A stretch of DNA of 64,000 bases. Origin: Croceivirga sp. Lineage in GTDB: Bacteria; Bacteroidota; Bacteroidia; Flavobacteriales; Flavobacteriaceae. The notes under the pieces were generated by a model, which was given only the letters and a program-made list of their open reading frames with translations, had not been told where the DNA came from and made no database searches. The stretch covers positions 62,001 to 126,000 of the forward strand of contig JANQRG010000042.1 in assembly GCA_028284665.1 (NCBI GenBank), in the 5' to 3' direction. Below are positions 1-64,000 of this stretch, in pieces. Every line of letters begins with the position of its first letter. Position 1 is the stretch's first letter. A program made the translations under genes and the position numbers.

Positions 1-1
1 G

Positions 2-1504
2 GGCGGGCGTAGTATGGGTTGGGTGCCCCTAAGCTTGTCCACGATGGCGACACAACTATCTGCGATCAGTTTTATTTCTGCGCCGGCTTTTGTGGGAATA
101 AAAGATGGGGGAGGGCTGCAATGGCTTACTTACGAATTTGGGGTGCCCCTGGCAATGGCATTTTTGTTGATAGCCCTAATTCCTTCACTCTATAAAGCGG
201 GCATCGTAAGTGTTTATGAATACCTGGAGCGACGTTTCGACGCTTCTTCCCGTTTGCTTATTAGTTTTGTCTTTCAGGTGAGCCGATCTGTAGCCACAGG
301 GGTAATGGTGTACACCATGGCACTTATACTTCAGGCCACTACTGGAATTGAATTTTGGATATCTGTGATTTTGATTGGGGTCATTACCTTGATCTATTCT
401 TTTCAGGGCGGAATGAAGGCGGTGATATGGGGCGATGTCATTCAAATGTTGATCCTATTCCTGGGAATTGTAATATGTCTCACCTATGGCTTAAGTGAAT
501 TGGGCGGTTGGGATAACTTTTTAACACAAGTAGATTCCGATCGGTTAACCGCGGTGGACTTCAGTAAATGGGGATTCACCAATGGGGATGGGCAGGATGA
601 GTTTGGGTTTTGGCCAATGGTAATTGGCGGATTCTTTCTCTACGCTTCGTATTACGGAACGGACCAGACCCAAACGCAGCGCTTACTCTCCGCCAAGGGA
701 TTGCCTACCATAAAGAAATTGCTGCTGGCCAACGGACTATTCCGGTTTCCGGTTACCTTAACGTATTGTATTATGGGATTGGTACTCGGCACCTTGCTAC
801 TTTCCGACCTGGGCTTTCAAGATCAAATAGAGCAGGTGTACACCGCAAATATTGATAGCCTGGAAGGTAAAAAAGCCGATCTTATGGTTCCGGTTTTCAT
901 TATAAAATACCTACCCAATGGTATTATCGGAATTTTGCTGGTGGCCATAATGTCCGCTGCCATGTCTTCCTTAAGTTCTACGGTTAACTCCCTGAGTGCT
1001 GTGACTATAGAAGATTTTGTCAAGCGGTTCAAAGGCGATCTATCGGATACCCAATACGTACGGTATTCGAGATTTCTGTCAATTTTCTGGGGATTGGTTT
1101 GCCTGTTCTTCGCCTTTTTTGCCGGCAATATAGAGGGTACCGTGATTGAGGTGATCAATAAGGTCAGCTCTATTTTCTATGGCCCTATCCTCGCTGCCTT
1201 TATATTAGCCTTGTTAACCAAACGAACACATGCCCTGGGCGCCAATATTGGTATTGTTATCGGGGTAGGTTTGAATATGTATTTATGGCTTTATGTACCG
1301 GAAGTATTTTGGTTTTGGTGGAATGCTATAGGTTGTGTAGTTACGTTGGTTGTGGGGTATGTGATCAGTATTTTGATACCGAAAACAACAAAGCAGGGGA
1401 TTAAAATAGGATTCTACAAAGCCAATACGGAGGTTTTGATCTTATTGTGCTATTTTGTTTTAATTGTAGCGATTTCCATACTATTAAAATCAATTCTTTT
1501 GTAG
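2..1504 (+). CDS. Sodium:solute symporter (SSS family), 5' end outside window
   Basis: C-terminal 500 residues of a multi-spanning inner-membrane Na+-coupled symporter. The frame is open to the left edge, and the residues before the first Met (GRSMGWVPLS) match the loop before TM2 of the SSS/SLC5 family, so about one helix is missing. The usual SSS stretch MATQLSAISF is followed by some 12 hydrophobic segments, including a long periplasmic loop around residues 260-290. The stop codon directly abuts the ATG of a GH13_18 phosphorylase, followed by glycerate kinase and a GntP permease, so it probably imports the sugar substrate of that pathway. Family is clear; substrate is inferred from neighbours only. 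Confidence 0.9.
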   Translation, partial: GGRSMGWVPLSLSTMATQLSAISFISAPAFVGIKDGGGLQWLTYEFGVPLAMAFLLIALIPSLYKAGIVSVYEYLERRFDASSRLLISFVFQVSRSVATGVMVYTMALILQATTGIEFWISVILIGVITLIYSFQGGMKAVIWGDVIQMLILFLGIVICLTYGLSELGGWDNFLTQVDSDRLTAVDFSKWGFTNGDGQDEFGFWPMVIGGFFLYASYYGTDQTQTQRLLSAKGLPTIKKLLLANGLFRFPVTLTYCIMGLVLGTLLLSDLGFQDQIEQVYTANIDSLEGKKADLMVPVFIIKYLPNGIIGILLVAIMSAAMSSLSSTVNSLSAVTIEDFVKRFKGDLSDTQYVRYSRFLSIFWGLVCLFFAFFAGNIEGTVIEVINKVSSIFYGPILAAFILALLTKRTHALGANIGIVIGVGLNMYLWLYVPEVFWFWWNAIGCVVTLVVGYVISILIPKTTKQGIKIGFYKANTEVLILLCYFVLIVAISILLKSILL

Positions 1505-3172
1505 ATGACAACGCTACAGTCCCTAATTCAGCAGTTGTATCCTGAACAGAGCACTGAAATACTGCACGGTATTCAGGAGTTAATAGAAAAATATGCTCTG
1601 GCGCCAAACCCTTTGAAAGACCTCTCCTTTCAAGATGTTATCCTGATCACCTATGGAGATGGAATTATAGCCAACAATGCATCACCACTTTCAGCACTAA
1701 AAAGCTTCAGTGACCGATACCTCAAAACAGCAGTTAGTGCCCTCCATTTGTTACCGTTTTATCCATTTTCGTCGGATGATGGTTTTAGCGTCATTGACTA
1801 TTTTACGGTAAACCCGGACCTGGGAGATTGGGAGGATATCAAAGCGCTTTCGGAACACTATGAATTGATGTTTGACGCCGTAGTAAATCATATCTCAAAA
1901 GCATCGGAATGGTGCTCCGGCTATCTGGAGGACAATCCGCGGTATCACGATTATTTTATTAGTACTGATCCGGATCAGGATTTGACAGAAGTAGTACGGC
2001 CCAGGGCGCTGCCATTATTGCACCTCTATTCCAAGAAAAATGGGGAGCAGGTTTATTTATGGACGACTTTTAGTAACGACCAGGTGGATCTAAACTATGA
2101 AAACCCAGAGGTCTTTTTACATGTGCTGGAGGTACTGCTTTTCTATGTCGGCCGGGGTGCACGGTATATTCGGTTGGATGCTATCGCCTTTCTCTGGAAA
2201 AAAGTAGGAACTTCCTGCATCCATCTACCCGAAACCCATTGGATCATTCAGGCGTATAGATCAGTCTTGGAAGCAATAGCACCAAATGTAGTTTTGATTA
2301 CCGAGACCAATGTTCCGCATCAGGAAAACATCAGTTATTTTGGCAACGGCCATAACGAAGCCCATATGGTGTATAATTTTACGCTACCTCCGTTACTGGC
2401 CTATTCGTTACACCAGGAAAGTGCAGCAATCCTTACCGAATGGGCAAGTAGTCTGGAGCTGCCTGGCAAAAGCTGTTTCTTTAATTTTACTGCAAGTCAT
2501 GATGGGGTGGGCGTACGGCCGCTTCAGGGAATAGTATCCGGAGAGGATATCCAGGAATTGGCGGATAAAGTGCTAGATCATGGGGGTTTTGTCTCCTATA
2601 AAGACAATGGGGATGGTACGCAATCCCCGTATGAGTTAAATTGTAATTATTTAGACCTGTTGACCCATCCGGATGAAAAAGAGGAACTTCGTATACAACG
2701 CTTTTTGCTGACCCAATCCGTAATGCTTTGCATGCCTGGTGTTCCGGGAGTTTATTATCACTCCATTTTGGGATCCAGAAACGATAGGCAGGCTGCCGTA
2801 GATTCCGGAATACACAGAAGGATCAATCGGGAAAAACTAGCACTTGAGGAATTGGAGGCCGAATTGGAAGATATACATAATCTGAGGCACAAGATCTTTT
2901 CAGAATATTCGAAAATGCTTGCTATTCGAAGAACCGAACCGCTTTTCGATCCCTTTGGAAAAGCAGATTTTTTTCACGAGAATGGGCTATTTCATATAGA
3001 ACGAAAAGCCGGAAGGCTAACATTGCGATGTATCCATAATTTTACTTCACGGCGCTATAACTTGAAATCAAAACCCGCTGAAGCTGAAGTACTCTATGTT
3101 AGTGGTAATCCCGAAATAGAAGATACGCTTGGGCCTTTTGAATTTTGTTGGTATAAAATAGAAACGCAATGA
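1505..3172 (+). CDS. GH13_18 sugar phosphorylase, likely glucosylglycerate phosphorylase
   Basis: Cytosolic 555-residue (beta/alpha)8 alpha-amylase-superfamily enzyme of the sucrose-phosphorylase subfamily. It should cleave an alpha-glucoside with phosphate, giving glucose 1-phosphate. Visible landmarks are VNHIS (His129), nucleophile Asp225 in RYIRLDAIAF, acid/base Glu267 in LITETNVPH and the transition-state Asp333 in ASHDGVGVRP. There is no signal peptide. The length is nearer to the glucosylglycerate phosphorylases (E. coli YcjM type) than to classical sucrose phosphorylase (about 500). The next gene, overlapping by ATGA, is glycerate 2-kinase, which would use the glycerate released. Seen: fold and catalytic residues. 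Known: GH13_18 includes sucrose, sucrose-6-phosphate and glucosylglycerate phosphorylases. Inferred: the substrate. Sucrose phosphorylase is the main alternative. Confidence 0.85.
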   Translation: MTTLQSLIQQLYPEQSTEILHGIQELIEKYALAPNPLKDLSFQDVILITYGDGIIANNASPLSALKSFSDRYLKTAVSALHLLPFYPFSSDDGFSVIDYFTVNPDLGDWEDIKALSEHYELMFDAVVNHISKASEWCSGYLEDNPRYHDYFISTDPDQDLTEVVRPRALPLLHLYSKKNGEQVYLWTTFSNDQVDLNYENPEVFLHVLEVLLFYVGRGARYIRLDAIAFLWKKVGTSCIHLPETHWIIQAYRSVLEAIAPNVVLITETNVPHQENISYFGNGHNEAHMVYNFTLPPLLAYSLHQESAAILTEWASSLELPGKSCFFNFTASHDGVGVRPLQGIVSGEDIQELADKVLDHGGFVSYKDNGDGTQSPYELNCNYLDLLTHPDEKEELRIQRFLLTQSVMLCMPGVPGVYYHSILGSRNDRQAAVDSGIHRRINREKLALEELEAELEDIHNLRHKIFSEYSKMLAIRRTEPLFDPFGKADFFHENGLFHIERKAGRLTLRCIHNFTSRRYNLKSKPAEAEVLYVSGNPEIEDTLGPFEFCWYKIETQ

Positions 3173-4290
3173 AAATCCTTGTCATTCCGGATAAATTTAA
3201 GGGGTCACTAACAGCAAAAGAAGTCATTTCAGGTATCTCCCAAGGGGTGAAAGCGGTGTTTCCGGAAGCAGAAATTGCCCATGTTTTGGCTTCTGATGGA
3301 GGCGATGGTTTTTTGGACTCCATTTCAAAATATGTAGCGGTAAGATCTGTATCCGTGGATACGGTGGATCCGTTGGGGAGACCGATAGTTGCGTCCATTC
3401 TTTTTGACGATGATAAGAAAGCCGCTTACATTGAATTAGCGAAGGCCTCAGGTTTGGTGCTGTTAGAGGACGCGGAGCGTAATCCGATGAAAACATCTAC
3501 CTATGGTTCCGGTCTGCAATTTAAAAAGGCAATAGCGCTGGGTGCAAAGGCAATTTACGTTGGATTAGGCGGAAGCGCGACCAATGACGGCGGAATGGGT
3601 ATAGCAAAAGCACTCGGGTACGAATTCCTGGATAGCTCAGGACGGGAATTGGCGCCTGTTGGGGAAAACCTTGCAAAGGTTCATCATATTGAGACTAATG
3701 AAGGGCTGGGAAACATCTCTTTCTATGCGATCAACGATGTGAACAATCCCTTATTCGGCATGAATGGAGCAGCCCATGTCTATGCCGAACAAAAAGGGGG
3801 GGCTGAAGAGCAGATATCCCAATTGGACGAGGGGTTGCAGCAGTTGGACAGGGTGGTGCAGCAACAATTGCAACAACAAAATGCCTTCATCCCGGGAGCA
3901 GGAGCCGCAGGTGGTACTGCTTACGGGCTAAAAACCTTTTGCGCGGCAACGTTTATGAGTGGTGTGGAGTTTGTTTTGCAATTATCCGGGGTGTATACGC
4001 TTCTTGAACACGAAGATTTTGATTTTATAATAACCGGGGAGGGGCGAATAGATAATCAAACACTTCAGGGGAAGCTCATTAGTGGTGTGGTAGCTTTGGG
4101 AGAACGATTTGCTATTCCGGTAATAGGAGTGTGTGGAAAATTGGAACTCAGTGCCAAAGAAGGAAAGGAATTTCCTGTCGACACTATCCTGGAGATTTCA
4201 AGAAAGGATAAACCGTTAACGTTTAACATGGAACACGCAGGAGTTTTGTTAGAAGAAGCAGTAACCCACTTTTTTAAGCAGTATCAATAA
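3169..4290 (+). CDS. Glycerate 2-kinase (GlxK/GarK family)
   Basis: A 373-residue class II glycerate kinase that phosphorylates D-glycerate to 2-phosphoglycerate with ATP, feeding lower glycolysis. It opens with the family signature MKILVIPDKFKGSLTA, and has the glycine-rich GLGGSATNDGGMG stretch around residue 125 and TGEGRIDNQTLQGK near residue 290. Length matches E. coli GlxK/GarK. The start ATG overlaps the stop of the phosphorylase (ATGA), indicating translational coupling, and the GntP permease starts two bases after its stop. No glyoxylate carboligase or tartronate semialdehyde reductase is nearby, so the glycerate source is more likely the phosphorylase than glyoxylate or glucarate degradation. 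Confidence 0.93.
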   Translation: MKILVIPDKFKGSLTAKEVISGISQGVKAVFPEAEIAHVLASDGGDGFLDSISKYVAVRSVSVDTVDPLGRPIVASILFDDDKKAAYIELAKASGLVLLEDAERNPMKTSTYGSGLQFKKAIALGAKAIYVGLGGSATNDGGMGIAKALGYEFLDSSGRELAPVGENLAKVHHIETNEGLGNISFYAINDVNNPLFGMNGAAHVYAEQKGGAEEQISQLDEGLQQLDRVVQQQLQQQNAFIPGAGAAGGTAYGLKTFCAATFMSGVEFVLQLSGVYTLLEHEDFDFIITGEGRIDNQTLQGKLISGVVALGERFAIPVIGVCGKLELSAKEGKEFPVDTILEISRKDKPLTFNMEHAGVLLEEAVTHFFKQYQ

Positions 4291-4291
4291 T

Positions 4292-5620
4292 ATGGAACTA
4301 TTACTACTTCTGGGAGTTATTGTCTTAATTGTTATCGCAACAGTAAAGTATAATGTGCACCCGGTTTTTTCATTAACAATTGCCGGGATTATCTCCGGTT
4401 TGTTGTTTGGGTTGACCCCCAAAATGGTAATGGATACCATAAGCGATGGCTTTGGAAAGACCCTTTCCGGAATTGGTTTGGTAATAGCCTTTGGGACCAT
4501 TATCGGGACCTTCCTTGAAAAGACAAAAGGAACAAAAGTGTTGGCCAATGCCATTTTAAAATGGATTGGGCTGAAAAGGTCGCCGTTAGCTTTAAATTTG
4601 GCAGGTTTGGTGATCTCTATTCCTGTGTATTGTGATTCAGGATTTGTTATTCTGTCCTCTTTAAATCGTGCACTAAGTAAGAAATCGGGAATAAAAATGG
4701 CAGTATTTGCTGTTGCCTTGGCAACCGGATTGTATGCTGCGCATGTCTTTGTTCCCCCGACTCCCGGACCTCTGGCAGCTGCTGCGATTTTGGAAGCTGA
4801 TTTGGGGCTGGTAATGCTTTTTGGGATTGCGGTGGCCATTTGTGTTTCCGTTTCCGGGTATGCTTGGGCACTTTTTATTGGAAAACGATTGACAACTAAC
4901 GAGACTGACAATGAAATACAGAAAGTTACGGAGGGCGAAGAAATTGAGGTATTACCCGGTCTATGGCAGACCCTGCTCCCTATAGTATTGCCCCTTGTCC
5001 TAATCGCATTGAAATCGATAGCCGAATACCCCTCGCAGCCTTTTGGAGAAGGGTTATTAGCTAAAACTTGTAGTTTTCTTGGCCACCCCATTTTAGCACT
5101 ATTTTTCGGAGTCCTGCTTTGTTTTATAATGTTAGGGAAGGGGCGATCCAAGGCGAAACAGCTATGGGTAGGGGAATCCTTAAAACAGGCCGGGAGTATT
5201 GTACTGATTACCGGAGCCGGAGGTGCATTTGGTGCTGTTTTGAGGACACTGGATTTTGAATCACTATTGAACGTTGGTACTGCATCCGGCTGGGAAGGTT
5301 TACTGCTGGCGTTTGGAATTGCCGCCGTTCTAAAGACCGCTCAAGGCTCCTCCACGGTGTCTATCATTACCACGGCGGCGATTGTGGCTCCTTTGCTGAC
5401 CACCTTCGGATTGGAAAGTACAATAGATAAAGCACTCGCAGTTTTAGCTATTGGAGCAGGGGCTATGACCGTTTCCCATGTTAATGATAGCTATTTTTGG
5501 GTGGTAGCCGAGTTTTCAAAAATGAATATGAAAACGGCCTTAAGGGGGCATACGGTAGCCACTTTGATCCAGGGGCTTGTTGGGATCGCAGCGGTGGTAC
5601 TCTTATATTTTATTTTCTAA
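4292..5620 (+). CDS. GntP-family permease (gluconate/glycerate-type)
   Basis: A 442-residue integral membrane protein with about a dozen hydrophobic segments, of the GntP (gluconate:H+ symporter) family. Family-like stretches are the CDSGFVILSSLNRALSKK loop near residue 113, HVFVPPTPGPLAAA near residue 150, GAGGAFGAVL near residue 308 and SVSIITTAA-type sequence (SSTVSIITTA) near 353. It is the last gene of the plus-strand set; a permease for a hydroxy acid fits glycerate uptake, or efflux of surplus glycerate. Gluconate remains possible, since a gluconokinase is encoded elsewhere in the window (44569-45057) but in a different operon. Its stop codon directly abuts the stop of the convergent DUF4249 gene, leaving no space for a terminator between them. 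Confidence 0.9.
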   Translation: MELLLLLGVIVLIVIATVKYNVHPVFSLTIAGIISGLLFGLTPKMVMDTISDGFGKTLSGIGLVIAFGTIIGTFLEKTKGTKVLANAILKWIGLKRSPLALNLAGLVISIPVYCDSGFVILSSLNRALSKKSGIKMAVFAVALATGLYAAHVFVPPTPGPLAAAAILEADLGLVMLFGIAVAICVSVSGYAWALFIGKRLTTNETDNEIQKVTEGEEIEVLPGLWQTLLPIVLPLVLIALKSIAEYPSQPFGEGLLAKTCSFLGHPILALFFGVLLCFIMLGKGRSKAKQLWVGESLKQAGSIVLITGAGGAFGAVLRTLDFESLLNVGTASGWEGLLLAFGIAAVLKTAQGSSTVSIITTAAIVAPLLTTFGLESTIDKALAVLAIGAGAMTVSHVNDSYFWVVAEFSKMNMKTALRGHTVATLIQGLVGIAAVVLLYFIF

Positions 5621-6520
5621 CTATTCTATGATTATAGTCTGTTTGAATTCCTGGACCACTGCAAAGAAACCTAAAGCAAAATCATTAGGGCGTTCGACAT
5701 TGTCGAATATATTTATATTATCCAATCCCGTGATATCAAATACGTTCCCGCGTACGGTAGCAGCAGGGGTTTCGAATACACCCCCATCATTTTCGGTCTG
5801 TTCCACCAACAAATCGATATAATTAAAGAATTCCTGGTCCGCGCCCAGTATACTAACTTCCAATTCTTCCCCGGGTTCTAAGTCGCGTTCCACGAAATAT
5901 GAAAACTCAAATTGCTGGCCATCAATAAATTGGTCATCCAGCGCTAAAAACTCCCCTTCCCCGAAATCGAAGACGTAGTAGTTCTCGGCATCGGGAACAT
6001 CTGTAATAGTGATTTGTATCTCGGTGTCATCTTCATCAAACAGGGTTTCATCGCCTTGTTCCAGGTTTTCAATCGGCACCGTTGGTATGTATTGTGTCCA
6101 GGCCGCATACTCTCTGCCCTTGTGTTCTAAAATCAACAAAAAAACGGTTTCCGAAGAAATGCCTGCTGTTCTAAAGCGGTTATCCGCACCGGGTTCATTA
6201 CTTGGGATATACACTCCGCTGCCGGGTTCAGATTCTACCAAAACCGCAGCCCTTCCGAATTCTGCACCTGCATTTAGGTCGGTGTTAACCACGCCTGGGA
6301 GAATGATTATTCTATCCAATTCCGTTACCGTGTTTTCACTAAAAAAATCAGTGGTCTCTGTCACCTTAATGCGCACATCTACAAATTCTTGTGATTCGTC
6401 TACCCGCACCAAACCGTTGACCACCAATTTGGGAGGTTCGGGTTGGGTTTCCACATCAATAACATCTTCACATGCCGTAAAAAGAAGTATTGCTATGGTT
6501 AAGGCTAATAATTTTTTCAT
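5621..6520 (-). CDS. DUF4249 family lipoprotein (third gene after TonB receptor)
   Basis: A 299-residue predicted lipoprotein: signal peptide MKKLLALTIAILLFTAC with the lipobox Cys at 17, followed by EDVIDV, the usual start of DUF4249 proteins. The rest is acidic and probably all beta. It closely resembles its upstream neighbour (6560-7462), above all in the second half (LALDDQFIDGQQFEFSYFVE, then ILGAD..FFNYIDL and VEQTENDGGVFE shared). DUF4249 proteins are commonly encoded with TonB-dependent receptors in Bacteroidota; their molecular role is unknown, and a surface or periplasmic partner role is an inference. It is the last gene of the TonB-receptor operon. Confidence 0.88.
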   Translation of the reverse strand: MKKLLALTIAILLFTACEDVIDVETQPEPPKLVVNGLVRVDESQEFVDVRIKVTETTDFFSENTVTELDRIIILPGVVNTDLNAGAEFGRAAVLVESEPGSGVYIPSNEPGADNRFRTAGISSETVFLLILEHKGREYAAWTQYIPTVPIENLEQGDETLFDEDDTEIQITITDVPDAENYYVFDFGEGEFLALDDQFIDGQQFEFSYFVERDLEPGEELEVSILGADQEFFNYIDLLVEQTENDGGVFETPAATVRGNVFDITGLDNINIFDNVERPNDFALGFFAVVQEFKQTIIIE

Positions 6521-6559
6521 CGAAATGGTATTTCAAGATTTAAGATCATTCCCGGGGTT

Positions 6560-7462
6560 TTAATTGATGACAAGATTTTGGTTGAATTCTTGCACCACAG
6601 CAAAAAAACCCAGGGGAAAGGCCTCCGGTCTATTGACATTATCAAACAGTAAGGTATTGTCCAAGCCGGTCACATCAAAAACATTACCGCGAGCCGTAGC
6701 TGCAGGGGGTTCAAACACTCCACCGTCATTCTCTGTTTGTTCTACGATAAGATCAATATAATTAAAGAATTGTAAATCTGCTCCTAGAATACTCACTTCT
6801 AGAGTATCACCGACATCCAGCTCCTGTTCCACGAAATACGAAAACTCAAATTGCTGGCCATCTATAAATTGGTCATCGAGTGCTAAAAACTCACCTGTCC
6901 CAAATTCAAAAACAAAATAGTTTTCCTCGTCGGGCTGGTCTGTTATGGTGATTATTATTTCCGTGTCGTCCTCATCAAAGAGGGTTTCCGTTCCTTGTTC
7001 AATAGTATCAATGGGTACGGTGGGGGAATAGGTAGTTCTTGCCACATACGTTCTTCCTCTATGTTCCATGAGCAGAATAAATACCATCCCGGGAACTGCG
7101 GCTGAAGTCCTGATCCTTTGGTCAGTATCAAAATTTGGGTCCGGGACATAGATACCGCTGCCTTCTTCCAGTTCCGTTAGTGAAGAAAACGCTATATTAT
7201 CAAATAGTTCCGGGGCGTCCGGGTTGGGTATACCGTAGATAATTGTTGCGTTATCATCCAATTGGGTCGGAACGTTATCCTCAAAGAAACCACTGGTCTC
7301 CGATACTCGTATCTCAACAGGAATAAACTCCTGGGTAACGTCAACACGCAAAACACCGTTAACCACCAACCTAGTTTCTGTTTCAGGAAGATCTACTTCA
7401 ATAACATCCTCACAACTGCAAAACAGTAGCGTGAAGCCCAGTACAATTCCTATCCGCTTCAT
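6560..7462 (-). CDS. DUF4249 family lipoprotein (second gene after TonB receptor)
   Basis: A 300-residue predicted lipoprotein with signal MKRIGIVLGFTLLFCSC (lipobox Cys17) and the same EDVIEVDLPE opening as the other DUF4249 proteins here. It starts two bases after the stop of the TonB-dependent receptor, so the two are surely co-transcribed, and is followed 39 bases later by a near copy of itself. The N-terminal halves of the pair have diverged more than the C-terminal halves, as expected of a tandem duplicate that is diversifying a recognition face or undergoing partial gene conversion. Function is unknown. Confidence 0.88.
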   Translation of the reverse strand: MKRIGIVLGFTLLFCSCEDVIEVDLPETETRLVVNGVLRVDVTQEFIPVEIRVSETSGFFEDNVPTQLDDNATIIYGIPNPDAPELFDNIAFSSLTELEEGSGIYVPDPNFDTDQRIRTSAAVPGMVFILLMEHRGRTYVARTTYSPTVPIDTIEQGTETLFDEDDTEIIITITDQPDEENYFVFEFGTGEFLALDDQFIDGQQFEFSYFVEQELDVGDTLEVSILGADLQFFNYIDLIVEQTENDGGVFEPPAATARGNVFDVTGLDNTLLFDNVNRPEAFPLGFFAVVQEFNQNLVIN

Positions 7463-7464
7463 TT

Positions 7465-9864
7465 TTAAAACTTAAAATTGTAAGTAACGGCAGGGACTAT
7501 ACCAAATATGGCGGTACGGACAGCTTCATTTCGTCCGGTATCTTGATTCTGTCGGAAATTAATGGAGGCGGCATTCATCCTGTTATAGAGGTTGTATACG
7601 CCAAATACCCATTCTGATTGAAAACTGCGATTGCGATTTTTCTTGGGCTTTAGCGTTGCTGAGATATCCAACCTGTGATAGTCGGGTAATCGGGTTTGGT
7701 TTCGCAATCCGAAAAAAGGAACCACCAGCCCCTGAAATTCAAATTGTCCTACTGGAAAGTTGGTGGGTTGTCCGGTTTGAAATATGAAGTTCGCATTAAG
7801 GCTCCATGTATCATTGAATTCGTAGTTTCCGAAAAGTGCTATGTCATGGGTTTTATCAAAGGGAGTTGGATACCACTCTCCTAAATTGATCCCTGTTTCC
7901 AGGTTGGAGCGGCCAGTATCCACCACAGGGTCACGACCCGGGGTACGCTGTTCGGACCGGGAGAGCGTATACGCCAGCCAACCTTGAAAGCGCCCCTCGT
8001 TTTTTCGCAATAATAGCTCCAATCCATAGGCGCGGGCCTCTCCGTTCAAAATGACCTGTTCGATCGCATCATTCGCAATCAGATCCGCGCCATCGATATA
8101 ATCAATCCGGTTTTGAATGTCCTTGTAAAACCCTTCTATTTCAAGACTGTACTCTCCGCCATTGATATTTCTGAAATAGCCCAAGGCATATTGATCCAGT
8201 AGCTGGGGTTCTACAAAAGGGCCGCTGGGGGTCCATACATCCAAGGGGGTAGGGGAGCTGGTATTTGAGAGTAAATGTAGGTATTGTGCCAAACGGGTAT
8301 AACTCGCTTTTACAGAACTCTTTTCATTTAAGGTGTAGGCCATGGATACCCTTGGCTCAAGATTAGTGAATGTAGCCAAACTGCCACTTCTACCAGGATT
8401 TATGGTATCAATTGGCGTGGCTTCCCGATAGATGAGCTGAAAAGGATCGAACAACACGGGTTGGTCATTCTCATAGACAAAGAGTTCGTCCTGCCCCAAC
8501 CGATTAAAATTACTTACCCGCAAACCATAGTTTATACTGAGGTTTTTCGTGATGTTCTGTTCTACGTCCACATAGGCAGCCGCCTCATTGGCATATTTCT
8601 TAGTCAATTGGTCCTCAACAATTCCTGATTCTTCACTATTCGGAGTAATTCTTCCTGGGTTAAAAACGTAGTAGATATTGTTCAGTCCATAATTAATTTG
8701 AAATTTATCATTGATGTAGTGTTTTAGATCGTATTTCACATTAAAGTTTTGAATCCCGGAATCCCACTCAAACCCTACAAAATCAAGTTCTAAGCCATAG
8801 AAGTAATCCGAATAGATCAAAGAAAGATTAGAGAATAACTTGTCTGAAAACAAGTGGTTCCATCTAAAATTCCCCACCGCATTACCGTAGGTATTTACAA
8901 AGCTATCGTTGATGCTAAATAAGTCCCGGCCAAAATAACCGGATAAGAAAATGCTGTTATTTTGATTAATACGATGGCTTATCTTGGTATTCAGATCAAA
9001 AAAATAGGCTCTGTTATCAATATCAAACAAGGGAAGAAATAGATGGGCATAGGAACCTCTTCCCCCTGCCAGAAAAGCCGTTCTATCTTTAATAATAGGT
9101 CCTTCTACGAGCAATCGACTGGCCACTGCACCAATTCCCCCGTTTACTTTGAGTTCTTTACTGTTCCCTTCTTTTTGAAAAATTTCCAAAACCGAAGACA
9201 CCCTGCCTCCGTAGCGCGCAGGAATACCTCCTTTAAAAAGCTTAATATCCTTTATCGCATCTGGGTTAAAAACCGAGAAGAAACCAAAAAGATGCGAAGA
9301 ATTAAAGATGATAGCCTCATCCAGTAAGATCAAATTTTGATCGGCGGCGCCTCCACGTACATTAAATCCGGAGGAAGCCTCTCCAGCATTGGTAACCCCG
9401 GGAAGTAACACCAGGGAACGGATCACATCGGCCTCTCCTAAAACTAAAGGGATTTTCTTGATGGTTTCTACCGCAAGGGTGTTGACACTCATTTGTGGTT
9501 TCCGGATATCCGTGCGTTCCACGTTCTCGGAAACGACTACCTCATCCAGTTGCTCGGCTTTTTCAGCCATCTCAAAATCTACTCTAAGATCAGCATCCAG
9601 ATTTATTTCGCGTCGGATATCCTGAAAACCAAGATAGGAGATCACCAAATTGTATTCCCCTTCAGGCAAGGTAATTGAATAAAACCCATACTCATTAGTG
9701 CTGGTTCCCGTTTGCAATTCCGGGATGGCCACGGTAACTCCGATCAAGGTTTCGTTACTGGAAGCCTCCCGAACTGTGCCACTAACGGTGTATTTTTTTT
9801 GGGAATAGGAATAGGAAAACAATAACAAAAGCCCCATTAAGGGCAGTATTCGTGTTCGCGGCAT
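7465..9864 (-). CDS. TonB-dependent receptor with carboxypeptidase-regulatory-like domain
   Basis: Outer-membrane receptor of about 800 residues. After a signal peptide (MPRTRILPLMGLLLLFSYSYSQ) comes a CarboxypepD_reg-like domain (KYTVSGTVREASSNETLIGV onward, about 80 residues), the plug domain (EVVVSENVERTDI, then SLVLLPGVTNAGEASSGFNV, RGGAADQNLILLDE and GGIPARYGGRVSSVLE) and a 22-strand barrel ending in VPAVTYNFKF with terminal Phe. A Met 14 codons upstream (9906) is possible, but 9864 puts the signal peptide at the N-terminus. It lies in an operon with three DUF4249 lipoproteins. The substrate cannot be read; no polysaccharide-degrading enzyme or SusD homologue is adjacent, so a peptide, siderophore or other small ligand is as likely as a glycan. 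Confidence 0.92.
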   Translation of the reverse strand: MPRTRILPLMGLLLLFSYSYSQKKYTVSGTVREASSNETLIGVTVAIPELQTGTSTNEYGFYSITLPEGEYNLVISYLGFQDIRREINLDADLRVDFEMAEKAEQLDEVVVSENVERTDIRKPQMSVNTLAVETIKKIPLVLGEADVIRSLVLLPGVTNAGEASSGFNVRGGAADQNLILLDEAIIFNSSHLFGFFSVFNPDAIKDIKLFKGGIPARYGGRVSSVLEIFQKEGNSKELKVNGGIGAVASRLLVEGPIIKDRTAFLAGGRGSYAHLFLPLFDIDNRAYFFDLNTKISHRINQNNSIFLSGYFGRDLFSINDSFVNTYGNAVGNFRWNHLFSDKLFSNLSLIYSDYFYGLELDFVGFEWDSGIQNFNVKYDLKHYINDKFQINYGLNNIYYVFNPGRITPNSEESGIVEDQLTKKYANEAAAYVDVEQNITKNLSINYGLRVSNFNRLGQDELFVYENDQPVLFDPFQLIYREATPIDTINPGRSGSLATFTNLEPRVSMAYTLNEKSSVKASYTRLAQYLHLLSNTSSPTPLDVWTPSGPFVEPQLLDQYALGYFRNINGGEYSLEIEGFYKDIQNRIDYIDGADLIANDAIEQVILNGEARAYGLELLLRKNEGRFQGWLAYTLSRSEQRTPGRDPVVDTGRSNLETGINLGEWYPTPFDKTHDIALFGNYEFNDTWSLNANFIFQTGQPTNFPVGQFEFQGLVVPFFGLRNQTRLPDYHRLDISATLKPKKNRNRSFQSEWVFGVYNLYNRMNAASINFRQNQDTGRNEAVRTAIFGIVPAVTYNFKF

Positions 9865-9926
9865 TGGTATGGTTTGTTTAAAAATAAGGAAAATAGTTGT
9901 TGGCATAGTAAATATTAACAGAGAGC

Positions 9927-10739
9927 CTATTCCACGGTAAACGGGACTGCATCAAATTCACTGATAGCAAAATAGCCAAAAGGAAAATTATCCGGAATCG
10001 TAACGTTGATAATATTTCCCCGGGCTGTTGCCGGAGGAACAGCGAAGGGTCCACCGCCTCCATTCTCCCCTGACTGTACCAGCGCTTGATCCACATAACT
10101 CGCAAACTCCCGATCAATACCCAATAGGGTTATCGTTAAAAGGTCTCCAGGCTCAATATTTTCATAGAAATAGGAAAACGTAAGACTTTCATCCTGGTAA
10201 AATTCATCATCGGTTACCAGATAGTTGTTGAAACCAAAGGCGAAGAGGTAATAATTTCGCTCATTCGGGATATCACTAAAGTTTACAATTATTTCGGTTT
10301 CCTCCTCTTCATCAAAGAGGAACCCGTCCCCTTGTTCTACACTGTTGATACTCCCGGTCGGCACAAGTTGTTCGGTTGCCCTATAAGTTTGTCCTTCATA
10401 GACAACTTCTAAGGTATAGTCTCTTTCAAACTCCAGTTCAGGAAATCCGGTTCTAAAAACGCCTGGTTCATTTTCCCGAAGTGGGAAGACTTCTCCTGAT
10501 TCCTCATCAATAATTTGAACAGTTGCATTCAATGCCGGGGGAACCTCCTCACTAAAGAAAGAAGTAGTTAACGTAAGGGTTACTTGCCCTAAGGTTATGG
10601 CCTGACCATTGTTTTCGTTAAAACCAATTAAAGCATCAATAACAAGTTGTGGCTCGGGATCGGAAAGTGCAACATCGATGACATCTTCGCAAGCCATTAA
10701 AAAAAACAAAAAAATTCCCGGAAAAATGATCTTTTTCAA
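9927..10739 (-). CDS. DUF4249 family lipoprotein (first gene of TonB-receptor operon)
   Basis: A 270-residue predicted lipoprotein: signal MKKIIFPGIFLFFLMAC with lipobox Cys17, then EDVIDVALSDPEPQLVIDAL. It shares the DUF4249 layout with the other two (FDEEEETEIIVNFSDIP, LVQSGENGGGG, PPATARGNI) but is shorter and clearly more distant. It is the first gene of the minus-strand operon, with the receptor beginning 62 bases downstream (or 20, if the receptor uses its upstream Met). Just before its ATG, a TAAGCTTG sequence (minus strand, 10748-10755) differs at one position from the TAnnTTTG promoter element, so transcription may start a few bases before the gene. Confidence 0.88.
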   Translation of the reverse strand: MKKIIFPGIFLFFLMACEDVIDVALSDPEPQLVIDALIGFNENNGQAITLGQVTLTLTTSFFSEEVPPALNATVQIIDEESGEVFPLRENEPGVFRTGFPELEFERDYTLEVVYEGQTYRATEQLVPTGSINSVEQGDGFLFDEEEETEIIVNFSDIPNERNYYLFAFGFNNYLVTDDEFYQDESLTFSYFYENIEPGDLLTITLLGIDREFASYVDQALVQSGENGGGGPFAVPPATARGNIINVTIPDNFPFGYFAISEFDAVPFTVE

Positions 10740-11044
10740 TATCTGAGCAAGCTTAGCCTCTAAAATAGGGAATGCCCTAATTTATAGCCCCATGCTTAAC
10801 ACTTTCTTAATGTGGCCGGTTTAGGGAGGTAATATGGTCTCAAGTTTCGATTTCGCGGTTTTAGCAAATGTGGTAACAATAGCGAGAAAGGAATGTGTTG
10901 CCAACGCAGAGGTTTCATCCGTTTTGGGATAAAATTTTGGACATGAACGCTTACCCATTGAAAAGGCTGCAATGATACCTATAAATGCCCTATTTGATGT
11001 ATGGAAAAAGCGGAATGCCAATGAAAGTAAAGCGCATAAATAAC
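10740..11044. other. Gene-free stretch upstream of TonB-receptor operon
   Basis: About 300 bases with no supportable gene. Short frames exist on the minus strand (for example 10821-11021) but have no family resemblance, no plausible translation signals and no neighbour coupling. Visible items are a small hairpin TAGGG-AATG-CCCTA at 10766-10779 and a 19-base sequence repeated at the other end of the window (10911-10929). A remnant of a decayed gene cannot be excluded. Confidence 0.5.
10911..10929. repeat. 19-base repeat, copy 1
   Basis: GGTTTCATCCGTTTTGGGA occurs here and, identically and in the same orientation, at 63684-63702, both outside genes. Similarity ends abruptly on both sides. Nineteen identical bases are not expected by chance in a 64-kb window. 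Confidence 0.8.
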
Positions 11045-11084
11045 AAAAGCCATATCACTACAAGATTGCATTGATATGGCTTCT
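11042..11084 (-). terminator. Terminator-like hairpin ending the candidate RNA
   Basis: Perfect 11-base arms AAGCCATATCA (11047-11057) and TGATATGGCTT (11072-11082) with a 14-base loop. On the minus strand the stem is followed by TTGTTATTTAT; on the plus strand by non-T-rich sequence. This fits an intrinsic terminator for minus-strand transcription coming from about 11335. Confidence 0.6.
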
Positions 11085-11336
11085 TCAAACATTGTTCGGT
11101 AATTTGGCGCCATGTTGCCATGATGCCTGAGCCGAAGCTCCTTGCCAAACCTTGTTTCAACGTTTAAACCTAATTTTCTTCCCAACTACTGGAATCAGGC
11201 TTCCAATTACGTCTCTTTGTCGTTTACCGCATCGTCAGGAAAACAGAATGCTCTGTTCGCCGCACACGATACTCGCCCGGTGAGGTTATGTCGAAACATG
11301 CTTTCAACCGCGCCTTTATTTTTTGATTAGTAGTGC
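11045..11336 (-). ncRNA. Candidate structured non-coding RNA (unidentified)
   Basis: Gene-free region that, read on the minus strand, shows a series of short hairpins: ATGT-TTCG-ACAT (11288-11299), AACAGA-GCAT-TCTGTT (11242-11257), TGGAA-GCCTGA-TTCCA (about 11192-11207), GAGC-TTCG-GCTC (11129-11140, the very stable C(UUCG)G tetraloop), and finally an 11-pair stem followed by a U-rich tail (11047-11082). Just upstream, TTAGTTTG (minus strand, 11340-11347) is one base from the Bacteroidota -7 box. The transcript would be about 290 nt. It lacks the landmarks I know for RNase P RNA or tmRNA. Existence and ends are inferred. Confidence 0.35.
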
Positions 11337-11513
11337 TACCAAACTAAAAATAAACTAAACAACACCTTAAAGAACGTCAACTTTAAAGGAACGCTAAAAC
11401 AATTACTTGCCTTATTGCTCTGATGTAAATGTAATGTAAATTTAAAATTATGCAAGGAAATTAAAGAATTAAAAATCAACATCTTATGAACTACAGTTGT
11501 TAACAATTGTTCA

Positions 11514-11546
11514 TAAAAAAACACCCCTTGAAAAAGGAGTGTTTTG
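11514..11546 (-). terminator. Intrinsic terminator of rplS
   Basis: Read on the minus strand, ACACTCC pairs with GGGGTGT (one G-U pair) around an 8-base loop, followed by a run of seven T. It lies about 25 bases after the rplS stop codon. The 177 bases between this hairpin and the candidate RNA (11337-11513) are very AT-rich and show nothing else. Confidence 0.8.
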
Positions 11547-11568
11547 TGATAATTGTATTGGAGAAAGA

Positions 11569-11919
11569 CTACGATCTGATTTCCTTGATCCTTGCCTTTT
11601 TCCCGGTAAGTCCTCGGAAGTAGAAGATTCTGGCCCTTCTTACCTTCCCTTTTTTATTGATCTCAATTTTTTGAAGCGCCGGCATATTAATTGGAAAAAT
11701 ACGCTCTACACCAACTGTTCCGGACATTTTTCGAATAGTGAACGTTTCGGTGGCACCACTTCCTCTTCGCTGAATTACTACCCCTTTGAAGAACTGGGTT
11801 CTCGTTTTTTCACCTTCTTTGATCTCGTAGTATACCGTTATGGTATCTCCCGAAGAAAAATTGGGAAATTCCTTTCTTTGTACAAATTCGTTCTCTACAA
11901 ACTTTACTAAAGACTCCAT
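11569..11919 (-). CDS. rplS: 50S ribosomal protein L19
   Basis: A 116-residue L19, at the 30S-50S interface of the ribosome. Family stretches FSSGDTITVYYEIKEGEKTRTQFFKGVV, split by the usual IQRRGSGATETFTIRK and VGVERIFPINMP, are complete. It follows trmD on the same strand, as in many bacteria, but with a 132-base gap that contains its own promoter (11992-11999), and is closed by a strong terminator. Expression separate from trmD is therefore likely, with a leader of roughly 65-70 bases. Confidence 0.97.
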   Translation of the reverse strand: MESLVKFVENEFVQRKEFPNFSSGDTITVYYEIKEGEKTRTQFFKGVVIQRRGSGATETFTIRKMSGTVGVERIFPINMPALQKIEINKKGKVRRARIFYFRGLTGKKARIKEIRS

Positions 11920-11991
11920 TTTTAGTTTTACTTATGGATTGCCTTATACCAACATACACGACCATCGTCAGAGGTTGATTATAATGGTGGG

Positions 11992-11999
11992 CAAAATTA
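11992..11999 (-). promoter_or_regulatory. -7 box for rplS
   Basis: Minus-strand TAATTTTG, a perfect match to the Bacteroidota TAnnTTTG element, lies between trmD and rplS. No well-spaced TTG -33 element is obvious. Confidence 0.55.
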
Positions 12000-12051
12000 G
12001 TCGATATTTTGGAACTGGCCATAGCAATAGAAGATTAATTTACAGAAATTT

Positions 12052-12726
12052 TTACTTGAGAAACTCCGGCCGTCTGTCCCGTGTTCGCTGAAGCGCTGCT
12101 TTTTCCCTCCATTCTTCAATCTTTTTTGTATTCCCGCTTAGCAGTACCTCAGGGACGTTGTTACCCTTGTATTCTGAAGGCCTCGTGTACACCGGGGGTG
12201 CTAGTAAATTGTCCTGGAAGGTATCGGTTAACGCAGAGGTCTCATCGTTTAACACTCCGGGCAATAGTCGAATTACGGCATCTGAAAGTATGGCTGCAGC
12301 CAACTCCCCGCCCGAAAGTACGTAATCGCCAATTGAGATCTCTCTGGTAATCAGCATATCCCTAACGCGTTGATCTACTCCTTTGTAATGCCCGCAAAGC
12401 AAGATAAGATTTTCATGAAGTGAAAGTTGGTTGGCAATGCTCTGGTTCAAGGTTTCACCATCCGGAGTTAAGTAAATGATTTCATCATAGGACCGCTCAC
12501 TTTTTAATTCGGTAATACACTTATCAATAGGCTCTATCATCAGCACCATTCCTGCACCCCCTCCAAATTGATAATCATCTACTTGCCGATAACTTCCTGA
12601 AGCGTATTCTCTTAAATTGTGCAGGTGAACATCAACCAATCCTTTGTCTATAGCCCGTTTTAGGATTGAGGACTCAAATGGACTTTTTAATAATTCCGGC
12701 AATACGGTTATGATGTCAATGCGCAC
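12052..12726 (-). CDS. trmD: tRNA (guanine-N1-)-methyltransferase TrmD
   Basis: SPOUT-class methyltransferase that makes m1G37 in tRNAs reading CNN codons and so prevents frameshifting. The conserved [20 protein letters not shown] start, the knot-region stretches [29 protein letters not shown] and [15 protein letters not shown] are all present. I choose the GTG at 12726, giving 224 residues starting [10 protein letters not shown] as in other TrmD proteins; the upstream Met at 12816 would add 30 unrelated residues and overlap the GNAT gene by about 60 bases. It lies next to rplS as in many genomes. Confidence 0.96.
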
Positions 12727-12755
12727 TTTTTTGAGGGTTTTAGTATATGGGAAAT

Positions 12756-13211
12756 CTACCTTCCTGTTGTTGTATTCTTCCAAAAATAGTGCAGAAATCG
12801 GGAGTCTCGTTCCCAATCCAATTTTTCATAGAGTTTTTGCGCCGGATTATCGCTCGCCGTTTCTAGGGCTACCCCCCTATAACCGGAGGCAATACAATAG
12901 TGTTTCGCTTTGTCCAACAGGGCCGCTCCAATACCTTGGTTCCGATAGGCTTCTTCCACAAAAAGGTCGTTCAGAATCCAGAAGGGCTGTAGTGCCACTG
13001 AAGAATAGGTACGATACAATTGGGTAAACCCCACGGCATTGTCCTTATGCCAGGCCAAAAAAATTACGGAATCCCCGTTGGCTAATCTATCCCTTAAAAA
13101 GGATGTAGCGGCCTTCGGATCTGTAGCTTGCTTATAGAAGATCCGATAGGCATCAAACAAGGGTACTATTGCTGAAAGCTCCTTTTCGTTCGCCTGTGCA
13201 ATCCGTAGCAT
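12756..13211 (-). CDS. GNAT family N-acetyltransferase
   Basis: A 151-residue single-domain acetyl-CoA-dependent acetyltransferase. The acetyl-CoA loop is visible as [20 protein letters not shown] near residues 90-110, preceded by the beta4 strand ILNDLFVEE and followed by [12 protein letters not shown]. The substrate is not predictable. It starts 7 bases after the stop of the 198-residue coiled-coil protein, and is followed by trmD, so it is probably in the same operon. It is unlike the two other GNAT proteins in the window. Confidence 0.9.
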
Positions 13212-13218
13212 TTGGTTT

Positions 13219-13815
13219 TTAGGAGGTTTTCTTGCTTTTATTGATCTCGTCCTGAAGCTTTCTGCTTATTTTCTGCTCTCGTTCCAGTGCTCGTCTTCGG
13301 TGTTGTTCGTATTCCTCTTCCAAATCTGCAAGTGCAGTTTTCGCCTGCAATGTAAGCGCATTGCTGTTCCGAAATCTATAGACAAACAACGCGAGTAAGA
13401 TCAACAGAACAAGTGTAATGGACCACGTAATCAATTTGTAGGTTGACTTGGCTACCAAACTGCCAAAAAAGGACATGCTGTCCTTTTCTTCGGTAAGCCT
13501 ATTTAAATTGGTGGTAGCCTCACTAAGCTTGGAATTTAAGGAGCTGATCTCGGTTTCATTCTCTGCAATAGTACTTTTTAAGGTCGTTATGGTACTGTTA
13601 GCAACCGTTATCGAATCCAAGACATTTTTTTGTAGGGCATTAAGTTCTATAAGTCGGACCACCTCGTATCGCTTCCCATTTTGATTGTAATTTGTGGATT
13701 TGCGTTTTAAGACGTCAAACTGGCCCTGGACAGAGTTGTCTTCAACAGGCTGTTGTGCATTTAGGGAGGCTGTGGACAGCCCCAACCCAAGAATGAGAAA
13801 GACTAGGTTTTTCAT
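13219..13815 (-). CDS. Exported coiled-coil protein with one membrane segment
   Basis: 198 residues of unknown function. Seen: a signal peptide (MKNLVFLILGLGLSTASLNAQ), a coiled coil at about residues 60-110 rich in Ser/Thr/Glu/Leu heptads, a single transmembrane helix near residues 131-148 (LITWSITLVLLILLALFVY), and a charged, basic second coiled coil to the C-terminus (EEEYEQHRRRALEREQKISR region). With a cleaved signal and one helix, the N-terminal coil would be periplasmic and the basic tail cytoplasmic. It lies upstream of the GNAT gene and trmD. No enzymatic motif is seen, so a trmD-like activity should not be inferred from position. Confidence 0.8.
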   Translation of the reverse strand: MKNLVFLILGLGLSTASLNAQQPVEDNSVQGQFDVLKRKSTNYNQNGKRYEVVRLIELNALQKNVLDSITVANSTITTLKSTIAENETEISSLNSKLSEATTNLNRLTEEKDSMSFFGSLVAKSTYKLITWSITLVLLILLALFVYRFRNSNALTLQAKTALADLEEEYEQHRRRALEREQKISRKLQDEINKSKKTS

Positions 13816-13890
13816 CGGTATGTGTTTTATTGATGGATTTAGGGTAAGGGCGAAGTTACACCTTTCACCGGAATCCCCAAAAGTATACTC

Positions 13891-15339
13891 CTAGTAATAG
13901 GTATACCTTCTTACCTTGGCAATATATTTGGCTAACCGGATCACCTGATGCGCATACCCGTATTCATTGTCGTACCATACATAAAGGACGATGTTTTTTC
14001 CATCTCCTGATACTATGGTGGCTTTACTGTCGTAGATGGATGGCGCTGAAGTACCTACAATATCCGAAGATACCAGTTCATTGCTAAGGGAGTACTTGAT
14101 TTGCTCGACCAGATCCCCTTCTAATGCATATTTTTTAAGAATAGTATTCACCGCATCTTTTGACGTCTTTTGCTTTACCTCCAAATTTAAGATGGCCAGG
14201 GAGCCATTGGGCACCGGGACACGTATCGCATTAGAGGTCAATTTTCCGTCCAAACTCGGTAATGCTTTGGCTACTGCCTTTCCCGCTCCCGTTTCGGTAA
14301 TAACCATATTTAGTGCGGCAGCACGCCCTCTTCGGTATTTTTTATGCATGTTGTCTACCAAATTTTGATCGTTGGTATAGGCATGGATCGTTTCCAGATG
14401 TCCTTTTTTAATACCTAATGAATCTTCAATTACCTTTAATACAGGAGTTATCGCGTTGGTGGTACAGGAAGCTGCGGAATATATTTTGGTTTTGTCGGGA
14501 TCATACTCCGTGTGATTTACACCATGCACAATATTCGGGACTTCCTTTCCAGGAGCGGTCAACAACACCCGGCTTATGCCTTTTGCTTCGAGATGCCCGG
14601 ATAACGCAGAAGCATCCCGGAAAGCCCCGGTGTTATCAATTACCAGGGCATTGAAAATCCCATACGTGGTATAATCGACAGCTTCAGGGCTGTCGGCACT
14701 GATCAAATATACCGTTGTCCCATTTATTACCAGGGCTTGGTTTGCAGTATCCACTTCCACTGTGCCGCTAAACTGCCCATGTACGGAATCTGTGCGCAAT
14801 AAAGCTGCTCGCTTTTCAAGAACCTCAGGACCTATGGCTCCCCGTGTCACCACAGCCCGTAACCTGAGTTGATTCCCTTTACCCGTTTTGGCCATTAGTT
14901 CCCGTGCGAGTAATCGGCCTATTCTTCCAAAACCATAGAGAATAACGTCTCTGGGTTTAATTTCTTTTTGGGTTTGGGCATCCTTGAGCTTGTCCAGGAC
15001 GAATGCCTTCACCTCATGATATCCGTTATCTTGAGAGTGATATTCGTAGGTTAGCTTGCCAATATCAATTTTTGCTGGAGGTAAGGGAATATCATTGATC
15101 GCCCTGAGAATTTCTACGGAGTCAAAAATGGAGATTGGTTTTTGTACGAACTCACCCGCATACTCATGCAGATTTATAATTTCACTTACATTCCGATCAA
15201 TGACTTGATTTTTAAAGAGGACCACCTCAATGGATTTATCGTACCAGAGATCGCTGGTTATTTTAATAAATTCCGTGGTGGCTTTTCTCCTGTCGGCTTG
15301 AAAAGCCAACTCTTTCTCGTAGGATTTGATGTCGCTCAT
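13891..15339 (-). CDS. gap: Glyceraldehyde-3-phosphate dehydrogenase, long form
   Basis: A 482-residue NAD(P)-dependent GAPDH converting glyceraldehyde 3-phosphate to 1,3-bisphosphoglycerate or the reverse. The catalytic domain starts about residue 130 (DVILYGFGRIGRLLARELMA, Rossmann glycine motif), with catalytic Cys292 in SAASCTTNAITP, TIHAYTNDQN, RRGRAAALNM and WYDNEYGYAHQ. The 130 residues before it are an extension absent from the classical 330-residue enzyme and have no motif I recognise. Long GAPDHs of this type are known in Bacteroidota, often beside a second, short GAPDH; which direction this one serves is unclear. It stands alone, with its own promoter at 15369-15376. Confidence 0.93.
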   Translation of the reverse strand: MSDIKSYEKELAFQADRRKATTEFIKITSDLWYDKSIEVVLFKNQVIDRNVSEIINLHEYAGEFVQKPISIFDSVEILRAINDIPLPPAKIDIGKLTYEYHSQDNGYHEVKAFVLDKLKDAQTQKEIKPRDVILYGFGRIGRLLARELMAKTGKGNQLRLRAVVTRGAIGPEVLEKRAALLRTDSVHGQFSGTVEVDTANQALVINGTTVYLISADSPEAVDYTTYGIFNALVIDNTGAFRDASALSGHLEAKGISRVLLTAPGKEVPNIVHGVNHTEYDPDKTKIYSAASCTTNAITPVLKVIEDSLGIKKGHLETIHAYTNDQNLVDNMHKKYRRGRAAALNMVITETGAGKAVAKALPSLDGKLTSNAIRVPVPNGSLAILNLEVKQKTSKDAVNTILKKYALEGDLVEQIKYSLSNELVSSDIVGTSAPSIYDSKATIVSGDGKNIVLYVWYDNEYGYAHQVIRLAKYIAKVRRYTYY

Positions 15340-15368
15340 AATGCGCAGAAACGGTTGTTAATTTTGCG

Positions 15369-15376
15369 CAAAAATA
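15369..15376 (-). promoter_or_regulatory. -7 box for gap
   Basis: Minus-strand TATTTTTG, a perfect TAnnTTTG element, 29 bases before the gap ATG; the predicted transcript would carry a leader of about 25 bases. Confidence 0.55.
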
Positions 15377-15411
15377 GAATTTCAAACGATTTCGAAAAAG
15401 GGAAATAGCAT

Positions 15412-15438
15412 AAAAAAACGCCCGCTAACGGGCGCTTT
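15412..15438 (-). terminator. Intrinsic terminator of the HtrA protease gene
   Basis: CGCCCG (15419-15424) and CGGGCG (15429-15434) form a GC-rich stem with a CTAA loop. On the minus strand the stem is followed by a run of seven T. It lies about 20 bases after the protease stop codon. Confidence 0.88.
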
Positions 15439-15458
15439 TAATTACGTTCAGGTAGTAT

Positions 15459-16850
15459 TTACTGAAAAATAATCCTTTCTCTTGTTTTGTCTTCGTTTAT
15501 CAACATGATACTGGTCCTACCATAGCGCGAAATACCCCGAAAAACTTCTTTGGCTTCCTCGATATCTCCTACTTCCTTACCGTCAACCTCCAGAATTACC
15601 TTGTTTACCAAGTCATAATCCTTATAAAATTCGGGGACATCCGTAATTTTAACTCCTTTTTTTGTGCCAAATTTCTTCTGGTCCTCCTCCGAAAGATCTT
15701 TTACTTCAATCCCCATGACCGGAAGGGTTTCGGTCTGCCTTTTTTTCAACTCGACCGGAACCGTCATCTTTTTCCCATTTCGGTCTATCACCACTTCAAC
15801 TTGATCTCCTGGTCGTTTAGAAGAGAGGTATCCGGTAAGCTCGGAAAACTTGCTCACTTTTACAGTACCAATCTGCTTTATAATATCGCCCTCCTGGAGA
15901 CCTGCTGCGGCAGCTCCGGATTCTTCCGTCACACCGGCAACATAAACGCCATCAATTTCATCGAGCCCTTGCTCCTGAGCCTGTGGACTATTTTTATTGA
16001 GTGCTGATATCCCTAAAATTCCTTTCTGTACCCTTCCGTATTCCAGTAGATCATCTACAACTTTTTTGGCAATGTTACTAGGTACAGCAAAAGAATAGCC
16101 TACATAAGAGCCGGTTTGCGAAGTGATCGCAGTATTAATTCCGATGAGATCACCATTGGTATTTACTAAAGCACCACCACTATTACCGGGATTTACTGCA
16201 GCATCGGTCTGAATAAAGGACTGGTTTTTCCCTGGGGATATTGCACGGGCTTTAGCACTTACAATACCAGCAGTTACAGTGGAAGTAAGATTGAACGGAT
16301 TCCCTACGGCTAGTACCCATTCTCCAATCTTTGCATTATCCGAATCCCCGAAAGCCAGATACGGTAAGGGGCTTTCGACATCGATTTTTAGTAGTGCAAT
16401 ATCGGAAGAGGGATCTGCCCCGATCACTTCTGCCTCATAACTGCCATTATTGTTCAAGGTAACTTCCAAGGCCTGGGCTTTCGCAATTACGTGGTTATTG
16501 GTGACAATGTAGCCATCCGGCGAGATGATCACCCCGGAACCGGTCCCAATTTGAGGCCGTTGGCTGGCTTCTGAACCGTAAAAGAACTCTGCTATTGGGT
16601 TTCCGCGGCTTACACTCATGTTTTTTACGTGCACTACGGCATGTACTGTTTTTTCCGCTGCAATGGTAAAGTCTACCTCGTTTATTCCCGCACCTTTAGC
16701 GGAAGTAGGCAGGTTTGCAGTAATAAAGGGGGTTTGCTCCTGTTGGGCAACATAGGTTATGGTTTCTTTTTCAAAAAAATAGGTGTAGGCACCTAAGGTT
16801 ATTCCACCTGCTAAAAGTGCCACTAAAAAAAGCTGTGCTGTTCTTTTCAT
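15459..16850 (-). CDS. HtrA/DegP-family periplasmic serine protease
   Basis: Trypsin-like Do protease for envelope protein quality control, 463 residues from the Met at 16850 (MKRTAQLFLVALLAGG, a signal anchor or signal peptide). The catalytic triad is His120 (GYIVTNNHVIAK), Asp150 (DPSSDIALLKID) and Ser224 (AVNPGNSGGAL). A PDZ domain follows (GVYVAGVTEESGAAAAGLQEGDI type, about residues 300-380) and a second, weaker PDZ fills the C-terminus. The Met four codons upstream is also possible. It is divergent from dapF and ends with a strong terminator, so it is monocistronic. Confidence 0.95.
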   Translation of the reverse strand: MKRTAQLFLVALLAGGITLGAYTYFFEKETITYVAQQEQTPFITANLPTSAKGAGINEVDFTIAAEKTVHAVVHVKNMSVSRGNPIAEFFYGSEASQRPQIGTGSGVIISPDGYIVTNNHVIAKAQALEVTLNNNGSYEAEVIGADPSSDIALLKIDVESPLPYLAFGDSDNAKIGEWVLAVGNPFNLTSTVTAGIVSAKARAISPGKNQSFIQTDAAVNPGNSGGALVNTNGDLIGINTAITSQTGSYVGYSFAVPSNIAKKVVDDLLEYGRVQKGILGISALNKNSPQAQEQGLDEIDGVYVAGVTEESGAAAAGLQEGDIIKQIGTVKVSKFSELTGYLSSKRPGDQVEVVIDRNGKKMTVPVELKKRQTETLPVMGIEVKDLSEEDQKKFGTKKGVKITDVPEFYKDYDLVNKVILEVDGKEVGDIEEAKEVFRGISRYGRTSIMLINEDKTRERIIFQ

Positions 16851-16961
16851 TGTTACATGCATTAAAAGTTCATTTAGCGTAATTAAAATTAGCCATAAAT
16901 CGTGCCAATTTTAACAGTTTAACGCTGTTTTAACTGCTCATCTTCCCATGAGGGAATGTGC

Positions 16962-16969
16962 TATATTTG
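16962..16969 (+). promoter_or_regulatory. -7 box for dapF
   Basis: Perfect TAnnTTTG (TATATTTG). A start at the Met of 16956 would lie upstream of this box and is thus unlikely, so it decides between dapF start codons: the transcript should begin around 16974. Confidence 0.65.
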
Positions 16970-16982
16970 CGGGATGAATTCA

Positions 16983-17771
16983 ATGTCAGCTTTGCAATTC
17001 CATAAATACCAAGGTACTGGGAACGACTTTATTATGGTCGATGATAGAGCTAATTCCTTTCCAAAGGAGAATGTAGCACTCATAGCATCCCTGTGTGATA
17101 GAAGATTTGGTATAGGCGCTGATGGATTGATCCTGCTCCAAAATGACGATTTGTCAGATTTTAAGATGGTCTATTACAATGCCGATGGAAATGAGAGCAC
17201 AATGTGTGGAAACGGGGGAAGGTGTATTGTTGCTTTTGCCAGGGATCTTGGCATCATAGATAAAGGTGCTGTATTTACGGCGGTTGACGGGATACACGAA
17301 GCAAGGATCAAGGAGAATGAGGTACTTCTGAAAATGATGAATGTAAATTCCGTAAAGGATTTGGGAAAGTATATGTTCTTGAATACCGGCTCTCCGCATC
17401 ACGTTCAAATAGTATCCGGTGTGGAAGGGATGGATGTGAAACGAGAGGGGGCAAAAATCCGGTATGGGCTTTACGGGGAATCCGGTAGTAATATCAACTT
17501 TGTGCAACAAACAGCCCCGGATGAATTCTTAGTGCGGACCTATGAACGCGGGGTAGAGGACGAAACACTATCATGCGGTACCGGGGTAACAGCAGTAGCT
17601 TTAGCAATGCATAGAAAGCAGGTTACGTCTGCAACGACGATCCGAATAAAAGCTCGCGGAGGGGATCTAAAGGTACGGTTCAATGCGTTGGAGGAGGAAC
17701 GCTACTCTGAAATATGGTTGATTGGTGCGGCAAAGTTTGTTTACAAAGGGAATATACCATGCTGCGACTAA
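16983..17771 (+). CDS. dapF: Diaminopimelate epimerase
   Basis: Converts LL- to meso-diaminopimelate for lysine and peptidoglycan synthesis. The cofactor-free racemase Cys pair is visible: NGGRCIV (first Cys, after ADGNESTMCGNG) and ETLSCGTGVTAVALA (second). FHKYQGTGNDFIMVDD is the standard opening. From the Met at 16983 it has 262 residues, the normal length; the Met at 16974 is an alternative, and both lie just after the predicted transcription start. It heads an operon with a GNAT gene (13-base overlap) and mltG. Confidence 0.95.
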   Translation: MSALQFHKYQGTGNDFIMVDDRANSFPKENVALIASLCDRRFGIGADGLILLQNDDLSDFKMVYYNADGNESTMCGNGGRCIVAFARDLGIIDKGAVFTAVDGIHEARIKENEVLLKMMNVNSVKDLGKYMFLNTGSPHHVQIVSGVEGMDVKREGAKIRYGLYGESGSNINFVQQTAPDEFLVRTYERGVEDETLSCGTGVTAVALAMHRKQVTSATTIRIKARGGDLKVRFNALEEERYSEIWLIGAAKFVYKGNIPCCD

Positions 17772-18283
17772 AGGGAAAAAAATGTTATTTGCGTGCTCTG
17801 GAGTCCGAAGATCTGGAGTTTTTGTATGAATTGGAGAACAACACAGATATTTGGGAAATAAGTGGCACGATCGTACCGTATTCCAAGGGGGTATTGAAAA
17901 AGTATCTTTCCAACGCACATCGCGATATTTTTGAAGTAAAGCAACTACGTTTATGTATTTGTGGGGTAGATGGAGATCGAAAAGGCCTGGTTGATTTGTT
18001 CGACTTCGATCCCAAGAACAATAGGGCTGGAATGGGCATTGTAATAAGCAAACCAGATGATAGAAACAAGGGAATTGGTGCGGAGGCGGTTTCCCTGGTA
18101 ATGGAATACGCCTTTTCTATCTTAGGCCTGCATCAGATTTATGTTAACATCCTTGAGGAGAATTCCATAAGTCGTGGTCTTTTTGAAAAGTTAGGCTTTG
18201 AAAAAATCGGGACCAAAAAAGACTGGGTACGATGGGGAAACTCCTTTAAGAATGAAATTTTATATCAAAAAATACGACCTTGA
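17759..18283 (+). CDS. GNAT family acetyltransferase (RimJ-like)
   Basis: A 174-residue acetyltransferase of the Acetyltransf_3 (RimJ/RimL-like) group. The opening MLRLKGKKCYLRALESEDLEFLY and the acetyl-CoA loop RNKGIGAEAVSLVMEYAF, followed by NSISRGLFEKLGFEKIG, are typical. The ATG at 17759 overlaps the end of dapF by 13 bases; the upstream Met at 17714 lies deep in dapF and would add residues not found in the family. The next gene, mltG, begins inside its stop codon. The substrate is unknown; the position between two cell-wall genes is suggestive only. Confidence 0.9.
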   Translation: MLRLKGKKCYLRALESEDLEFLYELENNTDIWEISGTIVPYSKGVLKKYLSNAHRDIFEVKQLRLCICGVDGDRKGLVDLFDFDPKNNRAGMGIVISKPDDRNKGIGAEAVSLVMEYAFSILGLHQIYVNILEENSISRGLFEKLGFEKIGTKKDWVRWGNSFKNEILYQKIRP

Positions 18284-19326
18284 GTAATCTTAAAAAAGTA
18301 CTTTGGGCCACGGCCTTGCTAGGGTTAGTGGTTTGTGGATTTTTGGCATACCAAATTTATAAGGCCATCTTTCTTCCGAATACAAGTTTTGCTAATGAAG
18401 TGGCTTACGTTCTAATTCCCTCAAACGCCGACTTTGGAACCCTAAAGGAACGTGTTGAACCGTTGGTCAAGGAATGGAGCACTTTTGAAGCAGTAGCACA
18501 ACGCAAGGGATATACCAATACCATAAAAGGGGGGAAGTACGCCATCAAAAAAGGCATGAACAATAATGAAATAATAAACATGCTAAGAAGTGGAAACCTG
18601 CCTGTTAAAGTAGCTTTTAATAATCAGGACAATGTAGGGGCACTGGCCGAAAGAATATCCAACCAGGTTGAGGCAGACAGTGCAAGCCTGGTAAGAGCAA
18701 TGCAAGATTCTAATTTCTTGCGCCAAAATGGATTTGGCCCACCTCATGAAATCACCTTCTATTTGCCCAATACCTACGAGTTCTTTTGGAATACTTCCGC
18801 AGAACAATTCCGAGAGCGCATGTTGGCGGAGTATCATCGCTTTTGGAATGCGGAGCGTAAGGAAAAATGCGCTAAAATCGGATTAGATCCCCTGGAAGTA
18901 AGTACATTGGCGTCCATTGTCCAAAAGGAAACGGCAAAGGTAGACGAAAGGCCAAAAGTCGCAGGGGTTTATTTAAACCGATTAAGGAAGGGAATGCATT
19001 TACAAGCCGATCCAACAGTGATTTATGCCATAAAAAAAGAGACAGGTAATTTTGATACCATTATTAAAAGGGTACTGTATCGTGATCTGGAAAAAGATTC
19101 ACCCTACAATACGTATAAATACCCGGGCCTTCCTCCAGGTCCAATAGCAATGCCGGATATCTCTAGTATTGAAGCCGTACTTAATGCGGAAAAACACGAT
19201 TATCTATACTTTGTGGCAGACGTTTCCAACTTTGGTTACCACATGTTTGCAAAAAATCTCGCGCAACACAACCGAAATAAAGTACAATACATCCGATGGC
19301 TAAATCAGCGCCGTATTAACCGCTAA
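18280..19326 (+). CDS. mltG: Endolytic murein transglycosylase MltG
   Basis: A 348-residue inner-membrane YceG-family protein that cuts nascent glycan strands and so sets their length. One N-terminal transmembrane helix (about residues 7-28), a LysM-like region, then the catalytic domain with Glu217 in LASIVQKETAKVDERPKVAG, followed by YLNRLRKGMHLQADPTVIYA and LPPGPIAMPDISSIEAVLN. Translation begins at a TTG that overlaps the previous gene's stop (TTGA), the only reasonable start. It belongs to the dapF operon. Confidence 0.95.
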   Translation: MSNLKKVLWATALLGLVVCGFLAYQIYKAIFLPNTSFANEVAYVLIPSNADFGTLKERVEPLVKEWSTFEAVAQRKGYTNTIKGGKYAIKKGMNNNEIINMLRSGNLPVKVAFNNQDNVGALAERISNQVEADSASLVRAMQDSNFLRQNGFGPPHEITFYLPNTYEFFWNTSAEQFRERMLAEYHRFWNAERKEKCAKIGLDPLEVSTLASIVQKETAKVDERPKVAGVYLNRLRKGMHLQADPTVIYAIKKETGNFDTIIKRVLYRDLEKDSPYNTYKYPGLPPGPIAMPDISSIEAVLNAEKHDYLYFVADVSNFGYHMFAKNLAQHNRNKVQYIRWLNQRRINR

Positions 19327-19422
19327 GGTGGCTTAACGAGTTTTATTGCGATTTAACGGTATTTAATAGCTGTTTATGAAAAAGTTATGAGATTTATCAT
19401 TCCCAAATCAAAATTCCCCCTT

Positions 19423-19430
19423 TATATTTG
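19423..19430 (+). promoter_or_regulatory. -7 box for the lysozyme-like gene
   Basis: Perfect TAnnTTTG (TATATTTG) 35 bases before the ATG of the downstream gene, showing that this gene is transcribed separately from mltG. Confidence 0.6.
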
Positions 19431-19464
19431 CCGGCCAATTTAATCTGCTTGCAGATTTAAATAT

Positions 19465-20118
19465 ATGCTTATGAGAAGATGGATTGTTTTTTTAGGTCAT
19501 CTTACCATAATTACAATTTTGACCAGTTTCGCCTACAGGGGAGGAAAACCCGAAAGCTTTTTTGTTCCGCAAGAGCTAGCTGGAGAAAACGATGTTGTTG
19601 TTGGCGTTTGGTTGGATGACACCGATAAAGAGGGTTATTACTTTCATGATTCCTACACCGTATTTTTAGATGACGGATACCTGGGTTTTAAAGAAGCATT
19701 AGGGTTTAAAGAATCCCGGGGCGATTATCAGACAGTAAATACGCTTGGATACCTCGGAAAATATCAGTTTGGGCGGGGAACGCTGAAACTTATGGGTGTC
19801 TCAGATCCCGGGGCGTTTTTGCAGGATCCTGAGCTTCAGGAAACTATTTTTAAAATGAATGTTGCCCGGAATAAATGGATACTGCGAAGAGATATTAAGC
19901 GCTTTGTAGGAAAGAAGATAAATGGTGAGGTTATCACCGAATCCGGGATCATAGCAGCAGCCCATCTCGCAGGGGCCGGAAATGTCAAGAAGTACCTTCG
20001 TTCTTACGGACAGCAGGATTTTGCAGATGCCTATGGCAGTTCTGTAGCCTACTATATGAAAAGATTTAGAGGCTTTGATCTGTCCCAAATTAAGGCAGTA
20101 CACAACCCTAAAGTCTAA
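19465..20118 (+). CDS. Secreted lysozyme-like protein, putative peptidoglycan lytic enzyme
   Basis: 217 residues with a signal peptide (MRRWIVFLGHLTIITILTSFA; the Met at 19471 is an equally good start). The middle resembles the lysozyme/transglycosylase fold: EALGFKESRGDYQTVNTLGY followed by LGKYQFGRGTLKLMG, where the Glu of KESRGDY is the likely catalytic acid, and later GIIAAAHLAGAGNVKKYLRS, recalling the Ala-rich helix of SLT domains. It lies directly after mltG, which fits a role in cell-wall turnover. The exact family is not recognised, and activity is inferred. Confidence 0.75.
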   Translation: MLMRRWIVFLGHLTIITILTSFAYRGGKPESFFVPQELAGENDVVVGVWLDDTDKEGYYFHDSYTVFLDDGYLGFKEALGFKESRGDYQTVNTLGYLGKYQFGRGTLKLMGVSDPGAFLQDPELQETIFKMNVARNKWILRRDIKRFVGKKINGEVITESGIIAAAHLAGAGNVKKYLRSYGQQDFADAYGSSVAYYMKRFRGFDLSQIKAVHNPKV

Positions 20119-20153
20119 TTTGAACTTGTAATTCTCTCTTTGTTGCTGTTAGG

Positions 20154-20885
20154 TTAGGCCTGAATGATAAAGACCGTAGGTCTTTTTTGTAAGTCTATCG
20201 ATACTCTTTGCCACTCGTTAATAGTCTTTGTGGCGATACTTTCCGTAACAAGGGTGATATCCGAGGCGATACAAAGGCGTGTAGACGTTTTAAGTCTTTT
20301 TAGTAACTCCTGGAAAAGCTTATCGTTTCGGTAAGGGGTCTCAATAAAGATTTGCGCCTGTCCCGTTTCAAATGAAAGTTTTTCTAATGATTTTATAGCT
20401 TTCCCTCTTAGCCCATTCTCTATGGGTAAATATCCTGTAAAGGCAAAGTTTTGTCCATTCATACCACTGGCCATCATTGCCATAAGTATGGAAGAGGGGC
20501 CAACTATGGGGACTACCTGTATGTTTTTTTTATGGGCCAGTTGAACAATTTCAGCACCAGGATCCGCTATCCCCGGAGCACCAGCTTCTGATAGCAAAGC
20601 AATGTCCTGACCTTGAATGCAAGAATTTAAAAAAGTAGGGAGTTCCAGGGGGTCAGTATATTTGTTTAGCACGTTAAATTGAAGTTCAGGTTGGGGCTTT
20701 GCGGGGCTTATACGCTTGATGAACCTCCTGGCTGATTTTTCATTTTCAACGATATAATAATCTACATTTTCAATAATACGCTTGAGCGAAATAGGCAAAA
20801 CTTCCAGGGGGGCGTTATCTCCAAGCATAGTGGGAATTAAATAGAGTCTTCCCACCACCAAACTAGGTTTGCTACTTTCTTCCAC
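20154..20885 (-). CDS. RsmI-like SAM-dependent methyltransferase (tetrapyrrole methylase fold)
   Basis: A 243-residue protein of the TP_methylase fold, resembling RsmI (2'-O-methylation of C1402 in 16S rRNA) but shorter and distinct, a version common in Bacteroidota. Visible: LYLIPTMLGD (instead of the LYLVATPIGN of RsmI), LLSEAGAPGIADPGAEIVQL, VVPIVGPSSILMAMMASG and FIETPYRND. The conserved SEAG-PGIADPG stretch is the typical RsmI hallmark. Since the opening motif differs, the modified base is not certain. It lies 7 bases after the phosphatase gene and is transcribed with it and dnaA. Confidence 0.88.
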   Translation of the reverse strand: MEESSKPSLVVGRLYLIPTMLGDNAPLEVLPISLKRIIENVDYYIVENEKSARRFIKRISPAKPQPELQFNVLNKYTDPLELPTFLNSCIQGQDIALLSEAGAPGIADPGAEIVQLAHKKNIQVVPIVGPSSILMAMMASGMNGQNFAFTGYLPIENGLRGKAIKSLEKLSFETGQAQIFIETPYRNDKLFQELLKRLKTSTRLCIASDITLVTESIATKTINEWQRVSIDLQKRPTVFIIQA

Positions 20886-20892
20886 AGGCGTA

Positions 20893-21339
20893 TTATATCT
20901 TTTGCGCTATAGCCTCACAAGCCTTATCTATAAGATCAAAGACATATTCAAAACCATCTTTTCCTCCGTAATAAGGGTCTGGAACTTCAGTGATACCTAA
21001 GGAAACCTCCTCCAAAAGTAATTTTACTTTGCCTTTATCTTCCAGGGTCTGTGCTTGAGCAATAACATCCTCATAGTTACTATGATCCATAACGTAGATA
21101 TGATCAAAGTATTTGAAATCGGAAGGATCAAACTTTCTACATTTTTGATGGACTATATCAATTCCGTATTTCTTAGCCACCGCTATAGAGCGCCTATCGG
21201 GAGAATTTCCAACATGATAGCCGGCGGTTCCGGCCGAATCTACCTGTGTATATGCGGGGTCCACTTTGGATTGCAGTATTCCTTCGGCCAGAGGAGACCG
21301 GCATATGTTGCCCAAACACACCATAAGAATCCGGGTCAT
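20893..21339 (-). CDS. Low-molecular-weight protein tyrosine phosphatase
   Basis: A 148-residue cytosolic phosphatase with the P-loop CLGNICRS (Cys8-x5-Arg14) at the very N-terminus and the general acid Asp in VPDPYYGGKDGF near residue 119. Complete and of normal length. Bacterial members act on tyrosine kinases or on small phosphoesters; no tyrosine kinase or polysaccharide locus is adjacent. It sits between dnaA and the RsmI-like gene, 10 bases after the dnaA stop. Confidence 0.94.
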   Translation of the reverse strand: MTRILMVCLGNICRSPLAEGILQSKVDPAYTQVDSAGTAGYHVGNSPDRRSIAVAKKYGIDIVHQKCRKFDPSDFKYFDHIYVMDHSNYEDVIAQAQTLEDKGKVKLLLEEVSLGITEVPDPYYGGKDGFEYVFDLIDKACEAIAQKI

Positions 21340-21349
21340 TGTACTTGGC

Positions 21350-22774
21350 TTAGGAGAATTTTTTGTCCAGGTCTTCCTTGTATTTTCGGAATTGCTTATC
21401 GGTTTCAGCCAGATTTTCTACAGTTTTACAAGCGTGTAAAACAGTGGCGTGATCCCTTTTACCGATCTGGGAACCAATGCTTGCAAGTGAGGCTTTTGTA
21501 AATTTCTTTGCAAAAAACATGGCCAATTGACGCGCTTGGACGATATGTCGCTTTCGGGTCTTGGATTGCAATGTAGCTACATCCATTTCAAAGTAGTCTG
21601 AGACTACTTTTTGGATATAATCTATAGAAACCTCTTTCTTGGTGTTTTTAACGAACTTTTCTACAATTTGCTGGGCAAGTTCGAGAGTAACTTCTTTTCT
21701 GGTGAAAGAGGCCTGTGCAATAAGCGATATTATCGCGCCTTCCAACTCCCGAATGTTAGTTTTAATGTTTTTGGCAACGTGATCTACGATGTCATCCGGC
21801 ATTTCGACGCCATCCCGATACAGTTTGTTTTTAAGAATCGAGATACGGGTTTCATAATCAGGACTTTGCAACTCGGCAGACAACCCCCATTTAAACCTGG
21901 AAAGCAACCGCTGCTCAATGTCTTGCATATCTACCGGTGCTTTGTCAGAAGTAAGTACTACTTGCTTCCCGTTTTGATGTAGATGATTAAAAATGTGAAA
22001 AAAGACATCCTGAGTACCAGATTTTCCGGAAAGGAACTGAACATCATCGATAATCAAAACATCTATTAATTGGTAAAAATGAATAAAATCGTTTCTGGTA
22101 TTCTTTTTTACCGATTCAATGTATTGTTGGGTAAATTTTTCAGCGGCGATGTATAAAACGGTTTTCTCCGGATATTTGTCCTTTATTTCAACACCTATAG
22201 CATGTGCGAGATGGGTTTTGCCCAAACCAACACCACCAAAGACCATTAATGGATTAAAAGAAGTTCCGCCAGGCTTATTAGCAACAGCTAAACCAGCGGA
22301 TCTGGCCAAACGATTAGAATCACCTTCTAAAAAGTTCTCAAAATTATAGTTGGGATTAAGTTGTGATTCGATCTTTATATTGCGAATACCTGGAATTACA
22401 AAAGGATTCTTTAATTCCGGGTTCTTAGAGGTGATAGGGACATCCAATTCCTGAGGTGCCATAGCAGAACGATGGCTGCTCGGAATTTTCTCCGTGAAAG
22501 GCTCGTTGCTACCATACTTGTTTTCCATTTTTATAATGTAAATCAATTTGGCATGAGGCCCTAATTCTTTACGTAGGGCAACTTTTAATAATTTGACGTA
22601 ATGTTCTTCTAACCACTCGTAGAAGAACTTGCTGGGTACCTCAATACTTAGGGCATTATCGGCTAACCTCACCGGTTTTATGGGAAGGAACCATGTTTTG
22701 AATGCCTGCGGTTGGATGTTATCCTGGATAAAAGCCAAACAGTTTTTCCATACGGAAGATGCAGTAACATTCAT
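21350..22774 (-). CDS. dnaA: Chromosomal replication initiator protein DnaA
   Basis: 474 residues: N-terminal domain I (VWKNCLAFIQDNI, FKTWFLPIKP), linker, AAA+ domain with Walker A GGVGLGKTHLAH and Walker B LIIDDVQFLSG, and the C-terminal DNA-binding helix-turn-helix with SQIGKRDHATVLHACKTVE, the signature for recognising DnaA boxes. The 205-base region upstream shows no cluster of TTATCCACA-type boxes and no dnaN follows, so this is not obviously the origin. It is transcribed with the phosphatase and methylase genes. Confidence 0.97.
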   Translation of the reverse strand: MNVTASSVWKNCLAFIQDNIQPQAFKTWFLPIKPVRLADNALSIEVPSKFFYEWLEEHYVKLLKVALRKELGPHAKLIYIIKMENKYGSNEPFTEKIPSSHRSAMAPQELDVPITSKNPELKNPFVIPGIRNIKIESQLNPNYNFENFLEGDSNRLARSAGLAVANKPGGTSFNPLMVFGGVGLGKTHLAHAIGVEIKDKYPEKTVLYIAAEKFTQQYIESVKKNTRNDFIHFYQLIDVLIIDDVQFLSGKSGTQDVFFHIFNHLHQNGKQVVLTSDKAPVDMQDIEQRLLSRFKWGLSAELQSPDYETRISILKNKLYRDGVEMPDDIVDHVAKNIKTNIRELEGAIISLIAQASFTRKEVTLELAQQIVEKFVKNTKKEVSIDYIQKVVSDYFEMDVATLQSKTRKRHIVQARQLAMFFAKKFTKASLASIGSQIGKRDHATVLHACKTVENLAETDKQFRKYKEDLDKKFS

Positions 22775-22979
22775 GTTTAGATAGTTCCTTAGTGGTTGGT
22801 TAGTGAATTAAGTTTTACGATTAAAACTTTTGGGGGTATCCCAGTTGCTCAGAACGGGACAAATATGTGCACAAAAAACCTAAAAAAAAATTATTTATCA
22901 GTTGAAATTGTACTTTTTTTTTTGCATGTTTTGTCCTCAAAAACCAAGCCTATAAATATATCGTTTTTCAGGACATTAT

Positions 22980-23387
22980 ATGAATTTTAACAAAATTTCT
23001 TTTCGTGTAAGATATTCGGAGACAGATCAAATGGGTATTGTATATCACGGAAGATATGCGGAGTATCTGGAGGTTGGAAGAGTAGAATGGCTGCGGTCTC
23101 TGGGCATTTCCTATAAAAGCTTGGAAGCGGACGGTATTCTTCTTCCAGTAATTAGCTTACAAATCGAATACAAAAAATCTGCCAAGTACGATGACCTTTT
23201 AACCGTGGAAACCTACCTAAAGAAAAGGCCACAGGTTAAAATTCATTTTGACTACAAAATCTATAATGAAAGTAGGGAATTATTGGTATTGGCCAGTACC
23301 ACATTGGCGTTTATGAATAAGCATAACAGTAAGCCTGTAAAATGCCCGGAGCATATTCTTCAAAAATTAGACGGTTTTGAATTCTAA
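22980..23387 (+). CDS. Acyl-CoA thioesterase (YbgC/4HBT hotdog family)
   Basis: A 135-residue hotdog-fold thioesterase. The active-site stretch RYSETDQMGIVYHGRYAEYLEVGR has the expected Asp (TDQMGIV) and Tyr/His around it. YbgC-type enzymes hydrolyse short-chain acyl-CoAs or acyl-ACPs, and are often tied to the Tol-Pal system, but no tol genes are here. It is divergent from dnaA; its last 21 bases overlap the end of the convergent YigZ gene. Confidence 0.92.
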   Translation: MNFNKISFRVRYSETDQMGIVYHGRYAEYLEVGRVEWLRSLGISYKSLEADGILLPVISLQIEYKKSAKYDDLLTVETYLKKRPQVKIHFDYKIYNESRELLVLASTTLAFMNKHNSKPVKCPEHILQKLDGFEF

Positions 23388-23978
23388 ACGGAGGCCTGGA
23401 ATCGCTTTTAATGCGTTAATGGTTTGTTCTGCCCTGTGTTCCTCAAGCGTTATTTTCAAGGTGCAACGTAGGGCGGATATCCTGGAATTTAGAATGGCGT
23501 TGTTCTTTTTAAGAATTCGCATTACGGGTTCCATCTGCGGATAGTCAAATGTTATACTTATGTCCACCAAGGTGTACGCTTCGATGATAGCACTGCCTTC
23601 GAGAACTTGTTTTGCAGTGGTTCTGTAGGCACTGATAAGTCCTGAAGCACCAAGTTTTGTTCCCCCAAAAATACGCACTACAGCTACCAGTACGTTGGTA
23701 AGGCCAAAAGATTGGATCTGTCCATAAATGGGCATTCCCGCTGTATTTTTTGGCTCACCATCATCATAAGCCCTGTACTTTTGCTCTTTTAATCCCAATC
23801 GCCAGGCATAACAAATATGATTGGCATTTGGGTGTTTTTTTCGCAATTCGGTGAGTAGCGGTTTACTATCCGATTCACTTGTAAGCGGGAAAGCGTATCC
23901 AAAAAATTTACTCTTTCGTTCTTTTAGGAGTATTTCCCTGGCTGGGCGTTCAAGAGTTTTATACTGATGAGAATGCAC
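23367..23978 (-). CDS. YigZ/IMPACT family protein
   Basis: A 203-residue protein of the UPF0029 (IMPACT) family. The N-terminal family stretch FFGYAFPLTSESDSKPLL, AYDDGEPKNTAGMPI and VRIFGGTKLGASGLISAYR are clear; a DUF1949-like ferredoxin-fold domain fills the C-terminus. The biochemical role is not settled (a regulator of translation is suggested for eukaryotic IMPACT). Last gene of the ribD operon, 6 bases after the DMT transporter gene, and its end overlaps the convergent thioesterase gene by 21 bases. Confidence 0.9.
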   Translation of the reverse strand: MHSHQYKTLERPAREILLKERKSKFFGYAFPLTSESDSKPLLTELRKKHPNANHICYAWRLGLKEQKYRAYDDGEPKNTAGMPIYGQIQSFGLTNVLVAVVRIFGGTKLGASGLISAYRTTAKQVLEGSAIIEAYTLVDISITFDYPQMEPVMRILKKNNAILNSRISALRCTLKITLEEHRAEQTINALKAIPGLRLEFKTV

Positions 23979-23984
23979 AATTGA

Positions 23985-24848
23985 TTAGAATAAGGCCACA
24001 AAAATAATACTTGCCACCGCCAGCGCTACTCCCAACCAGTTTTTGAAGCCCAGTCTTTCCCGAAATAAAACGATACCCAATAGCGTGGTGAGCAATACTA
24101 TGGAGATATTGTTAAGCGTGAAAATCGAAGCACTGTTCCAGGTTTCGTTTTTCAGTGCGCGCAACAGGAAGTAGATAGAGAAGTAATTTGGAATGCCCAA
24201 AAAAATACCACCAAACACATTGTTGAAATTTGTCTTGAAAGGAGTACTCCTGTTTTTGACCAGCAAGAAAAGTATACCAGAGCATGCCGCCGCCCCAAAG
24301 ACGGTAGCAGAAAAAAGCGGGAATTCCTCGTCCTTTAGATGAGCCTCCTGTATATATTTAATGGAAGTATCTATGATTCCCGATCCCAAAAAAACCAATA
24401 TGGGAAGCCAGAGGTCCTGTTTGGAAATAACAACAGTCTTAGGGGTTAAGGTAGCCAGGTATACTGCAACAAGAGCGGTAAGTACCCCTATTACCTGAAG
24501 GGTAGATAATACTTCGCCATAGTAAAGTAAGGCAAATACTACCGGGACTATCAAAGACATTTTTGTGGCTACCGAAGTGACGCCTACGCCATACACTTGC
24601 GAAGACTTCGCCATAATGTTGAACACAACAATGAAAAGTATGCCCAGCACAAAAGTTTGCCAAAACCAGGGGCTGCTTAGTAAATTCTGAAAATCGATTC
24701 CCCCGGAATACATAACAAACCCCGTGAAACTAGCAACGATATAATTCATGATTATAGCGTACAGGGTTTGTACCTTGTATCTTGAAAACAGCTTAAATAC
24801 AACAAAAATGAAACTGGAGCATAGAATACTTAAGGCTAAATCCAGCAT
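23985..24848 (-). CDS. DMT superfamily (EamA-like) transporter
   Basis: A 287-residue inner-membrane protein with ten hydrophobic segments in two homologous halves, the EamA layout. The C-terminal half contains NNISIVLLTTLLGIVLFRER, typical of the family. Substrate unknown. Its start codon shares a base with the stop of the HAD phosphatase gene, so the two are translationally coupled; its place in a ribD operon suggests, but does not show, a metabolite or vitamin link. Confidence 0.85.
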   Translation of the reverse strand: MLDLALSILCSSFIFVVFKLFSRYKVQTLYAIIMNYIVASFTGFVMYSGGIDFQNLLSSPWFWQTFVLGILFIVVFNIMAKSSQVYGVGVTSVATKMSLIVPVVFALLYYGEVLSTLQVIGVLTALVAVYLATLTPKTVVISKQDLWLPILVFLGSGIIDTSIKYIQEAHLKDEEFPLFSATVFGAAACSGILFLLVKNRSTPFKTNFNNVFGGIFLGIPNYFSIYFLLRALKNETWNSASIFTLNNISIVLLTTLLGIVLFRERLGFKNWLGVALAVASIIFVALF

Positions 24849-25447
24849 TACAGGCGGGATTTTAGTTCAGTAACGTCTTCTGTCCCTACCAAAAGGTTCC
24901 ATGTTGCAATACCTAAATGTGCTGCGGCATCCGTATTTTCTTTGGTATCGTCAATAAAAAGCGTTTGTTCAGGAATGAGGTCATTGGTTTGCAGCACAAA
25001 CTCAAAGATCTCTAGATCGGGTTTACGCATATTGATTTCATGGGAAAGATAAAATCCTTCAAAGGCATTTTCGAATCGGTCAAACTTCTCGCCCAATTTA
25101 TTGCGTTCATGTTCAATATGGATCTCATTGGTGTTGCTCAACAAGAACAGGCGGTATTCCTTTTGTGCCGCCAGTTCTTCCAAAAACTTCAAACGAAAAT
25201 CGGGGAAATCCAGTAAAATGGCATTCCAGGCATGCATAAGATCGGTTTTGGACGCTGAAGGAAAGCGTTTTCCAACATCGCCCAGGAAGTCTTCCGAGCT
25301 TATCAACCCCTTTTCATAGTTCTTGAAGAGTAGGTCCAGTTCTGGAATGATTTCCGTGAACCCAAATCTTCGCATATGGCGGGCAGTTGCAGTTTTGTCA
25401 AGATTGATGAAAACGTCACCAAAATCGAAAATAATATTCTTAATCAT
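24848..25447 (-). CDS. HAD family hydrolase (subfamily IA)
   Basis: A 199-residue haloacid-dehalogenase-fold phosphatase: motif I IIFDFGDVFINLDK (two Asp, with Gly-Asp in place of the common Asp-Gly order seen in YihX-like members), motif II LFLLSNTNEIH, motif III Lys in MRKPDLEIFEF and motif IV LFIDDTKENTDAA. The gene overlaps ribD by 8 bases. Riboflavin synthesis needs a phosphatase acting on the RibD product, and HAD proteins can fill that role; this is an attractive guess from position only. Confidence 0.9.
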   Translation of the reverse strand: MIKNIIFDFGDVFINLDKTATARHMRRFGFTEIIPELDLLFKNYEKGLISSEDFLGDVGKRFPSASKTDLMHAWNAILLDFPDFRLKFLEELAAQKEYRLFLLSNTNEIHIEHERNKLGEKFDRFENAFEGFYLSHEINMRKPDLEIFEFVLQTNDLIPEQTLFIDDTKENTDAAAHLGIATWNLLVGTEDVTELKSRL

Positions 25448-26492
25448 TTCGGAGGTGTATTAATATGTCCTTTAAAACAGATTGGGTGCTGATGCGCTCT
25501 CCGGCAAGGGTAGGGGCTTTAATACCATTTTTAAAAATGGACACGCCTTTGAATATAAAGGCTTCATCCCAAAGACCTGCATCGATAAAAGTTTCCAACG
25601 TTTTACTCCCCCCTTCTACCAATACACTGTGGATGTTGTGCTGATACAAATGTGTACAGATCTGTTGCGCCAGGGGTTTAGAGAAATCCAGCTCTTCAAA
25701 AACGGTGTCCTTTGGTCCTTTTTGGGCGGGGGAATTTTCGGTAAAAATGATTGTGCGGGTACTACCATCTAAAACGTGGTGATCTGATGGGATTCTACCG
25801 TATCTGTCGAGTAGTATCCGTATTGGAGGGGGGCCGACCCAATCTCTTACGGTCAATTTTGGATTGTCTTCCAATACGGTATTAGTGCCTACCAAAATGG
25901 CCATTTCTTCACTGCGCCAACGATGTACATATTGCCTGGAATAACGATTCGTTATCCAGAATGGCGTTGGATTTTTGGCACGGGCTTCCTTTTCAGGAGC
26001 AATGTAGCCATCCAAGGATTCTGCCCATTTGAGTGTGATGTACGGCCGTTTTTTTTGAAAATGACTTAAAAAACGCTTGTGCAGTCGGGTACACTCAGCG
26101 GCTAAAACGCCGGAAACTACTTCACAACCCGAAGCTTTTAGCGCCCTTATTCCATTTCCGGCCACTTTTGGATTGGGATCAAGCAACCCGATGACTACCC
26201 TTGGGATATCATGCGTCATTATAAGGTCTACACAAGGCGGGGTCTTCCCAAAATGGGAGCAAGGTTCCAGGGTCACATACAGGGTGGCCTTAGCAAGGAG
26301 CGATTTATCCTTTACCGCCTTGATGGCATTCACTTCGGCATGAGGTCCACCAAAAGGACTGGTAAATCCTTCTCCTATTATTGTTTCATTTACCACCAAA
26401 ATACATCCAACAGAGGGGTTTGGCGCTGCCAAAGCCAATCCGCTCTTGCCTAACTGTATGGCCCGGCGCATGTATTTTTGATCTATATTCAC
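25440..26492 (-). CDS. ribD: Riboflavin biosynthesis bifunctional deaminase/reductase RibD
   Basis: N-terminal deaminase (zinc site HAEVNAIK and PCSHFGKTPPC) and C-terminal NADPH reductase (YITLKWAESLDGYIA, ILVGTNTVLEDNP, VLVEGGSKTLETFIDAGLWDE). Catalyses two successive steps from 2,5-diamino-6-ribosylaminopyrimidinone phosphate in riboflavin synthesis. I choose the GTG at 26492 (VNIDQKYMRRAI, 350 residues) because the Met at 26510 lies upstream of the predicted -7 box; transcription would start almost on the GTG. First gene of an operon with a HAD phosphatase, DMT transporter and YigZ. Confidence 0.94.
   Translation of the reverse strand: MNIDQKYMRRAIQLGKSGLALAAPNPSVGCILVVNETIIGEGFTSPFGGPHAEVNAIKAVKDKSLLAKATLYVTLEPCSHFGKTPPCVDLIMTHDIPRVVIGLLDPNPKVAGNGIRALKASGCEVVSGVLAAECTRLHKRFLSHFQKKRPYITLKWAESLDGYIAPEKEARAKNPTPFWITNRYSRQYVHRWRSEEMAILVGTNTVLEDNPKLTVRDWVGPPPIRILLDRYGRIPSDHHVLDGSTRTIIFTENSPAQKGPKDTVFEELDFSKPLAQQICTHLYQHNIHSVLVEGGSKTLETFIDAGLWDEAFIFKGVSIFKNGIKAPTLAGERISTQSVLKDILIHLRND
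26473..26480 (+). promoter_or_regulatory. -7 box for the GNAT-prmC-ligA operon
   Basis: Perfect TAnnTTTG (TATTTTTG) 38 bases before the GNAT ATG, inside the first codons of the divergent ribD gene. Confidence 0.5.
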
Positions 26493-26496
26493 GCTG

Positions 26497-26504
26497 CAAA
26501 AGTA
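26497..26504 (-). promoter_or_regulatory. -7 box for ribD
   Basis: Minus-strand TACTTTTG, a perfect TAnnTTTG element, four bases before the chosen GTG. It rules out the Met at 26510 and implies a leaderless or nearly leaderless ribD transcript. Confidence 0.6.
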
Positions 26505-26517
26505 GCGCATTCAACCG

Positions 26518-27006
26518 ATGGAAAAACAAGTAGTGATACGGCAAATCGAAAATCGGGACAACATTGAGGTGGCCCGGCTGATACGTGCGGTGCTGGAAGA
26601 GCATGGAGTGCCCAAAGTTGGGTCGGCGTATCAGGACAAGGTACTGGAGGACATGTTTTTGGCGTATGCCATCCCAAAAGCTGCTTTTTTTGTAGTTGAC
26701 GACGGAGAGAAGATCGTGGGCTGTGCTGGTATTGCTCCATTGGACAACTACAAAGGTAATGTATGTGAATTACAAAAAATGTATTTGACAAAAGGGACCA
26801 GAGGGCTGGGACTAGGTAAAAAAATGATAACAATTTGTTTGTCCAAAGCCGCGGAATTTGGCTTTGACGGATGCTATTTGGAGACCATGCCCTATATGAA
26901 GGCCGCCCAAAAACTTTACCTTAAAAACGGTTTCACGTACAGAGATGCTCCTATGGGGTGCACCGGCCATACGGCCTGTCCTGTGTATATGTACAGAAAA
27001 TTGTAA
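26518..27006 (+). CDS. GNAT family N-acetyltransferase
   Basis: A 162-residue acetyltransferase. Acetyl-CoA loop TRGLGLGKKMITICLSKAAE around residues 95-115, preceded by ELQKMYLTK (beta4) and followed by AAQKLYLKNGFTYRDAPMG. The C-terminal CTGHTACPVYMYRKL is typical of a GNAT subgroup sometimes named for putative phosphinothricin/YafP-like activity; the substrate is unknown. It is the first gene of a five-gene operon (GNAT, prmC, LOG, ligA, small protein) with gaps of at most 3 bases. Confidence 0.9.
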   Translation: MEKQVVIRQIENRDNIEVARLIRAVLEEHGVPKVGSAYQDKVLEDMFLAYAIPKAAFFVVDDGEKIVGCAGIAPLDNYKGNVCELQKMYLTKGTRGLGLGKKMITICLSKAAEFGFDGCYLETMPYMKAAQKLYLKNGFTYRDAPMGCTGHTACPVYMYRKL

Positions 27007-27009
27007 TGG

Positions 27010-27864
27010 ATGCTTCTTAAGGAGATCAAAACTATTTTTCAGAACGAATTGGCTGCGCTTTACCCGAAGGAAGAGATAGACGCGTTTTTTTACGCTATGG
27101 TGGAACATTACCTTGGCTTAGAACGGTTTGTTTTGGTAGTTACCCCAAACATTACGCTCACCAAAGAAGAAGAACAGCCTTTGTTTGAGGGTTTGATGCG
27201 ATTGCGGTCAGAGGAACCCATTCAATACATCCTGGGGGAAGCCAGTTTCCGGGACGTGATATTAAAAGTCAATAAAGAGGTACTTATTCCCAGGCCAGAA
27301 ACGGAAGAGCTGGTAGCTTGGGTGGTGCAAGAGTGGGGGAATAGAGAAGACACTTCGTCTGTACTCCTTGATATCGGTACCGGAAGCGGCTGCATTGCCA
27401 TTGCATTGGCCAAAGCGCTGCCTTCCGCAAAAGTTTATGCCCTTGATGTCTCCAAAAAGGCCTTGGAAGTGGCTATGGAAAATGCTACACTCAACAATGT
27501 CGAAGTGACATTCATGCTCGCTGATATTTTAGCTTTCGATGCTGTGCCGGATGTAGCGTTTGATATAATTATTTCCAATCCGCCTTATGTACGTACATCG
27601 GAAAGACCCGAAATCCGAAACAACGTTAAAAAATACGAACCAGAACAAGCACTTTTTGTTTCCGATGAACATCCCCTGTTGTATTATAAAGCAATCGCTC
27701 GATTTGCTAATGCGCATTTGAAAAAAGAGGGGTCACTTTTTTTGGAGATCAATCAGTATTTGGGAAAAGAAACAAAGGCATTTTTAGAGGAACATTATTT
27801 TACCAAAGTTGAATTGAAAAAAGATATTTTTGGGAAGGATAGAATGCTAAAGGCTTTAAAATAG
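27010..27864 (+). CDS. prmC: Peptide chain release factor N5-glutamine methyltransferase
   Basis: A 284-residue HemK/PrmC enzyme that methylates the GGQ glutamine of release factors with SAM. N-terminal helical domain (to about residue 80), SAM-binding motif LLDIGTGSGCIAIALA, and the catalytic NPPYV (IIISNPPYVRTSE). ISNPPYV plus the PRPETEELV stretch before the SAM domain separates PrmC from other NPPY methylases. Start three bases after the GNAT stop; the gene is complete. Confidence 0.94.
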   Translation: MLLKEIKTIFQNELAALYPKEEIDAFFYAMVEHYLGLERFVLVVTPNITLTKEEEQPLFEGLMRLRSEEPIQYILGEASFRDVILKVNKEVLIPRPETEELVAWVVQEWGNREDTSSVLLDIGTGSGCIAIALAKALPSAKVYALDVSKKALEVAMENATLNNVEVTFMLADILAFDAVPDVAFDIIISNPPYVRTSERPEIRNNVKKYEPEQALFVSDEHPLLYYKAIARFANAHLKKEGSLFLEINQYLGKETKAFLEEHYFTKVELKKDIFGKDRMLKALK

Positions 27865-27866
27865 TA

Positions 27867-30747
<2,881 letters not shown>

Positions 30748-30766
30748 AATCTATTCCCTCAACGCC

Positions 30767-31690
30767 TTACTGTTTAAAGAATTCCGTTTTGTAGAATTGT
30801 CCTAACTCCGGAGTAAGCAACAGCACTTCCGGTTTATCCTTACGGAGCCCAATAGTCCAGTTTTCAAATATTTCCCAATCTGTGTTAGTAAAAACCGGGG
30901 CGCCATACTGGGCGATCAGTTTTTGCCGAATCCTATCTTCTTCCCCTTTTCCGGTCAGGATCCATACGACATTCAATTTTCCATCCCCGAAGCGGGCTTC
31001 GACCTTTCTGGGAAATCCGGCATATTCTACCCCAAAACAATCCAGTTGTAACTGGGCATTGGGATCGGAGCCATCCAGTTTTCGCTCGTAGATAAAGGTA
31101 CTGTTCGCTTCAAACAAGGACTGCAGGTCATTAAGTGCCCCTCCCATTTCGATAAAATCGGGTATTGCCGCAGACTGGGTATATCCCGTTGCTGTTGGTC
31201 CGTTGGCCGTCAGGTAGGGATTATCCCAGGTAAACAGGTTGCAATGAGCGGCTTCCGGGCTAACCATCCACACCTGATCCTTTGCCGGAATACCAAAGAT
31301 CTTATCTTTAAAATTTGCCCGATATTGCATAAAAGTTTGCAATGAATCCTTTTTGGGATCTAGCAGTGTGCTGATGGCATTACCCCTGGCTTCAATATAA
31401 TGCAGTCGGTTATCGGCAAAGGTAAATACCACTTGGGCCAATACTCCCTTTCCTGTTTTTAGATTAGTGCAAAGCAAATGCGTTTCCGATTGCTCTGCCA
31501 GAGGAAAAACAGGTTCTTCCAGGGTAAGCACAGAATGAGAAAGAACATCTTGGCCAATTTCCTCCTTTACCTTCTCTACGGTGTCGTAAAAATAAATATT
31601 GTCAAAAGTAGTTGGCAGTTGCGCTGTAAGAGATAGATGGCTTACTACGCTTAAAAAGCAGAGGATTACAGGTCGTATTATAAAAGTCAT
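30767..31690 (-). CDS. Secreted protein of unknown function
   Basis: 307 residues with a signal peptide (MTFIIRPVILCFLSVVSHLS, cleavage after LTA). The rest is a mix of alpha and beta without a recognised family; the phrases FADNRLHYIEARGNA and WEIFENWTIGLRKDK suggest an extracytoplasmic ligand-binding or housekeeping domain, but this is impression only. Start: a TTG eight codons upstream lies inside a -7-like sequence (CATCTTTG), so the ATG at 31690 is preferred. It converges on the ligA operon and appears monocistronic. Confidence 0.75.
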   Translation of the reverse strand: MTFIIRPVILCFLSVVSHLSLTAQLPTTFDNIYFYDTVEKVKEEIGQDVLSHSVLTLEEPVFPLAEQSETHLLCTNLKTGKGVLAQVVFTFADNRLHYIEARGNAISTLLDPKKDSLQTFMQYRANFKDKIFGIPAKDQVWMVSPEAAHCNLFTWDNPYLTANGPTATGYTQSAAIPDFIEMGGALNDLQSLFEANSTFIYERKLDGSDPNAQLQLDCFGVEYAGFPRKVEARFGDGKLNVVWILTGKGEEDRIRQKLIAQYGAPVFTNTDWEIFENWTIGLRKDKPEVLLLTPELGQFYKTEFFKQ

Positions 31691-31840
31691 TTTCTGTTGG
31701 TATTTGTTGTTCAAAGATGGAACCTATGCGATTTTGTTACAGCAACCACTTGAGATATGGCAATTGAGCAAAAATTGCAATCCCAATTGTTTTAAAAATC
31801 ACAAAATGTTATTTTTTTAGATAGTTTGTTGGTTTTACTT

Positions 31841-31872
31841 TTGATCTTGAATGTGGTAAGAACGTATATTTG
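31841..31872 (+). promoter_or_regulatory. Promoter of the DUF6913-dapA genes
   Basis: TTG at 31841-31843 and TATATTTG at 31865-31872, 21 bases apart: the Bacteroidota -33/-7 layout. It lies downstream of the Met at 31826, so translation must start later, at 31892. Confidence 0.7.
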
Positions 31873-31891
31873 TAAAAATCAGGTTACAGGT

Positions 31892-32422
31892 ATGGTTCTT
31901 AAAGCATTTCAGGAAAAGTTCAAGGTAAAGTCAGGATTAAAGTATCTTGAAGATGAGCTGAAGAAACCCAGACTCTTTGAAGGAAATAAAAAGGTTTCTT
32001 TAATAGCTTGTGTAGTAGATATGGATAAGTTTCCCAGGGCGGAGATTTTTCAGGAGCTGCGGCAACTGCTTGATCTCAAACCGAATTCCATACAGGTTAT
32101 GGGATATAAACGCGGACAGGACAAGTATGGAATGTTTTCCATTCCGTTTTGTACAGACAAAGAACTGGGATGGAATGGTTCTATTGAAAATGGCGATTTT
32201 TCGGAGTTCTCCGGAAGAAATTATGATGTACTCGTTAACTATTATACGGACGACAGGCTGTTGTTAAAGATAATGTCAACAAAAGTGAATGCAAGAATAC
32301 GGGTGGGATTCAAAGGAGTGGACAATGCTATGAACGATTTGATATTCGATTGCCAGTTGGATGATTTTAACACCTTTGCCGCGGAACTAAAAAAGTACTT
32401 GAAAATATTAAATGAGATTTGA
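31892..32422 (+). CDS. DUF6913-like protein upstream of dapA
   Basis: A 176-residue cytosolic protein, recognised as the type found before dapA/bamD in Flavobacteriia (my recollection: DUF6913). It has no signal peptide, membrane segment or catalytic motif; alternating beta/alpha sequence ([58 protein letters not shown]) suggests a Rossmann-like fold. The Met at 31892 is chosen since the earlier one (31826) is upstream of the promoter. Followed directly by dapA. Function unknown. Confidence 0.8.
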
Positions 32423-32423
32423 A

Positions 32424-33314
32424 GTGGATTTCTTAATTGGTACAGGCGTAGCATTGATAACCCCGTTCAACAGTGAATTACGTGTTGATGTAAAAGCACT
32501 AACACGTATTGTTGAACATTGTATTTCCGGAGGTGTGGATTACCTGGTGGTCTTAGGCACAACCGGGGAAGCGGTCACTTTGAATAGTACTGAGAAGCGG
32601 TTGGTAATGCAAACGGTTTCTTTGGCCAATGCCGGTCGACTCCCCCTGGTCGTGGGAGTAGGGGGCAATAACACCAAGGCCGTTATAAAGGATCTTGAAA
32701 CCATAGATTTTATGGATTTTGAAGCCATTCTTTCGGTTTCCCCTGCCTATAATAAACCTACCCAGGAAGGGATATATCAGCATTTCAAAGCTATAGCAGA
32801 AACCAGCCCGCTACCTTTAATTTTGTATAATGTTCCTTCCCGAACGGGGAGCAATATGCTGCCCAAAACAACTTTGCGTCTTGCGAGAGATTTCGAGAAA
32901 ATCGTGGCGATCAAGGAGGCTTCAGGGGATTCACTGCAGGTAGATCAGATCATACAGCGAAAGCCAGGAGATTTTTATGTAATCTCCGGAGATGATTTTA
33001 CAGCATTACCCACAGTATTGGCCGGTGGTTCAGGAGTGATTTCAGTACTGGGCCAAGGTCTGCCTGAGGCATTTTCAAGGATGATCTCCCTGGCACTTCA
33101 AGGGGATTCAGAGCCGGCTTATGAAATTCATCAGTCTTTGCTGAATGGGATGCAATTAATTTTTGAAGAGGGTAATCCTGCAGGGATCAAAGCGCTTTTC
33201 GAAACATTGAAACTTTGCGAAGGCCATGTGCGCTTACCACTGGTTGCTGCAAGTCCCACGCTGAAAAAGAAAATAGGGGCGTTTCTAAAGCAGCTGCAAC
33301 AGGTGGAAGCGTGA
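32424..33314 (+). CDS. dapA: 4-hydroxy-tetrahydrodipicolinate synthase
   Basis: Condenses pyruvate with aspartate semialdehyde in lysine/diaminopimelate synthesis; with dapF (16983) it is the second gene of this pathway here. TIM-barrel landmarks: [22 protein letters not shown] (Thr pair), [10 protein letters not shown] (Tyr) and the Schiff-base Lys in [10 protein letters not shown]. The GTG at 32424 gives an N-terminus like other DapA proteins (MDFLIGTG, 296 residues); an ATG at 32412, overlapping the previous gene by 11 bases, is the alternative. Complete. Confidence 0.96.
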
Positions 33315-33380
33315 GGCGTTAAAGTTTATCCAAAATTATAGCATAGTCTTGTTCATCTATAGCAGAATTGCCACTTTAGA

Positions 33381-33412
33381 TTGTGCTAATCAATGGATTA
33401 TTACTAATTTTG
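33381..33412 (+). promoter_or_regulatory. Promoter of bamD
   Basis: TTG (33381-33383), 21-base spacer, TAATTTTG (33405-33412). The bamD ATG follows the -7 box after only four bases, so the transcript is predicted to be leaderless. Confidence 0.75.
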
Positions 33413-33416
33413 GCGA

Positions 33417-34256
33417 ATGTTTTTTCGAGTACGCCTAACTTACTTCCTTGGGATGCTATGTATTTTCCTGTTCGTGTCCTGTAATGAGTACCAAAAAGTA
33501 CTTAAGAACGAGGATGCCAAAGCGAAATACGATCTAGCTGAGCGGTATTATAATGAAGGAGATTATAAACGTGCCAACCGATTATTTGAGCAGATCGCTC
33601 CACGTTATGTTGGAAAGCCTCAGGGAGAGCGGGTTATGTTCTTTTTTGCAGATTCCTACTTCAAGACAGAACAGTATTATTTATCAGGATATCAATTTGA
33701 GCGTTTTATTAAATCGTATCCTAATAGTGACAAACTGCAGGAAGCTGTTTTCCTAGAAGGGAAAAGCTACTATATGCTATCTCCTCGGTATTCCCTGGAT
33801 CAAACAGACACGGATAAGGCACTGGCCAAACTTCAAAACTTTATCAACACCTATCCGGATTCTGAGTTTTTTGCCGAAGCAAATGCCATGGCCCAGGAAT
33901 TGACACAGAAGAAACAGAAAAAGGAAATCGAAATTGCTAAACAATTCGACAAATTAGGAGAGTTTAATTTTCCAATCCTGATTTCGTCCATTGCGGCATT
34001 AAATAATTTTATTTCGGACAATCCGGGTTCTGCCTTTCGTGAAGATGCATTTTATTATCGATTGAAATCTGCAATAACGTTAGCGCAAAACAGTATAGAG
34101 TTTCGACAGAAAGAGCGGTATGAAGAAGCATTGGGCTATTACCGGGCGTTGATGAAATCATATCCTGAGACGAAATATCAAAAAGAAGCCCGTAGCTATT
34201 TTGAAATACTACAACAAAAATTGGAATTGCCGGAGGAGGAGGCAGTTTCCAAATAA
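33417..34256 (+). CDS. bamD: Outer membrane protein assembly factor BamD
   Basis: A 279-residue lipoprotein of the BAM complex, which inserts beta-barrels in the outer membrane. Signal MFFRVRLTYFLGMLCIFLFVSC with lipobox Cys22, then five TPR-like repeats (YDLAERYYNEGDYKRANRLF, then GERVMFFFADSYFKTEQYYL and so on, ending EALGYYRALMKSYPETKYQK). Length matches the Bacteroidota form. It heads a run bamD-rpoZ-coaBC-DUF4835, then recN, an arrangement conserved in the phylum. Confidence 0.94.
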   Translation: MFFRVRLTYFLGMLCIFLFVSCNEYQKVLKNEDAKAKYDLAERYYNEGDYKRANRLFEQIAPRYVGKPQGERVMFFFADSYFKTEQYYLSGYQFERFIKSYPNSDKLQEAVFLEGKSYYMLSPRYSLDQTDTDKALAKLQNFINTYPDSEFFAEANAMAQELTQKKQKKEIEIAKQFDKLGEFNFPILISSIAALNNFISDNPGSAFREDAFYYRLKSAITLAQNSIEFRQKERYEEALGYYRALMKSYPETKYQKEARSYFEILQQKLELPEEEAVSK

Positions 34257-34273
34257 CCAGTGAAGATTCCACG

Positions 34274-34600
34274 ATGAAAGATTTAAAAAACACAAAAGCA
34301 CCTATTTCTACGGTTACCTTTAACCGGGATGAATTTGATCAGAAAACAGAGAATGTTTACGAAGCTATTTCTATTGCGTCAAAAAGAGCGATACAGATAA
34401 ATTCAGAGATCAAAAAAGAGTTGCTGGAAAAACTAGAGGAGTTTGCCACCTACAGTGATAGTTTGGAAGAAGTTTTTGAGAATAAAGAACAGATCGAGGT
34501 ATCCAAGTTTTACGAAAAGCTCCCTAAACCACACGCCTTAGCGATACAGGAGTGGCTAGAAGACAAAATTTACTACAGAAACACGGAGAAAGACGCGTAA
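34274..34600 (+). CDS. rpoZ: DNA-directed RNA polymerase omega subunit (Bacteroidota form)
   Basis: A 108-residue omega/RPB6-family protein. The central helix stretch ENVYEAISIASKRAIQINSE corresponds to the omega signature that clamps the beta' C-terminus; the acidic C-terminal part (EEVFENKEQIEVSKFYEKLP) is characteristic of Bacteroidota. Located between bamD (17-base gap) and coaBC, whose ATG directly abuts its stop; the same neighbourhood (rpoZ before coaBC) is common in bacteria. Confidence 0.9.
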   Translation: MKDLKNTKAPISTVTFNRDEFDQKTENVYEAISIASKRAIQINSEIKKELLEKLEEFATYSDSLEEVFENKEQIEVSKFYEKLPKPHALAIQEWLEDKIYYRNTEKDA

Positions 34601-35812
34601 ATGCTAGGCGGTAAAAACATCCTTTTGGGCATTACCGGGGGGATTGCCGCTTACAAGACCACCTTTTTGGTTCGGTTGTTCATAAAAGCAGGTGCAACCG
34701 TTCGCGTCGTAATGACACAAAACGCAAGTGCATTCGTAACGCCCTTAACCCTCTCCACCTTATCCAAACATCCGGTTATGCTGGATTTTGTAAACGAGGA
34801 GGAAGGTAGCCTTTCCTGGAACAATCATGTGGAATTAGGGCTATGGGCAGATCTGATGGTAATTGCTCCTGCTACTGCGAATACCTTGTCCAAAATGGCT
34901 ACCGGAACATGTGACAACCTTCTTTTGGCAGCCTACCTTTCAGCTAAGTGCCCGGTGTACTTTGCCCCCGCTATGGATTTGGATATGTATCAACATCCCT
35001 CAAGTAAGGCTACATTTCAAAAACTACAATCTTTTGGGAATATTATGATCCCGGCGGTGTCCGGAGAGTTGGCCAGCGGTTTACACGGAGAAGGTCGGAT
35101 GGCCGAACCGGAAAATATTCTAGCCTTCATTGAAAAGGACCTGGTGGCAGGGCTTCCACTATCTGGTAAGAAGGTGCTCATTACTTCAGGACCTACACAC
35201 GAAGCCATTGATCCTGTTCGCTATTTAGGGAATAGGTCTACGGGTACAATGGGGTTTGAGCTCGCAAAAAAGGCATTGGATCTGGGGGCTGAAGTCATTC
35301 TAATAACCGGACCCACTGCTTTGACCTTAGAGGACACCTATCTTGAACTCATTAGGGTTACTTCTGCAGAAGAGATGTATAACGCCGTCCATCAGAAGTA
35401 CGCTACGGTCGATATTGCCATAGCTGCTGCTGCTGTAGCGGATTATCGACCAAAAAAGGTTGCTAAACAAAAGATCAAGAAGCAAGAAGCAGATAAGACC
35501 TTAACACTAGAGCTGGAACGCACCAAAGATATCCTGCGTTCTATGGGGAAGACAAAAAAGCAGCAGTTTTTGGTTGGATTTGCATTAGAGACACAAAATG
35601 AACTGACTAATGCCAAAACCAAATTAGCAGCAAAAAACCTGGATGCCATTGTTTTGAATTCCTTGAATGACCCTGGGGCAGGTTTCGGAGGGACCACCAA
35701 CAAAATTACTTTCCTAGACAAGAATTCCAGCTCCAAAACGTTTGAATTAAAGACAAAGGCTGAGGTTGCCTCAGATATTTGGAAAGAAATCATCCATCGA
35801 ATCCATGCGTAG
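34601..35812 (+). CDS. coaBC: Bifunctional phosphopantothenoylcysteine decarboxylase/phosphopantothenate-cysteine ligase
   Basis: A 403-residue CoA-biosynthesis enzyme. N-terminal CoaC FMN domain (LLGITGGIAAYKTTFLVR, ATANTLSKMATGTCDNLLL, PAMDLDMYQHPS) and C-terminal CoaB ligase (LITSGPTHEAIDPVRYLGNR, IAAAAVADYRPKKVAKQKIK, FALETQNEL). Joins cysteine to 4'-phosphopantothenate and decarboxylates it. With coaE (41379) two CoA steps are encoded in the window. Eight bases of its end overlap the DUF4835 gene. Confidence 0.96.
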   Translation: MLGGKNILLGITGGIAAYKTTFLVRLFIKAGATVRVVMTQNASAFVTPLTLSTLSKHPVMLDFVNEEEGSLSWNNHVELGLWADLMVIAPATANTLSKMATGTCDNLLLAAYLSAKCPVYFAPAMDLDMYQHPSSKATFQKLQSFGNIMIPAVSGELASGLHGEGRMAEPENILAFIEKDLVAGLPLSGKKVLITSGPTHEAIDPVRYLGNRSTGTMGFELAKKALDLGAEVILITGPTALTLEDTYLELIRVTSAEEMYNAVHQKYATVDIAIAAAAVADYRPKKVAKQKIKKQEADKTLTLELERTKDILRSMGKTKKQQFLVGFALETQNELTNAKTKLAAKNLDAIVLNSLNDPGAGFGGTTNKITFLDKNSSSKTFELKTKAEVASDIWKEIIHRIHA

Positions 35813-36692
35813 TTTGTTTTTAGTTGTTGTGCTTTGTGCTGCCTTAGGAGTAAAGGCACAGGAGTTGAACTGCAGTGTTACCGTGAACTCCGATCAGGTA
35901 GGGCAAACCAACCAGCAGATTTTTAGGACCCTGGAACGTGCTCTGAATGACTTTGTAAACAAGAATAAATGGACAAATCGCACATTTGCAGAAAATGAGC
36001 GGATAAGTGCCCGGATGTTTATCACGGTGACGGCGTATGAATCGGACCGTTTTGAAGCCACCTTACAAATCCAATCTTCCCGTCCTGTCTATAATACCTC
36101 CTATGAAACCCCGGTATTCAATTACAAGGACAATGATTTCAATTTTCAATACCAGGAGTTTGAGCCCCTGGTGTACAATCCCAATTCTTTTGACTCTAAT
36201 CTGGTAGGGGTAATTTCCTATTACGTGTACATAATTTTAGGGCTGGATGCTGATACGTTTTCTTTGCAAAGTGGCGATGAATACTACCGTCTTGCACAGA
36301 ACATTGTTACCCAGGCGCAGGGAACGAGTTTTGGAGGTTGGGCTCAGGAGACCGGAGAACGTACCCGTTTTGAACTGGTGGATAATCTGCTTTCCAATAC
36401 CTTTCGGGAATATCGTATGGCAATGTACAACTATCATCGAAAGGGTATAGACGTGCTTGCCGACAACAACAGTACGGGAAAACAAGTTATTGCCGGAAGC
36501 CTGCGTTTGTTTGAGACACTCATAAAGCGCCGCCCGAATGCATTCTTAATACAGACTTTTTTTGATGCCAAGGCGGAGGAGATCCAAAATGTTTTTTCAG
36601 ATGGCCCCAAGGTAGATATCGTAAAGCTAAAAGAAAGCTTGAATAAGGTAGCCCCCTTCTATTCCAGTACCTGGAATGCAATTAGCTATTAA
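35805..36692 (+). CDS. DUF4835 family exported protein
   Basis: A 295-residue protein with signal peptide MRSLFLVVVLCAALGVKA, cleaved before QELNCSV. The family opening ELNCSVTVNSDQVGQTNQQI and the later DSNLVGVISYYVYIILGLDAD are typical of DUF4835, a Bacteroidota-specific family that has been linked by name to type IX secretion (PorD); I am not sure that this label is experimentally grounded for all members. The ATG at 35805 overlaps coaBC by 8 bases. Likely periplasmic. Confidence 0.88.
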   Translation: MRSLFLVVVLCAALGVKAQELNCSVTVNSDQVGQTNQQIFRTLERALNDFVNKNKWTNRTFAENERISARMFITVTAYESDRFEATLQIQSSRPVYNTSYETPVFNYKDNDFNFQYQEFEPLVYNPNSFDSNLVGVISYYVYIILGLDADTFSLQSGDEYYRLAQNIVTQAQGTSFGGWAQETGERTRFELVDNLLSNTFREYRMAMYNYHRKGIDVLADNNSTGKQVIAGSLRLFETLIKRRPNAFLIQTFFDAKAEEIQNVFSDGPKVDIVKLKESLNKVAPFYSSTWNAISY

Positions 36693-36711
36693 ACTAATCC
36701 TTTGGATGGCT

Positions 36712-36719
36712 TATCTTTG
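36712..36719 (+). promoter_or_regulatory. -7 box for recN
   Basis: Perfect TAnnTTTG (TATCTTTG) 20 bases before the TTG start of recN, directly after the DUF4835 gene. Confidence 0.55.
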
Positions 36720-36739
36720 CCAAGCCAAAAGAAAATGCC

Positions 36740-38398
36740 TTGCTCGTCCAACTCGCTATAAAGAATTATGCCCTTATCGATGATCTAAACGTCACCTTTG
36801 GGGATGGTTTTACTACCATAACAGGGGAAACCGGTGCTGGAAAGTCCATCCTTTTAGGGGCCCTATCCCTCGTCCTGGGAAAGCGGGCGGACCTTTCTTT
36901 ACTAAAGGACAAGAGTCGGAAATGTACTGTAGAAGCCGAGTTTTCTATTTCGGGCTATGCATTAAAGCCGTTTTTTGAGGCCCGTGACCTGGATTATGAG
37001 GAACACACTATTTTGCGAAGAGAGATTCTGCCAAGTGGCAAGTCCCGTGCTTTTGTGAATGATACCCCTGTGAACCTGGAAATACTTTCGGGGCTAGGAA
37101 ATCAGTTGATCGACGTTCACTCGCAGCATCAAACGTTACAACTCACTGAGAATGCCTTTCAATTTAAGGTGGTAGATGCCTTAGCCGGAAATGTGGAGCT
37201 ACTCAAGGAGTACCGTAAAAACCTGGATGCTTTTCGGCATTTGGAAATGGAGCTTCAACAACTACAAGATCTTAAGGTAGAAGCGGCTAAAGAGTTGGAT
37301 TACAATTCGTTCTTGTTGGACGAATTGGAGAAAGCGCCGCTAAAAGAAGGAATATTAGATGCGCTGGAAACAGAGTTCGAACAACTGAACAACGTAGAGA
37401 CTTTATTGGAGTTACTTGCACAAGCGCATCAGGTGCTCAACGAGGAACAAATGGGAGTAATGTCCAGCCTTATGTTACTTCGTCAGGCGACGCAGAAACT
37501 TTCTGCATTTGGAGAAAAATTCGAAAACTTAAATAAAAGGGTAGAAGCCTCGACAATAGAATTAGATGATATCACCTCTGAGTTTCAAGGCCTAAGAGAA
37601 ACTGTAGAGCCGGATCCTGAAAGGCTAGCAGAGGTTAATGGTCAATTAGAGCTCTTGAACAATTTGTTGAAAAAGCATCAGGTCGCCGAGATCGGAGAAT
37701 TAATCGCGGTCAAAGAAGCATTGAGCAAGAAGGTGGCCGTTTCTTTAACCATTGACACCGATATCCGAGACAAACAAAATGCGCTTGCGGCACAACGAAA
37801 ACAGCTTGAAAATCTTTGTGATGAACTATCTGCCAAAAGGGCTAAAAGTATTCCTGCGCTAAGACATATGCTTGAGGAGAAAATGAGTGTGCTGGGCATG
37901 CCTTCGGCGGGATTTCAAATTGAGATCACCCCTTCCGGGGATTTTAACAATAGGGGAAAAGATGCGTTAACGTTCTTGTTCTCTGCGAATAAAGGGTCGC
38001 ATTATGGAGAACTAAAAAAAGTAGCCTCAGGAGGGGAATTATCACGAATCATGCTTGCGATTAAAGCTATTTTAGCTTCTTATGAGCAGCTACCCACGCT
38101 TATGTTTGACGAAATTGATACAGGGGTTTCCGGGGAGATCTCCAATACTATGGGTGAGATCATGAAAGAAATGGGAAAATACATGCAAGTATTTTCCATA
38201 ACGCATCTTCCTCAAGTGGCTTCAAAGGGAAGTCAGCAGTTTAAAGTATATAAAGAAGAGGATCAGCGTACTACCAGTACCCGAATGAAGTTGTTATCTG
38301 ATGCAGAACGTATTGCCGAGTTGGCGGAAATGTTGGGAGGGAAGTCCTATTCGGAATCTGCCGAGAATCATGCCAGAACACTGCTAACTCAAAGTTGA
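36740..38398 (+). CDS. recN: DNA repair protein RecN
   Basis: A 552-residue SMC-like ATPase for double-strand break repair. Walker A GETGAGKSILLGAL near residue 30, a long central coiled coil (about residues 155-370), the ABC signature SGGELSRIMLAIK and Walker B LMFDEIDTGVSG near the C-terminus, then SITHLPQVAS. Translation starts at a TTG (LVQLAIKNYALIDDL); no in-frame ATG fits, as the nearby ATG at 36735 is in another frame. Confidence 0.95.
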   Translation: MLVQLAIKNYALIDDLNVTFGDGFTTITGETGAGKSILLGALSLVLGKRADLSLLKDKSRKCTVEAEFSISGYALKPFFEARDLDYEEHTILRREILPSGKSRAFVNDTPVNLEILSGLGNQLIDVHSQHQTLQLTENAFQFKVVDALAGNVELLKEYRKNLDAFRHLEMELQQLQDLKVEAAKELDYNSFLLDELEKAPLKEGILDALETEFEQLNNVETLLELLAQAHQVLNEEQMGVMSSLMLLRQATQKLSAFGEKFENLNKRVEASTIELDDITSEFQGLRETVEPDPERLAEVNGQLELLNNLLKKHQVAEIGELIAVKEALSKKVAVSLTIDTDIRDKQNALAAQRKQLENLCDELSAKRAKSIPALRHMLEEKMSVLGMPSAGFQIEITPSGDFNNRGKDALTFLFSANKGSHYGELKKVASGGELSRIMLAIKAILASYEQLPTLMFDEIDTGVSGEISNTMGEIMKEMGKYMQVFSITHLPQVASKGSQQFKVYKEEDQRTTSTRMKLLSDAERIAELAEMLGGKSYSESAENHARTLLTQS

Positions 38399-38543
38399 AG
38401 ACCCTTATCCTGGAGGTATTCTTATGTAGTGTAACCCATGATAACCTTTCATGTTGTGGAGGAGGGGCGAAAACTATCGGCAATCGTATTCGATTTTTGA
38501 ATTGACTATATTTACCACCGAAAACCGACAACAATCTTTTACT

Positions 38544-39356
38544 ATGAGTTATAACTTATTACAAGGAAAAAAGGGAATCATTTTTGGCGCTCTTGACGAA
38601 AACTCTATTGCCTGGAAAACTGCAGAGCGTGTACATGAAGAAGGAGGTGAATTTGTCCTTACCAATGCTCCAATCGCTATGCGTATGGGGCAAATAAAAC
38701 AATTGGCTGAAAAAACAGGTGCGGAGATTATTCCCGCGGATGCTACCAACGAGGAGGAGCTGGAAAATTTGGTGACCAGGGCTATGGAGATCTTAGGAGG
38801 TAAACTGGATTTTGTGTTGCATTCTATTGGCATGTCCATCAATGTTAGAAAAGGACGGCATTACACAGATGAAAAATATGATTTCACAACCAAGGGTTGG
38901 GATGTTTCCGCCCTTTCCTTTCATAAAGTATTGCAGACCCTTTTTAAAGCCGATGCTATGAATGAGTGGGGTAGTATTGTAGCGCTTACCTATATGGCGG
39001 CGCAACGTACTTTTCCGGATTACAATGATATGGCTGATAATAAAGCCTATTTGGAATCTGTTGCCAGGAGTTTCGGCTATTTCTTTGGAAAGGAGAAAAA
39101 AGTTCGTGTGAATACAATATCCCAGTCTCCCACACCAACAACAGCCGGTCAGGGCGTTAAGGGATTTGACGGATTTATTAGCTACGCCGAAAAAATGTCG
39201 CCCTTAGGCAATGCCTCTGCAATGGAGTGCGCTAATTACACCGTAACACTATTTTCAGACCTTACCCGAAAGGTAACGATGCAGAATTTGTTTCATGATG
39301 GAGGATTCTCAAATACCGGGGTAAGTGAGGAGGTGATTGAAGCGTTTAATCCGTAG
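38544..39356 (+). CDS. fabI: Enoyl-[acyl-carrier-protein] reductase (FabI type)
   Basis: A 270-residue NADH-dependent short-chain-dehydrogenase-fold enzyme for the last step of fatty acid elongation. Opening NLLQGKKGIIFGALDENSIA (FabI-type nucleotide site), and the catalytic Tyr-x6-Lys in TFPDYNDMADNKAYL, as in E. coli FabI. The Met at 38544 is correct; an upstream ORF extension has no family similarity. A TATATTTA (38507-38514) at 30 bases upstream is a one-mismatch -7 box, and a clear terminator follows. Confidence 0.95.
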   Translation: MSYNLLQGKKGIIFGALDENSIAWKTAERVHEEGGEFVLTNAPIAMRMGQIKQLAEKTGAEIIPADATNEEELENLVTRAMEILGGKLDFVLHSIGMSINVRKGRHYTDEKYDFTTKGWDVSALSFHKVLQTLFKADAMNEWGSIVALTYMAAQRTFPDYNDMADNKAYLESVARSFGYFFGKEKKVRVNTISQSPTPTTAGQGVKGFDGFISYAEKMSPLGNASAMECANYTVTLFSDLTRKVTMQNLFHDGGFSNTGVSEEVIEAFNP

Positions 39357-39378
39357 GGCGGGAAAACAGATCGAACAG

Positions 39379-39410
39379 GCCATCCCTAACGGATGGCTTT
39401 CTTATTTTCA
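39379..39410 (+). terminator. Intrinsic terminator of fabI
   Basis: GCCATCC (39379-39385) and GGATGGC (39391-39397), 5-base loop, followed by a T-rich tail. The in-frame Met at 39393 lies inside it, which supports 39417 as the start of the glycosyltransferase. Confidence 0.88.
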
Positions 39411-39416
39411 AATAGG

Positions 39417-40433
39417 ATGAGCATCAATTTTTCTTTTATTATTCCAGTGTTTAACCGCCCTGATGAAATTCAGGAGCTGCTGGAAAGTTTGGTGCATCAG
39501 GATTTCCAGGAAGATTTTGAAGTTGTAATTGTTGAAGACGGTTCTACAATTACGGCAGAGGATGTTGTCGCAAGGTTTAAGGACAGACTCCGGATTGCCT
39601 ACTATACAAAACCTAATACAGGCCCGGGGGATTCCAGGAATTTTGGAATGCAAAAGGCGAAAGGAGACTATTACATTGTACTGGATTCCGATTGTTTTTT
39701 GCCTAAGCAGTATTTATCTGAAATCCATGGGGAGCTTAGTGACGACTTTGTACATTGCTTTGGCGGCCCGGATACTGCTCACAAATCATTTACGAATGTA
39801 CAGAAGGCAATTGACTATGCCATGACCGCTTTTTGGACCACCGGAGGAATTAGAGGTAGTAAACGTTCCCTTGGGAAATTTCAGCCTCGAAGTTTTAATA
39901 TGGGACTTTCGAAAAACGTCTTTGAAAAAACAGGAGGATTTGGCAATATTCACCCCGGCGAAGATCCCGATTTGACCTTCCGGATTTGGAAAGCAGGGTA
40001 TGAAACCCGATTTTTTCCGAAAGCGATGGTGTATCACAGGCGCAGGATCAACTGGAAGAAATTTGGAACTCAAATGCGTAAATTTGGAATGGTACGGCCT
40101 ATTCTCAATACGTGGCACCCGGAAACCGCAAAAGTGACCTATTGGTTTCCAAGTTTGTTCAGTGCGTTGCTTGTTATAGCAATAGTCTTGGCCTTGGTGG
40201 GTTGGTGGATACCGCTTATTTGTTTCGCAGTGTATTTTGCGGTTATCTTTTTTGAGGTGCTCCTGAAAAACAGAAATGGTAGTATTGCCGGCATGGCGCT
40301 GTTTGCTGTACTGATCCAGTTTTTTAATTATGGGTATGGTTTTCTTAAGTCCACACTCTTGATTACTTTTAGTAAGCAACAACCGGAGGCGCTGTTCCCT
40401 CAATTGTTTTTTAAAAAAAGTGAGCGCAATTAA
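39417..40433 (+). CDS. Membrane-associated glycosyltransferase family 2
   Basis: A 338-residue GT2 (GT-A fold) enzyme. N-terminal FSFIIPVFNRPDEIQELLES, then VVIVEDGST, and the metal/donor site DSDCFL (Asp-x-Asp form) near residue 95, HPGEDPDLTFRIWKAGYETR (acceptor-site ED) near residue 185. Two or three C-terminal membrane segments (about residues 240-290). It likely glycosylates a lipid or polysaccharide precursor; no polysaccharide cluster surrounds it. The YbbR gene overlaps its end by 14 bases. Confidence 0.9.
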   Translation: MSINFSFIIPVFNRPDEIQELLESLVHQDFQEDFEVVIVEDGSTITAEDVVARFKDRLRIAYYTKPNTGPGDSRNFGMQKAKGDYYIVLDSDCFLPKQYLSEIHGELSDDFVHCFGGPDTAHKSFTNVQKAIDYAMTAFWTTGGIRGSKRSLGKFQPRSFNMGLSKNVFEKTGGFGNIHPGEDPDLTFRIWKAGYETRFFPKAMVYHRRRINWKKFGTQMRKFGMVRPILNTWHPETAKVTYWFPSLFSALLVIAIVLALVGWWIPLICFAVYFAVIFFEVLLKNRNGSIAGMALFAVLIQFFNYGYGFLKSTLLITFSKQQPEALFPQLFFKKSERN

Positions 40434-41382
40434 GACATTATTAAAGGAGATAAACCAGGGGAAGGTAAAGATATTCCTGCTATTCTTGATTTGTTCTTTT
40501 CTGGCGTGGGCAGTGAGTAAATTCTCGGAAACCTACGAATCCCGGACGAGTTTTGATTTGGAATTTTATAACCTTCCGGATACTTTATTGCTTAATCCGG
40601 GTGCTAATACATCCGTTTCAGCCAAAGTACGTGCAAGTGGGTTTCAGTTTTTAGGATATACTTTAAGTCGTAAAACGCTAAAGGTAAATGTGGAAAATGT
40701 GTTACAAGATGATCAGGGATACTTCTTAACCGCAAACACCTTAAAAAATGCCATAGAGCCTCAGTTACCGAATAGGGTTTCCCTGCTTGAACTCGTAGAG
40801 CCCATCTATTTTGTTGATCTTTATGAAGTAGGGCGTAAAAAAGTACCGGTGACGCCCAATGTTATGGTTAACACGGTCCAAAACTATATGTTGAAAGATA
40901 AACTATCCATACAGCCTGATAGTATAGTAATTAAAGGGTCAAAAGAAAATATTGAGAAGATACGATACGTAACTACGGAGTATTTGCAATTGGATGGGGT
41001 TTCCGATGATTTTACCAGAAGGGTGTCCCTTGAGGCATTGGATTCGCTGAATAACGTGGTTTTGGAGCGTAATGAGGTGCGTATTTCGGGTGAAATAGTT
41101 CGATTTTCTGAAAAGGAATACCTTGTTACGGTTAGTCCTTTAAATGTTCCTTCCGGATATCGGTTACGACTTTTTCCCAATCAGGTAAAATTGGTTTGCA
41201 AGGCTGGGATTGAACGGCTTAAAGTGTTAAACCCATCGGACTTTAGTGTAGTGGCGGATTATGCTACTTCGGAAAACTCAGGAAGCAAGCGACTTTATTT
41301 AGAATTACGTGACCTGCCTGAAGAGGTGTTCTCGGTACGATTATTGCGGGATGAAGTTGAATTTGTTTTGGAGAAATTATGA
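40420..41382 (+). CDS. YbbR-like domain protein
   Basis: A 320-residue membrane-anchored protein: one N-terminal transmembrane helix (IFLLFLICSFLAWAVSKF, about residues 17-35), then extracytoplasmic beta-rich YbbR-like repeats (VSAKVRASGFQFLGYTLSRK; PDSIVIKGSKENIEKI). In Firmicutes YbbR (CdaR) regulates the diadenylate cyclase CdaA, but no such cyclase is adjacent here. It starts at GTG inside the glycosyltransferase gene and ends overlapping coaE (ATGA), so the three are coupled. Confidence 0.88.
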   Translation: MSAIKTLLKEINQGKVKIFLLFLICSFLAWAVSKFSETYESRTSFDLEFYNLPDTLLLNPGANTSVSAKVRASGFQFLGYTLSRKTLKVNVENVLQDDQGYFLTANTLKNAIEPQLPNRVSLLELVEPIYFVDLYEVGRKKVPVTPNVMVNTVQNYMLKDKLSIQPDSIVIKGSKENIEKIRYVTTEYLQLDGVSDDFTRRVSLEALDSLNNVVLERNEVRISGEIVRFSEKEYLVTVSPLNVPSGYRLRLFPNQVKLVCKAGIERLKVLNPSDFSVVADYATSENSGSKRLYLELRDLPEEVFSVRLLRDEVEFVLEKL

Positions 41383-41969
41383 TTGTTGGCCTAACGGGAG
41401 GTATCGGTAGTGGTAAAAGTACCGTTGCTGATTTATTTCGCGCTCATGGCGTTCCGGTTTATAATTCGGATGTTGAGGCCAAAAAGATCATGGAAAATTC
41501 CGATGCTGTACGGAAGGCAATAACCACTGAGTTCGGTAGCGCGGCCTATACCGGTAAGAAACTGAATAGGAGTGTGATTGCACAGGAGGTCTTTAATAAC
41601 CGAAACCGCCTTAACCAGTTGAATGCTATTGTCCATCCTGCGGTTCGCGAGCATTTTAAGGAATGGTATGAACAACAAGAATTTCCTTATGTTATTCAAG
41701 AAACCGCCTTGGTTTTTGAAAACGAGATGCAGGGGAATTACGATCTTGTGCTTTTAGTTACTGCCCCCGAAGATATCAGGATACTTAGGGTTATGGAGCG
41801 GGATGGAGTTACCAGGGAGCAGGTGTTGGTACGTATGGCGAATCAACTCCCCGATAAGGAAAAAGTGAAGCTGGTAGATTTTGTCATTCAAAATCGTAAC
41901 CTGAACACCACCACGGCTAAAGTGGCGCAAATCCATGATCAATTACTGTGGCAAGCCCAACAAAACTAA
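41379..41969 (+). CDS. coaE: Dephospho-CoA kinase
   Basis: A 196-residue P-loop kinase that performs the last step of CoA synthesis. Walker A GLTGGIGSGKSTVADLF at the N-terminus, YNSDVEAKKIM, and RMANQLPDKEKVKLVDFVI in the C-terminal half. Normal length; ATGA overlap with the YbbR gene. Confidence 0.95.
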   Translation: MIVGLTGGIGSGKSTVADLFRAHGVPVYNSDVEAKKIMENSDAVRKAITTEFGSAAYTGKKLNRSVIAQEVFNNRNRLNQLNAIVHPAVREHFKEWYEQQEFPYVIQETALVFENEMQGNYDLVLLVTAPEDIRILRVMERDGVTREQVLVRMANQLPDKEKVKLVDFVIQNRNLNTTTAKVAQIHDQLLWQAQQN

Positions 41970-42041
41970 CATTTTAACATTTTTGTTAAGGATTGGTTAA
42001 ACGGCAAAGTCACTGAATGTTAAATTTCTAATTTTACATAA

Positions 42042-43619
42042 ATGAACAAGAGACGTTTCGTTCTTCTGGTCATTTTGATGAGCCTCTCGCTTGTAGGTAT
42101 TATTTCTGTTCAGGTATATTGGATACGGAAATCGGTAGAGGACAAGGAGGAGCAATTTTCAAATACGGTAGAAAGTGTTTTAGACAATGTTGCCGATAGA
42201 GTCGAGAGTCGTGAACAAAAGGACTATATGGATCGGCTCGCTGAGCTTGTGGACAGTGTTGAACGGCCGCAGTCTGCACACTTAAAGAACATTTTATATG
42301 TAGACCGGGATTTGAATTCGGATGAGATCAAGTTTTATTCCCATGGTATTTTGGAAGAAAGCTATGATATATCATCTATGTTCTTTGACAATGTATTTGA
42401 TGATTCAACTACAATTCGAAACTTTACCAGTAAACGAACTACGGCTATTTATAAAGAAGATCTTGGACTTGATGGCAAACGATATGCCTTAACACCTATC
42501 CAAAAAGTAGAAAAAATTGGCGGCCTGTCTTCAATTGAAAAAGCAGCTTATGAAGATGTTTTCATGACAGCTGCGAAATCGGTACCAATTCATAAAAGAG
42601 TATCTCGCCAGGAATTGGAATTACTGTTGAACCGGGAGTTGGAAAACAAAGGGATTAGTATTGACTACGAGTACGGAGTTTATAGTAGGGGATACCCGAC
42701 AAAGGTAAAATCCAAAAAGTTCAAGTTTCATAAAGGAACTATTTATAAAACACCCATTTTTCGGGATAGTGAAGGACAAACCAACTTTTCGTTATTACTG
42801 ACTTTTCCGCAAAAAAAGAAGTTCGTTTTAGGGAGTATCATGACCATGGCCATTCTGTCTTTGCTCTTTACCCTGGTAATTGTGGTAGCCTATTCCAGTG
42901 CCATTTACCAGCTTATACAGCAAAAGCAGATTTCTGAGATCAAATCGGATTTCATTAACAACATGACGCATGAGTTTAAAACGCCCATTGCAACGATAAA
43001 TCTGGCCGTAGAAGCGATTAAAAATCCAAAATCTCTCGGAGATCAGGAAAAGGTACAGCGCTATTTGGGAATGATACGGGATGAAAATAAACGTATGCAT
43101 GCCCAGGTGGAGAATGTACTTCGAATTTCCAAACTAGAGAAGAATCAGTTGGACATCAGTAAGGATAGGGTAGATGTGCACGACATCATAACCGACGCTA
43201 TTGCCCACATAGCGTTGATTGTTCAAGACAGGGGAGGATATGTAAATTCCCACCTGGATGCTGAACAGTCGGAGGTTTTGGCAAATGATATGCACTTTAC
43301 CAATGTTGTTGTAAACATGCTGGACAATGCTGTGAAATACTCTCCGGAATCTCCAAAAATAGATGTATTTACTGAGATGGTTAAAAACCACATTCTCATC
43401 AGAATTCAAGACCAGGGAGCTGGAATGAGTAAAGCAGTCCAAAAAAGAATTTTTGAAAAATTTTACCGGGAACATACCGGGAACATACATAATGTAAAGG
43501 GGCACGGCTTAGGGTTGGCCTATGTAAAAAAGATAATAGATGACCATCAGGGAGAGGTTTACGTAGAAAGTGAAAAAGGAAAAGGAAGTACTTTCTACAT
43601 AAAACTACCCTTAATATAA
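42042..43619 (+). CDS. Sensor histidine kinase (RprX-like)
   Basis: A 525-residue inner-membrane kinase: TM1 at about residues 6-27, periplasmic sensor of about 230 residues, TM2 at about residues 265-288, then HisKA with phospho-His310 (NNMTHEFKTPIATI) and an HATPase_c domain (NMLDNAVKYSP, DQGAGMSKAVQ, GHGLGLAYVKKI). There is no HAMP domain that I can see, since the H-box follows TM2 after only about 22 residues. The response regulator gene starts 5 bases downstream. The pair resembles RprX/RprY of Bacteroides by order and architecture. A one-mismatch -7 box (TAATTTTA, 42029-42036) lies 5 bases before the ATG. The signal is unknown. Confidence 0.92.
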   Translation: MNKRRFVLLVILMSLSLVGIISVQVYWIRKSVEDKEEQFSNTVESVLDNVADRVESREQKDYMDRLAELVDSVERPQSAHLKNILYVDRDLNSDEIKFYSHGILEESYDISSMFFDNVFDDSTTIRNFTSKRTTAIYKEDLGLDGKRYALTPIQKVEKIGGLSSIEKAAYEDVFMTAAKSVPIHKRVSRQELELLLNRELENKGISIDYEYGVYSRGYPTKVKSKKFKFHKGTIYKTPIFRDSEGQTNFSLLLTFPQKKKFVLGSIMTMAILSLLFTLVIVVAYSSAIYQLIQQKQISEIKSDFINNMTHEFKTPIATINLAVEAIKNPKSLGDQEKVQRYLGMIRDENKRMHAQVENVLRISKLEKNQLDISKDRVDVHDIITDAIAHIALIVQDRGGYVNSHLDAEQSEVLANDMHFTNVVVNMLDNAVKYSPESPKIDVFTEMVKNHILIRIQDQGAGMSKAVQKRIFEKFYREHTGNIHNVKGHGLGLAYVKKIIDDHQGEVYVESEKGKGSTFYIKLPLI

Positions 43620-43624
43620 TACGT

Positions 43625-44344
43625 ATGGAAACAGAGAATAAAAAAATATTGTTAGTAGAGGATGATCCCAATTTTGGAATTGTGTTGAAGGATTATCTCC
43701 AGATGAATGACTTTGATGTAGTGTTGGCCAAAAATGGCATGGAAGGATTTGAAAAGTTCAAAAAGGACAATTTTGACGTTTGTATTTTGGATGTAATGAT
43801 GCCGTATAAAGATGGGTTTACCCTGGCAAAAGAAATACGTGAGAAAAACGAGAATGTGCCGATTATCTTCCTGACAGCAAAAACAATGAAAGAGGATGTC
43901 CTAAAGGGATACAAGGCTGGTGCTGATGATTATCTGAATAAACCATTTGATTCTGAAGTATTGTTGATGAAGCTAAAAGCAATACTTCAACGAAAAGTGT
44001 CTAACTCTCTGGCAGATAGTAAACAGTTCGAATTTCAAGTAGGGAACTTCCATTTGAATTCCAAACTTAGGTTTTTAAAGTATAAGGACGAGGAACCGAT
44101 TAAACTTTCCCCAAAGGAAAATGAATTGTTACGACTCCTGGCACTGCATGAAAATGACTTAATGCCAAGAGAATTAGCGTTGACCAAAATATGGCGGGAC
44201 GATAATTATTTCACCTCAAGAAGTATGGATGTCTACATTGCCAAATTGCGTAAATATCTAAAACGGGATGATCTGGTAGAAATACTGAACATTCATGGTG
44301 AAGGTTTCCGATTGGTGGTTAAAACCGAAGGCGAAACCATATAA
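43625..44344 (+). CDS. OmpR-family response regulator (RprY-like)
   Basis: A 239-residue two-domain regulator. Receiver domain with acidic pair in LLVEDDPNF, phosphoacceptor Asp56 (CILDVMMP), Thr84 (FLTAK) and Lys106 (YLNKPF); then a winged helix (IKLSPKENELLRLLALHEN, RSMDVYIAKLRKYL, NIHGEGFRLVV). Activated by the adjacent kinase and expected to bind DNA as a dimer. Targets are unknown. A terminator directly follows, so the operon has two genes. Confidence 0.94.
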   Translation: METENKKILLVEDDPNFGIVLKDYLQMNDFDVVLAKNGMEGFEKFKKDNFDVCILDVMMPYKDGFTLAKEIREKNENVPIIFLTAKTMKEDVLKGYKAGADDYLNKPFDSEVLLMKLKAILQRKVSNSLADSKQFEFQVGNFHLNSKLRFLKYKDEEPIKLSPKENELLRLLALHENDLMPRELALTKIWRDDNYFTSRSMDVYIAKLRKYLKRDDLVEILNIHGEGFRLVVKTEGETI

Positions 44345-44366
44345 ATTACCCCTCAACAAGAATATA

Positions 44367-44400
44367 AAAAAGCCGCTTTCTATCACAAAGCGGTTTTTTA
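44367..44400. terminator. Intrinsic terminator, probably bidirectional
   Basis: CCGCTTT (44373-44379) and AAAGCGG (44387-44393) with a 7-base loop. It has an A-run on the left and a T-run on the right, so it could stop both the response-regulator transcript and the gluconokinase transcript. Confidence 0.88.
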
Positions 44401-44568
44401 TGCAAAAAAGTAAAGCAAGCTAACATTTAGCCTCCCCGGTCACCCAAGAATGATGGTCAATATGGTCCGCGATCTGAAAAGTATCTTTTTCGAATTTGTG
44501 ACCTTGGAATTAGAAATAATAGTAACAGAATACCTGTAAGTACAGCAATTAAAGACGTATTTCCATAG

Positions 44569-45057
44569 CTAGGATAGGCGTATTATTTGTGCTACGATCT
44601 CATCTGGTGTATGTGAAATGGAAACTTTGATAGCATTTTGAGGAGGTTCCAAAGTTTCCAATTGGGAAGTTAAGAGTTTAGCCGGCATAAAATGTCCCTT
44701 CCTTGCCTGAAGTCGTTGTTTTAGCTGTTCAAAGCTGCCTTCTAATAGAATGAACCTAAGCGGTTTTTTTAATCCGCTATTTAAGAGGTCCCTGTACTTT
44801 TCTTTTAGTGCCGAGCAGGCGAGAACGGCACCCGTTTTTTGATGCTCCAGCAGTACCCCGTTTAAGTTCAACAGCCATTGATGACGATCGTTGTCATTCA
44901 ATGGGATTCCCGAAGCCATTTTTGCTATATTCTCTTTTGGATGAAAATCATCCGCGTCAATAAAGGGTAGGGTTAAGGCATTTGCTAATAGCTTTCCTAC
45001 AGTAGTCTTTCCTACCCCTGAGACGCCCATTACCACAAAAAGCTCGTCTTTTTTCAT
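44569..45057 (-). CDS. gntK: Gluconokinase
   Basis: A 162-residue P-loop kinase making 6-phosphogluconate from gluconate and ATP. Walker A VMGVSGVGKTTVGKLLAN, DADDFHPKENIAKMASG, CSALKEKYRDLL and the LLEGSFEQLKQRLQARKGHFM stretch are those of GntK. Last gene of the long minus-strand run, with a 4-base overlap with miaA. The GntP permease (4292-5620) is 39 kb away, so joint function of the two is not indicated by position. The 200 bases after its stop contain an out-of-frame hydrophobic stretch without start codon and the bidirectional terminator. Confidence 0.94.
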   Translation of the reverse strand: MKKDELFVVMGVSGVGKTTVGKLLANALTLPFIDADDFHPKENIAKMASGIPLNDNDRHQWLLNLNGVLLEHQKTGAVLACSALKEKYRDLLNSGLKKPLRFILLEGSFEQLKQRLQARKGHFMPAKLLTSQLETLEPPQNAIKVSISHTPDEIVAQIIRLS

Positions 45058-45971
45058 GGGGTACTACTTTTTAATAAGCCCTCCACCCTTTCAATCAATG
45101 CATGGGGGGAGCGGTCAAATTCTAACCAAATGATTTCCTTATTCTTTCTGTACCACGTAAGTTGTCTTTTCGCAAATCTTCGGGTGTTCTTTTTTATTTC
45201 GGTTATAGCTTCAGGCAAACTTATGTTGCCATCAAAATAGGCAAATAGTTCCCTGTAGCCTACAGTTTGTAGCGCATTTTGATCTCGGTAGGGATAAAGC
45301 CTGCGCGCTTCTTCTACAAGACCTCTTTCCAACATTGCCTCTACCCGTTGATTGATCCGATCATAGACTATTTTTCGATCGGCCGAGAGCCCTAGCATCA
45401 TCGCTTTGAACGGACGTTTTACGACCCGTTTCCCCAGAAATGAAGAGTACGGTTTTCCTGTAGCAATACATACTTCCAAAGCTCGTATTAACCTATGCGG
45501 ATTGTGTATATCAACCTTTTGGTAGTAAACAGGATCTAACTGTTCTAGTTCTTGTTGTAGCACTTCAATTCCTTTCTCTTGAAACAGCATATTCAGGTCA
45601 TCTCTAATCTGGGATGGGACCTCCGGGAAGCGGTCCAAACCATACAAGACAGCATCCATGTAAAGCCCACTCCCTCCAACCAAAATGACCACCTCTTTTT
45701 GAAGAAAAAGTCCCTCTAAGATTTGTAAGCACTCTTGTTCGAATTCTGCGACCGAGTAATGATCAAAAATGCTTAAGTGCTGTATACAATGATGCTTAAC
45801 TTCTTGTAGTTCTTCCTTAGTTGGGACGGCCGTCCCAATGGTCATTTCCTTATAAAACTGCCGGGAGTCTGCTGAAATAATTTCCGTCTTAAAATGATTA
45901 GCTAAGGTAATGGCAAATCGGGTTTTGCCAATTGCTGTGGGGCCTAATAAGGCAAGGACCACCTTCGCCAT
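45054..45971 (-). CDS. miaA: tRNA dimethylallyltransferase
   Basis: A 305-residue enzyme that attaches dimethylallyl to A37 of tRNAs reading UNN codons. P-loop LLGPTAIGKTRFAI at the N-terminus, ISADSRQFYKEM, VGGSGLYMDAVLYG, and LTWYRKNKEIIWLEFD near the C-terminus. Normal length. Coupled to both neighbours (one-base overlap with the ion channel gene, four with gntK). Confidence 0.95.
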   Translation of the reverse strand: MAKVVLALLGPTAIGKTRFAITLANHFKTEIISADSRQFYKEMTIGTAVPTKEELQEVKHHCIQHLSIFDHYSVAEFEQECLQILEGLFLQKEVVILVGGSGLYMDAVLYGLDRFPEVPSQIRDDLNMLFQEKGIEVLQQELEQLDPVYYQKVDIHNPHRLIRALEVCIATGKPYSSFLGKRVVKRPFKAMMLGLSADRKIVYDRINQRVEAMLERGLVEEARRLYPYRDQNALQTVGYRELFAYFDGNISLPEAITEIKKNTRRFAKRQLTWYRKNKEIIWLEFDRSPHALIERVEGLLKSSTP

Positions 45972-46807
45972 TATTCCGCAGTATCCAGTTCATATCCGCA
46001 TACACGGCAAAACTTTGCATCATTGCGTAAGATGTCGGTAGCACAATTGGGACAACAACGTCCCTTATCATCATTAATCCGTTCTTTGGCAGAAGCATAT
46101 TCCGCAGAAACAATTCCTGTAGGTACCGCAATGATTCCATAACCAATGATCATGATAAACGTTGCCAGGAACTGCCCAAGGCCGGTTTCCGGAGAAATAT
46201 CGCCATATCCTACTGTAGTCAGAGTTACTATTGTCCAGTACACACTATGGGGGATGCTGTTAAAGCCGTGTTCCGGGCCTTCCACCAAATACATGACCGT
46301 CCCTAATAGGACTGAAACGATCAAGACAAAAAAGATGAAAATGGATATTTTGGTCCTGCTTGCCCGTAAAGCCCTGATGAGACTGTGGGAAGCACCGGTA
46401 TAGCGTACTAATTTTAAGATACGGAATATGCGAAGCAGTCGCAACGCCCTAAACGCAGTCAAATACTGGGTCCCCATAAAGAAGAAGGAGAGATACTTGG
46501 GTATAGTAGATAGCAGATCCACCATACCAAAAAAGCTGAAAATGTACTTACTGGGTTTTTTGATACAAATAAGGCGAAGAATGTATTCTATTGTAAACAA
46601 AATAGTAACGACCCATTCCGAAATGTCAAAGAAACGATGGTATCGTACATCAAATCGGGGAACACTTTCCAGCATTACCACCACGACACTATAAACAATT
46701 ACAATGAGCAGAATAAGATCAAACCATCGACCAGCAGGGGTATGCGTCCCGTAAATGATCTCATGAAGACGAGCCCTCCAGGTTTTATTTGCTTTTCCAG
46801 GGGTCAA
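45971..46807 (-). CDS. Voltage-gated-like potassium channel with C-terminal zinc ribbon
   Basis: A 278-residue six-helix ion channel subunit. S1-S3 (about residues 28-105), an S4 voltage-sensor-like helix with regularly spaced Arg (RALRLLRIFRILKLVR, residues about 120-135), pore loop with selectivity filter TVGYGD (residues about 200-206), then S6. The C-terminal 30 residues hold CCPNCATDI and FCRVCGYEL, a four-Cys zinc ribbon of the kind often found on soluble tails. It would tetramerise in the inner membrane and pass K+. The stop shares one base with the miaA start codon. Confidence 0.92.
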   Translation of the reverse strand: MTPGKANKTWRARLHEIIYGTHTPAGRWFDLILLIVIVYSVVVVMLESVPRFDVRYHRFFDISEWVVTILFTIEYILRLICIKKPSKYIFSFFGMVDLLSTIPKYLSFFFMGTQYLTAFRALRLLRIFRILKLVRYTGASHSLIRALRASRTKISIFIFFVLIVSVLLGTVMYLVEGPEHGFNSIPHSVYWTIVTLTTVGYGDISPETGLGQFLATFIMIIGYGIIAVPTGIVSAEYASAKERINDDKGRCCPNCATDILRNDAKFCRVCGYELDTAE

Positions 46808-46814
46808 ACCTTAA

Positions 46815-48101
46815 TTAGGATTCAAGTTCAACAATTTGCATCCTACGTTTTCGTAAGTAGGATTCTATAATCTGTATAGCGTTTACGCCACCCTCAAAGG
46901 GGGTAATTATAGCTTCCAAGATATGAATATTATTGATTTGGTGATTCAAATCCACATATCCTAATCCTTTGAACACTCCATTTTTGATCAAAAAAACACT
47001 GTGCTCCCCCAATTCCCGACCACGATCGATCAAGGCCACAGTTCTGTTTTGGGTGCTGTATCGTTTTAAAATTTTCGTCACTTTTTCATTGTGCAATTCC
47101 TGGGTTATTGGTTTATCCAACTGATGCTCAAGAGTAATCTTATTTAAAAAGCTATAGGATTCTTTCAAAGAGGTAAAACTGCTTAACCGTTTTGGTTGCC
47201 CGTTTGCCTTTTCTGCATTAAACTGTAGAAACCCTGCTGCGTCATACGCAGCAAAGACGCCATGACTAAACGTACGCGCCTTGACCGGCTTATTGAGTAA
47301 GGGCATATTCTTGGCCACTTCTATTTCCGACTTTAGCACAGCTGTCAATTCGCTTCCCGTAGGTTCAAAAGAAACTTTCTTTGTGGCTTTTTGCAGTTGC
47401 CGTGCCAGCGGGCCAACATTCGTAAAGTGCTGGTTTACTCTCTTTTTAATGTTTCGGGTTGATCCAAGGAAAAGAATCGCACCGTCTTTATCATACATAT
47501 AATACACCCCGATATCACCAGGAAGCGATTCTACAATGTCCAACTGTCGGGTGGTTAGCTGCCCTAAGGTCTCTGCCCGTATTGTGGACTTTATTATGGA
47601 CTTTTCTAAGTCTTTCGTCAATAAAAGCTTAAACAGTTTAAGCGTTGCTATTGCGTCTCCGTTCGCCCGATGTCTATCGCTAACCGGAATGCCCAAAGAA
47701 CGTACAAGTTTACCTAAGCTATGTGATTCCGCCTCAGGTAAGAGTTTTTTTGATACGTCTACAGTGCAGAGGGTTTTCCGATGATAGTTATACCCTAATC
47801 TTCTAAATTCAGTGCGGAGGATCCTATAGTCAAATTGTGCGTTATGTGCTACCAAAACCGCATCTTGGGTGATTTCAAGGATACGTTTTGCTACCTCATG
47901 GAATTTTGGTGCAGACCGTAGCATCTTGTTGTTAATACCGGTAAGTTTTGTAACAAAGGGTTGGATTTCGCGTTCCGGATTAATAAGGCTTATGAATTTG
48001 TCAACTACATCATGACCGTTAAAGCGGTAAATAGCAATCTCCATAATCCCCTCTTCATTGTATTTTCCTCCCGTACTTTCTATATCTAGAATGGCATACA
48101 T
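46815..48101 (-). CDS. DEDDh exonuclease fused to GIY-YIG nuclease domain
   Basis: 428 residues starting MYAILDIESTGG. Residues 1-170 form a DnaQ-type 3'-5' exonuclease (DIES; TGINNKML; VAHNAQFDYRIL; HRANGDAIATLKL). Then comes a UvrC/Cho-like GIY-YIG domain (GVYYMYDKDGAILFLGSTRN IKKR, about residues 205-230) and a further UvrC-like region. Such fusions are known in Bacteroidota and Actinobacteria and are presumed to act in DNA repair; the activity is inferred. I reject the Met at 48176, which lies inside the upstream YggS gene and adds 25 unrelated residues. Confidence 0.93.
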   Translation of the reverse strand: MYAILDIESTGGKYNEEGIMEIAIYRFNGHDVVDKFISLINPEREIQPFVTKLTGINNKMLRSAPKFHEVAKRILEITQDAVLVAHNAQFDYRILRTEFRRLGYNYHRKTLCTVDVSKKLLPEAESHSLGKLVRSLGIPVSDRHRANGDAIATLKLFKLLLTKDLEKSIIKSTIRAETLGQLTTRQLDIVESLPGDIGVYYMYDKDGAILFLGSTRNIKKRVNQHFTNVGPLARQLQKATKKVSFEPTGSELTAVLKSEIEVAKNMPLLNKPVKARTFSHGVFAAYDAAGFLQFNAEKANGQPKRLSSFTSLKESYSFLNKITLEHQLDKPITQELHNEKVTKILKRYSTQNRTVALIDRGRELGEHSVFLIKNGVFKGLGYVDLNHQINNIHILEAIITPFEGGVNAIQIIESYLRKRRMQIVELES

Positions 48102-48108
48102 GCAATTC

Positions 48109-48789
48109 CTATTGGCTATAATTTCGCTCCCCAAAGATACTACTTCCAATTCGCACCATATTGCTACCTTCTTCAATCGCTATAGGGTAGTCCCCGCTCA
48201 TTCCCATGGAAAGCACCTGCAATTGGGGTAGTTTAACGCGCAACTTATCAAAAATAGCCTTCAATAGCCGAAACTCTGTTCGTACCTGATCCCTATTATC
48301 CGTAAAGGTAGCCATTCCCATAAGTCCTTTGATCTCCACATTTTTTAGCTGCTCCAGGATACCAGATTGTACCATTTCTTCTAATTCCTCCTCGTTAAAC
48401 CCAAACTTAGAACTTTCCTGCGCAATATGAATCTGAAAAAGACAAGGGATTGTTCGATCATTTTTCTTTGCCTGCTTATCAATTTCTTGAAGAAGTTTCA
48501 GGCTGTCCACACCATGTATCAAAGCCACATAGGGCGCCATATATTTTACCTTATTACGTTGCACATGACCGATCATATGCCATTCGATGTCCTGTGGTAA
48601 GGTTTCCTGTTTTTTGGACATCTCCTGGACCTTGTTTTCTCCAAAGATGCGTTGCCCCACCGCATAGGCTTCCAAAATTTCAGCCTCAGATTTGGTTTTC
48701 GAAACTGCAACGAGTGCAACATTTTCCGGTAAGGCCTCCCGGATTGCCAATAAGTTTTCTTTAATCGTTACATTCATTTTGGGTGTCAT
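48109..48789 (-). CDS. YggS family pyridoxal-phosphate homeostasis protein
   Basis: A 226-residue PLP-binding TIM-barrel (PROSC/YggS) protein that keeps vitamin B6 and amino-acid pools in balance. PLP-binding Lys in LVAVSKTKSEAEI, HMIGHVQRNKVKY, SSKFGFNEEELEE and SMGMSGDYPIAIEEGSNMVR are all conserved. The ATG overlaps the DUF1015 stop (ATGA); a second Met four codons later is possible. Confidence 0.95.
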   Translation of the reverse strand: MTPKMNVTIKENLLAIREALPENVALVAVSKTKSEAEILEAYAVGQRIFGENKVQEMSKKQETLPQDIEWHMIGHVQRNKVKYMAPYVALIHGVDSLKLLQEIDKQAKKNDRTIPCLFQIHIAQESSKFGFNEEELEEMVQSGILEQLKNVEIKGLMGMATFTDNRDQVRTEFRLLKAIFDKLRVKLPQLQVLSMGMSGDYPIAIEEGSNMVRIGSSIFGERNYSQ

Positions 48790-50021
48790 ATCTCGTAAAT
48801 GGTTAGTCCGCTACGCAGTTTGGGCTCGATGTAAGTGCTTTTTGGGGGCATCACCAGATTGGCATCTGCAATCGTCTTTATTTCTTCAATGGTGATAGGT
48901 ACTAAGCTAAACCCCACTTTAAAGTGGCCCTTATCTATCGCGTCCTTCATCTTGATGAGATTGTATTTACCATAACCATAAGAAATGCGTTTGTCATCTC
49001 TTAGGTTGTGAATGCCAAGGATGGGTTCCAAAATGGTTTTGTATAGTATCTGTGTATCGAGCTGACTCAGGGCATCTGTAAATTGGTAAACTGTTTTCCG
49101 CAAATACAGGGAATAGAATTCTCCTTCCAGGTACATGCTAAAATGATGTTTTTTGGAAGGTTTGTAGATCCCGTCGTCTTTTTTTTCAATACGAAAATGA
49201 GTGTCTAGTTTTATAAGAAACTCCTCCTTGCTCAAACCATTTAGATCCTTAACCATTCTGTTAAATTCGTAGATCCTAATGGCTTTTTCAGGAATGAAGT
49301 AGCTCAGAAAATAATTATAGGGCTCCTGACCGGTATGCATTTTGTTCTCTGACTCGAGGTCTTGTGCCAAGAGATTGGATGAAGCACTTCTATGATGGCC
49401 GTCTGCAATGTAAACCGATGGTATGGTTGCAAAAGCCTCCGTGAGCTTTTTCAGAGTAGTAGGGTTGTCAATTTTCCAAAGGGTATGACGAATTTTATCT
49501 GTAGTCGTAAAGTCATATTTTGCCGGTTTCTGGGTTTCTTGGTCCAATAGCAGTGCAATGGTTTCATTATCCGGATAGGTAATTAAAACGGGTTCGGCAT
49601 TAAAACCCACGGTTTTTAAGTAATTCGCAAAAAGCACTTCACGGTGGTGCAGGGTGTCTTCATGTTTTTTGATCGTATTCGCACGGTAATCACTAACACT
49701 TGCAGCACAGAAAAGGCCAAGGCAGGAAAACGTTCTTTTTTTAATGCTGTACAGGTAAAAACAAGGGGTGTCATCTTTAACAAAGGTGCCTTCTTCCAAA
49801 AACTCCAGGTATCGATTTCGAACAAGGTGGAAGCGTTCTTCACCGCTTATTTCCTTGTGAAATTTAAACCCGGGATTAATAATATGCAGAAAAGAAAATG
49901 GATTGTATTCCAGATGATAGTTCAGTTCTTTAGGACCATATTCTTCATACGACCTGGAGGATACGAACGCTACCTTATCCTTAGCGGGTCGTATGGCCCT
50001 GAACGGTTTGACTACGGCCAT
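48786..50021 (-). CDS. DUF1015 family protein
   Basis: A 411-residue cytosolic protein of the DUF1015 family. Recognisable parts are VVKPFRAIRPAKDKVAFV at the N-terminus, YIADGHHRSASSNLLAQ in the middle (ADGHHR is the family signature) and ISYGYGKYNLIKMK with DKGHFKVGFSLVPI near the end. No function is established; in Bacteroidota it is commonly near the serine/3-phosphoglycerate dehydrogenase genes, which are not here. It shares one base with the upstream dehydrogenase gene. Confidence 0.92.
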   Translation of the reverse strand: MAVVKPFRAIRPAKDKVAFVSSRSYEEYGPKELNYHLEYNPFSFLHIINPGFKFHKEISGEERFHLVRNRYLEFLEEGTFVKDDTPCFYLYSIKKRTFSCLGLFCAASVSDYRANTIKKHEDTLHHREVLFANYLKTVGFNAEPVLITYPDNETIALLLDQETQKPAKYDFTTTDKIRHTLWKIDNPTTLKKLTEAFATIPSVYIADGHHRSASSNLLAQDLESENKMHTGQEPYNYFLSYFIPEKAIRIYEFNRMVKDLNGLSKEEFLIKLDTHFRIEKKDDGIYKPSKKHHFSMYLEGEFYSLYLRKTVYQFTDALSQLDTQILYKTILEPILGIHNLRDDKRISYGYGKYNLIKMKDAIDKGHFKVGFSLVPITIEEIKTIADANLVMPPKSTYIEPKLRSGLTIYEI

Positions 50022-50911
50022 TATTTGGCAAATTGTTGCGAAAGCTTTTCAGCTTTTTTGGATTCGGAATAGTCATAAAAACCCTCCCCGGATTTTACGC
50101 CCAGCTTTCCAGCGGTTACCATGTTTATCAGCAAAGGATTGGGTGCATATTTTGGATTCTTAAAGCCTTCATACAACACGTTGAGAATTGACAAACAGAC
50201 GTCGAGACCGATAAAATCGGCAAGCTGGAGCGGCCCCATTGGGTGGGCCATGCCCAACTTCATAACCGTATCTATTTCCTGTACTCCAGCCACGCCGTGC
50301 TGCAAGGTTTCAATAGCTTCATTGATCATAGGCATCAAGATACGATTGGCGACAAAACCAGGATAATCGTTCACTTCTGTGGGGATCTTACCCAGGCTTT
50401 TTGAAACTTCCATGATCTTTTGGGTAACCGCTTCGGAAGTGTTGTATCCGCGAATGATCTCTACCAATTTCATGATAGGTACGGGATTCATGAAATGCAT
50501 TCCTATTACCTTTTCCGGTTGCTGCGTCACCGCAGCGATTTGGGTGATCGATATGGACGAAGTATTGGTTGCCAGAATAGTGTCTTCGCCGCAAAGTTTG
50601 TCCAGGCTTCTAAAAATGTCCAGTTTAATGTCTAAATTTTCGGTGGCGGCTTCTATGACCAAATCAACATTCTTTACACCTTCCTGTAAACTGGAAAATG
50701 TGGTGATCCGATCAAGTGTTTCTTGCTTTAGTTCTTTTGAAATACTGGATTTTGCCACCATTCGGTCCAGATTTTTATTGATGGTAGCTACCCCTTTCTC
50801 CAGGGCTGCTTCGGAAATGTCAATCAAGTGTACCGGGTACTCCTTTTGGGCAAATACATGGGCAATTCCATTTCCCATAGTACCTGCACCAATTACTGCT
50901 ATCGTATTCAT
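50021..50911 (-). CDS. 3-hydroxybutyryl-CoA/3-hydroxyacyl-CoA dehydrogenase
   Basis: A 296-residue NAD(P)-dependent dehydrogenase. Rossmann motif VIGAGTMGNGIAHVFAQKEY, active-site His in GMHFMNPVPIMKLVEI, and the C-terminal helix region GPLQLADFIGLDVCLSILNV followed by VTAGKLGVKSGEGFYDYS. Acts in short-chain fatty acid degradation or butyrate-type metabolism; no thiolase or crotonase is next to it. Six bases after the Gfo/Idh/MocA gene. Confidence 0.93.
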   Translation of the reverse strand: MNTIAVIGAGTMGNGIAHVFAQKEYPVHLIDISEAALEKGVATINKNLDRMVAKSSISKELKQETLDRITTFSSLQEGVKNVDLVIEAATENLDIKLDIFRSLDKLCGEDTILATNTSSISITQIAAVTQQPEKVIGMHFMNPVPIMKLVEIIRGYNTSEAVTQKIMEVSKSLGKIPTEVNDYPGFVANRILMPMINEAIETLQHGVAGVQEIDTVMKLGMAHPMGPLQLADFIGLDVCLSILNVLYEGFKNPKYAPNPLLINMVTAGKLGVKSGEGFYDYSESKKAEKLSQQFAK

Positions 50912-50917
50912 AGATAT

Positions 50918-51883
50918 TTAGTTTTTAAAAGAAGCAATGATCTGCAAAGCAATTTGCAGTGCTTTTTTCCCGTCCTCAAGCGTTACCGAGGGCCTGGTAT
51001 TGTTATGGATTGCCTGAGCAAAGGTTTCTAGCTCGTCAAGGATGGCATTGTTTGCTTCTACATCAGGATTCTCAAAATAGATTTGTTTTTTTTGCCCTTC
51101 GGCATTCTGAAGGATCATATCGAAGTCGCCGGGATCTTCCGGAGCCTCTTTCATTTTTACCACTTCAACCTTCTTTTCCAGAAAATCTACTGAAATGTAG
51201 GCATCTCGTTGAAAAAACCGGGATTTCCTCATGTTTTTTAGTGATATGCGGCTTGCGGTAAGATTGGCCACACAACCGTTGTCAAATTCAATTCTTGCAT
51301 TGGCAATGTCTGGTGAGTTGCTGATTACAGCAACCCCACTGGCATTGATGTGTTTCACCTCCGCATCTACCACACTTAAAATGGCGTCAATATCATGGAT
51401 CATCAAATCCAAGACCACGGGAACATCAGTTCCCCTGGGATTAAATTCTGCAAGGCGGTGCGTTTCAATGAACATAGGCTGTTCAATTTTATGCTTCACC
51501 GCTAAAAAGGCCGGATTAAACCGCTCTACATGTCCTACCTGGCCCTTTACCCCAAACTGTTTTTCCAACCGAAGCAATTCTTCCGCTTCCTCTAATGTAT
51601 TGGTTACCGGCTTTTCGATAAACACATGCTTCCCTTTTTTCATGGCTTTTTTGGCACAATCATAATGGGAGAGGGTAGGGGTTACAATATCTACCACATC
51701 TACCATATCAATCAGTGTATTGAGGTTATCTATGTATGGGTAACCAAACTCCTGGCTGACGTGCTTTGCATTTATTTCATCGGGATCGTAAAAACCGACC
51801 AATTCGTACTTATAAGATTGATTAAGAAGACGAAGATGGATTTTGCCCAAATGCCCTGCTCCGAGAACACCAATTTTTAACAT
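50918..51883 (-). CDS. Gfo/Idh/MocA family oxidoreductase
   Basis: A 321-residue NAD(P)-dependent oxidoreductase. N-terminal Rossmann fold (IGVLGAGHLGKIHLRLLNQS), the EKPVTNTLEEAEELL stretch (Lys of EKP is the usual catalytic Lys), and a C-terminal alpha/beta domain (LDLMIHDIDAILSVVDAEV, with the expected HD). Family members oxidise or reduce sugars, biliverdin-like or inositol substrates, and this one's substrate is unknown. First gene of the eight-gene minus-strand run. Confidence 0.92.
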   Translation of the reverse strand: MLKIGVLGAGHLGKIHLRLLNQSYKYELVGFYDPDEINAKHVSQEFGYPYIDNLNTLIDMVDVVDIVTPTLSHYDCAKKAMKKGKHVFIEKPVTNTLEEAEELLRLEKQFGVKGQVGHVERFNPAFLAVKHKIEQPMFIETHRLAEFNPRGTDVPVVLDLMIHDIDAILSVVDAEVKHINASGVAVISNSPDIANARIEFDNGCVANLTASRISLKNMRKSRFFQRDAYISVDFLEKKVEVVKMKEAPEDPGDFDMILQNAEGQKKQIYFENPDVEANNAILDELETFAQAIHNNTRPSVTLEDGKKALQIALQIIASFKN

Positions 51884-51897
51884 GCACTGTTTTTTTT

Positions 51898-51905
51898 CAA
51901 AAATA
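51898..51905 (-). promoter_or_regulatory. -7 box for the Gfo/Idh/MocA-to-gntK operon
   Basis: Minus-strand TATTTTTG, a perfect TAnnTTTG element, 14 bases before the ATG at 51883. Confidence 0.55.
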
Positions 51906-51970
51906 GGGAGATTAAAAAAAAATGAAATGATTTTTTGTGGTTATGTATCTTCGTAATCCAAACCAAATTC

Positions 51971-52612
51971 ATGCGAGATACCACCAAACACAAGGGAATG
52001 CGTAATAAATTGGCCCAAACCGTGGCTGCCAAAGGGATCACAGATACTAAGGTCCTTGAGGCGATTAAGTCGGTTCCCAGACATCTGTTTTTGGATAGCG
52101 GTTTTGAGGAACATGCCTACCAGGATAAACCGTTTCCTATTGGAGCGGGACAAACTATTTCTCAGCCCTATACGGTGGCCTTTCAAACGTCTTTATTAGC
52201 AGTGCATTCAGGCCATAAAATTCTTGAGATAGGAACCGGAAGCGGGTACCAAACCGCAATACTGCTTCATCTTCAAGCTAAAGTTTTTACCATTGAACGG
52301 CAAAAGGAACTCTTTAAAAAAACACAGTTGTTCTTTTCCAAGACGGGATATCGACCGAAGAAGATGATCTTCGGGGATGGCTATAAAGGCCTCCCGGCGG
52401 AAGCGCCTTTTGATGGGATCATTGTTACTGCCGGGGCTCCGGAAACCCCCAAAGCGCTGCTTTCCCAGCTAAAAATTAATGGCAAATTAGTGATTCCCGT
52501 AGGAGTAGAAGATCAGGTGATGACGGTATATACCCGAAAATCGGAGAAGGAATTTGAAAAAAAGACCTTTGGAAATTTTAGGTTTGTACCCTTATTGGAA
52601 GATAAGAATTAG
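51971..52612 (+). CDS. pcm: Protein-L-isoaspartate O-methyltransferase
   Basis: A 213-residue SAM-dependent repair enzyme for damaged Asp/Asn residues. [55 protein letters not shown] (SAM site) and [20 protein letters not shown]-like sequence ([20 protein letters not shown]) are all standard. The Met at 51971 (MRDTTKHKG) is preferred, as earlier Met codons precede a one-mismatch -7 box (TATCTTCG, 51946-51953). Four bases of its end overlap the convergent smpB gene. Confidence 0.94.
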
Positions 52613-53070
52613 CGATTAAAATCCTTTTTTACACGATCCAGATTACGTTTGCTCTCCCGATCCTTGATGGTCTCTCGTTTGTCATATTGTTTTTTACCTC
52701 GTGCCAGGGCAATGTTCAGTTTCGCCAAACCGTTGTCATTGATAAAGAGATTTAATGGCACGATGGTAAGTCCGGAGGTGGTCACTTCTTTACGGAGTTT
52801 TTTTAGCTCTCTTTTTTGAAGGAGTAGTTTTCGCTCTGCTTTCGGTTTATGATTAAAATGTCCCCCGTGACTGTATTCATCGATTTGCATATTAATTACG
52901 AAAAGTTCGCCCTTATCGTTGAATTCACAAAAACTCTGAGACAGGGAAGCCTTACCATCTCGTAAGGATTTGATCTCGGTTCCTGCCAAAACGATTCCAG
53001 CCGTATATTTGTCAAGAATTTCGAAGTCGAACTTGGCACGTTTGTTTTGAATGTTAATGCGTTTTTGCAT
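52609..53070 (-). CDS. smpB: SsrA-binding protein SmpB
   Basis: A 153-residue protein that brings tmRNA to stalled ribosomes. [57 protein letters not shown] are the canonical SmpB stretches. The tmRNA gene itself is not in the window. The start codon lies about 7 bases after a perfect -7 box; convergent 4-base overlap with pcm. Confidence 0.97.
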
Positions 53071-53077
53071 AGTGATG

Positions 53078-53085
53078 CAAAAGTA
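53078..53085 (-). promoter_or_regulatory. -7 box for smpB
   Basis: Minus-strand TACTTTTG, a perfect TAnnTTTG element, seven bases before the smpB ATG; predicted leader of only a few bases. Confidence 0.6.
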
Positions 53086-53136
53086 GTTTTAATTCAACAA
53101 AACGGAATTTCCATGATAGCTTCACAATTAGAATAC

Positions 53137-53892
53137 ATGAAAGCCCAAAACAAAATGGTAATCGCGGGCCTCCTTTGCCTGCTTGTTTCTTGTAATGAGA
53201 ACAAAGAAAAACCCCTTACGGCACAACAAATAGTGGATAAGGCCATTTCGGTGAGTGGAGGTACGCATTATGAAACGCATAAAGTCGCCTTCGCATTTCG
53301 TGACCGACACTATAGCTCCGAAGTTGTTGATGGTAAAAAGATATTACAGCGCGTTACTCCCACAGATTCGATTAAAATCACGGATGTTTTAGGACATCAG
53401 GATTTTAGAAGATTCTTTAATGACAGCTTGATAGCGCTTCCCGATACCCTTTCCACGCGCTATGCCAATGCTGTCAATTCTGTACATTATTTTGTCAGAC
53501 TTCCTTATGGACTCAATGACCCGGCGGTAAATAAAACGCTATTGGGAGAATCAAGGATAAACGGAAAAGAGTTCTACAAAGTTAAAGTGACTTTTGATCA
53601 GGAAGATGGGGGAGAAGATTTTGAAGACATTTATCTATACTGGTTTGACAAGGCCACTTTTAAACCGCTGTACCTGGCATATGAATTTCACGTAAATGGT
53701 GGAGGTATTCGGTTCCGGGAAGCATATAACGAGCGGTATGTGGAAGGGGTACGCTTTGTAGATTACAATAACTACAAACCGATGGAAAAACAGATCGACT
53801 TTTTTCAGGTCGATAGCCTGTTTATGGCTAATAAACTCGAATTGTTGTCTAAAATTGAACTTAAGGAAATACAGGTGGCTATTCCTAACTAA
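53137..53892 (+). CDS. Lipoprotein of unknown function (DUF6503-like)
   Basis: A 251-residue predicted lipoprotein. The start at 53137 gives signal MKAQNKMVIAGLLCLLVSC with the lipobox Cys19; a Met at 53155 is also possible. The mature part is beta-rich and resembles a LolA/LolB-like or DUF6503 half-barrel (YETHKVAFAFRDRHY, HYFVRLPYGLNDPAVNK, FYKVKVTFDQEDGG, YLYWFDKATFKPLYLAYEF). Lipid-carrier-like folds of this kind bind acyl chains, but this is inference. Its last 4 bases overlap the convergent phosphatase gene. Confidence 0.8.
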   Translation: MKAQNKMVIAGLLCLLVSCNENKEKPLTAQQIVDKAISVSGGTHYETHKVAFAFRDRHYSSEVVDGKKILQRVTPTDSIKITDVLGHQDFRRFFNDSLIALPDTLSTRYANAVNSVHYFVRLPYGLNDPAVNKTLLGESRINGKEFYKVKVTFDQEDGGEDFEDIYLYWFDKATFKPLYLAYEFHVNGGGIRFREAYNERYVEGVRFVDYNNYKPMEKQIDFFQVDSLFMANKLELLSKIELKEIQVAIPN

Positions 53893-54443
53893 TCCATATT
53901 TAAGTGTAGTGAAGTGGGCTGATCGTCAATGAATCGGACAATAAAAAGACTACTATTATCATTGTCGTCCATTAAAGGAAACATTTCTTCCCCCACCAGT
54001 TGATTGGTAATTACGGGAGTGGTATTACTGTGTCCTACAACCAAAACATTTAAACCACTGTTTTTACTTTTAAACTCTTCGATATTTAGTGTGCCGGGAT
54101 CATAAAACTGAATATCAATATTCTTTTTAACCGAAGTAGGGGCTGCCGTCATTGTTGTTCTCTCATAATTGGTCGAAAATATGGCATCCAATTCCACCTT
54201 ATCGAAAACTTCGGCCCACCGTATCGCTCTGTCCAGCCCTTTTTGGCTTAATTCCGGATCAAGATTTGTGCTGTCCGTACGGTCTTTTTCGGCATGGCGG
54301 ATAAGATAAAATGTAGAAATTATGGGGTCTTTGGCTTCGGCGGCCTTATTTTCATTTTCGCAGCTTGCGAAAGCTATCAGAAAAAGAAAAAGTATCAAAA
54401 TTTTTTGTAGCTTATGAAAAGCTTGTTCCGGACTATCTCCCAT
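53889..54443 (-). CDS. Histidine phosphatase family lipoprotein
   Basis: A 184-residue exported phosphatase of the phosphoglycerate-mutase (SixA-like) superfamily: lipobox Cys28 in FLIAFASC, then the catalytic FYLIRHAEKDRTDS (RHAEK, phospho-His) and the second His in VLVVGHSNTTP. The N-terminus begins with polar residues (MGDSPEQAFHK), so a start a few codons later is possible. Substrate unknown. Confidence 0.88.
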   Translation of the reverse strand: MGDSPEQAFHKLQKILILFLFLIAFASCENENKAAEAKDPIISTFYLIRHAEKDRTDSTNLDPELSQKGLDRAIRWAEVFDKVELDAIFSTNYERTTMTAAPTSVKKNIDIQFYDPGTLNIEEFKSKNSGLNVLVVGHSNTTPVITNQLVGEEMFPLMDDNDNSSLFIVRFIDDQPTSLHLNMD

Positions 54444-54493
54444 TTTTTTGCATTGAACTAACCTAAAAGTAGCATTAAAATTTCAAATAGGAC

Positions 54494-56335
54494 ATGGGAC
54501 GGTACATAACGGTTTGGTTAGCAGCATGTATTCCTCTCATTCTGTTGGGACAGGAACGCAGTTTGCCTGCAGACCTTAGGACGCATAATCTTACACAGAT
54601 CAATGCTAGTTTGTTGAATCCAATATTTTCATTAACCGAAAATGAGCAGGGGTCCCTTTCCGTATGGACGCGTTGGCAGTGGCAGACGTTCGATGGCGAT
54701 CCCACCACATTGTTCATCAACTATTCGCAACTATTTGGGGAACGAACTGCCGCTGGATTGGGTTTTTTTCAAAACAATACCGGGGTATTTCTGAATACAG
54801 GGGCGACCTTAAATGCAGCATGTTCCTTTACAGTAGGGGAAACTACCGATCTGGTGATCGGGACCAATCTTTTTGCGTTTAACCAGGAACTAGCAGATGA
54901 AAACTTCGGCTTTCAACCCTCAGATTCTACGGTTATCGCCCGAGAAAATGCATTTCTCCTCAGACTATCCCCTGGCATTCAACTGAAAGCCAATACTTTT
55001 AGCATTGGAGTGGTGGTAGACAATGTCCTGAAATTGGATCTGTCCGATGCGGAAAGTGATGATACCCCAACGGTATTCACAGGAATGATTGGTAATGATT
55101 TTCCAATTACCTTTTTTGAAAAAGAAAGTCATTTCAAACCTATGGCATACATACGAGCCATACAAAATGCGGACGCACAATTTGGGGTAGTGGCTTTTTT
55201 CGAGCATCCCATGTTTTGGGTTCAAAGCGGCTATAACAGCTTTTATGGATTTTCCGGTGGAGTTGGGGTAACCCTGGTTGAGCAATTTCGATTAGGGGCA
55301 TTGCTCGAGACAGGTTTGGATACCCCTGCTAGTAATGAAGATGCCACCTTAGAACTGTTGATCTCCTATGTTTTCGGAGGACAAAAATCCACTAAGAAGA
55401 AGAACGAAGAACAAGGAGTAGCGGTTGAGGAAGAAATACCACCTGCTCCTGAAGTGGAACCAAAGCCTGAAGAAGAAGCACGAGAAAACCAGCGTATTGA
55501 AAGGGAACGGGCCCTGGCAAATGCAAGACAAGATTCAATTAGCCGGGCTAAAGAAGCTGCACGTTTGCAAAGAGAAAGCGAATTGGCCAAAGCAAGGCAA
55601 GATTCCATCAATCGTGTAAGGGAGGTTGAACTGGCAAAAGATAACGAAGCCGCACGCTTGCAAAGAGAAAGTGAATTGGCCAAAGCAAGACAAGATTCCA
55701 TCAATCGTGTTAGGGAAGTTGAATTGACAAAAGCTCAGGAAGCTGCACGTTTGGAAAGGGAAAGTGAATTGGCCAAAGCAAGGCAAGATTCCATCAATCG
55801 TGTTAGGGAAGTTGAACTGGCGAACGCCAAAGAAGCCGCACGCTTGGAAAGGGAAAGGGCATTGACCAAGGCAAGAGAAGACTCTATCAATAATGCACAG
55901 GAAGTTGAACTGGCAAAAGTTAAGGAAGCCGCTCGTTTGGAAAGGGAAAATGCATTGGCTAAAGCAAGACAAGATTCCATCAACAGCTTAAAGAAAGCTG
56001 CCCGTTTGGATAGTCTGAAAACAGTTGAGCAGGAAAAAGATGTTGCCATCCAGCCAGGCGAAAAGTATGAGGAAGTCGCAACGGAAGATGGGTTAGCCCC
56101 TGGATTCTATTTAATCGCAAACGTTTTTGGAACTAAAAAATACTTCGAGAATTTTATAAAAACACTGCAAACCAAGGGACTCGAGCCAAAATCGTTTTAT
56201 AGAAAGCTCAATGGGTATAATTACGTGTATTTAGAAAGATACGATTCAATTAGTGAAGCCCGAAAGGCTCGCGATAGTAAATTTAATGGTCGTTATTTAG
56301 ATAAACTGTGGATATTCAGGGTAAAGGGGAAATGA
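54494..56335 (+). CDS. PorP/SprF-like outer-membrane barrel fused to repeat coil and SPOR-like domain
   Basis: 613 residues. Signal peptide (to about residue 19, LLGQ), then residues 20-300 resemble the PorP/SprF family (INASLLNPIFSLTENEQGSL, TRWQWQTFDGDPTTLFINYS), which in other Flavobacteriia accompanies type IX secretion and gliding adhesins and forms an outer-membrane beta-barrel. Next comes a Glu/Lys/Arg-rich stretch with 31-residue repeats (residues 334-501) and finally a SPOR-like domain (FYLIANVFGTKKYFENFIKT, YLERYDSISEARKA) at residues about 535-613. Ordinary PorP/SprF proteins are about 310-350 residues, so the tail is extra. Inferred role: a barrel anchored by a helical rope to peptidoglycan. 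No adhesin gene is adjacent. Confidence 0.85.
   Translation: MGRYITVWLAACIPLILLGQERSLPADLRTHNLTQINASLLNPIFSLTENEQGSLSVWTRWQWQTFDGDPTTLFINYSQLFGERTAAGLGFFQNNTGVFLNTGATLNAACSFTVGETTDLVIGTNLFAFNQELADENFGFQPSDSTVIARENAFLLRLSPGIQLKANTFSIGVVVDNVLKLDLSDAESDDTPTVFTGMIGNDFPITFFEKESHFKPMAYIRAIQNADAQFGVVAFFEHPMFWVQSGYNSFYGFSGGVGVTLVEQFRLGALLETGLDTPASNEDATLELLISYVFGGQKSTKKKNEEQGVAVEEEIPPAPEVEPKPEEEARENQRIERERALANARQDSISRAKEAARLQRESELAKARQDSINRVREVELAKDNEAARLQRESELAKARQDSINRVREVELTKAQEAARLERESELAKARQDSINRVREVELANAKEAARLERERALTKAREDSINNAQEVELAKVKEAARLERENALAKARQDSINSLKKAARLDSLKTVEQEKDVAIQPGEKYEEVATEDGLAPGFYLIANVFGTKKYFENFIKTLQTKGLEPKSFYRKLNGYNYVYLERYDSISEARKARDSKFNGRYLDKLWIFRVKGK
55493..55996 (+). repeat. 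Tandem 93-base coding repeats (31-residue units)
   Basis: Four full 31-residue units (starting at 55559, 55652, 55745 and 55838), flanked by two partial 22-residue units at 55493 and 55931. Each carries AR-L-x-RE-x-x-LAKARQDSIN near its start. At DNA level the units are highly similar, suggesting recent expansion and a risk of length change by slippage. Confidence 0.92.
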
Positions 56336-56336
56336 C

Positions 56337-56933
56337 TTAGGTCTTTATTTCCTTCTGGAAAAGTTGATTCAAGTAGGCTGTGGTGTTGACCAAGTACTTT
56401 CTGTCTCGTGTCATAGTAGCCATAGCCACTGCACCTTGTAGCATGGTATACAACTGTTTCGCAAACTGTAGGGGAGGAACAGGTATTTTTATTTCCCTGG
56501 CGTTGACACCATTCTCCAATACCAAAGCGATCTTACCTTCGAGTATGTTGATCGTTTCCCTGCAAGCCGCAGCTAATAACGTATTGTTATGTTGCGCGTC
56601 TACGCCAATATTTAGGATCGGACAACCTCCAAGGGCCAGCGTAAAAACATCGTACTGTCTAAAAAAATTAATTAAGGAGGTAATTTTGGTTGTAGCGCTG
56701 CCTTCAACACCCAGAAGTTCGTCAAATTTATCCAGGAGTTTGGCTCTATTGTACTCAAAAGCAGCCAAAGCCAAGGCTTCTTTATTTTCGAAGTTTCCAT
56801 AGATAGCACCTTTGGTGAGGCCTGTGGCTTCTGTAAGGTGACTCATGCTTGTACCTACATAACCGTACTTATTGAAGATAGGGGCTACAGTTTCAATAAT
56901 GTATTGCGTGGTTCTTTCCGCCTTCGTAGACAT
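56337..56933 (-). CDS. TetR/AcrR family transcriptional regulator
   Basis: A 198-residue repressor: N-terminal helix-turn-helix (FNKYGYVGTSMSHLTEATGL, TKGAIYGNFENKEALALAAF), then a ligand-binding helical domain with a YcdC/TetR_C_6-like core (GCPILNIGVDAQHNNTLLAA). Ligand and targets unknown; the neighbouring genes converge or are terminated before it, so it may regulate itself or a distant locus. Confidence 0.92.
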   Translation of the reverse strand: MSTKAERTTQYIIETVAPIFNKYGYVGTSMSHLTEATGLTKGAIYGNFENKEALALAAFEYNRAKLLDKFDELLGVEGSATTKITSLINFFRQYDVFTLALGGCPILNIGVDAQHNNTLLAAACRETINILEGKIALVLENGVNAREIKIPVPPLQFAKQLYTMLQGAVAMATMTRDRKYLVNTTAYLNQLFQKEIKT

Positions 56934-56984
56934 GGTTAGGATAGTTTTTGTCTAATATAAAAATAAAATACTGAGTGGTATAAC

Positions 56985-57012
56985 AAAAAAGGCCTCTAAG
57001 AGAGGCCTTTTC
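56985..57012 (-). terminator. Intrinsic terminator of clpB
   Basis: GGCCTCT (56991-56997), AAG loop, AGAGGCC (57001-57007), with A-run on the left and T-run on the right. On the minus strand it ends the clpB transcript about 27 bases after its stop. Confidence 0.9.
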
Positions 57013-57033
57013 TTTTGGTAAAACATAATCTGA

Positions 57034-59637
57034 CTATTCGCTTACCAGTTCACTCTGATTTCTGAAGACTAATTCATCATCAAAAGAATCCAGGAGAATT
57101 ACACTCTCACTTTGTATGGTTCCTTTTAGGAGTTCTTTGGAAAGCCTATTTAATACTTCCTTCTGAATCAGCCGTTTAATTGGTCGTGCCCCGTATTGTG
57201 GGTCATACCCTTTTTTGGTCAAATAAGCTATGGCTTCTTCAGTAGCATCTAAAGTAATTTGCTGTGTATCCAGCATCTTTTTTAATTGCCCCAGTTGCAG
57301 ACCGACAATTTGCTTGATATTTGCCATCGAGAGCGGAGTGAACATGATAATATCATCAATCCTGTTAAGGAACTCCGGCCGTATGGATTGACGTAGTAGG
57401 CCTAACACCTCCACCCTTGCGGCTTCAGAAGTACTATATATATCGTTGCTGGTCTCAAACTTTTCCTGGATAATATGGCTTCCCATATTGCTCGTCATGA
57501 TAATAATGGTATTCTTAAAATCGGCTATTCTACCTTTATTATCGGTTAATCTGCCTTCATCCAGCACTTGTAACAATATATTGAACGTATCAGGGTGTGC
57601 TTTCTCTATTTCATCCAGGAGTACCACAGAATAGGGCCTTCTTCGAACAGCTTCTGTTAACTGGCCACCTTCATCGTACCCCACATATCCGGGAGGAGCA
57701 CCTACCAAGCGACTAACCGAATGCCGTTCCTGGTACTCACTCATATCAATTCTGGTCAAGGCGTTTTCATCATCAAATAAATATGCTGCCAAGGTCTTTG
57801 CCAGCTCCGTTTTTCCTACCCCGGTAGTTCCCAGGAAAAGGAAGGAACCGATAGGTTTTTTAGCATCCTGAAGGCCTGTTCGGCTACGTCGTATAGCATC
57901 CGAAACCGCTTCAATAGCTTCTTCTTGCCCCACGACCCGTTCATGAAGGACTTCTTCTAATTTCAAAAGCTTTTCACGTTCACTTTGCAGCATTTTTGTC
58001 ACGGGGATCCCTGTCCATTTGGCGACTACCTCAGCAACATCTTCGTTAGTAACTTCCTCTTTTATTAGTGTACCGGAATGTTGTTGCTCTCGCAGGTCCG
58101 ACTGCAGTTTTTCAAGTAGTTCCTGCGCCTCTTTGATCTTGCCATAACGCAGTTCCGCTACTTTTCCATAGTCCCCATTGCGTTCCGCACGTTCCGCTTC
58201 CAGTTTGTAATTTTCAATATCCTGCTTTGTTTTTTGAATATTGTCTACTACAGATTTTTCACTCTCCCATTGCGCAAATATTTCGTTCCGTTCTTCCTTG
58301 ATATTGGCCAACTCCAAGTTGAGGGTTTTGAGTTTTACCTCGTCATTTTCTCGCTTAATAGCCTCAATTTCGATTTCCAGCTGCATTATCTTTCGGTCCA
58401 AAACATCCAGTTCTTCCGGCTTGGAATTTATTTCCATTCGCAACTTTGAGGCTGCTTCGTCTATAAGATCAATAGCCTTGTCCGGGAGAAAGCGGTTTGT
58501 GATATAACGTTGCGATAATTCTACTGCAGAAATCACCGCCTCATCTTTAATACGCACTTTGTGATGTGCCTCATATTTTTCTTTGATCCCACGTAAAATA
58601 GAAATAGCACTTTCGGTATCCGGTTCGTCCACCAGTACCTTTTGAAAGCGGCGTTCCAATGCCTTATCTTTTTCAAAATATTTTTGATACTCATCCAGGG
58701 TAGTGGCTCCAATGGCCCTTAGCTCACCCCGAGCAAGAGCAGGTTTTAAAATATTGGCAGCGTCCATAGCACCCTGACCCCCTCCGGCACCTACAAGGGT
58801 GTGTATTTCGTCAATAAAGAGTACAATAGTACCATCAGATGAGGTAACCTCCTTGATGACTGCTTTCAAACGCTCTTCAAATTCCCCTTTGTATTTTGCA
58901 CCGGCTATTAGCGCCCCCATGTCCAGGGAATACACGGTTTTTTCTTTTAGGTTTTCAGGAACATCCCCCTGCACAATCCTGTGGGCAAGGCCTTCGGCAA
59001 TGGCGGTTTTACCTACTCCGGGCTCGCCTACTAGCATAGGATTGTTCTTGGTCCTTCGGGATAAAATTTGAAGTACCCTTCGGATCTCCTCATCTCTGCC
59101 AATTACAGGGTCCAGTTTGCCGGAATCGGCGAGTTCATTTAGATTTCGCGCATACTTATCCAAAGCGTTGTAGCTATCTTCTGCACTCTGAGAGGTGACT
59201 TTACTTCCTTTTCGAAGCTCAGTTATTGCAGCAGAAAGCTCTTTTTCGGTAATTCCGTTGTCTTTCAGTATTTGTGCAATTTTACTCCGTGATTTGAAAA
59301 TAGCCAGCAACAGATGCTCTATGGAGACATATTCGTCTCCCATTTTTTTAGCTACAATGCTCGCCTCATTCAGCGTTTTTCCGGCTTCGCGGGAGAGCAT
59401 GATCTCGGCTCCGGATACTTTGGAAAAACTATCCAGTTCCTTTGCCACAACCTGGTTTACGATCCCTATCCCAACATTAAGCTTTTTCATTAGAAAAGGC
59501 AAAACGTTTTGATCTACCTCCGAAATCGCTTTAAACAAGTGTTCATTTTCGATTTGCTGATGCCCATATTCCTGTGCAAGCTGTTGCGCTTGCTGAAGGG
59601 CCTCCTGTGATTTTATGGTGAAATTGTTAAAATTCAT
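57034..59637 (-). CDS. clpB: ATP-dependent chaperone ClpB
   Basis: An 867-residue disaggregase: N-terminal domain, first AAA+ module (Walker [27 protein letters not shown]), middle coiled coil (about residues 400-520, present in ClpB and absent from ClpA/C), second AAA+ module ([26 protein letters not shown]). It works with DnaK to refold aggregated proteins. Upstream are two GTCAAAA copies one helical turn apart that may be a stress-control element. Confidence 0.97.
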
Positions 59638-59662
59638 CTGCTTTTTTTCCTTGATAAAGCAA

Positions 59663-59704
59663 CAATCTTACCAACTCCAGGCATATGTCAAAATGGCGTC
59701 AAAA
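59663..59704 (-). promoter_or_regulatory. Possible clpB promoter with paired direct repeats
   Basis: Plus-strand GTCAAAA at 59687-59693 and 59698-59704 (minus: TTTTGAC twice), exactly 11 bases apart, followed toward clpB by a one-mismatch -7 box TAAGATTG (59663-59670). The inner copy would overlap the -33 position. Regulatory role is inferred. Confidence 0.4.
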
Positions 59705-59744
59705 CCTTGAAAACAAAGGACATTTCGTCAGGCTGTAAAGTTTT

Positions 59745-59775
59745 TTGTTATCTAACGACTTAGGCTATAAATTTG
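59745..59775 (+). promoter_or_regulatory. Promoter of the YtxJ-like gene
   Basis: TTG (59745-59747), 20-base spacer, TAAATTTG (59768-59775). The ATG follows the -7 box after four bases, so a leaderless transcript is likely. Confidence 0.7.
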
Positions 59776-59779
59776 TACC

Positions 59780-60175
59780 ATGGGTGTATTTGGAAATCTG
59801 TTTGGAGGAAAAACAAACGCTACCAAAAGTGAAGAAAAACGAATCCAATGGATTCCGTTGGAACAAAAGGATCAATTGGATCTGATAATCGAGAAATCCC
59901 GTATACGCCCGCAACTAATTTTCAAGCACTCTACTACATGCGGAATCAGCCGAATGGTACTGGGAATGTTTTCGGATAACTATGCTTTATCTGAACAAAC
60001 AGCAGATCTTTATATTTTGGACTTACACGCGCATCGTAGTATTTCAAATGCGATAGAGGCTCAATTTCAGGTAATCCATCAATCTCCGCAACTTCTAATC
60101 ATAAAAAACGGTAAAGCACTGGCCCACGCCTCACATGGTGGGATAACCGAAATAGAGCTTTCAAGCTACCTTTAA
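59780..60175 (+). CDS. YtxJ-like bacillithiol-system redox protein
   Basis: A 131-residue monothiol thioredoxin-fold protein. The active-site stretch LIFKHSTTCGISRMVLGMF, with a single Cys, is the YtxJ (DUF2847) signature; proteins of this family are found in bacillithiol-producing Bacillota and Bacteroidota and probably reduce or remove bacillithiol from thiols (a glutaredoxin-like role). Bacillithiol synthesis genes are not in the window. The start ATG follows its promoter after four bases. Confidence 0.9.
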   Translation: MGVFGNLFGGKTNATKSEEKRIQWIPLEQKDQLDLIIEKSRIRPQLIFKHSTTCGISRMVLGMFSDNYALSEQTADLYILDLHAHRSISNAIEAQFQVIHQSPQLLIIKNGKALAHASHGGITEIELSSYL

Positions 60176-60209
60176 AAAAAGCCTCGGAATTTCCAGGGCT
60201 TCGTGGCTC

Positions 60210-61394
60210 TTAATTAAAATGATGCCTGTTAACTACAGCTTTGAGTCGGGCTTTGAGGTCTTCACCCGCATCGAAGATCATTTGTTCATTGCTGGGGAAA
60301 GGTACCGCTGCAAGATCTAATAGTGCCACCAAATCATTGTCCAAAGCCCTTCTATCTCCGTCCATATTGGCATAGATATGTTCAAAGATAAATTCGCTGA
60401 TTAAAGGGTAGGAGTTGATCACCTGACCATTTCTCAAATCCGTAAAGCTTACTTTGGCTCCAATTTGGGCAGTTTTTAACTGGGTGAATTCATAAAAATT
60501 ACAGGTCACCGTTTTGAATCGATCCACCTTGATATCATTGCCTAAACTGTCTTTAGCCACATTTCCATTATTGTCCAGAACATATTCGAAACCGTCCGGA
60601 ACAACCTTTTCTTTTATGATTTGTCGTTCATTGACCCTTTCCGGGGAAATATTAATCTGGTTAAAATCCAATTCCATGGTAAAATCATACCTAATGTTTT
60701 GTAAGGGTCGCGCATGAAATTGTGTCCAAAAATCATTTAGCCCATAGGTGTTAAAATCCAATAACTCATCCTCAAGTCGTTTTGGGATCACTTGTTGGGT
60801 GGCATTGTTCAGTTGCACCTTTACATAATCCAACCCCTTTTCGTATGCCTGACCCATTTTCACCGCAGTATCCCCATAACCCGGATCTATCTCCTCCAGG
60901 TATTTAAACTCGTCATACGCTCGTCTGTAATCGTTTTTAGTATTGGCACCGGCTAATAGATTGGACGCATTGTCGTAAAGATAGGCAGCCAATTGATTTT
61001 TTGTTTCTACAATGACGTTGTCGTAGTTACTAAAGTTGAAACGGGCACTTCTATTTTCGGCATACACCGGTAAAGGCAATAGGGGGGCTATTTGATCCTG
61101 CAAATTTTTCAGACCGGAATATCCTTCATAAATGGCCATTAAGTGGGCTGGATTGCCGTCCTTTTCAAGAAATGTGATCCGCTCAATCTCCCTTTGGGAA
61201 TGCTTTTCAAACGCTTCTTCCAAAAGGAGTACATAGTCCTGATGCCCTTTTCGCGTTTTATTATCTCTTAGATTCTTAATGGCGCGGTTCATAGCCATTT
61301 GGTAATTACCACTATTCAGGGCTTTTTGGGTTTTTTTAACCCCTCCGCAGCCGACGACAACAAGTGCTAGTACAAAAAGTAATAATTTCTTCAT
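60210..61394 (-). CDS. Lipoprotein of unknown function, TPR-like
   Basis: A 394-residue predicted lipoprotein: signal MKKLLLFVLALVVVGC with lipobox Cys16, then helical segments (ALNSGNYQMAMNRAIKNLRD, GYGDTAVKMGQAYEKGLDY) that look like tetratricopeptide-type repeats, followed by a beta-rich C-terminal half (RYDFTMELDFNQINISPERV, VIVETKNQLAAY). I do not recognise a named family. The 246 bases upstream, between this gene and glyA, are AT-rich with a glyA promoter only. Convergent with the YtxJ gene. Confidence 0.82.
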   Translation of the reverse strand: MKKLLLFVLALVVVGCGGVKKTQKALNSGNYQMAMNRAIKNLRDNKTRKGHQDYVLLLEEAFEKHSQREIERITFLEKDGNPAHLMAIYEGYSGLKNLQDQIAPLLPLPVYAENRSARFNFSNYDNVIVETKNQLAAYLYDNASNLLAGANTKNDYRRAYDEFKYLEEIDPGYGDTAVKMGQAYEKGLDYVKVQLNNATQQVIPKRLEDELLDFNTYGLNDFWTQFHARPLQNIRYDFTMELDFNQINISPERVNERQIIKEKVVPDGFEYVLDNNGNVAKDSLGNDIKVDRFKTVTCNFYEFTQLKTAQIGAKVSFTDLRNGQVINSYPLISEFIFEHIYANMDGDRRALDNDLVALLDLAAVPFPSNEQMIFDAGEDLKARLKAVVNRHHFN

Positions 61395-61610
61395 GGTCTT
61401 TTTTTATTTGGTTTGTTACTAGAATTCAATTGGCATGCCAAAATCCTATGTTATACAAACGAAAAAGTGCAAATGGTAGTATTTATTCGATGAAATACCC
61501 TGTTTTCACTAGCTGAGCGAATGAAAAAACGAATCAGGTATTGTTCATTGTTTGGTGATAAAATAATAGGAAACACTGTTTTTTTCTCTTCTTTTCAAAG
61601 GGTCAATTTG

Positions 61611-61618
61611 TATTTTTG
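61611..61618 (+). promoter_or_regulatory. -7 box for glyA
   Basis: Perfect TAnnTTTG (TATTTTTG) 23 bases before the glyA ATG. Confidence 0.55.
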
Positions 61619-61640
61619 AAAGTCATTTTAAAAACTGCAG

Positions 61641-62945
61641 ATGGAACGGGATAATTTAGTCTTTAGTCTGATTGAGCAAGAGCAAGAACGGCAGCGGAGG
61701 GGTATAGAACTCATAGCTTCCGAAAATTTTACCAGTCCTCAAGTCATGGAGGCTGCCGGTTCAGTGCTAACCAATAAATACGCCGAAGGGTATCCCGGGA
61801 AACGTTATTATGGTGGGTGCGAGGTAGTTGATGCGGTAGAGCAACTGGCTATCGATAGGGCAAAAACACTTTTTGGAGCAGAATATGCCAATGTGCAACC
61901 CCATTCAGGGTCACAGGCAAATGCCGCGGTATATCAAGCTTGCCTTGAACCCGGAGATACTATTCTCGGCTTTGACCTGTCGCATGGAGGACATCTGACC
62001 CATGGCTCACCCGTAAACTTTTCAGGTAAACTCTATCGGCCTGTTTTTTACGGAGTTGATGAAGCGACCGGAATGCTTGATTATGACAGGATTCAGGAAA
62101 TCGCCTTAAAAGAACGACCGAAATTGATCATAGCCGGCGCTTCTGCCTACAGCCGGGATTTTGATTTTAAGAGATTTCGTGAAATAGCAGATAGCGTGGA
62201 TGCCCTGCTGCTTGCAGACATTTCCCACCCATCTGGGTTGATTGCCAAAGGAATTCTAAACGACCCCTTACCACACTGTCATATTGTAACCACCACAACA
62301 CATAAAACCTTACGAGGTCCTAGAGGAGGACTCATATTATTAGGCAAGAATTTTGAAAATCCTTTTGGGATACGACTTAAGAACGGTAACCTAAGAAAGA
62401 TGTCAGGTTTACTGGACTTAGCCGTTTTTCCAGGGAACCAGGGAGGACCCCTGGAACATATTATCGCTGCTAAAGCAGTGGCTTTTGGAGAAGCATTGGA
62501 GGATCATTTTCTTCATTATATGGTACAGGTGCAGAAAAATGCAAAGGCTATGGCCAAGGCATTTATGGAACGAGAGTACAAGGTGATCTCAGGAGGTACC
62601 GATAATCACATGATGCTCATCGACCTAAGAAACAAGAACATAACTGGAAAAGCTGCGGAAAAAGCGCTGGAGATGGCAGATATCACCGCGAATAAGAATA
62701 TGGTACCTTTTGATGATAAATCTCCATTTATTACTTCGGGCATACGATTTGGAACTCCGGCCATCACCACAAGAGGGTTGCTGGAAACCGATATGGAAAC
62801 CATTGTGGGGTATATTGACGAGATCATTAACAAGTCCGAAGATGACTCTGCAATCCTTGGGGTAAAGCAAAAAGTTAATGAGTTGATGCAGTCTAGACCT
62901 TTATTTCAGTATCATCAGGTGATAAACAAGCTATCATCCGTTTAG
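61641..62945 (+). CDS. glyA: Serine hydroxymethyltransferase
   Basis: A 434-residue PLP enzyme that interconverts serine and glycine and supplies one-carbon units. [47 protein letters not shown], and the PLP-binding Lys in [15 protein letters not shown] are all standard. Length is normal. Its last 12 bases overlap the end of the convergent hypothetical gene. Confidence 0.96.
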
Positions 62946-63602
62946 CTCGTTAAGCAGGAAAAAGTCACTGTGATCAATAATGGCTTTGTGCTGTACATCA
63001 TAGACTTGGGCTTCTTCGCAGTCTTCAAAATAAACACCCCAGAAATCCGTATAACTTGGGGTGGCGTCTTGTCCATGATTATTTTGGATAAGAGTGCCGG
63101 AGGTTTCTTCAAAGATGGGGACAAAAATTTCGTAGGGCATTTGGCTCATTCCTTTGGTAAAGTGAACAAAGTTGGCACTTATGCTCACCAGAATAGGCTC
63201 TAAACTATCCTGAATGCAAAGATTGGGAATCCGTGAAATTATGATGGAAGTATCTGCCAGATGTAAGGAGAGTTCTTTGATATCAACAAAAGCACTATTG
63301 TCCTGATTTAGAGCATACAGCGCGGTTTGAAAAGGAGAGGTTTTAATATCTCCGGAAGAATACTGGTGAAAATTACCCCAATTCCCACTGTTTAAGTGAA
63401 AAAGGCTCTCGATAAGTCCAAAATTACAGTCGAGATGTATAATCAAGTCAATCCGATCACTTTCGGGGCAACAAAAATCTATTACTACCTCAGCGAAAAA
63501 ATCCCGTTCCAAAGTCTTCTTAAGGGTATCCATCCCTATCAACACACAGGAATCGGTTTGGGTATTTCTGGAAGTCTCTTTTACTTTTCTAGGCTTGGCC
63601 AT
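62934..63602 (-). CDS. Hypothetical protein downstream of a LuxR-type regulator
   Basis: 222 residues, soluble and acidic, without signal peptide, membrane segment or recognisable motif. Some strand-like stretches ([40 protein letters not shown]) suggest a mixed alpha/beta fold. The start at 63602 follows an in-frame TGA four codons upstream, so it is well fixed. Its end overlaps glyA by 12 bases. Function unknown. Confidence 0.7.
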
Positions 63603-63683
63603 ATCCCACTGTTTTCATTTCTATTACTCGAAATTAGAATGAATACTTAAGGAAGGATTGGAGAAAAACCTTAAAAGATTTGG

Positions 63684-63702
63684 GGTTTCATCCGTTTTGG
63701 GA
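63684..63702. repeat. 19-base repeat, copy 2
   Basis: Identical to 10911-10929, in the same orientation, lying between the hypothetical gene and the LuxR-type gene. Neither flank is similar to the other copy. Confidence 0.8.
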
Positions 63703-63796
63703 AGAAAATGTGTTAAAACTATGTTAAAAAAACAAATGCTATTGGCAAAATTCCTGGAAACTTATTTCGAATGCGCTAATGCCTGATATTGGTTTT

Positions 63797-64000
63797 TTAA
63801 ATAAAACCGCGATTTTTAGCTGCCAGAATAAGCGCAAGATCGTTTTCTTTTTCCGTACCAAACAAAGATTTTAAGTGTCGTTTTCTATTCTCAATGGAAG
63901 AAGACGAAAGATCGATATGTTTTTCAAGATCTTTCGTTTTGGTACCTATAGATAAATGATAGAGGATCTTTTTGTCATTTTCATCCAGGGTAATATCATT
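63797..64000 (-). CDS. LuxR/NarL-type HTH regulator, C-terminal 67 residues
   Basis: The frame runs off the right edge. Residues visible are ITLDENDKKILYHLSIGTKT followed by the recognition-helix region SSSSIENRKRHLKSLFGTEK, then LILAAKNRGFI and a stop. This is the GerE-like helix-turn-helix of the LuxR type, in the form common for flavobacterial response regulators; whether a receiver domain precedes it cannot be seen. Confidence 0.88.
   Translation of the reverse strand, partial: NDITLDENDKKILYHLSIGTKTKDLEKHIDLSSSSIENRKRHLKSLFGTEKENDLALILAAKNRGFI

Follow-up and report, generated by a model that had tools for sequence, protein, structure and literature searches.

Among described systems, the closest to the locus considered here are those built around the GH13_18 2-O-alpha-glucosylglycerate phosphorylases (GGaPs) of Meiothermus silvanus, Spirochaeta thermophila and Escherichia coli, where the enzyme, YcjM, is listed as a characterised GGaP in a review (PMC8950772) and is also annotated as one. 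According to PMC7178133, GGaPs are recognised by a (T/S)ETN motif at the tip of strand beta-5 together with a loop-A Glu in place of the Gln that most other clades carry. In the M. silvanus enzyme, exchange of Asn275 or Glu383 causes a severe loss of activity, and the company that the family keeps with glycerate kinase is already described there. The same two motifs were used for the same assignment in the Rhodoalgimonas genome paper (PMC10608839). In Prochlorococcus, a putative transporter gene adjoins an operon of glucosylglycerate metabolism (PMC11631117), and, according to PMC6298971, digeneaside may serve North Sea Flavobacteriia as a substrate.

The window, by which we mean the whole 64,000-nucleotide stretch of Croceivirga sp. 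DNA that was analysed (G000:C3:62001-126000 in our numbering, with the operon as locus L002), opens with four genes in the order SSS symporter, GH13_18 phosphorylase, glycerate kinase and GntP permease (Table 1). The initial annotation had described them as abutting or overlapping genes of the plus strand, and our ORF calls, made mechanically with the longest first, return the same coordinates and junctions. The spacing is 0, -4 and +1 bp: a TAG stop runs directly into ATG, an ATGA overlap follows, and then a single base. The same four-gene order is found in another genome of the genus (G584, phosphorylase 94% identical) and in one of another genus (G086, 56%), which indicates that the arrangement is not due to chance. 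Like the three GGaPs named above, the window enzyme has both specificity marks, the catalytic residues and the length; its partners, however, are a sodium symporter and GntP, whereas E. coli ycjM stands with an ABC transporter. The likeness to Prochlorococcus, which is one of description rather than of aligned transporters, is that a pathway for glucosylglycerate breakdown lies next to a transporter and import from outside is proposed; unlike the window operon, that of Prochlorococcus belongs to an organism that also makes the compound (PMC11631117).

Table 1. Features of the operon in the window, with Pfam scores in bits where obtained
Feature	Position	Strand	Basis
SSS-family symporter, predicted Na+:glycosylglycerate importer	2..1504 (3' 500 codons)	+	PF00474 (SSS), 157 bits; NCBIfam TIGR00813; neighbours
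GH13_18 2-O-alpha-glucosylglycerate phosphorylase (GGaP), predicted, 555 aa	1505..3172	+	PF00128 (alpha-amylase catalytic domain), 99 bits; families, residues, AlphaFold model
LITETN codons (residues 264-269), with the TETN motif typical of GGaP at strand beta-5	2294..2311	+	alignment; rule of PMC7178133
SPYELN codons (residues 374-379), with the loop-A Glu that marks GGaP; sucrose phosphorylases have Gln	2624..2641	+	alignments
Glycerate kinase, 373 aa	3169..4290	+	PF02595 (Gly_kinase), 375 bits
GntP-family permease, predicted D-glycerate carrier, 442 aa	4292..5620	+	PF02447 (GntP_permease), 318 bits; kinase-GntP pairs without GGaP

The full symporter ORF (L002:11900-13504, 534 aa) has its first 100 bp upstream of the window. 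Because a small divergent DUF6095 gene (L002:11546-11779) separates it from the DUF4294 gene further upstream, the operon most likely begins at the symporter. Downstream, on the other strand, are a DUF4249 gene (5621-6520) and a gene with TonB plug and CarboxypepD-reg domains (7465-9906); both are present in the same-genus genome G586, which has neither symporter nor phosphorylase, and they were therefore left out of the operon. Promoter scans returned no more than chance, with 11 sigma-70 sites against 13.0 expected and, for a Bacteroidota-type pattern, 39 matches against 39.65. Terminator-like sites numbered 13 against 6.3 expected, but are scattered inside genes. Elsewhere in the window, at 55547-55983, a 93-bp unit is repeated 4.7 times in tandem with 83% matching.

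Our reading, to which we give a probability of about 0.77, is that the four genes form one operon with which the bacterium would feed on 2-O-alpha-glucosyl-D-glycerate from outside, a compound that other microbes make under salt stress. It starts from what is observed, namely the gene order, the families, the catalytic and specificity residues, the conserved company and the lack of a match to two kinds of synthase. In the proposed pathway, the sodium symporter would import the intact anionic glucoside, and GGaP would cleave it by phosphorolysis to alpha-glucose 1-phosphate and D-glycerate. From the latter the kinase would form a phosphoglycerate for lower glycolysis, by analogy with E. coli enzymes 2-phosphoglycerate, and GntP would carry free glycerate. 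Phosphorolysis would in this lineage replace hydrolysis, the energy of the bond being kept as glucose 1-phosphate. The substrate of each transporter, the sodium coupling, the direction in vivo and the regiochemistry of the kinase are what we infer.

What had not been mentioned in the initial annotation, and what we regard as the more informative part, is that the symporter is shared with operons for hydrolysis. At E<=1e-130, 33 of the 199 family genomes searched (198 genera) contain the symporter; this cut-off lies in a gap, since the weakest match is at 5e-170. GGaP (E<=1e-60) was found in 7 and a hydrolase-like gene (a relative of the L048 protein, E<=1e-40) in 30. In all 33 genomes the symporter adjoins one of the two enzymes: GGaP in 5 and the hydrolase-like gene in 29, with one genome, G181, having both side by side with it. 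The four symporter genomes that lack the hydrolase-like gene (G000, G086, G102 and G103) have GGaP beside the symporter, and every one of the 29 hydrolase-like genes lies within 735 bp of it. Among the 166 genomes without an intact symporter, a single one (G150) has the hydrolase-like gene; co-presence by genome gives a Fisher p of 7e-37, not corrected for kinship. At that exceptional locus (L179), the symporter next to the hydrolase-like gene falls into three separate reading frames, through either decay or assembly error. The three additional family genomes examined all (3/3) show the hydrolase-like gene adjoining the symporter. In the window's genus the symporter is present in 6 of 11 genomes, three with GGaP and three with the hydrolase-like gene; L092, L093 and L094, from this genus, combine the hydrolase-like gene with symporter and kinase and have no GGaP.

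Two hydrolase-like proteins were tested; both fall in PF22422 and score 313 and 317 bits with the NCBIfam glucosylglycerate hydrolase model, under its cut-off of 550. That of L048 is a PF22422 protein of the mannosylglycerate-hydrolase-like kind. For L092, the one protein compared with solved structures, the nearest are 2z07/4wva of T. thermophilus and the mycobacterial 5ohc group, taken to be glucosyl- and mannosylglycerate hydrolases (GH63), in part after PMC6608630. The hydrolase-type operons of the family have the orthologous symporter and mostly a glycerate kinase, and differ from the window operon in that the latter has phosphorolysis instead. A point against our reading is that no TonB receptor adjoins the window operon on its own strand, as compared with 16 of the 29 hydrolase loci. 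Zobellia reportedly has a digeneaside operon of the same make-up as these hydrolase-type operons. At L092 and L093, TonB receptor and LacI genes stand beside the hydrolase-type operon.

The alternative that survives best, though we consider it unlikely, is that D-glycerate or another small monocarboxylate is the symporter's substrate and that glucosylglycerate enters otherwise. The monocarboxylate carrier SMCT1 is indeed among the nearest solved relatives of the symporter (with NIS and SMVT), and a glycerate kinase lies on the symporter's strand in 29 of the 33 loci. However, no kinase neighbours the symporter and hydrolase-like gene of G065, G095 and G183, nor is there one in G158, although its locus ends at a contig edge; kinase-GntP pairs exist without the symporter; and at E<=1e-130 every symporter in the 199 genomes of the family is accompanied by a glycosylglycerate enzyme. 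The factor common to the symporter loci is 2-O-glycosylglycerate, which makes the symporter the obvious importer, and we conclude from this gene company that it is probably a dedicated glycosylglycerate importer.

This claim is confined to the near clade, because the association fails in distant homologues. In a wider set of 395 phylum genomes at E<=1e-120, 20 matched and gave 16 new loci, 3 of them in the window's family. Outside the family the symporter-enzyme rule holds in 3 of 13 loci and fails in 10; arranged by symporter identity, the new loci obey it in 5/5 cases at 56% or more and in 1/11 below 56%. The more distant homologues would probably carry other substrates.

The distal half of the operon also exists on its own. 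Kinase-GntP pairs without GGaP, equivalent to the last two genes of the window operon, occur in G586, G056 and G176, and they lend some support to the earlier suggestion that the permease handles glycerate. In G586 (L095), which is of the same genus, the pair occupies the corresponding site, with both symporter and phosphorylase absent. Its flanks align with the window genome at 73-77%, and the aligned blocks are 16 bp apart in G586 against 3183 bp in the window genome. The G586 gap, between the DUF4294 gene and the kinase, holds a piece like the start of the symporter (score 41, equalled by 0/200 shuffles) and a weaker one like the end of the phosphorylase (score 29, equalled by 5/200), relics which show that both genes were lost by deletion. 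The opposite possibility, a later insertion of symporter and phosphorylase into a kinase-GntP pair that the genus already had, was dropped on account of these relics. Relics were also sought in G176, G080 and G018, and none were found; the last two carry the kinase alone at the DUF4294 site. That G586 kept kinase and GntP after the loss points to GntP as a glycerate carrier, and its association is more likely to be with glycerate than with the glucoside. GntP is an optional partner, since it is found at 2 of the 33 symporter loci and beside the kinase at 2 of the 12 further kinase loci without symporter that were examined (G056 and G176). The window kinase is the sole PF02595-family match in its genome at E<=1e-20, MOFRL-type kinases lying outside the search. 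G587 (L096) has symporter, phosphorylase and GntP together, with the kinase elsewhere.

Where the glucosylglycerate comes from bears on a second alternative, which we regard as improbable: that the operon recycles the compound as a self-made osmolyte, as a review supposes for synthesising organisms. Such an arrangement has parallels: in other families of the phylum, 14 of the 20 loci (L053-L072) have GGaP near a GpgS-type synthase gene, unlike the window, and so do G002 and G180. The loci from other families look like clusters for synthesis or turnover; the GpgS-type protein of L054 scores 392 bits with model NF010496, over cut-off, and in L053, L055, L062 and L068 GGaP stands beside a mannosylglucosylglycerate-synthase-like gene. 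In G002 and G180 (L049 and L050), GGaP is clustered with genes for a GpgS-like protein, a MOFRL glycerate kinase and an MPGP-like phosphatase (domains from L049), and a separate operon of hydrolase, symporter and kinase lies elsewhere in the genome. This keeping apart of the synthase cluster and the symporter argues against recycling in the window, as does the symporter at the head of the operon. It is further opposed by the synthase searches. A 402-aa GpgS-like query had no match in the window genome (a search without positive control), and NF010496 exceeded its cut-off of 262 in 0/11 genus genomes, against 1/14 in a control set; the weak matches in 11/11 genus genomes, at 61 and 43 bits in the window's own, look like general glycosyltransferases. 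With neither of the two GpgS kinds found in the genome, supply from outside is the best reading, and the feeding on external glucosylglycerate proposed in the initial annotation fits this result, with cyanobacteria and others as the putative producers.

The phosphorylase carries the residues expected of a GGaP. It has TETN at residues 266-269, N269 included, and Glu377 of loop A within SPYELN; both exchanges are seen again in pairwise alignments with the solved sucrose and glucosylglycerol phosphorylases, which have Gln at the loop-A position. Its loop A lacks the N(L/V)D(I/L/V)YQ typical of sucrose phosphorylases. By alignment, the predicted catalytic residues are D225 (nucleophile), E267 (acid/base) and D333, and the predicted acceptor-site residues N269 and E377. 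We further aligned 59 rows (ORFs >350 aa at E<1e-20 from the loci read, leaving out the copies of the window protein in L002 and of G584 in L127, and the partial GGaP of G522). Both marks are present in 33/33 rows that are at least 40% identical to the window phosphorylase, itself and YcjM (43.5%) included; the five sucrose phosphorylases of the genus (26-28%) have VEIH and NLDLYQ in their place in 5/5 cases, and the remaining 21 rows have neither mark. The preference for glucosylglycerate over sucrose that had been suggested at the outset is thus upheld at the level of specificity residues.

These residues also bear on whether the natural substrate might be 2-O-alpha-mannosylglycerate (red-algal digeneaside) rather than the glucoside. 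This is suggested by the gene resembling GH63 mannosylglycerate hydrolases that accompanies the symporter in sister operons, and by the digeneaside genes that PMC8072126 mentions for Zobellia together with their homologues in Maribacter. Nevertheless, the phosphorylase retains the catalytic residues aligned with those of sucrose phosphorylases, and GH13_18 phosphorylases act on alpha-glucosides according to the review cited above (PMC8950772); we consider a mannoside improbable.

Pfam and NCBIfam place the phosphorylase in GH13 only broadly. Its AlphaFold model (mean pLDDT 90.6, 23 sequences) superposes on the GH13_18 structures 7qqj, 7xdr and 7qqi with target-normalised TM scores of 0.85-0.86 over their length, and a structure search ranked by E-value places amylosucrases at the top, ahead of the GH13_18 structures. 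A tree was made from 44 of the 59 rows, with 15 distant rows left out and the M. silvanus and S. thermophila enzymes not among the rows. The sucrose phosphorylases and amylosucrase-like rows have branches of 5.6-6.5 changes per column and attach at different places, and AU tests on the attachment of the sucrose phosphorylases to the GGaP group favour neither placement (p 0.456 and 0.395). Clustering with sucrose phosphorylases, which had been named as the outcome that would count against glucosylglycerate, is not borne out by the specificity residues, and the tree favours neither outcome. The identification as GGaP is supported, from sequence, by residues and gene company rather than by topology. 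An ordinary sucrose phosphorylase operon is very improbable and was rejected: the best named NCBIfam match is sucrose phosphorylase TIGR03852, but at 202 bits, under the cut-off of 334 and similar to the 221 bits of the GGaP YcjM, against 458 bits for the single genus sucrose phosphorylase tested, and the specificity residues contradict it.

How a GGaP came to stand behind this symporter is suggested by a tree of 37 symporters, from which the pieces <450 aa (L128 and L179) and L127 were left out. The six symporters whose only linked enzyme is GGaP group together as a clade (SH-aLRT 100, from a short search with no bootstrap) among the hydrolase-linked ones, which is the pattern that a single change of enzyme in one lineage would give; the G181 symporter falls elsewhere, outside that clade. 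Thus one lineage probably exchanged hydrolysis for phosphorolysis behind the symporter. A broader proposal, somewhat less than evenly probable in our judgement and offered tentatively, is that this SSS clade is dedicated to 2-O-alpha-glycosyl-D-glycerates, and that one lineage swapped the GH63-type hydrolase for GGaP as its diet may have moved from the red-algal mannoside (or a mixed diet) to glucosylglycerate, with a saving of one ATP for each glucose. Sequence change is much faster in the enzymes than in the transporter across L047, L052, L045 and L046: relative to the window, symporter identity is 85-89%, that of the adjoining phosphorylase 56-63%, of the kinase 50-53% (3 of the 4 loci) and of GntP 61-75% (2 of the 4). 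Related loci also occur outside the phylum: a PF22422 gene, GGaP and a kinase gene are consecutive in Paenibacillus (L130), and GGaP is accompanied by LacI-like and ABC transporter genes in Marinithermofilum (L129).

GGaP itself, its association with glycerate kinase, the hydrolases and the Prochlorococcus transporter gene were already known. Among the literature matches listed, which cover few subscription journals, there is no report of flavobacterial glucosylglycerate use or of an SSS symporter for glucosylglycerate. As far as these matches show, three things are new: a GGaP operon of Flavobacteriaceae that is headed by a symporter, the association of this symporter with the enzymes, and the exchange of hydrolase for phosphorylase. 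A transporter-led operon in an organism with no recognised synthase offers a simple case in which the role of GGaP as a feeding enzyme can be tested. It also names a symporter clade whose substrate could be tested by one uptake assay, and the swap of hydrolase and phosphorylase behind one symporter would provide a tidy natural experiment in energy saving.
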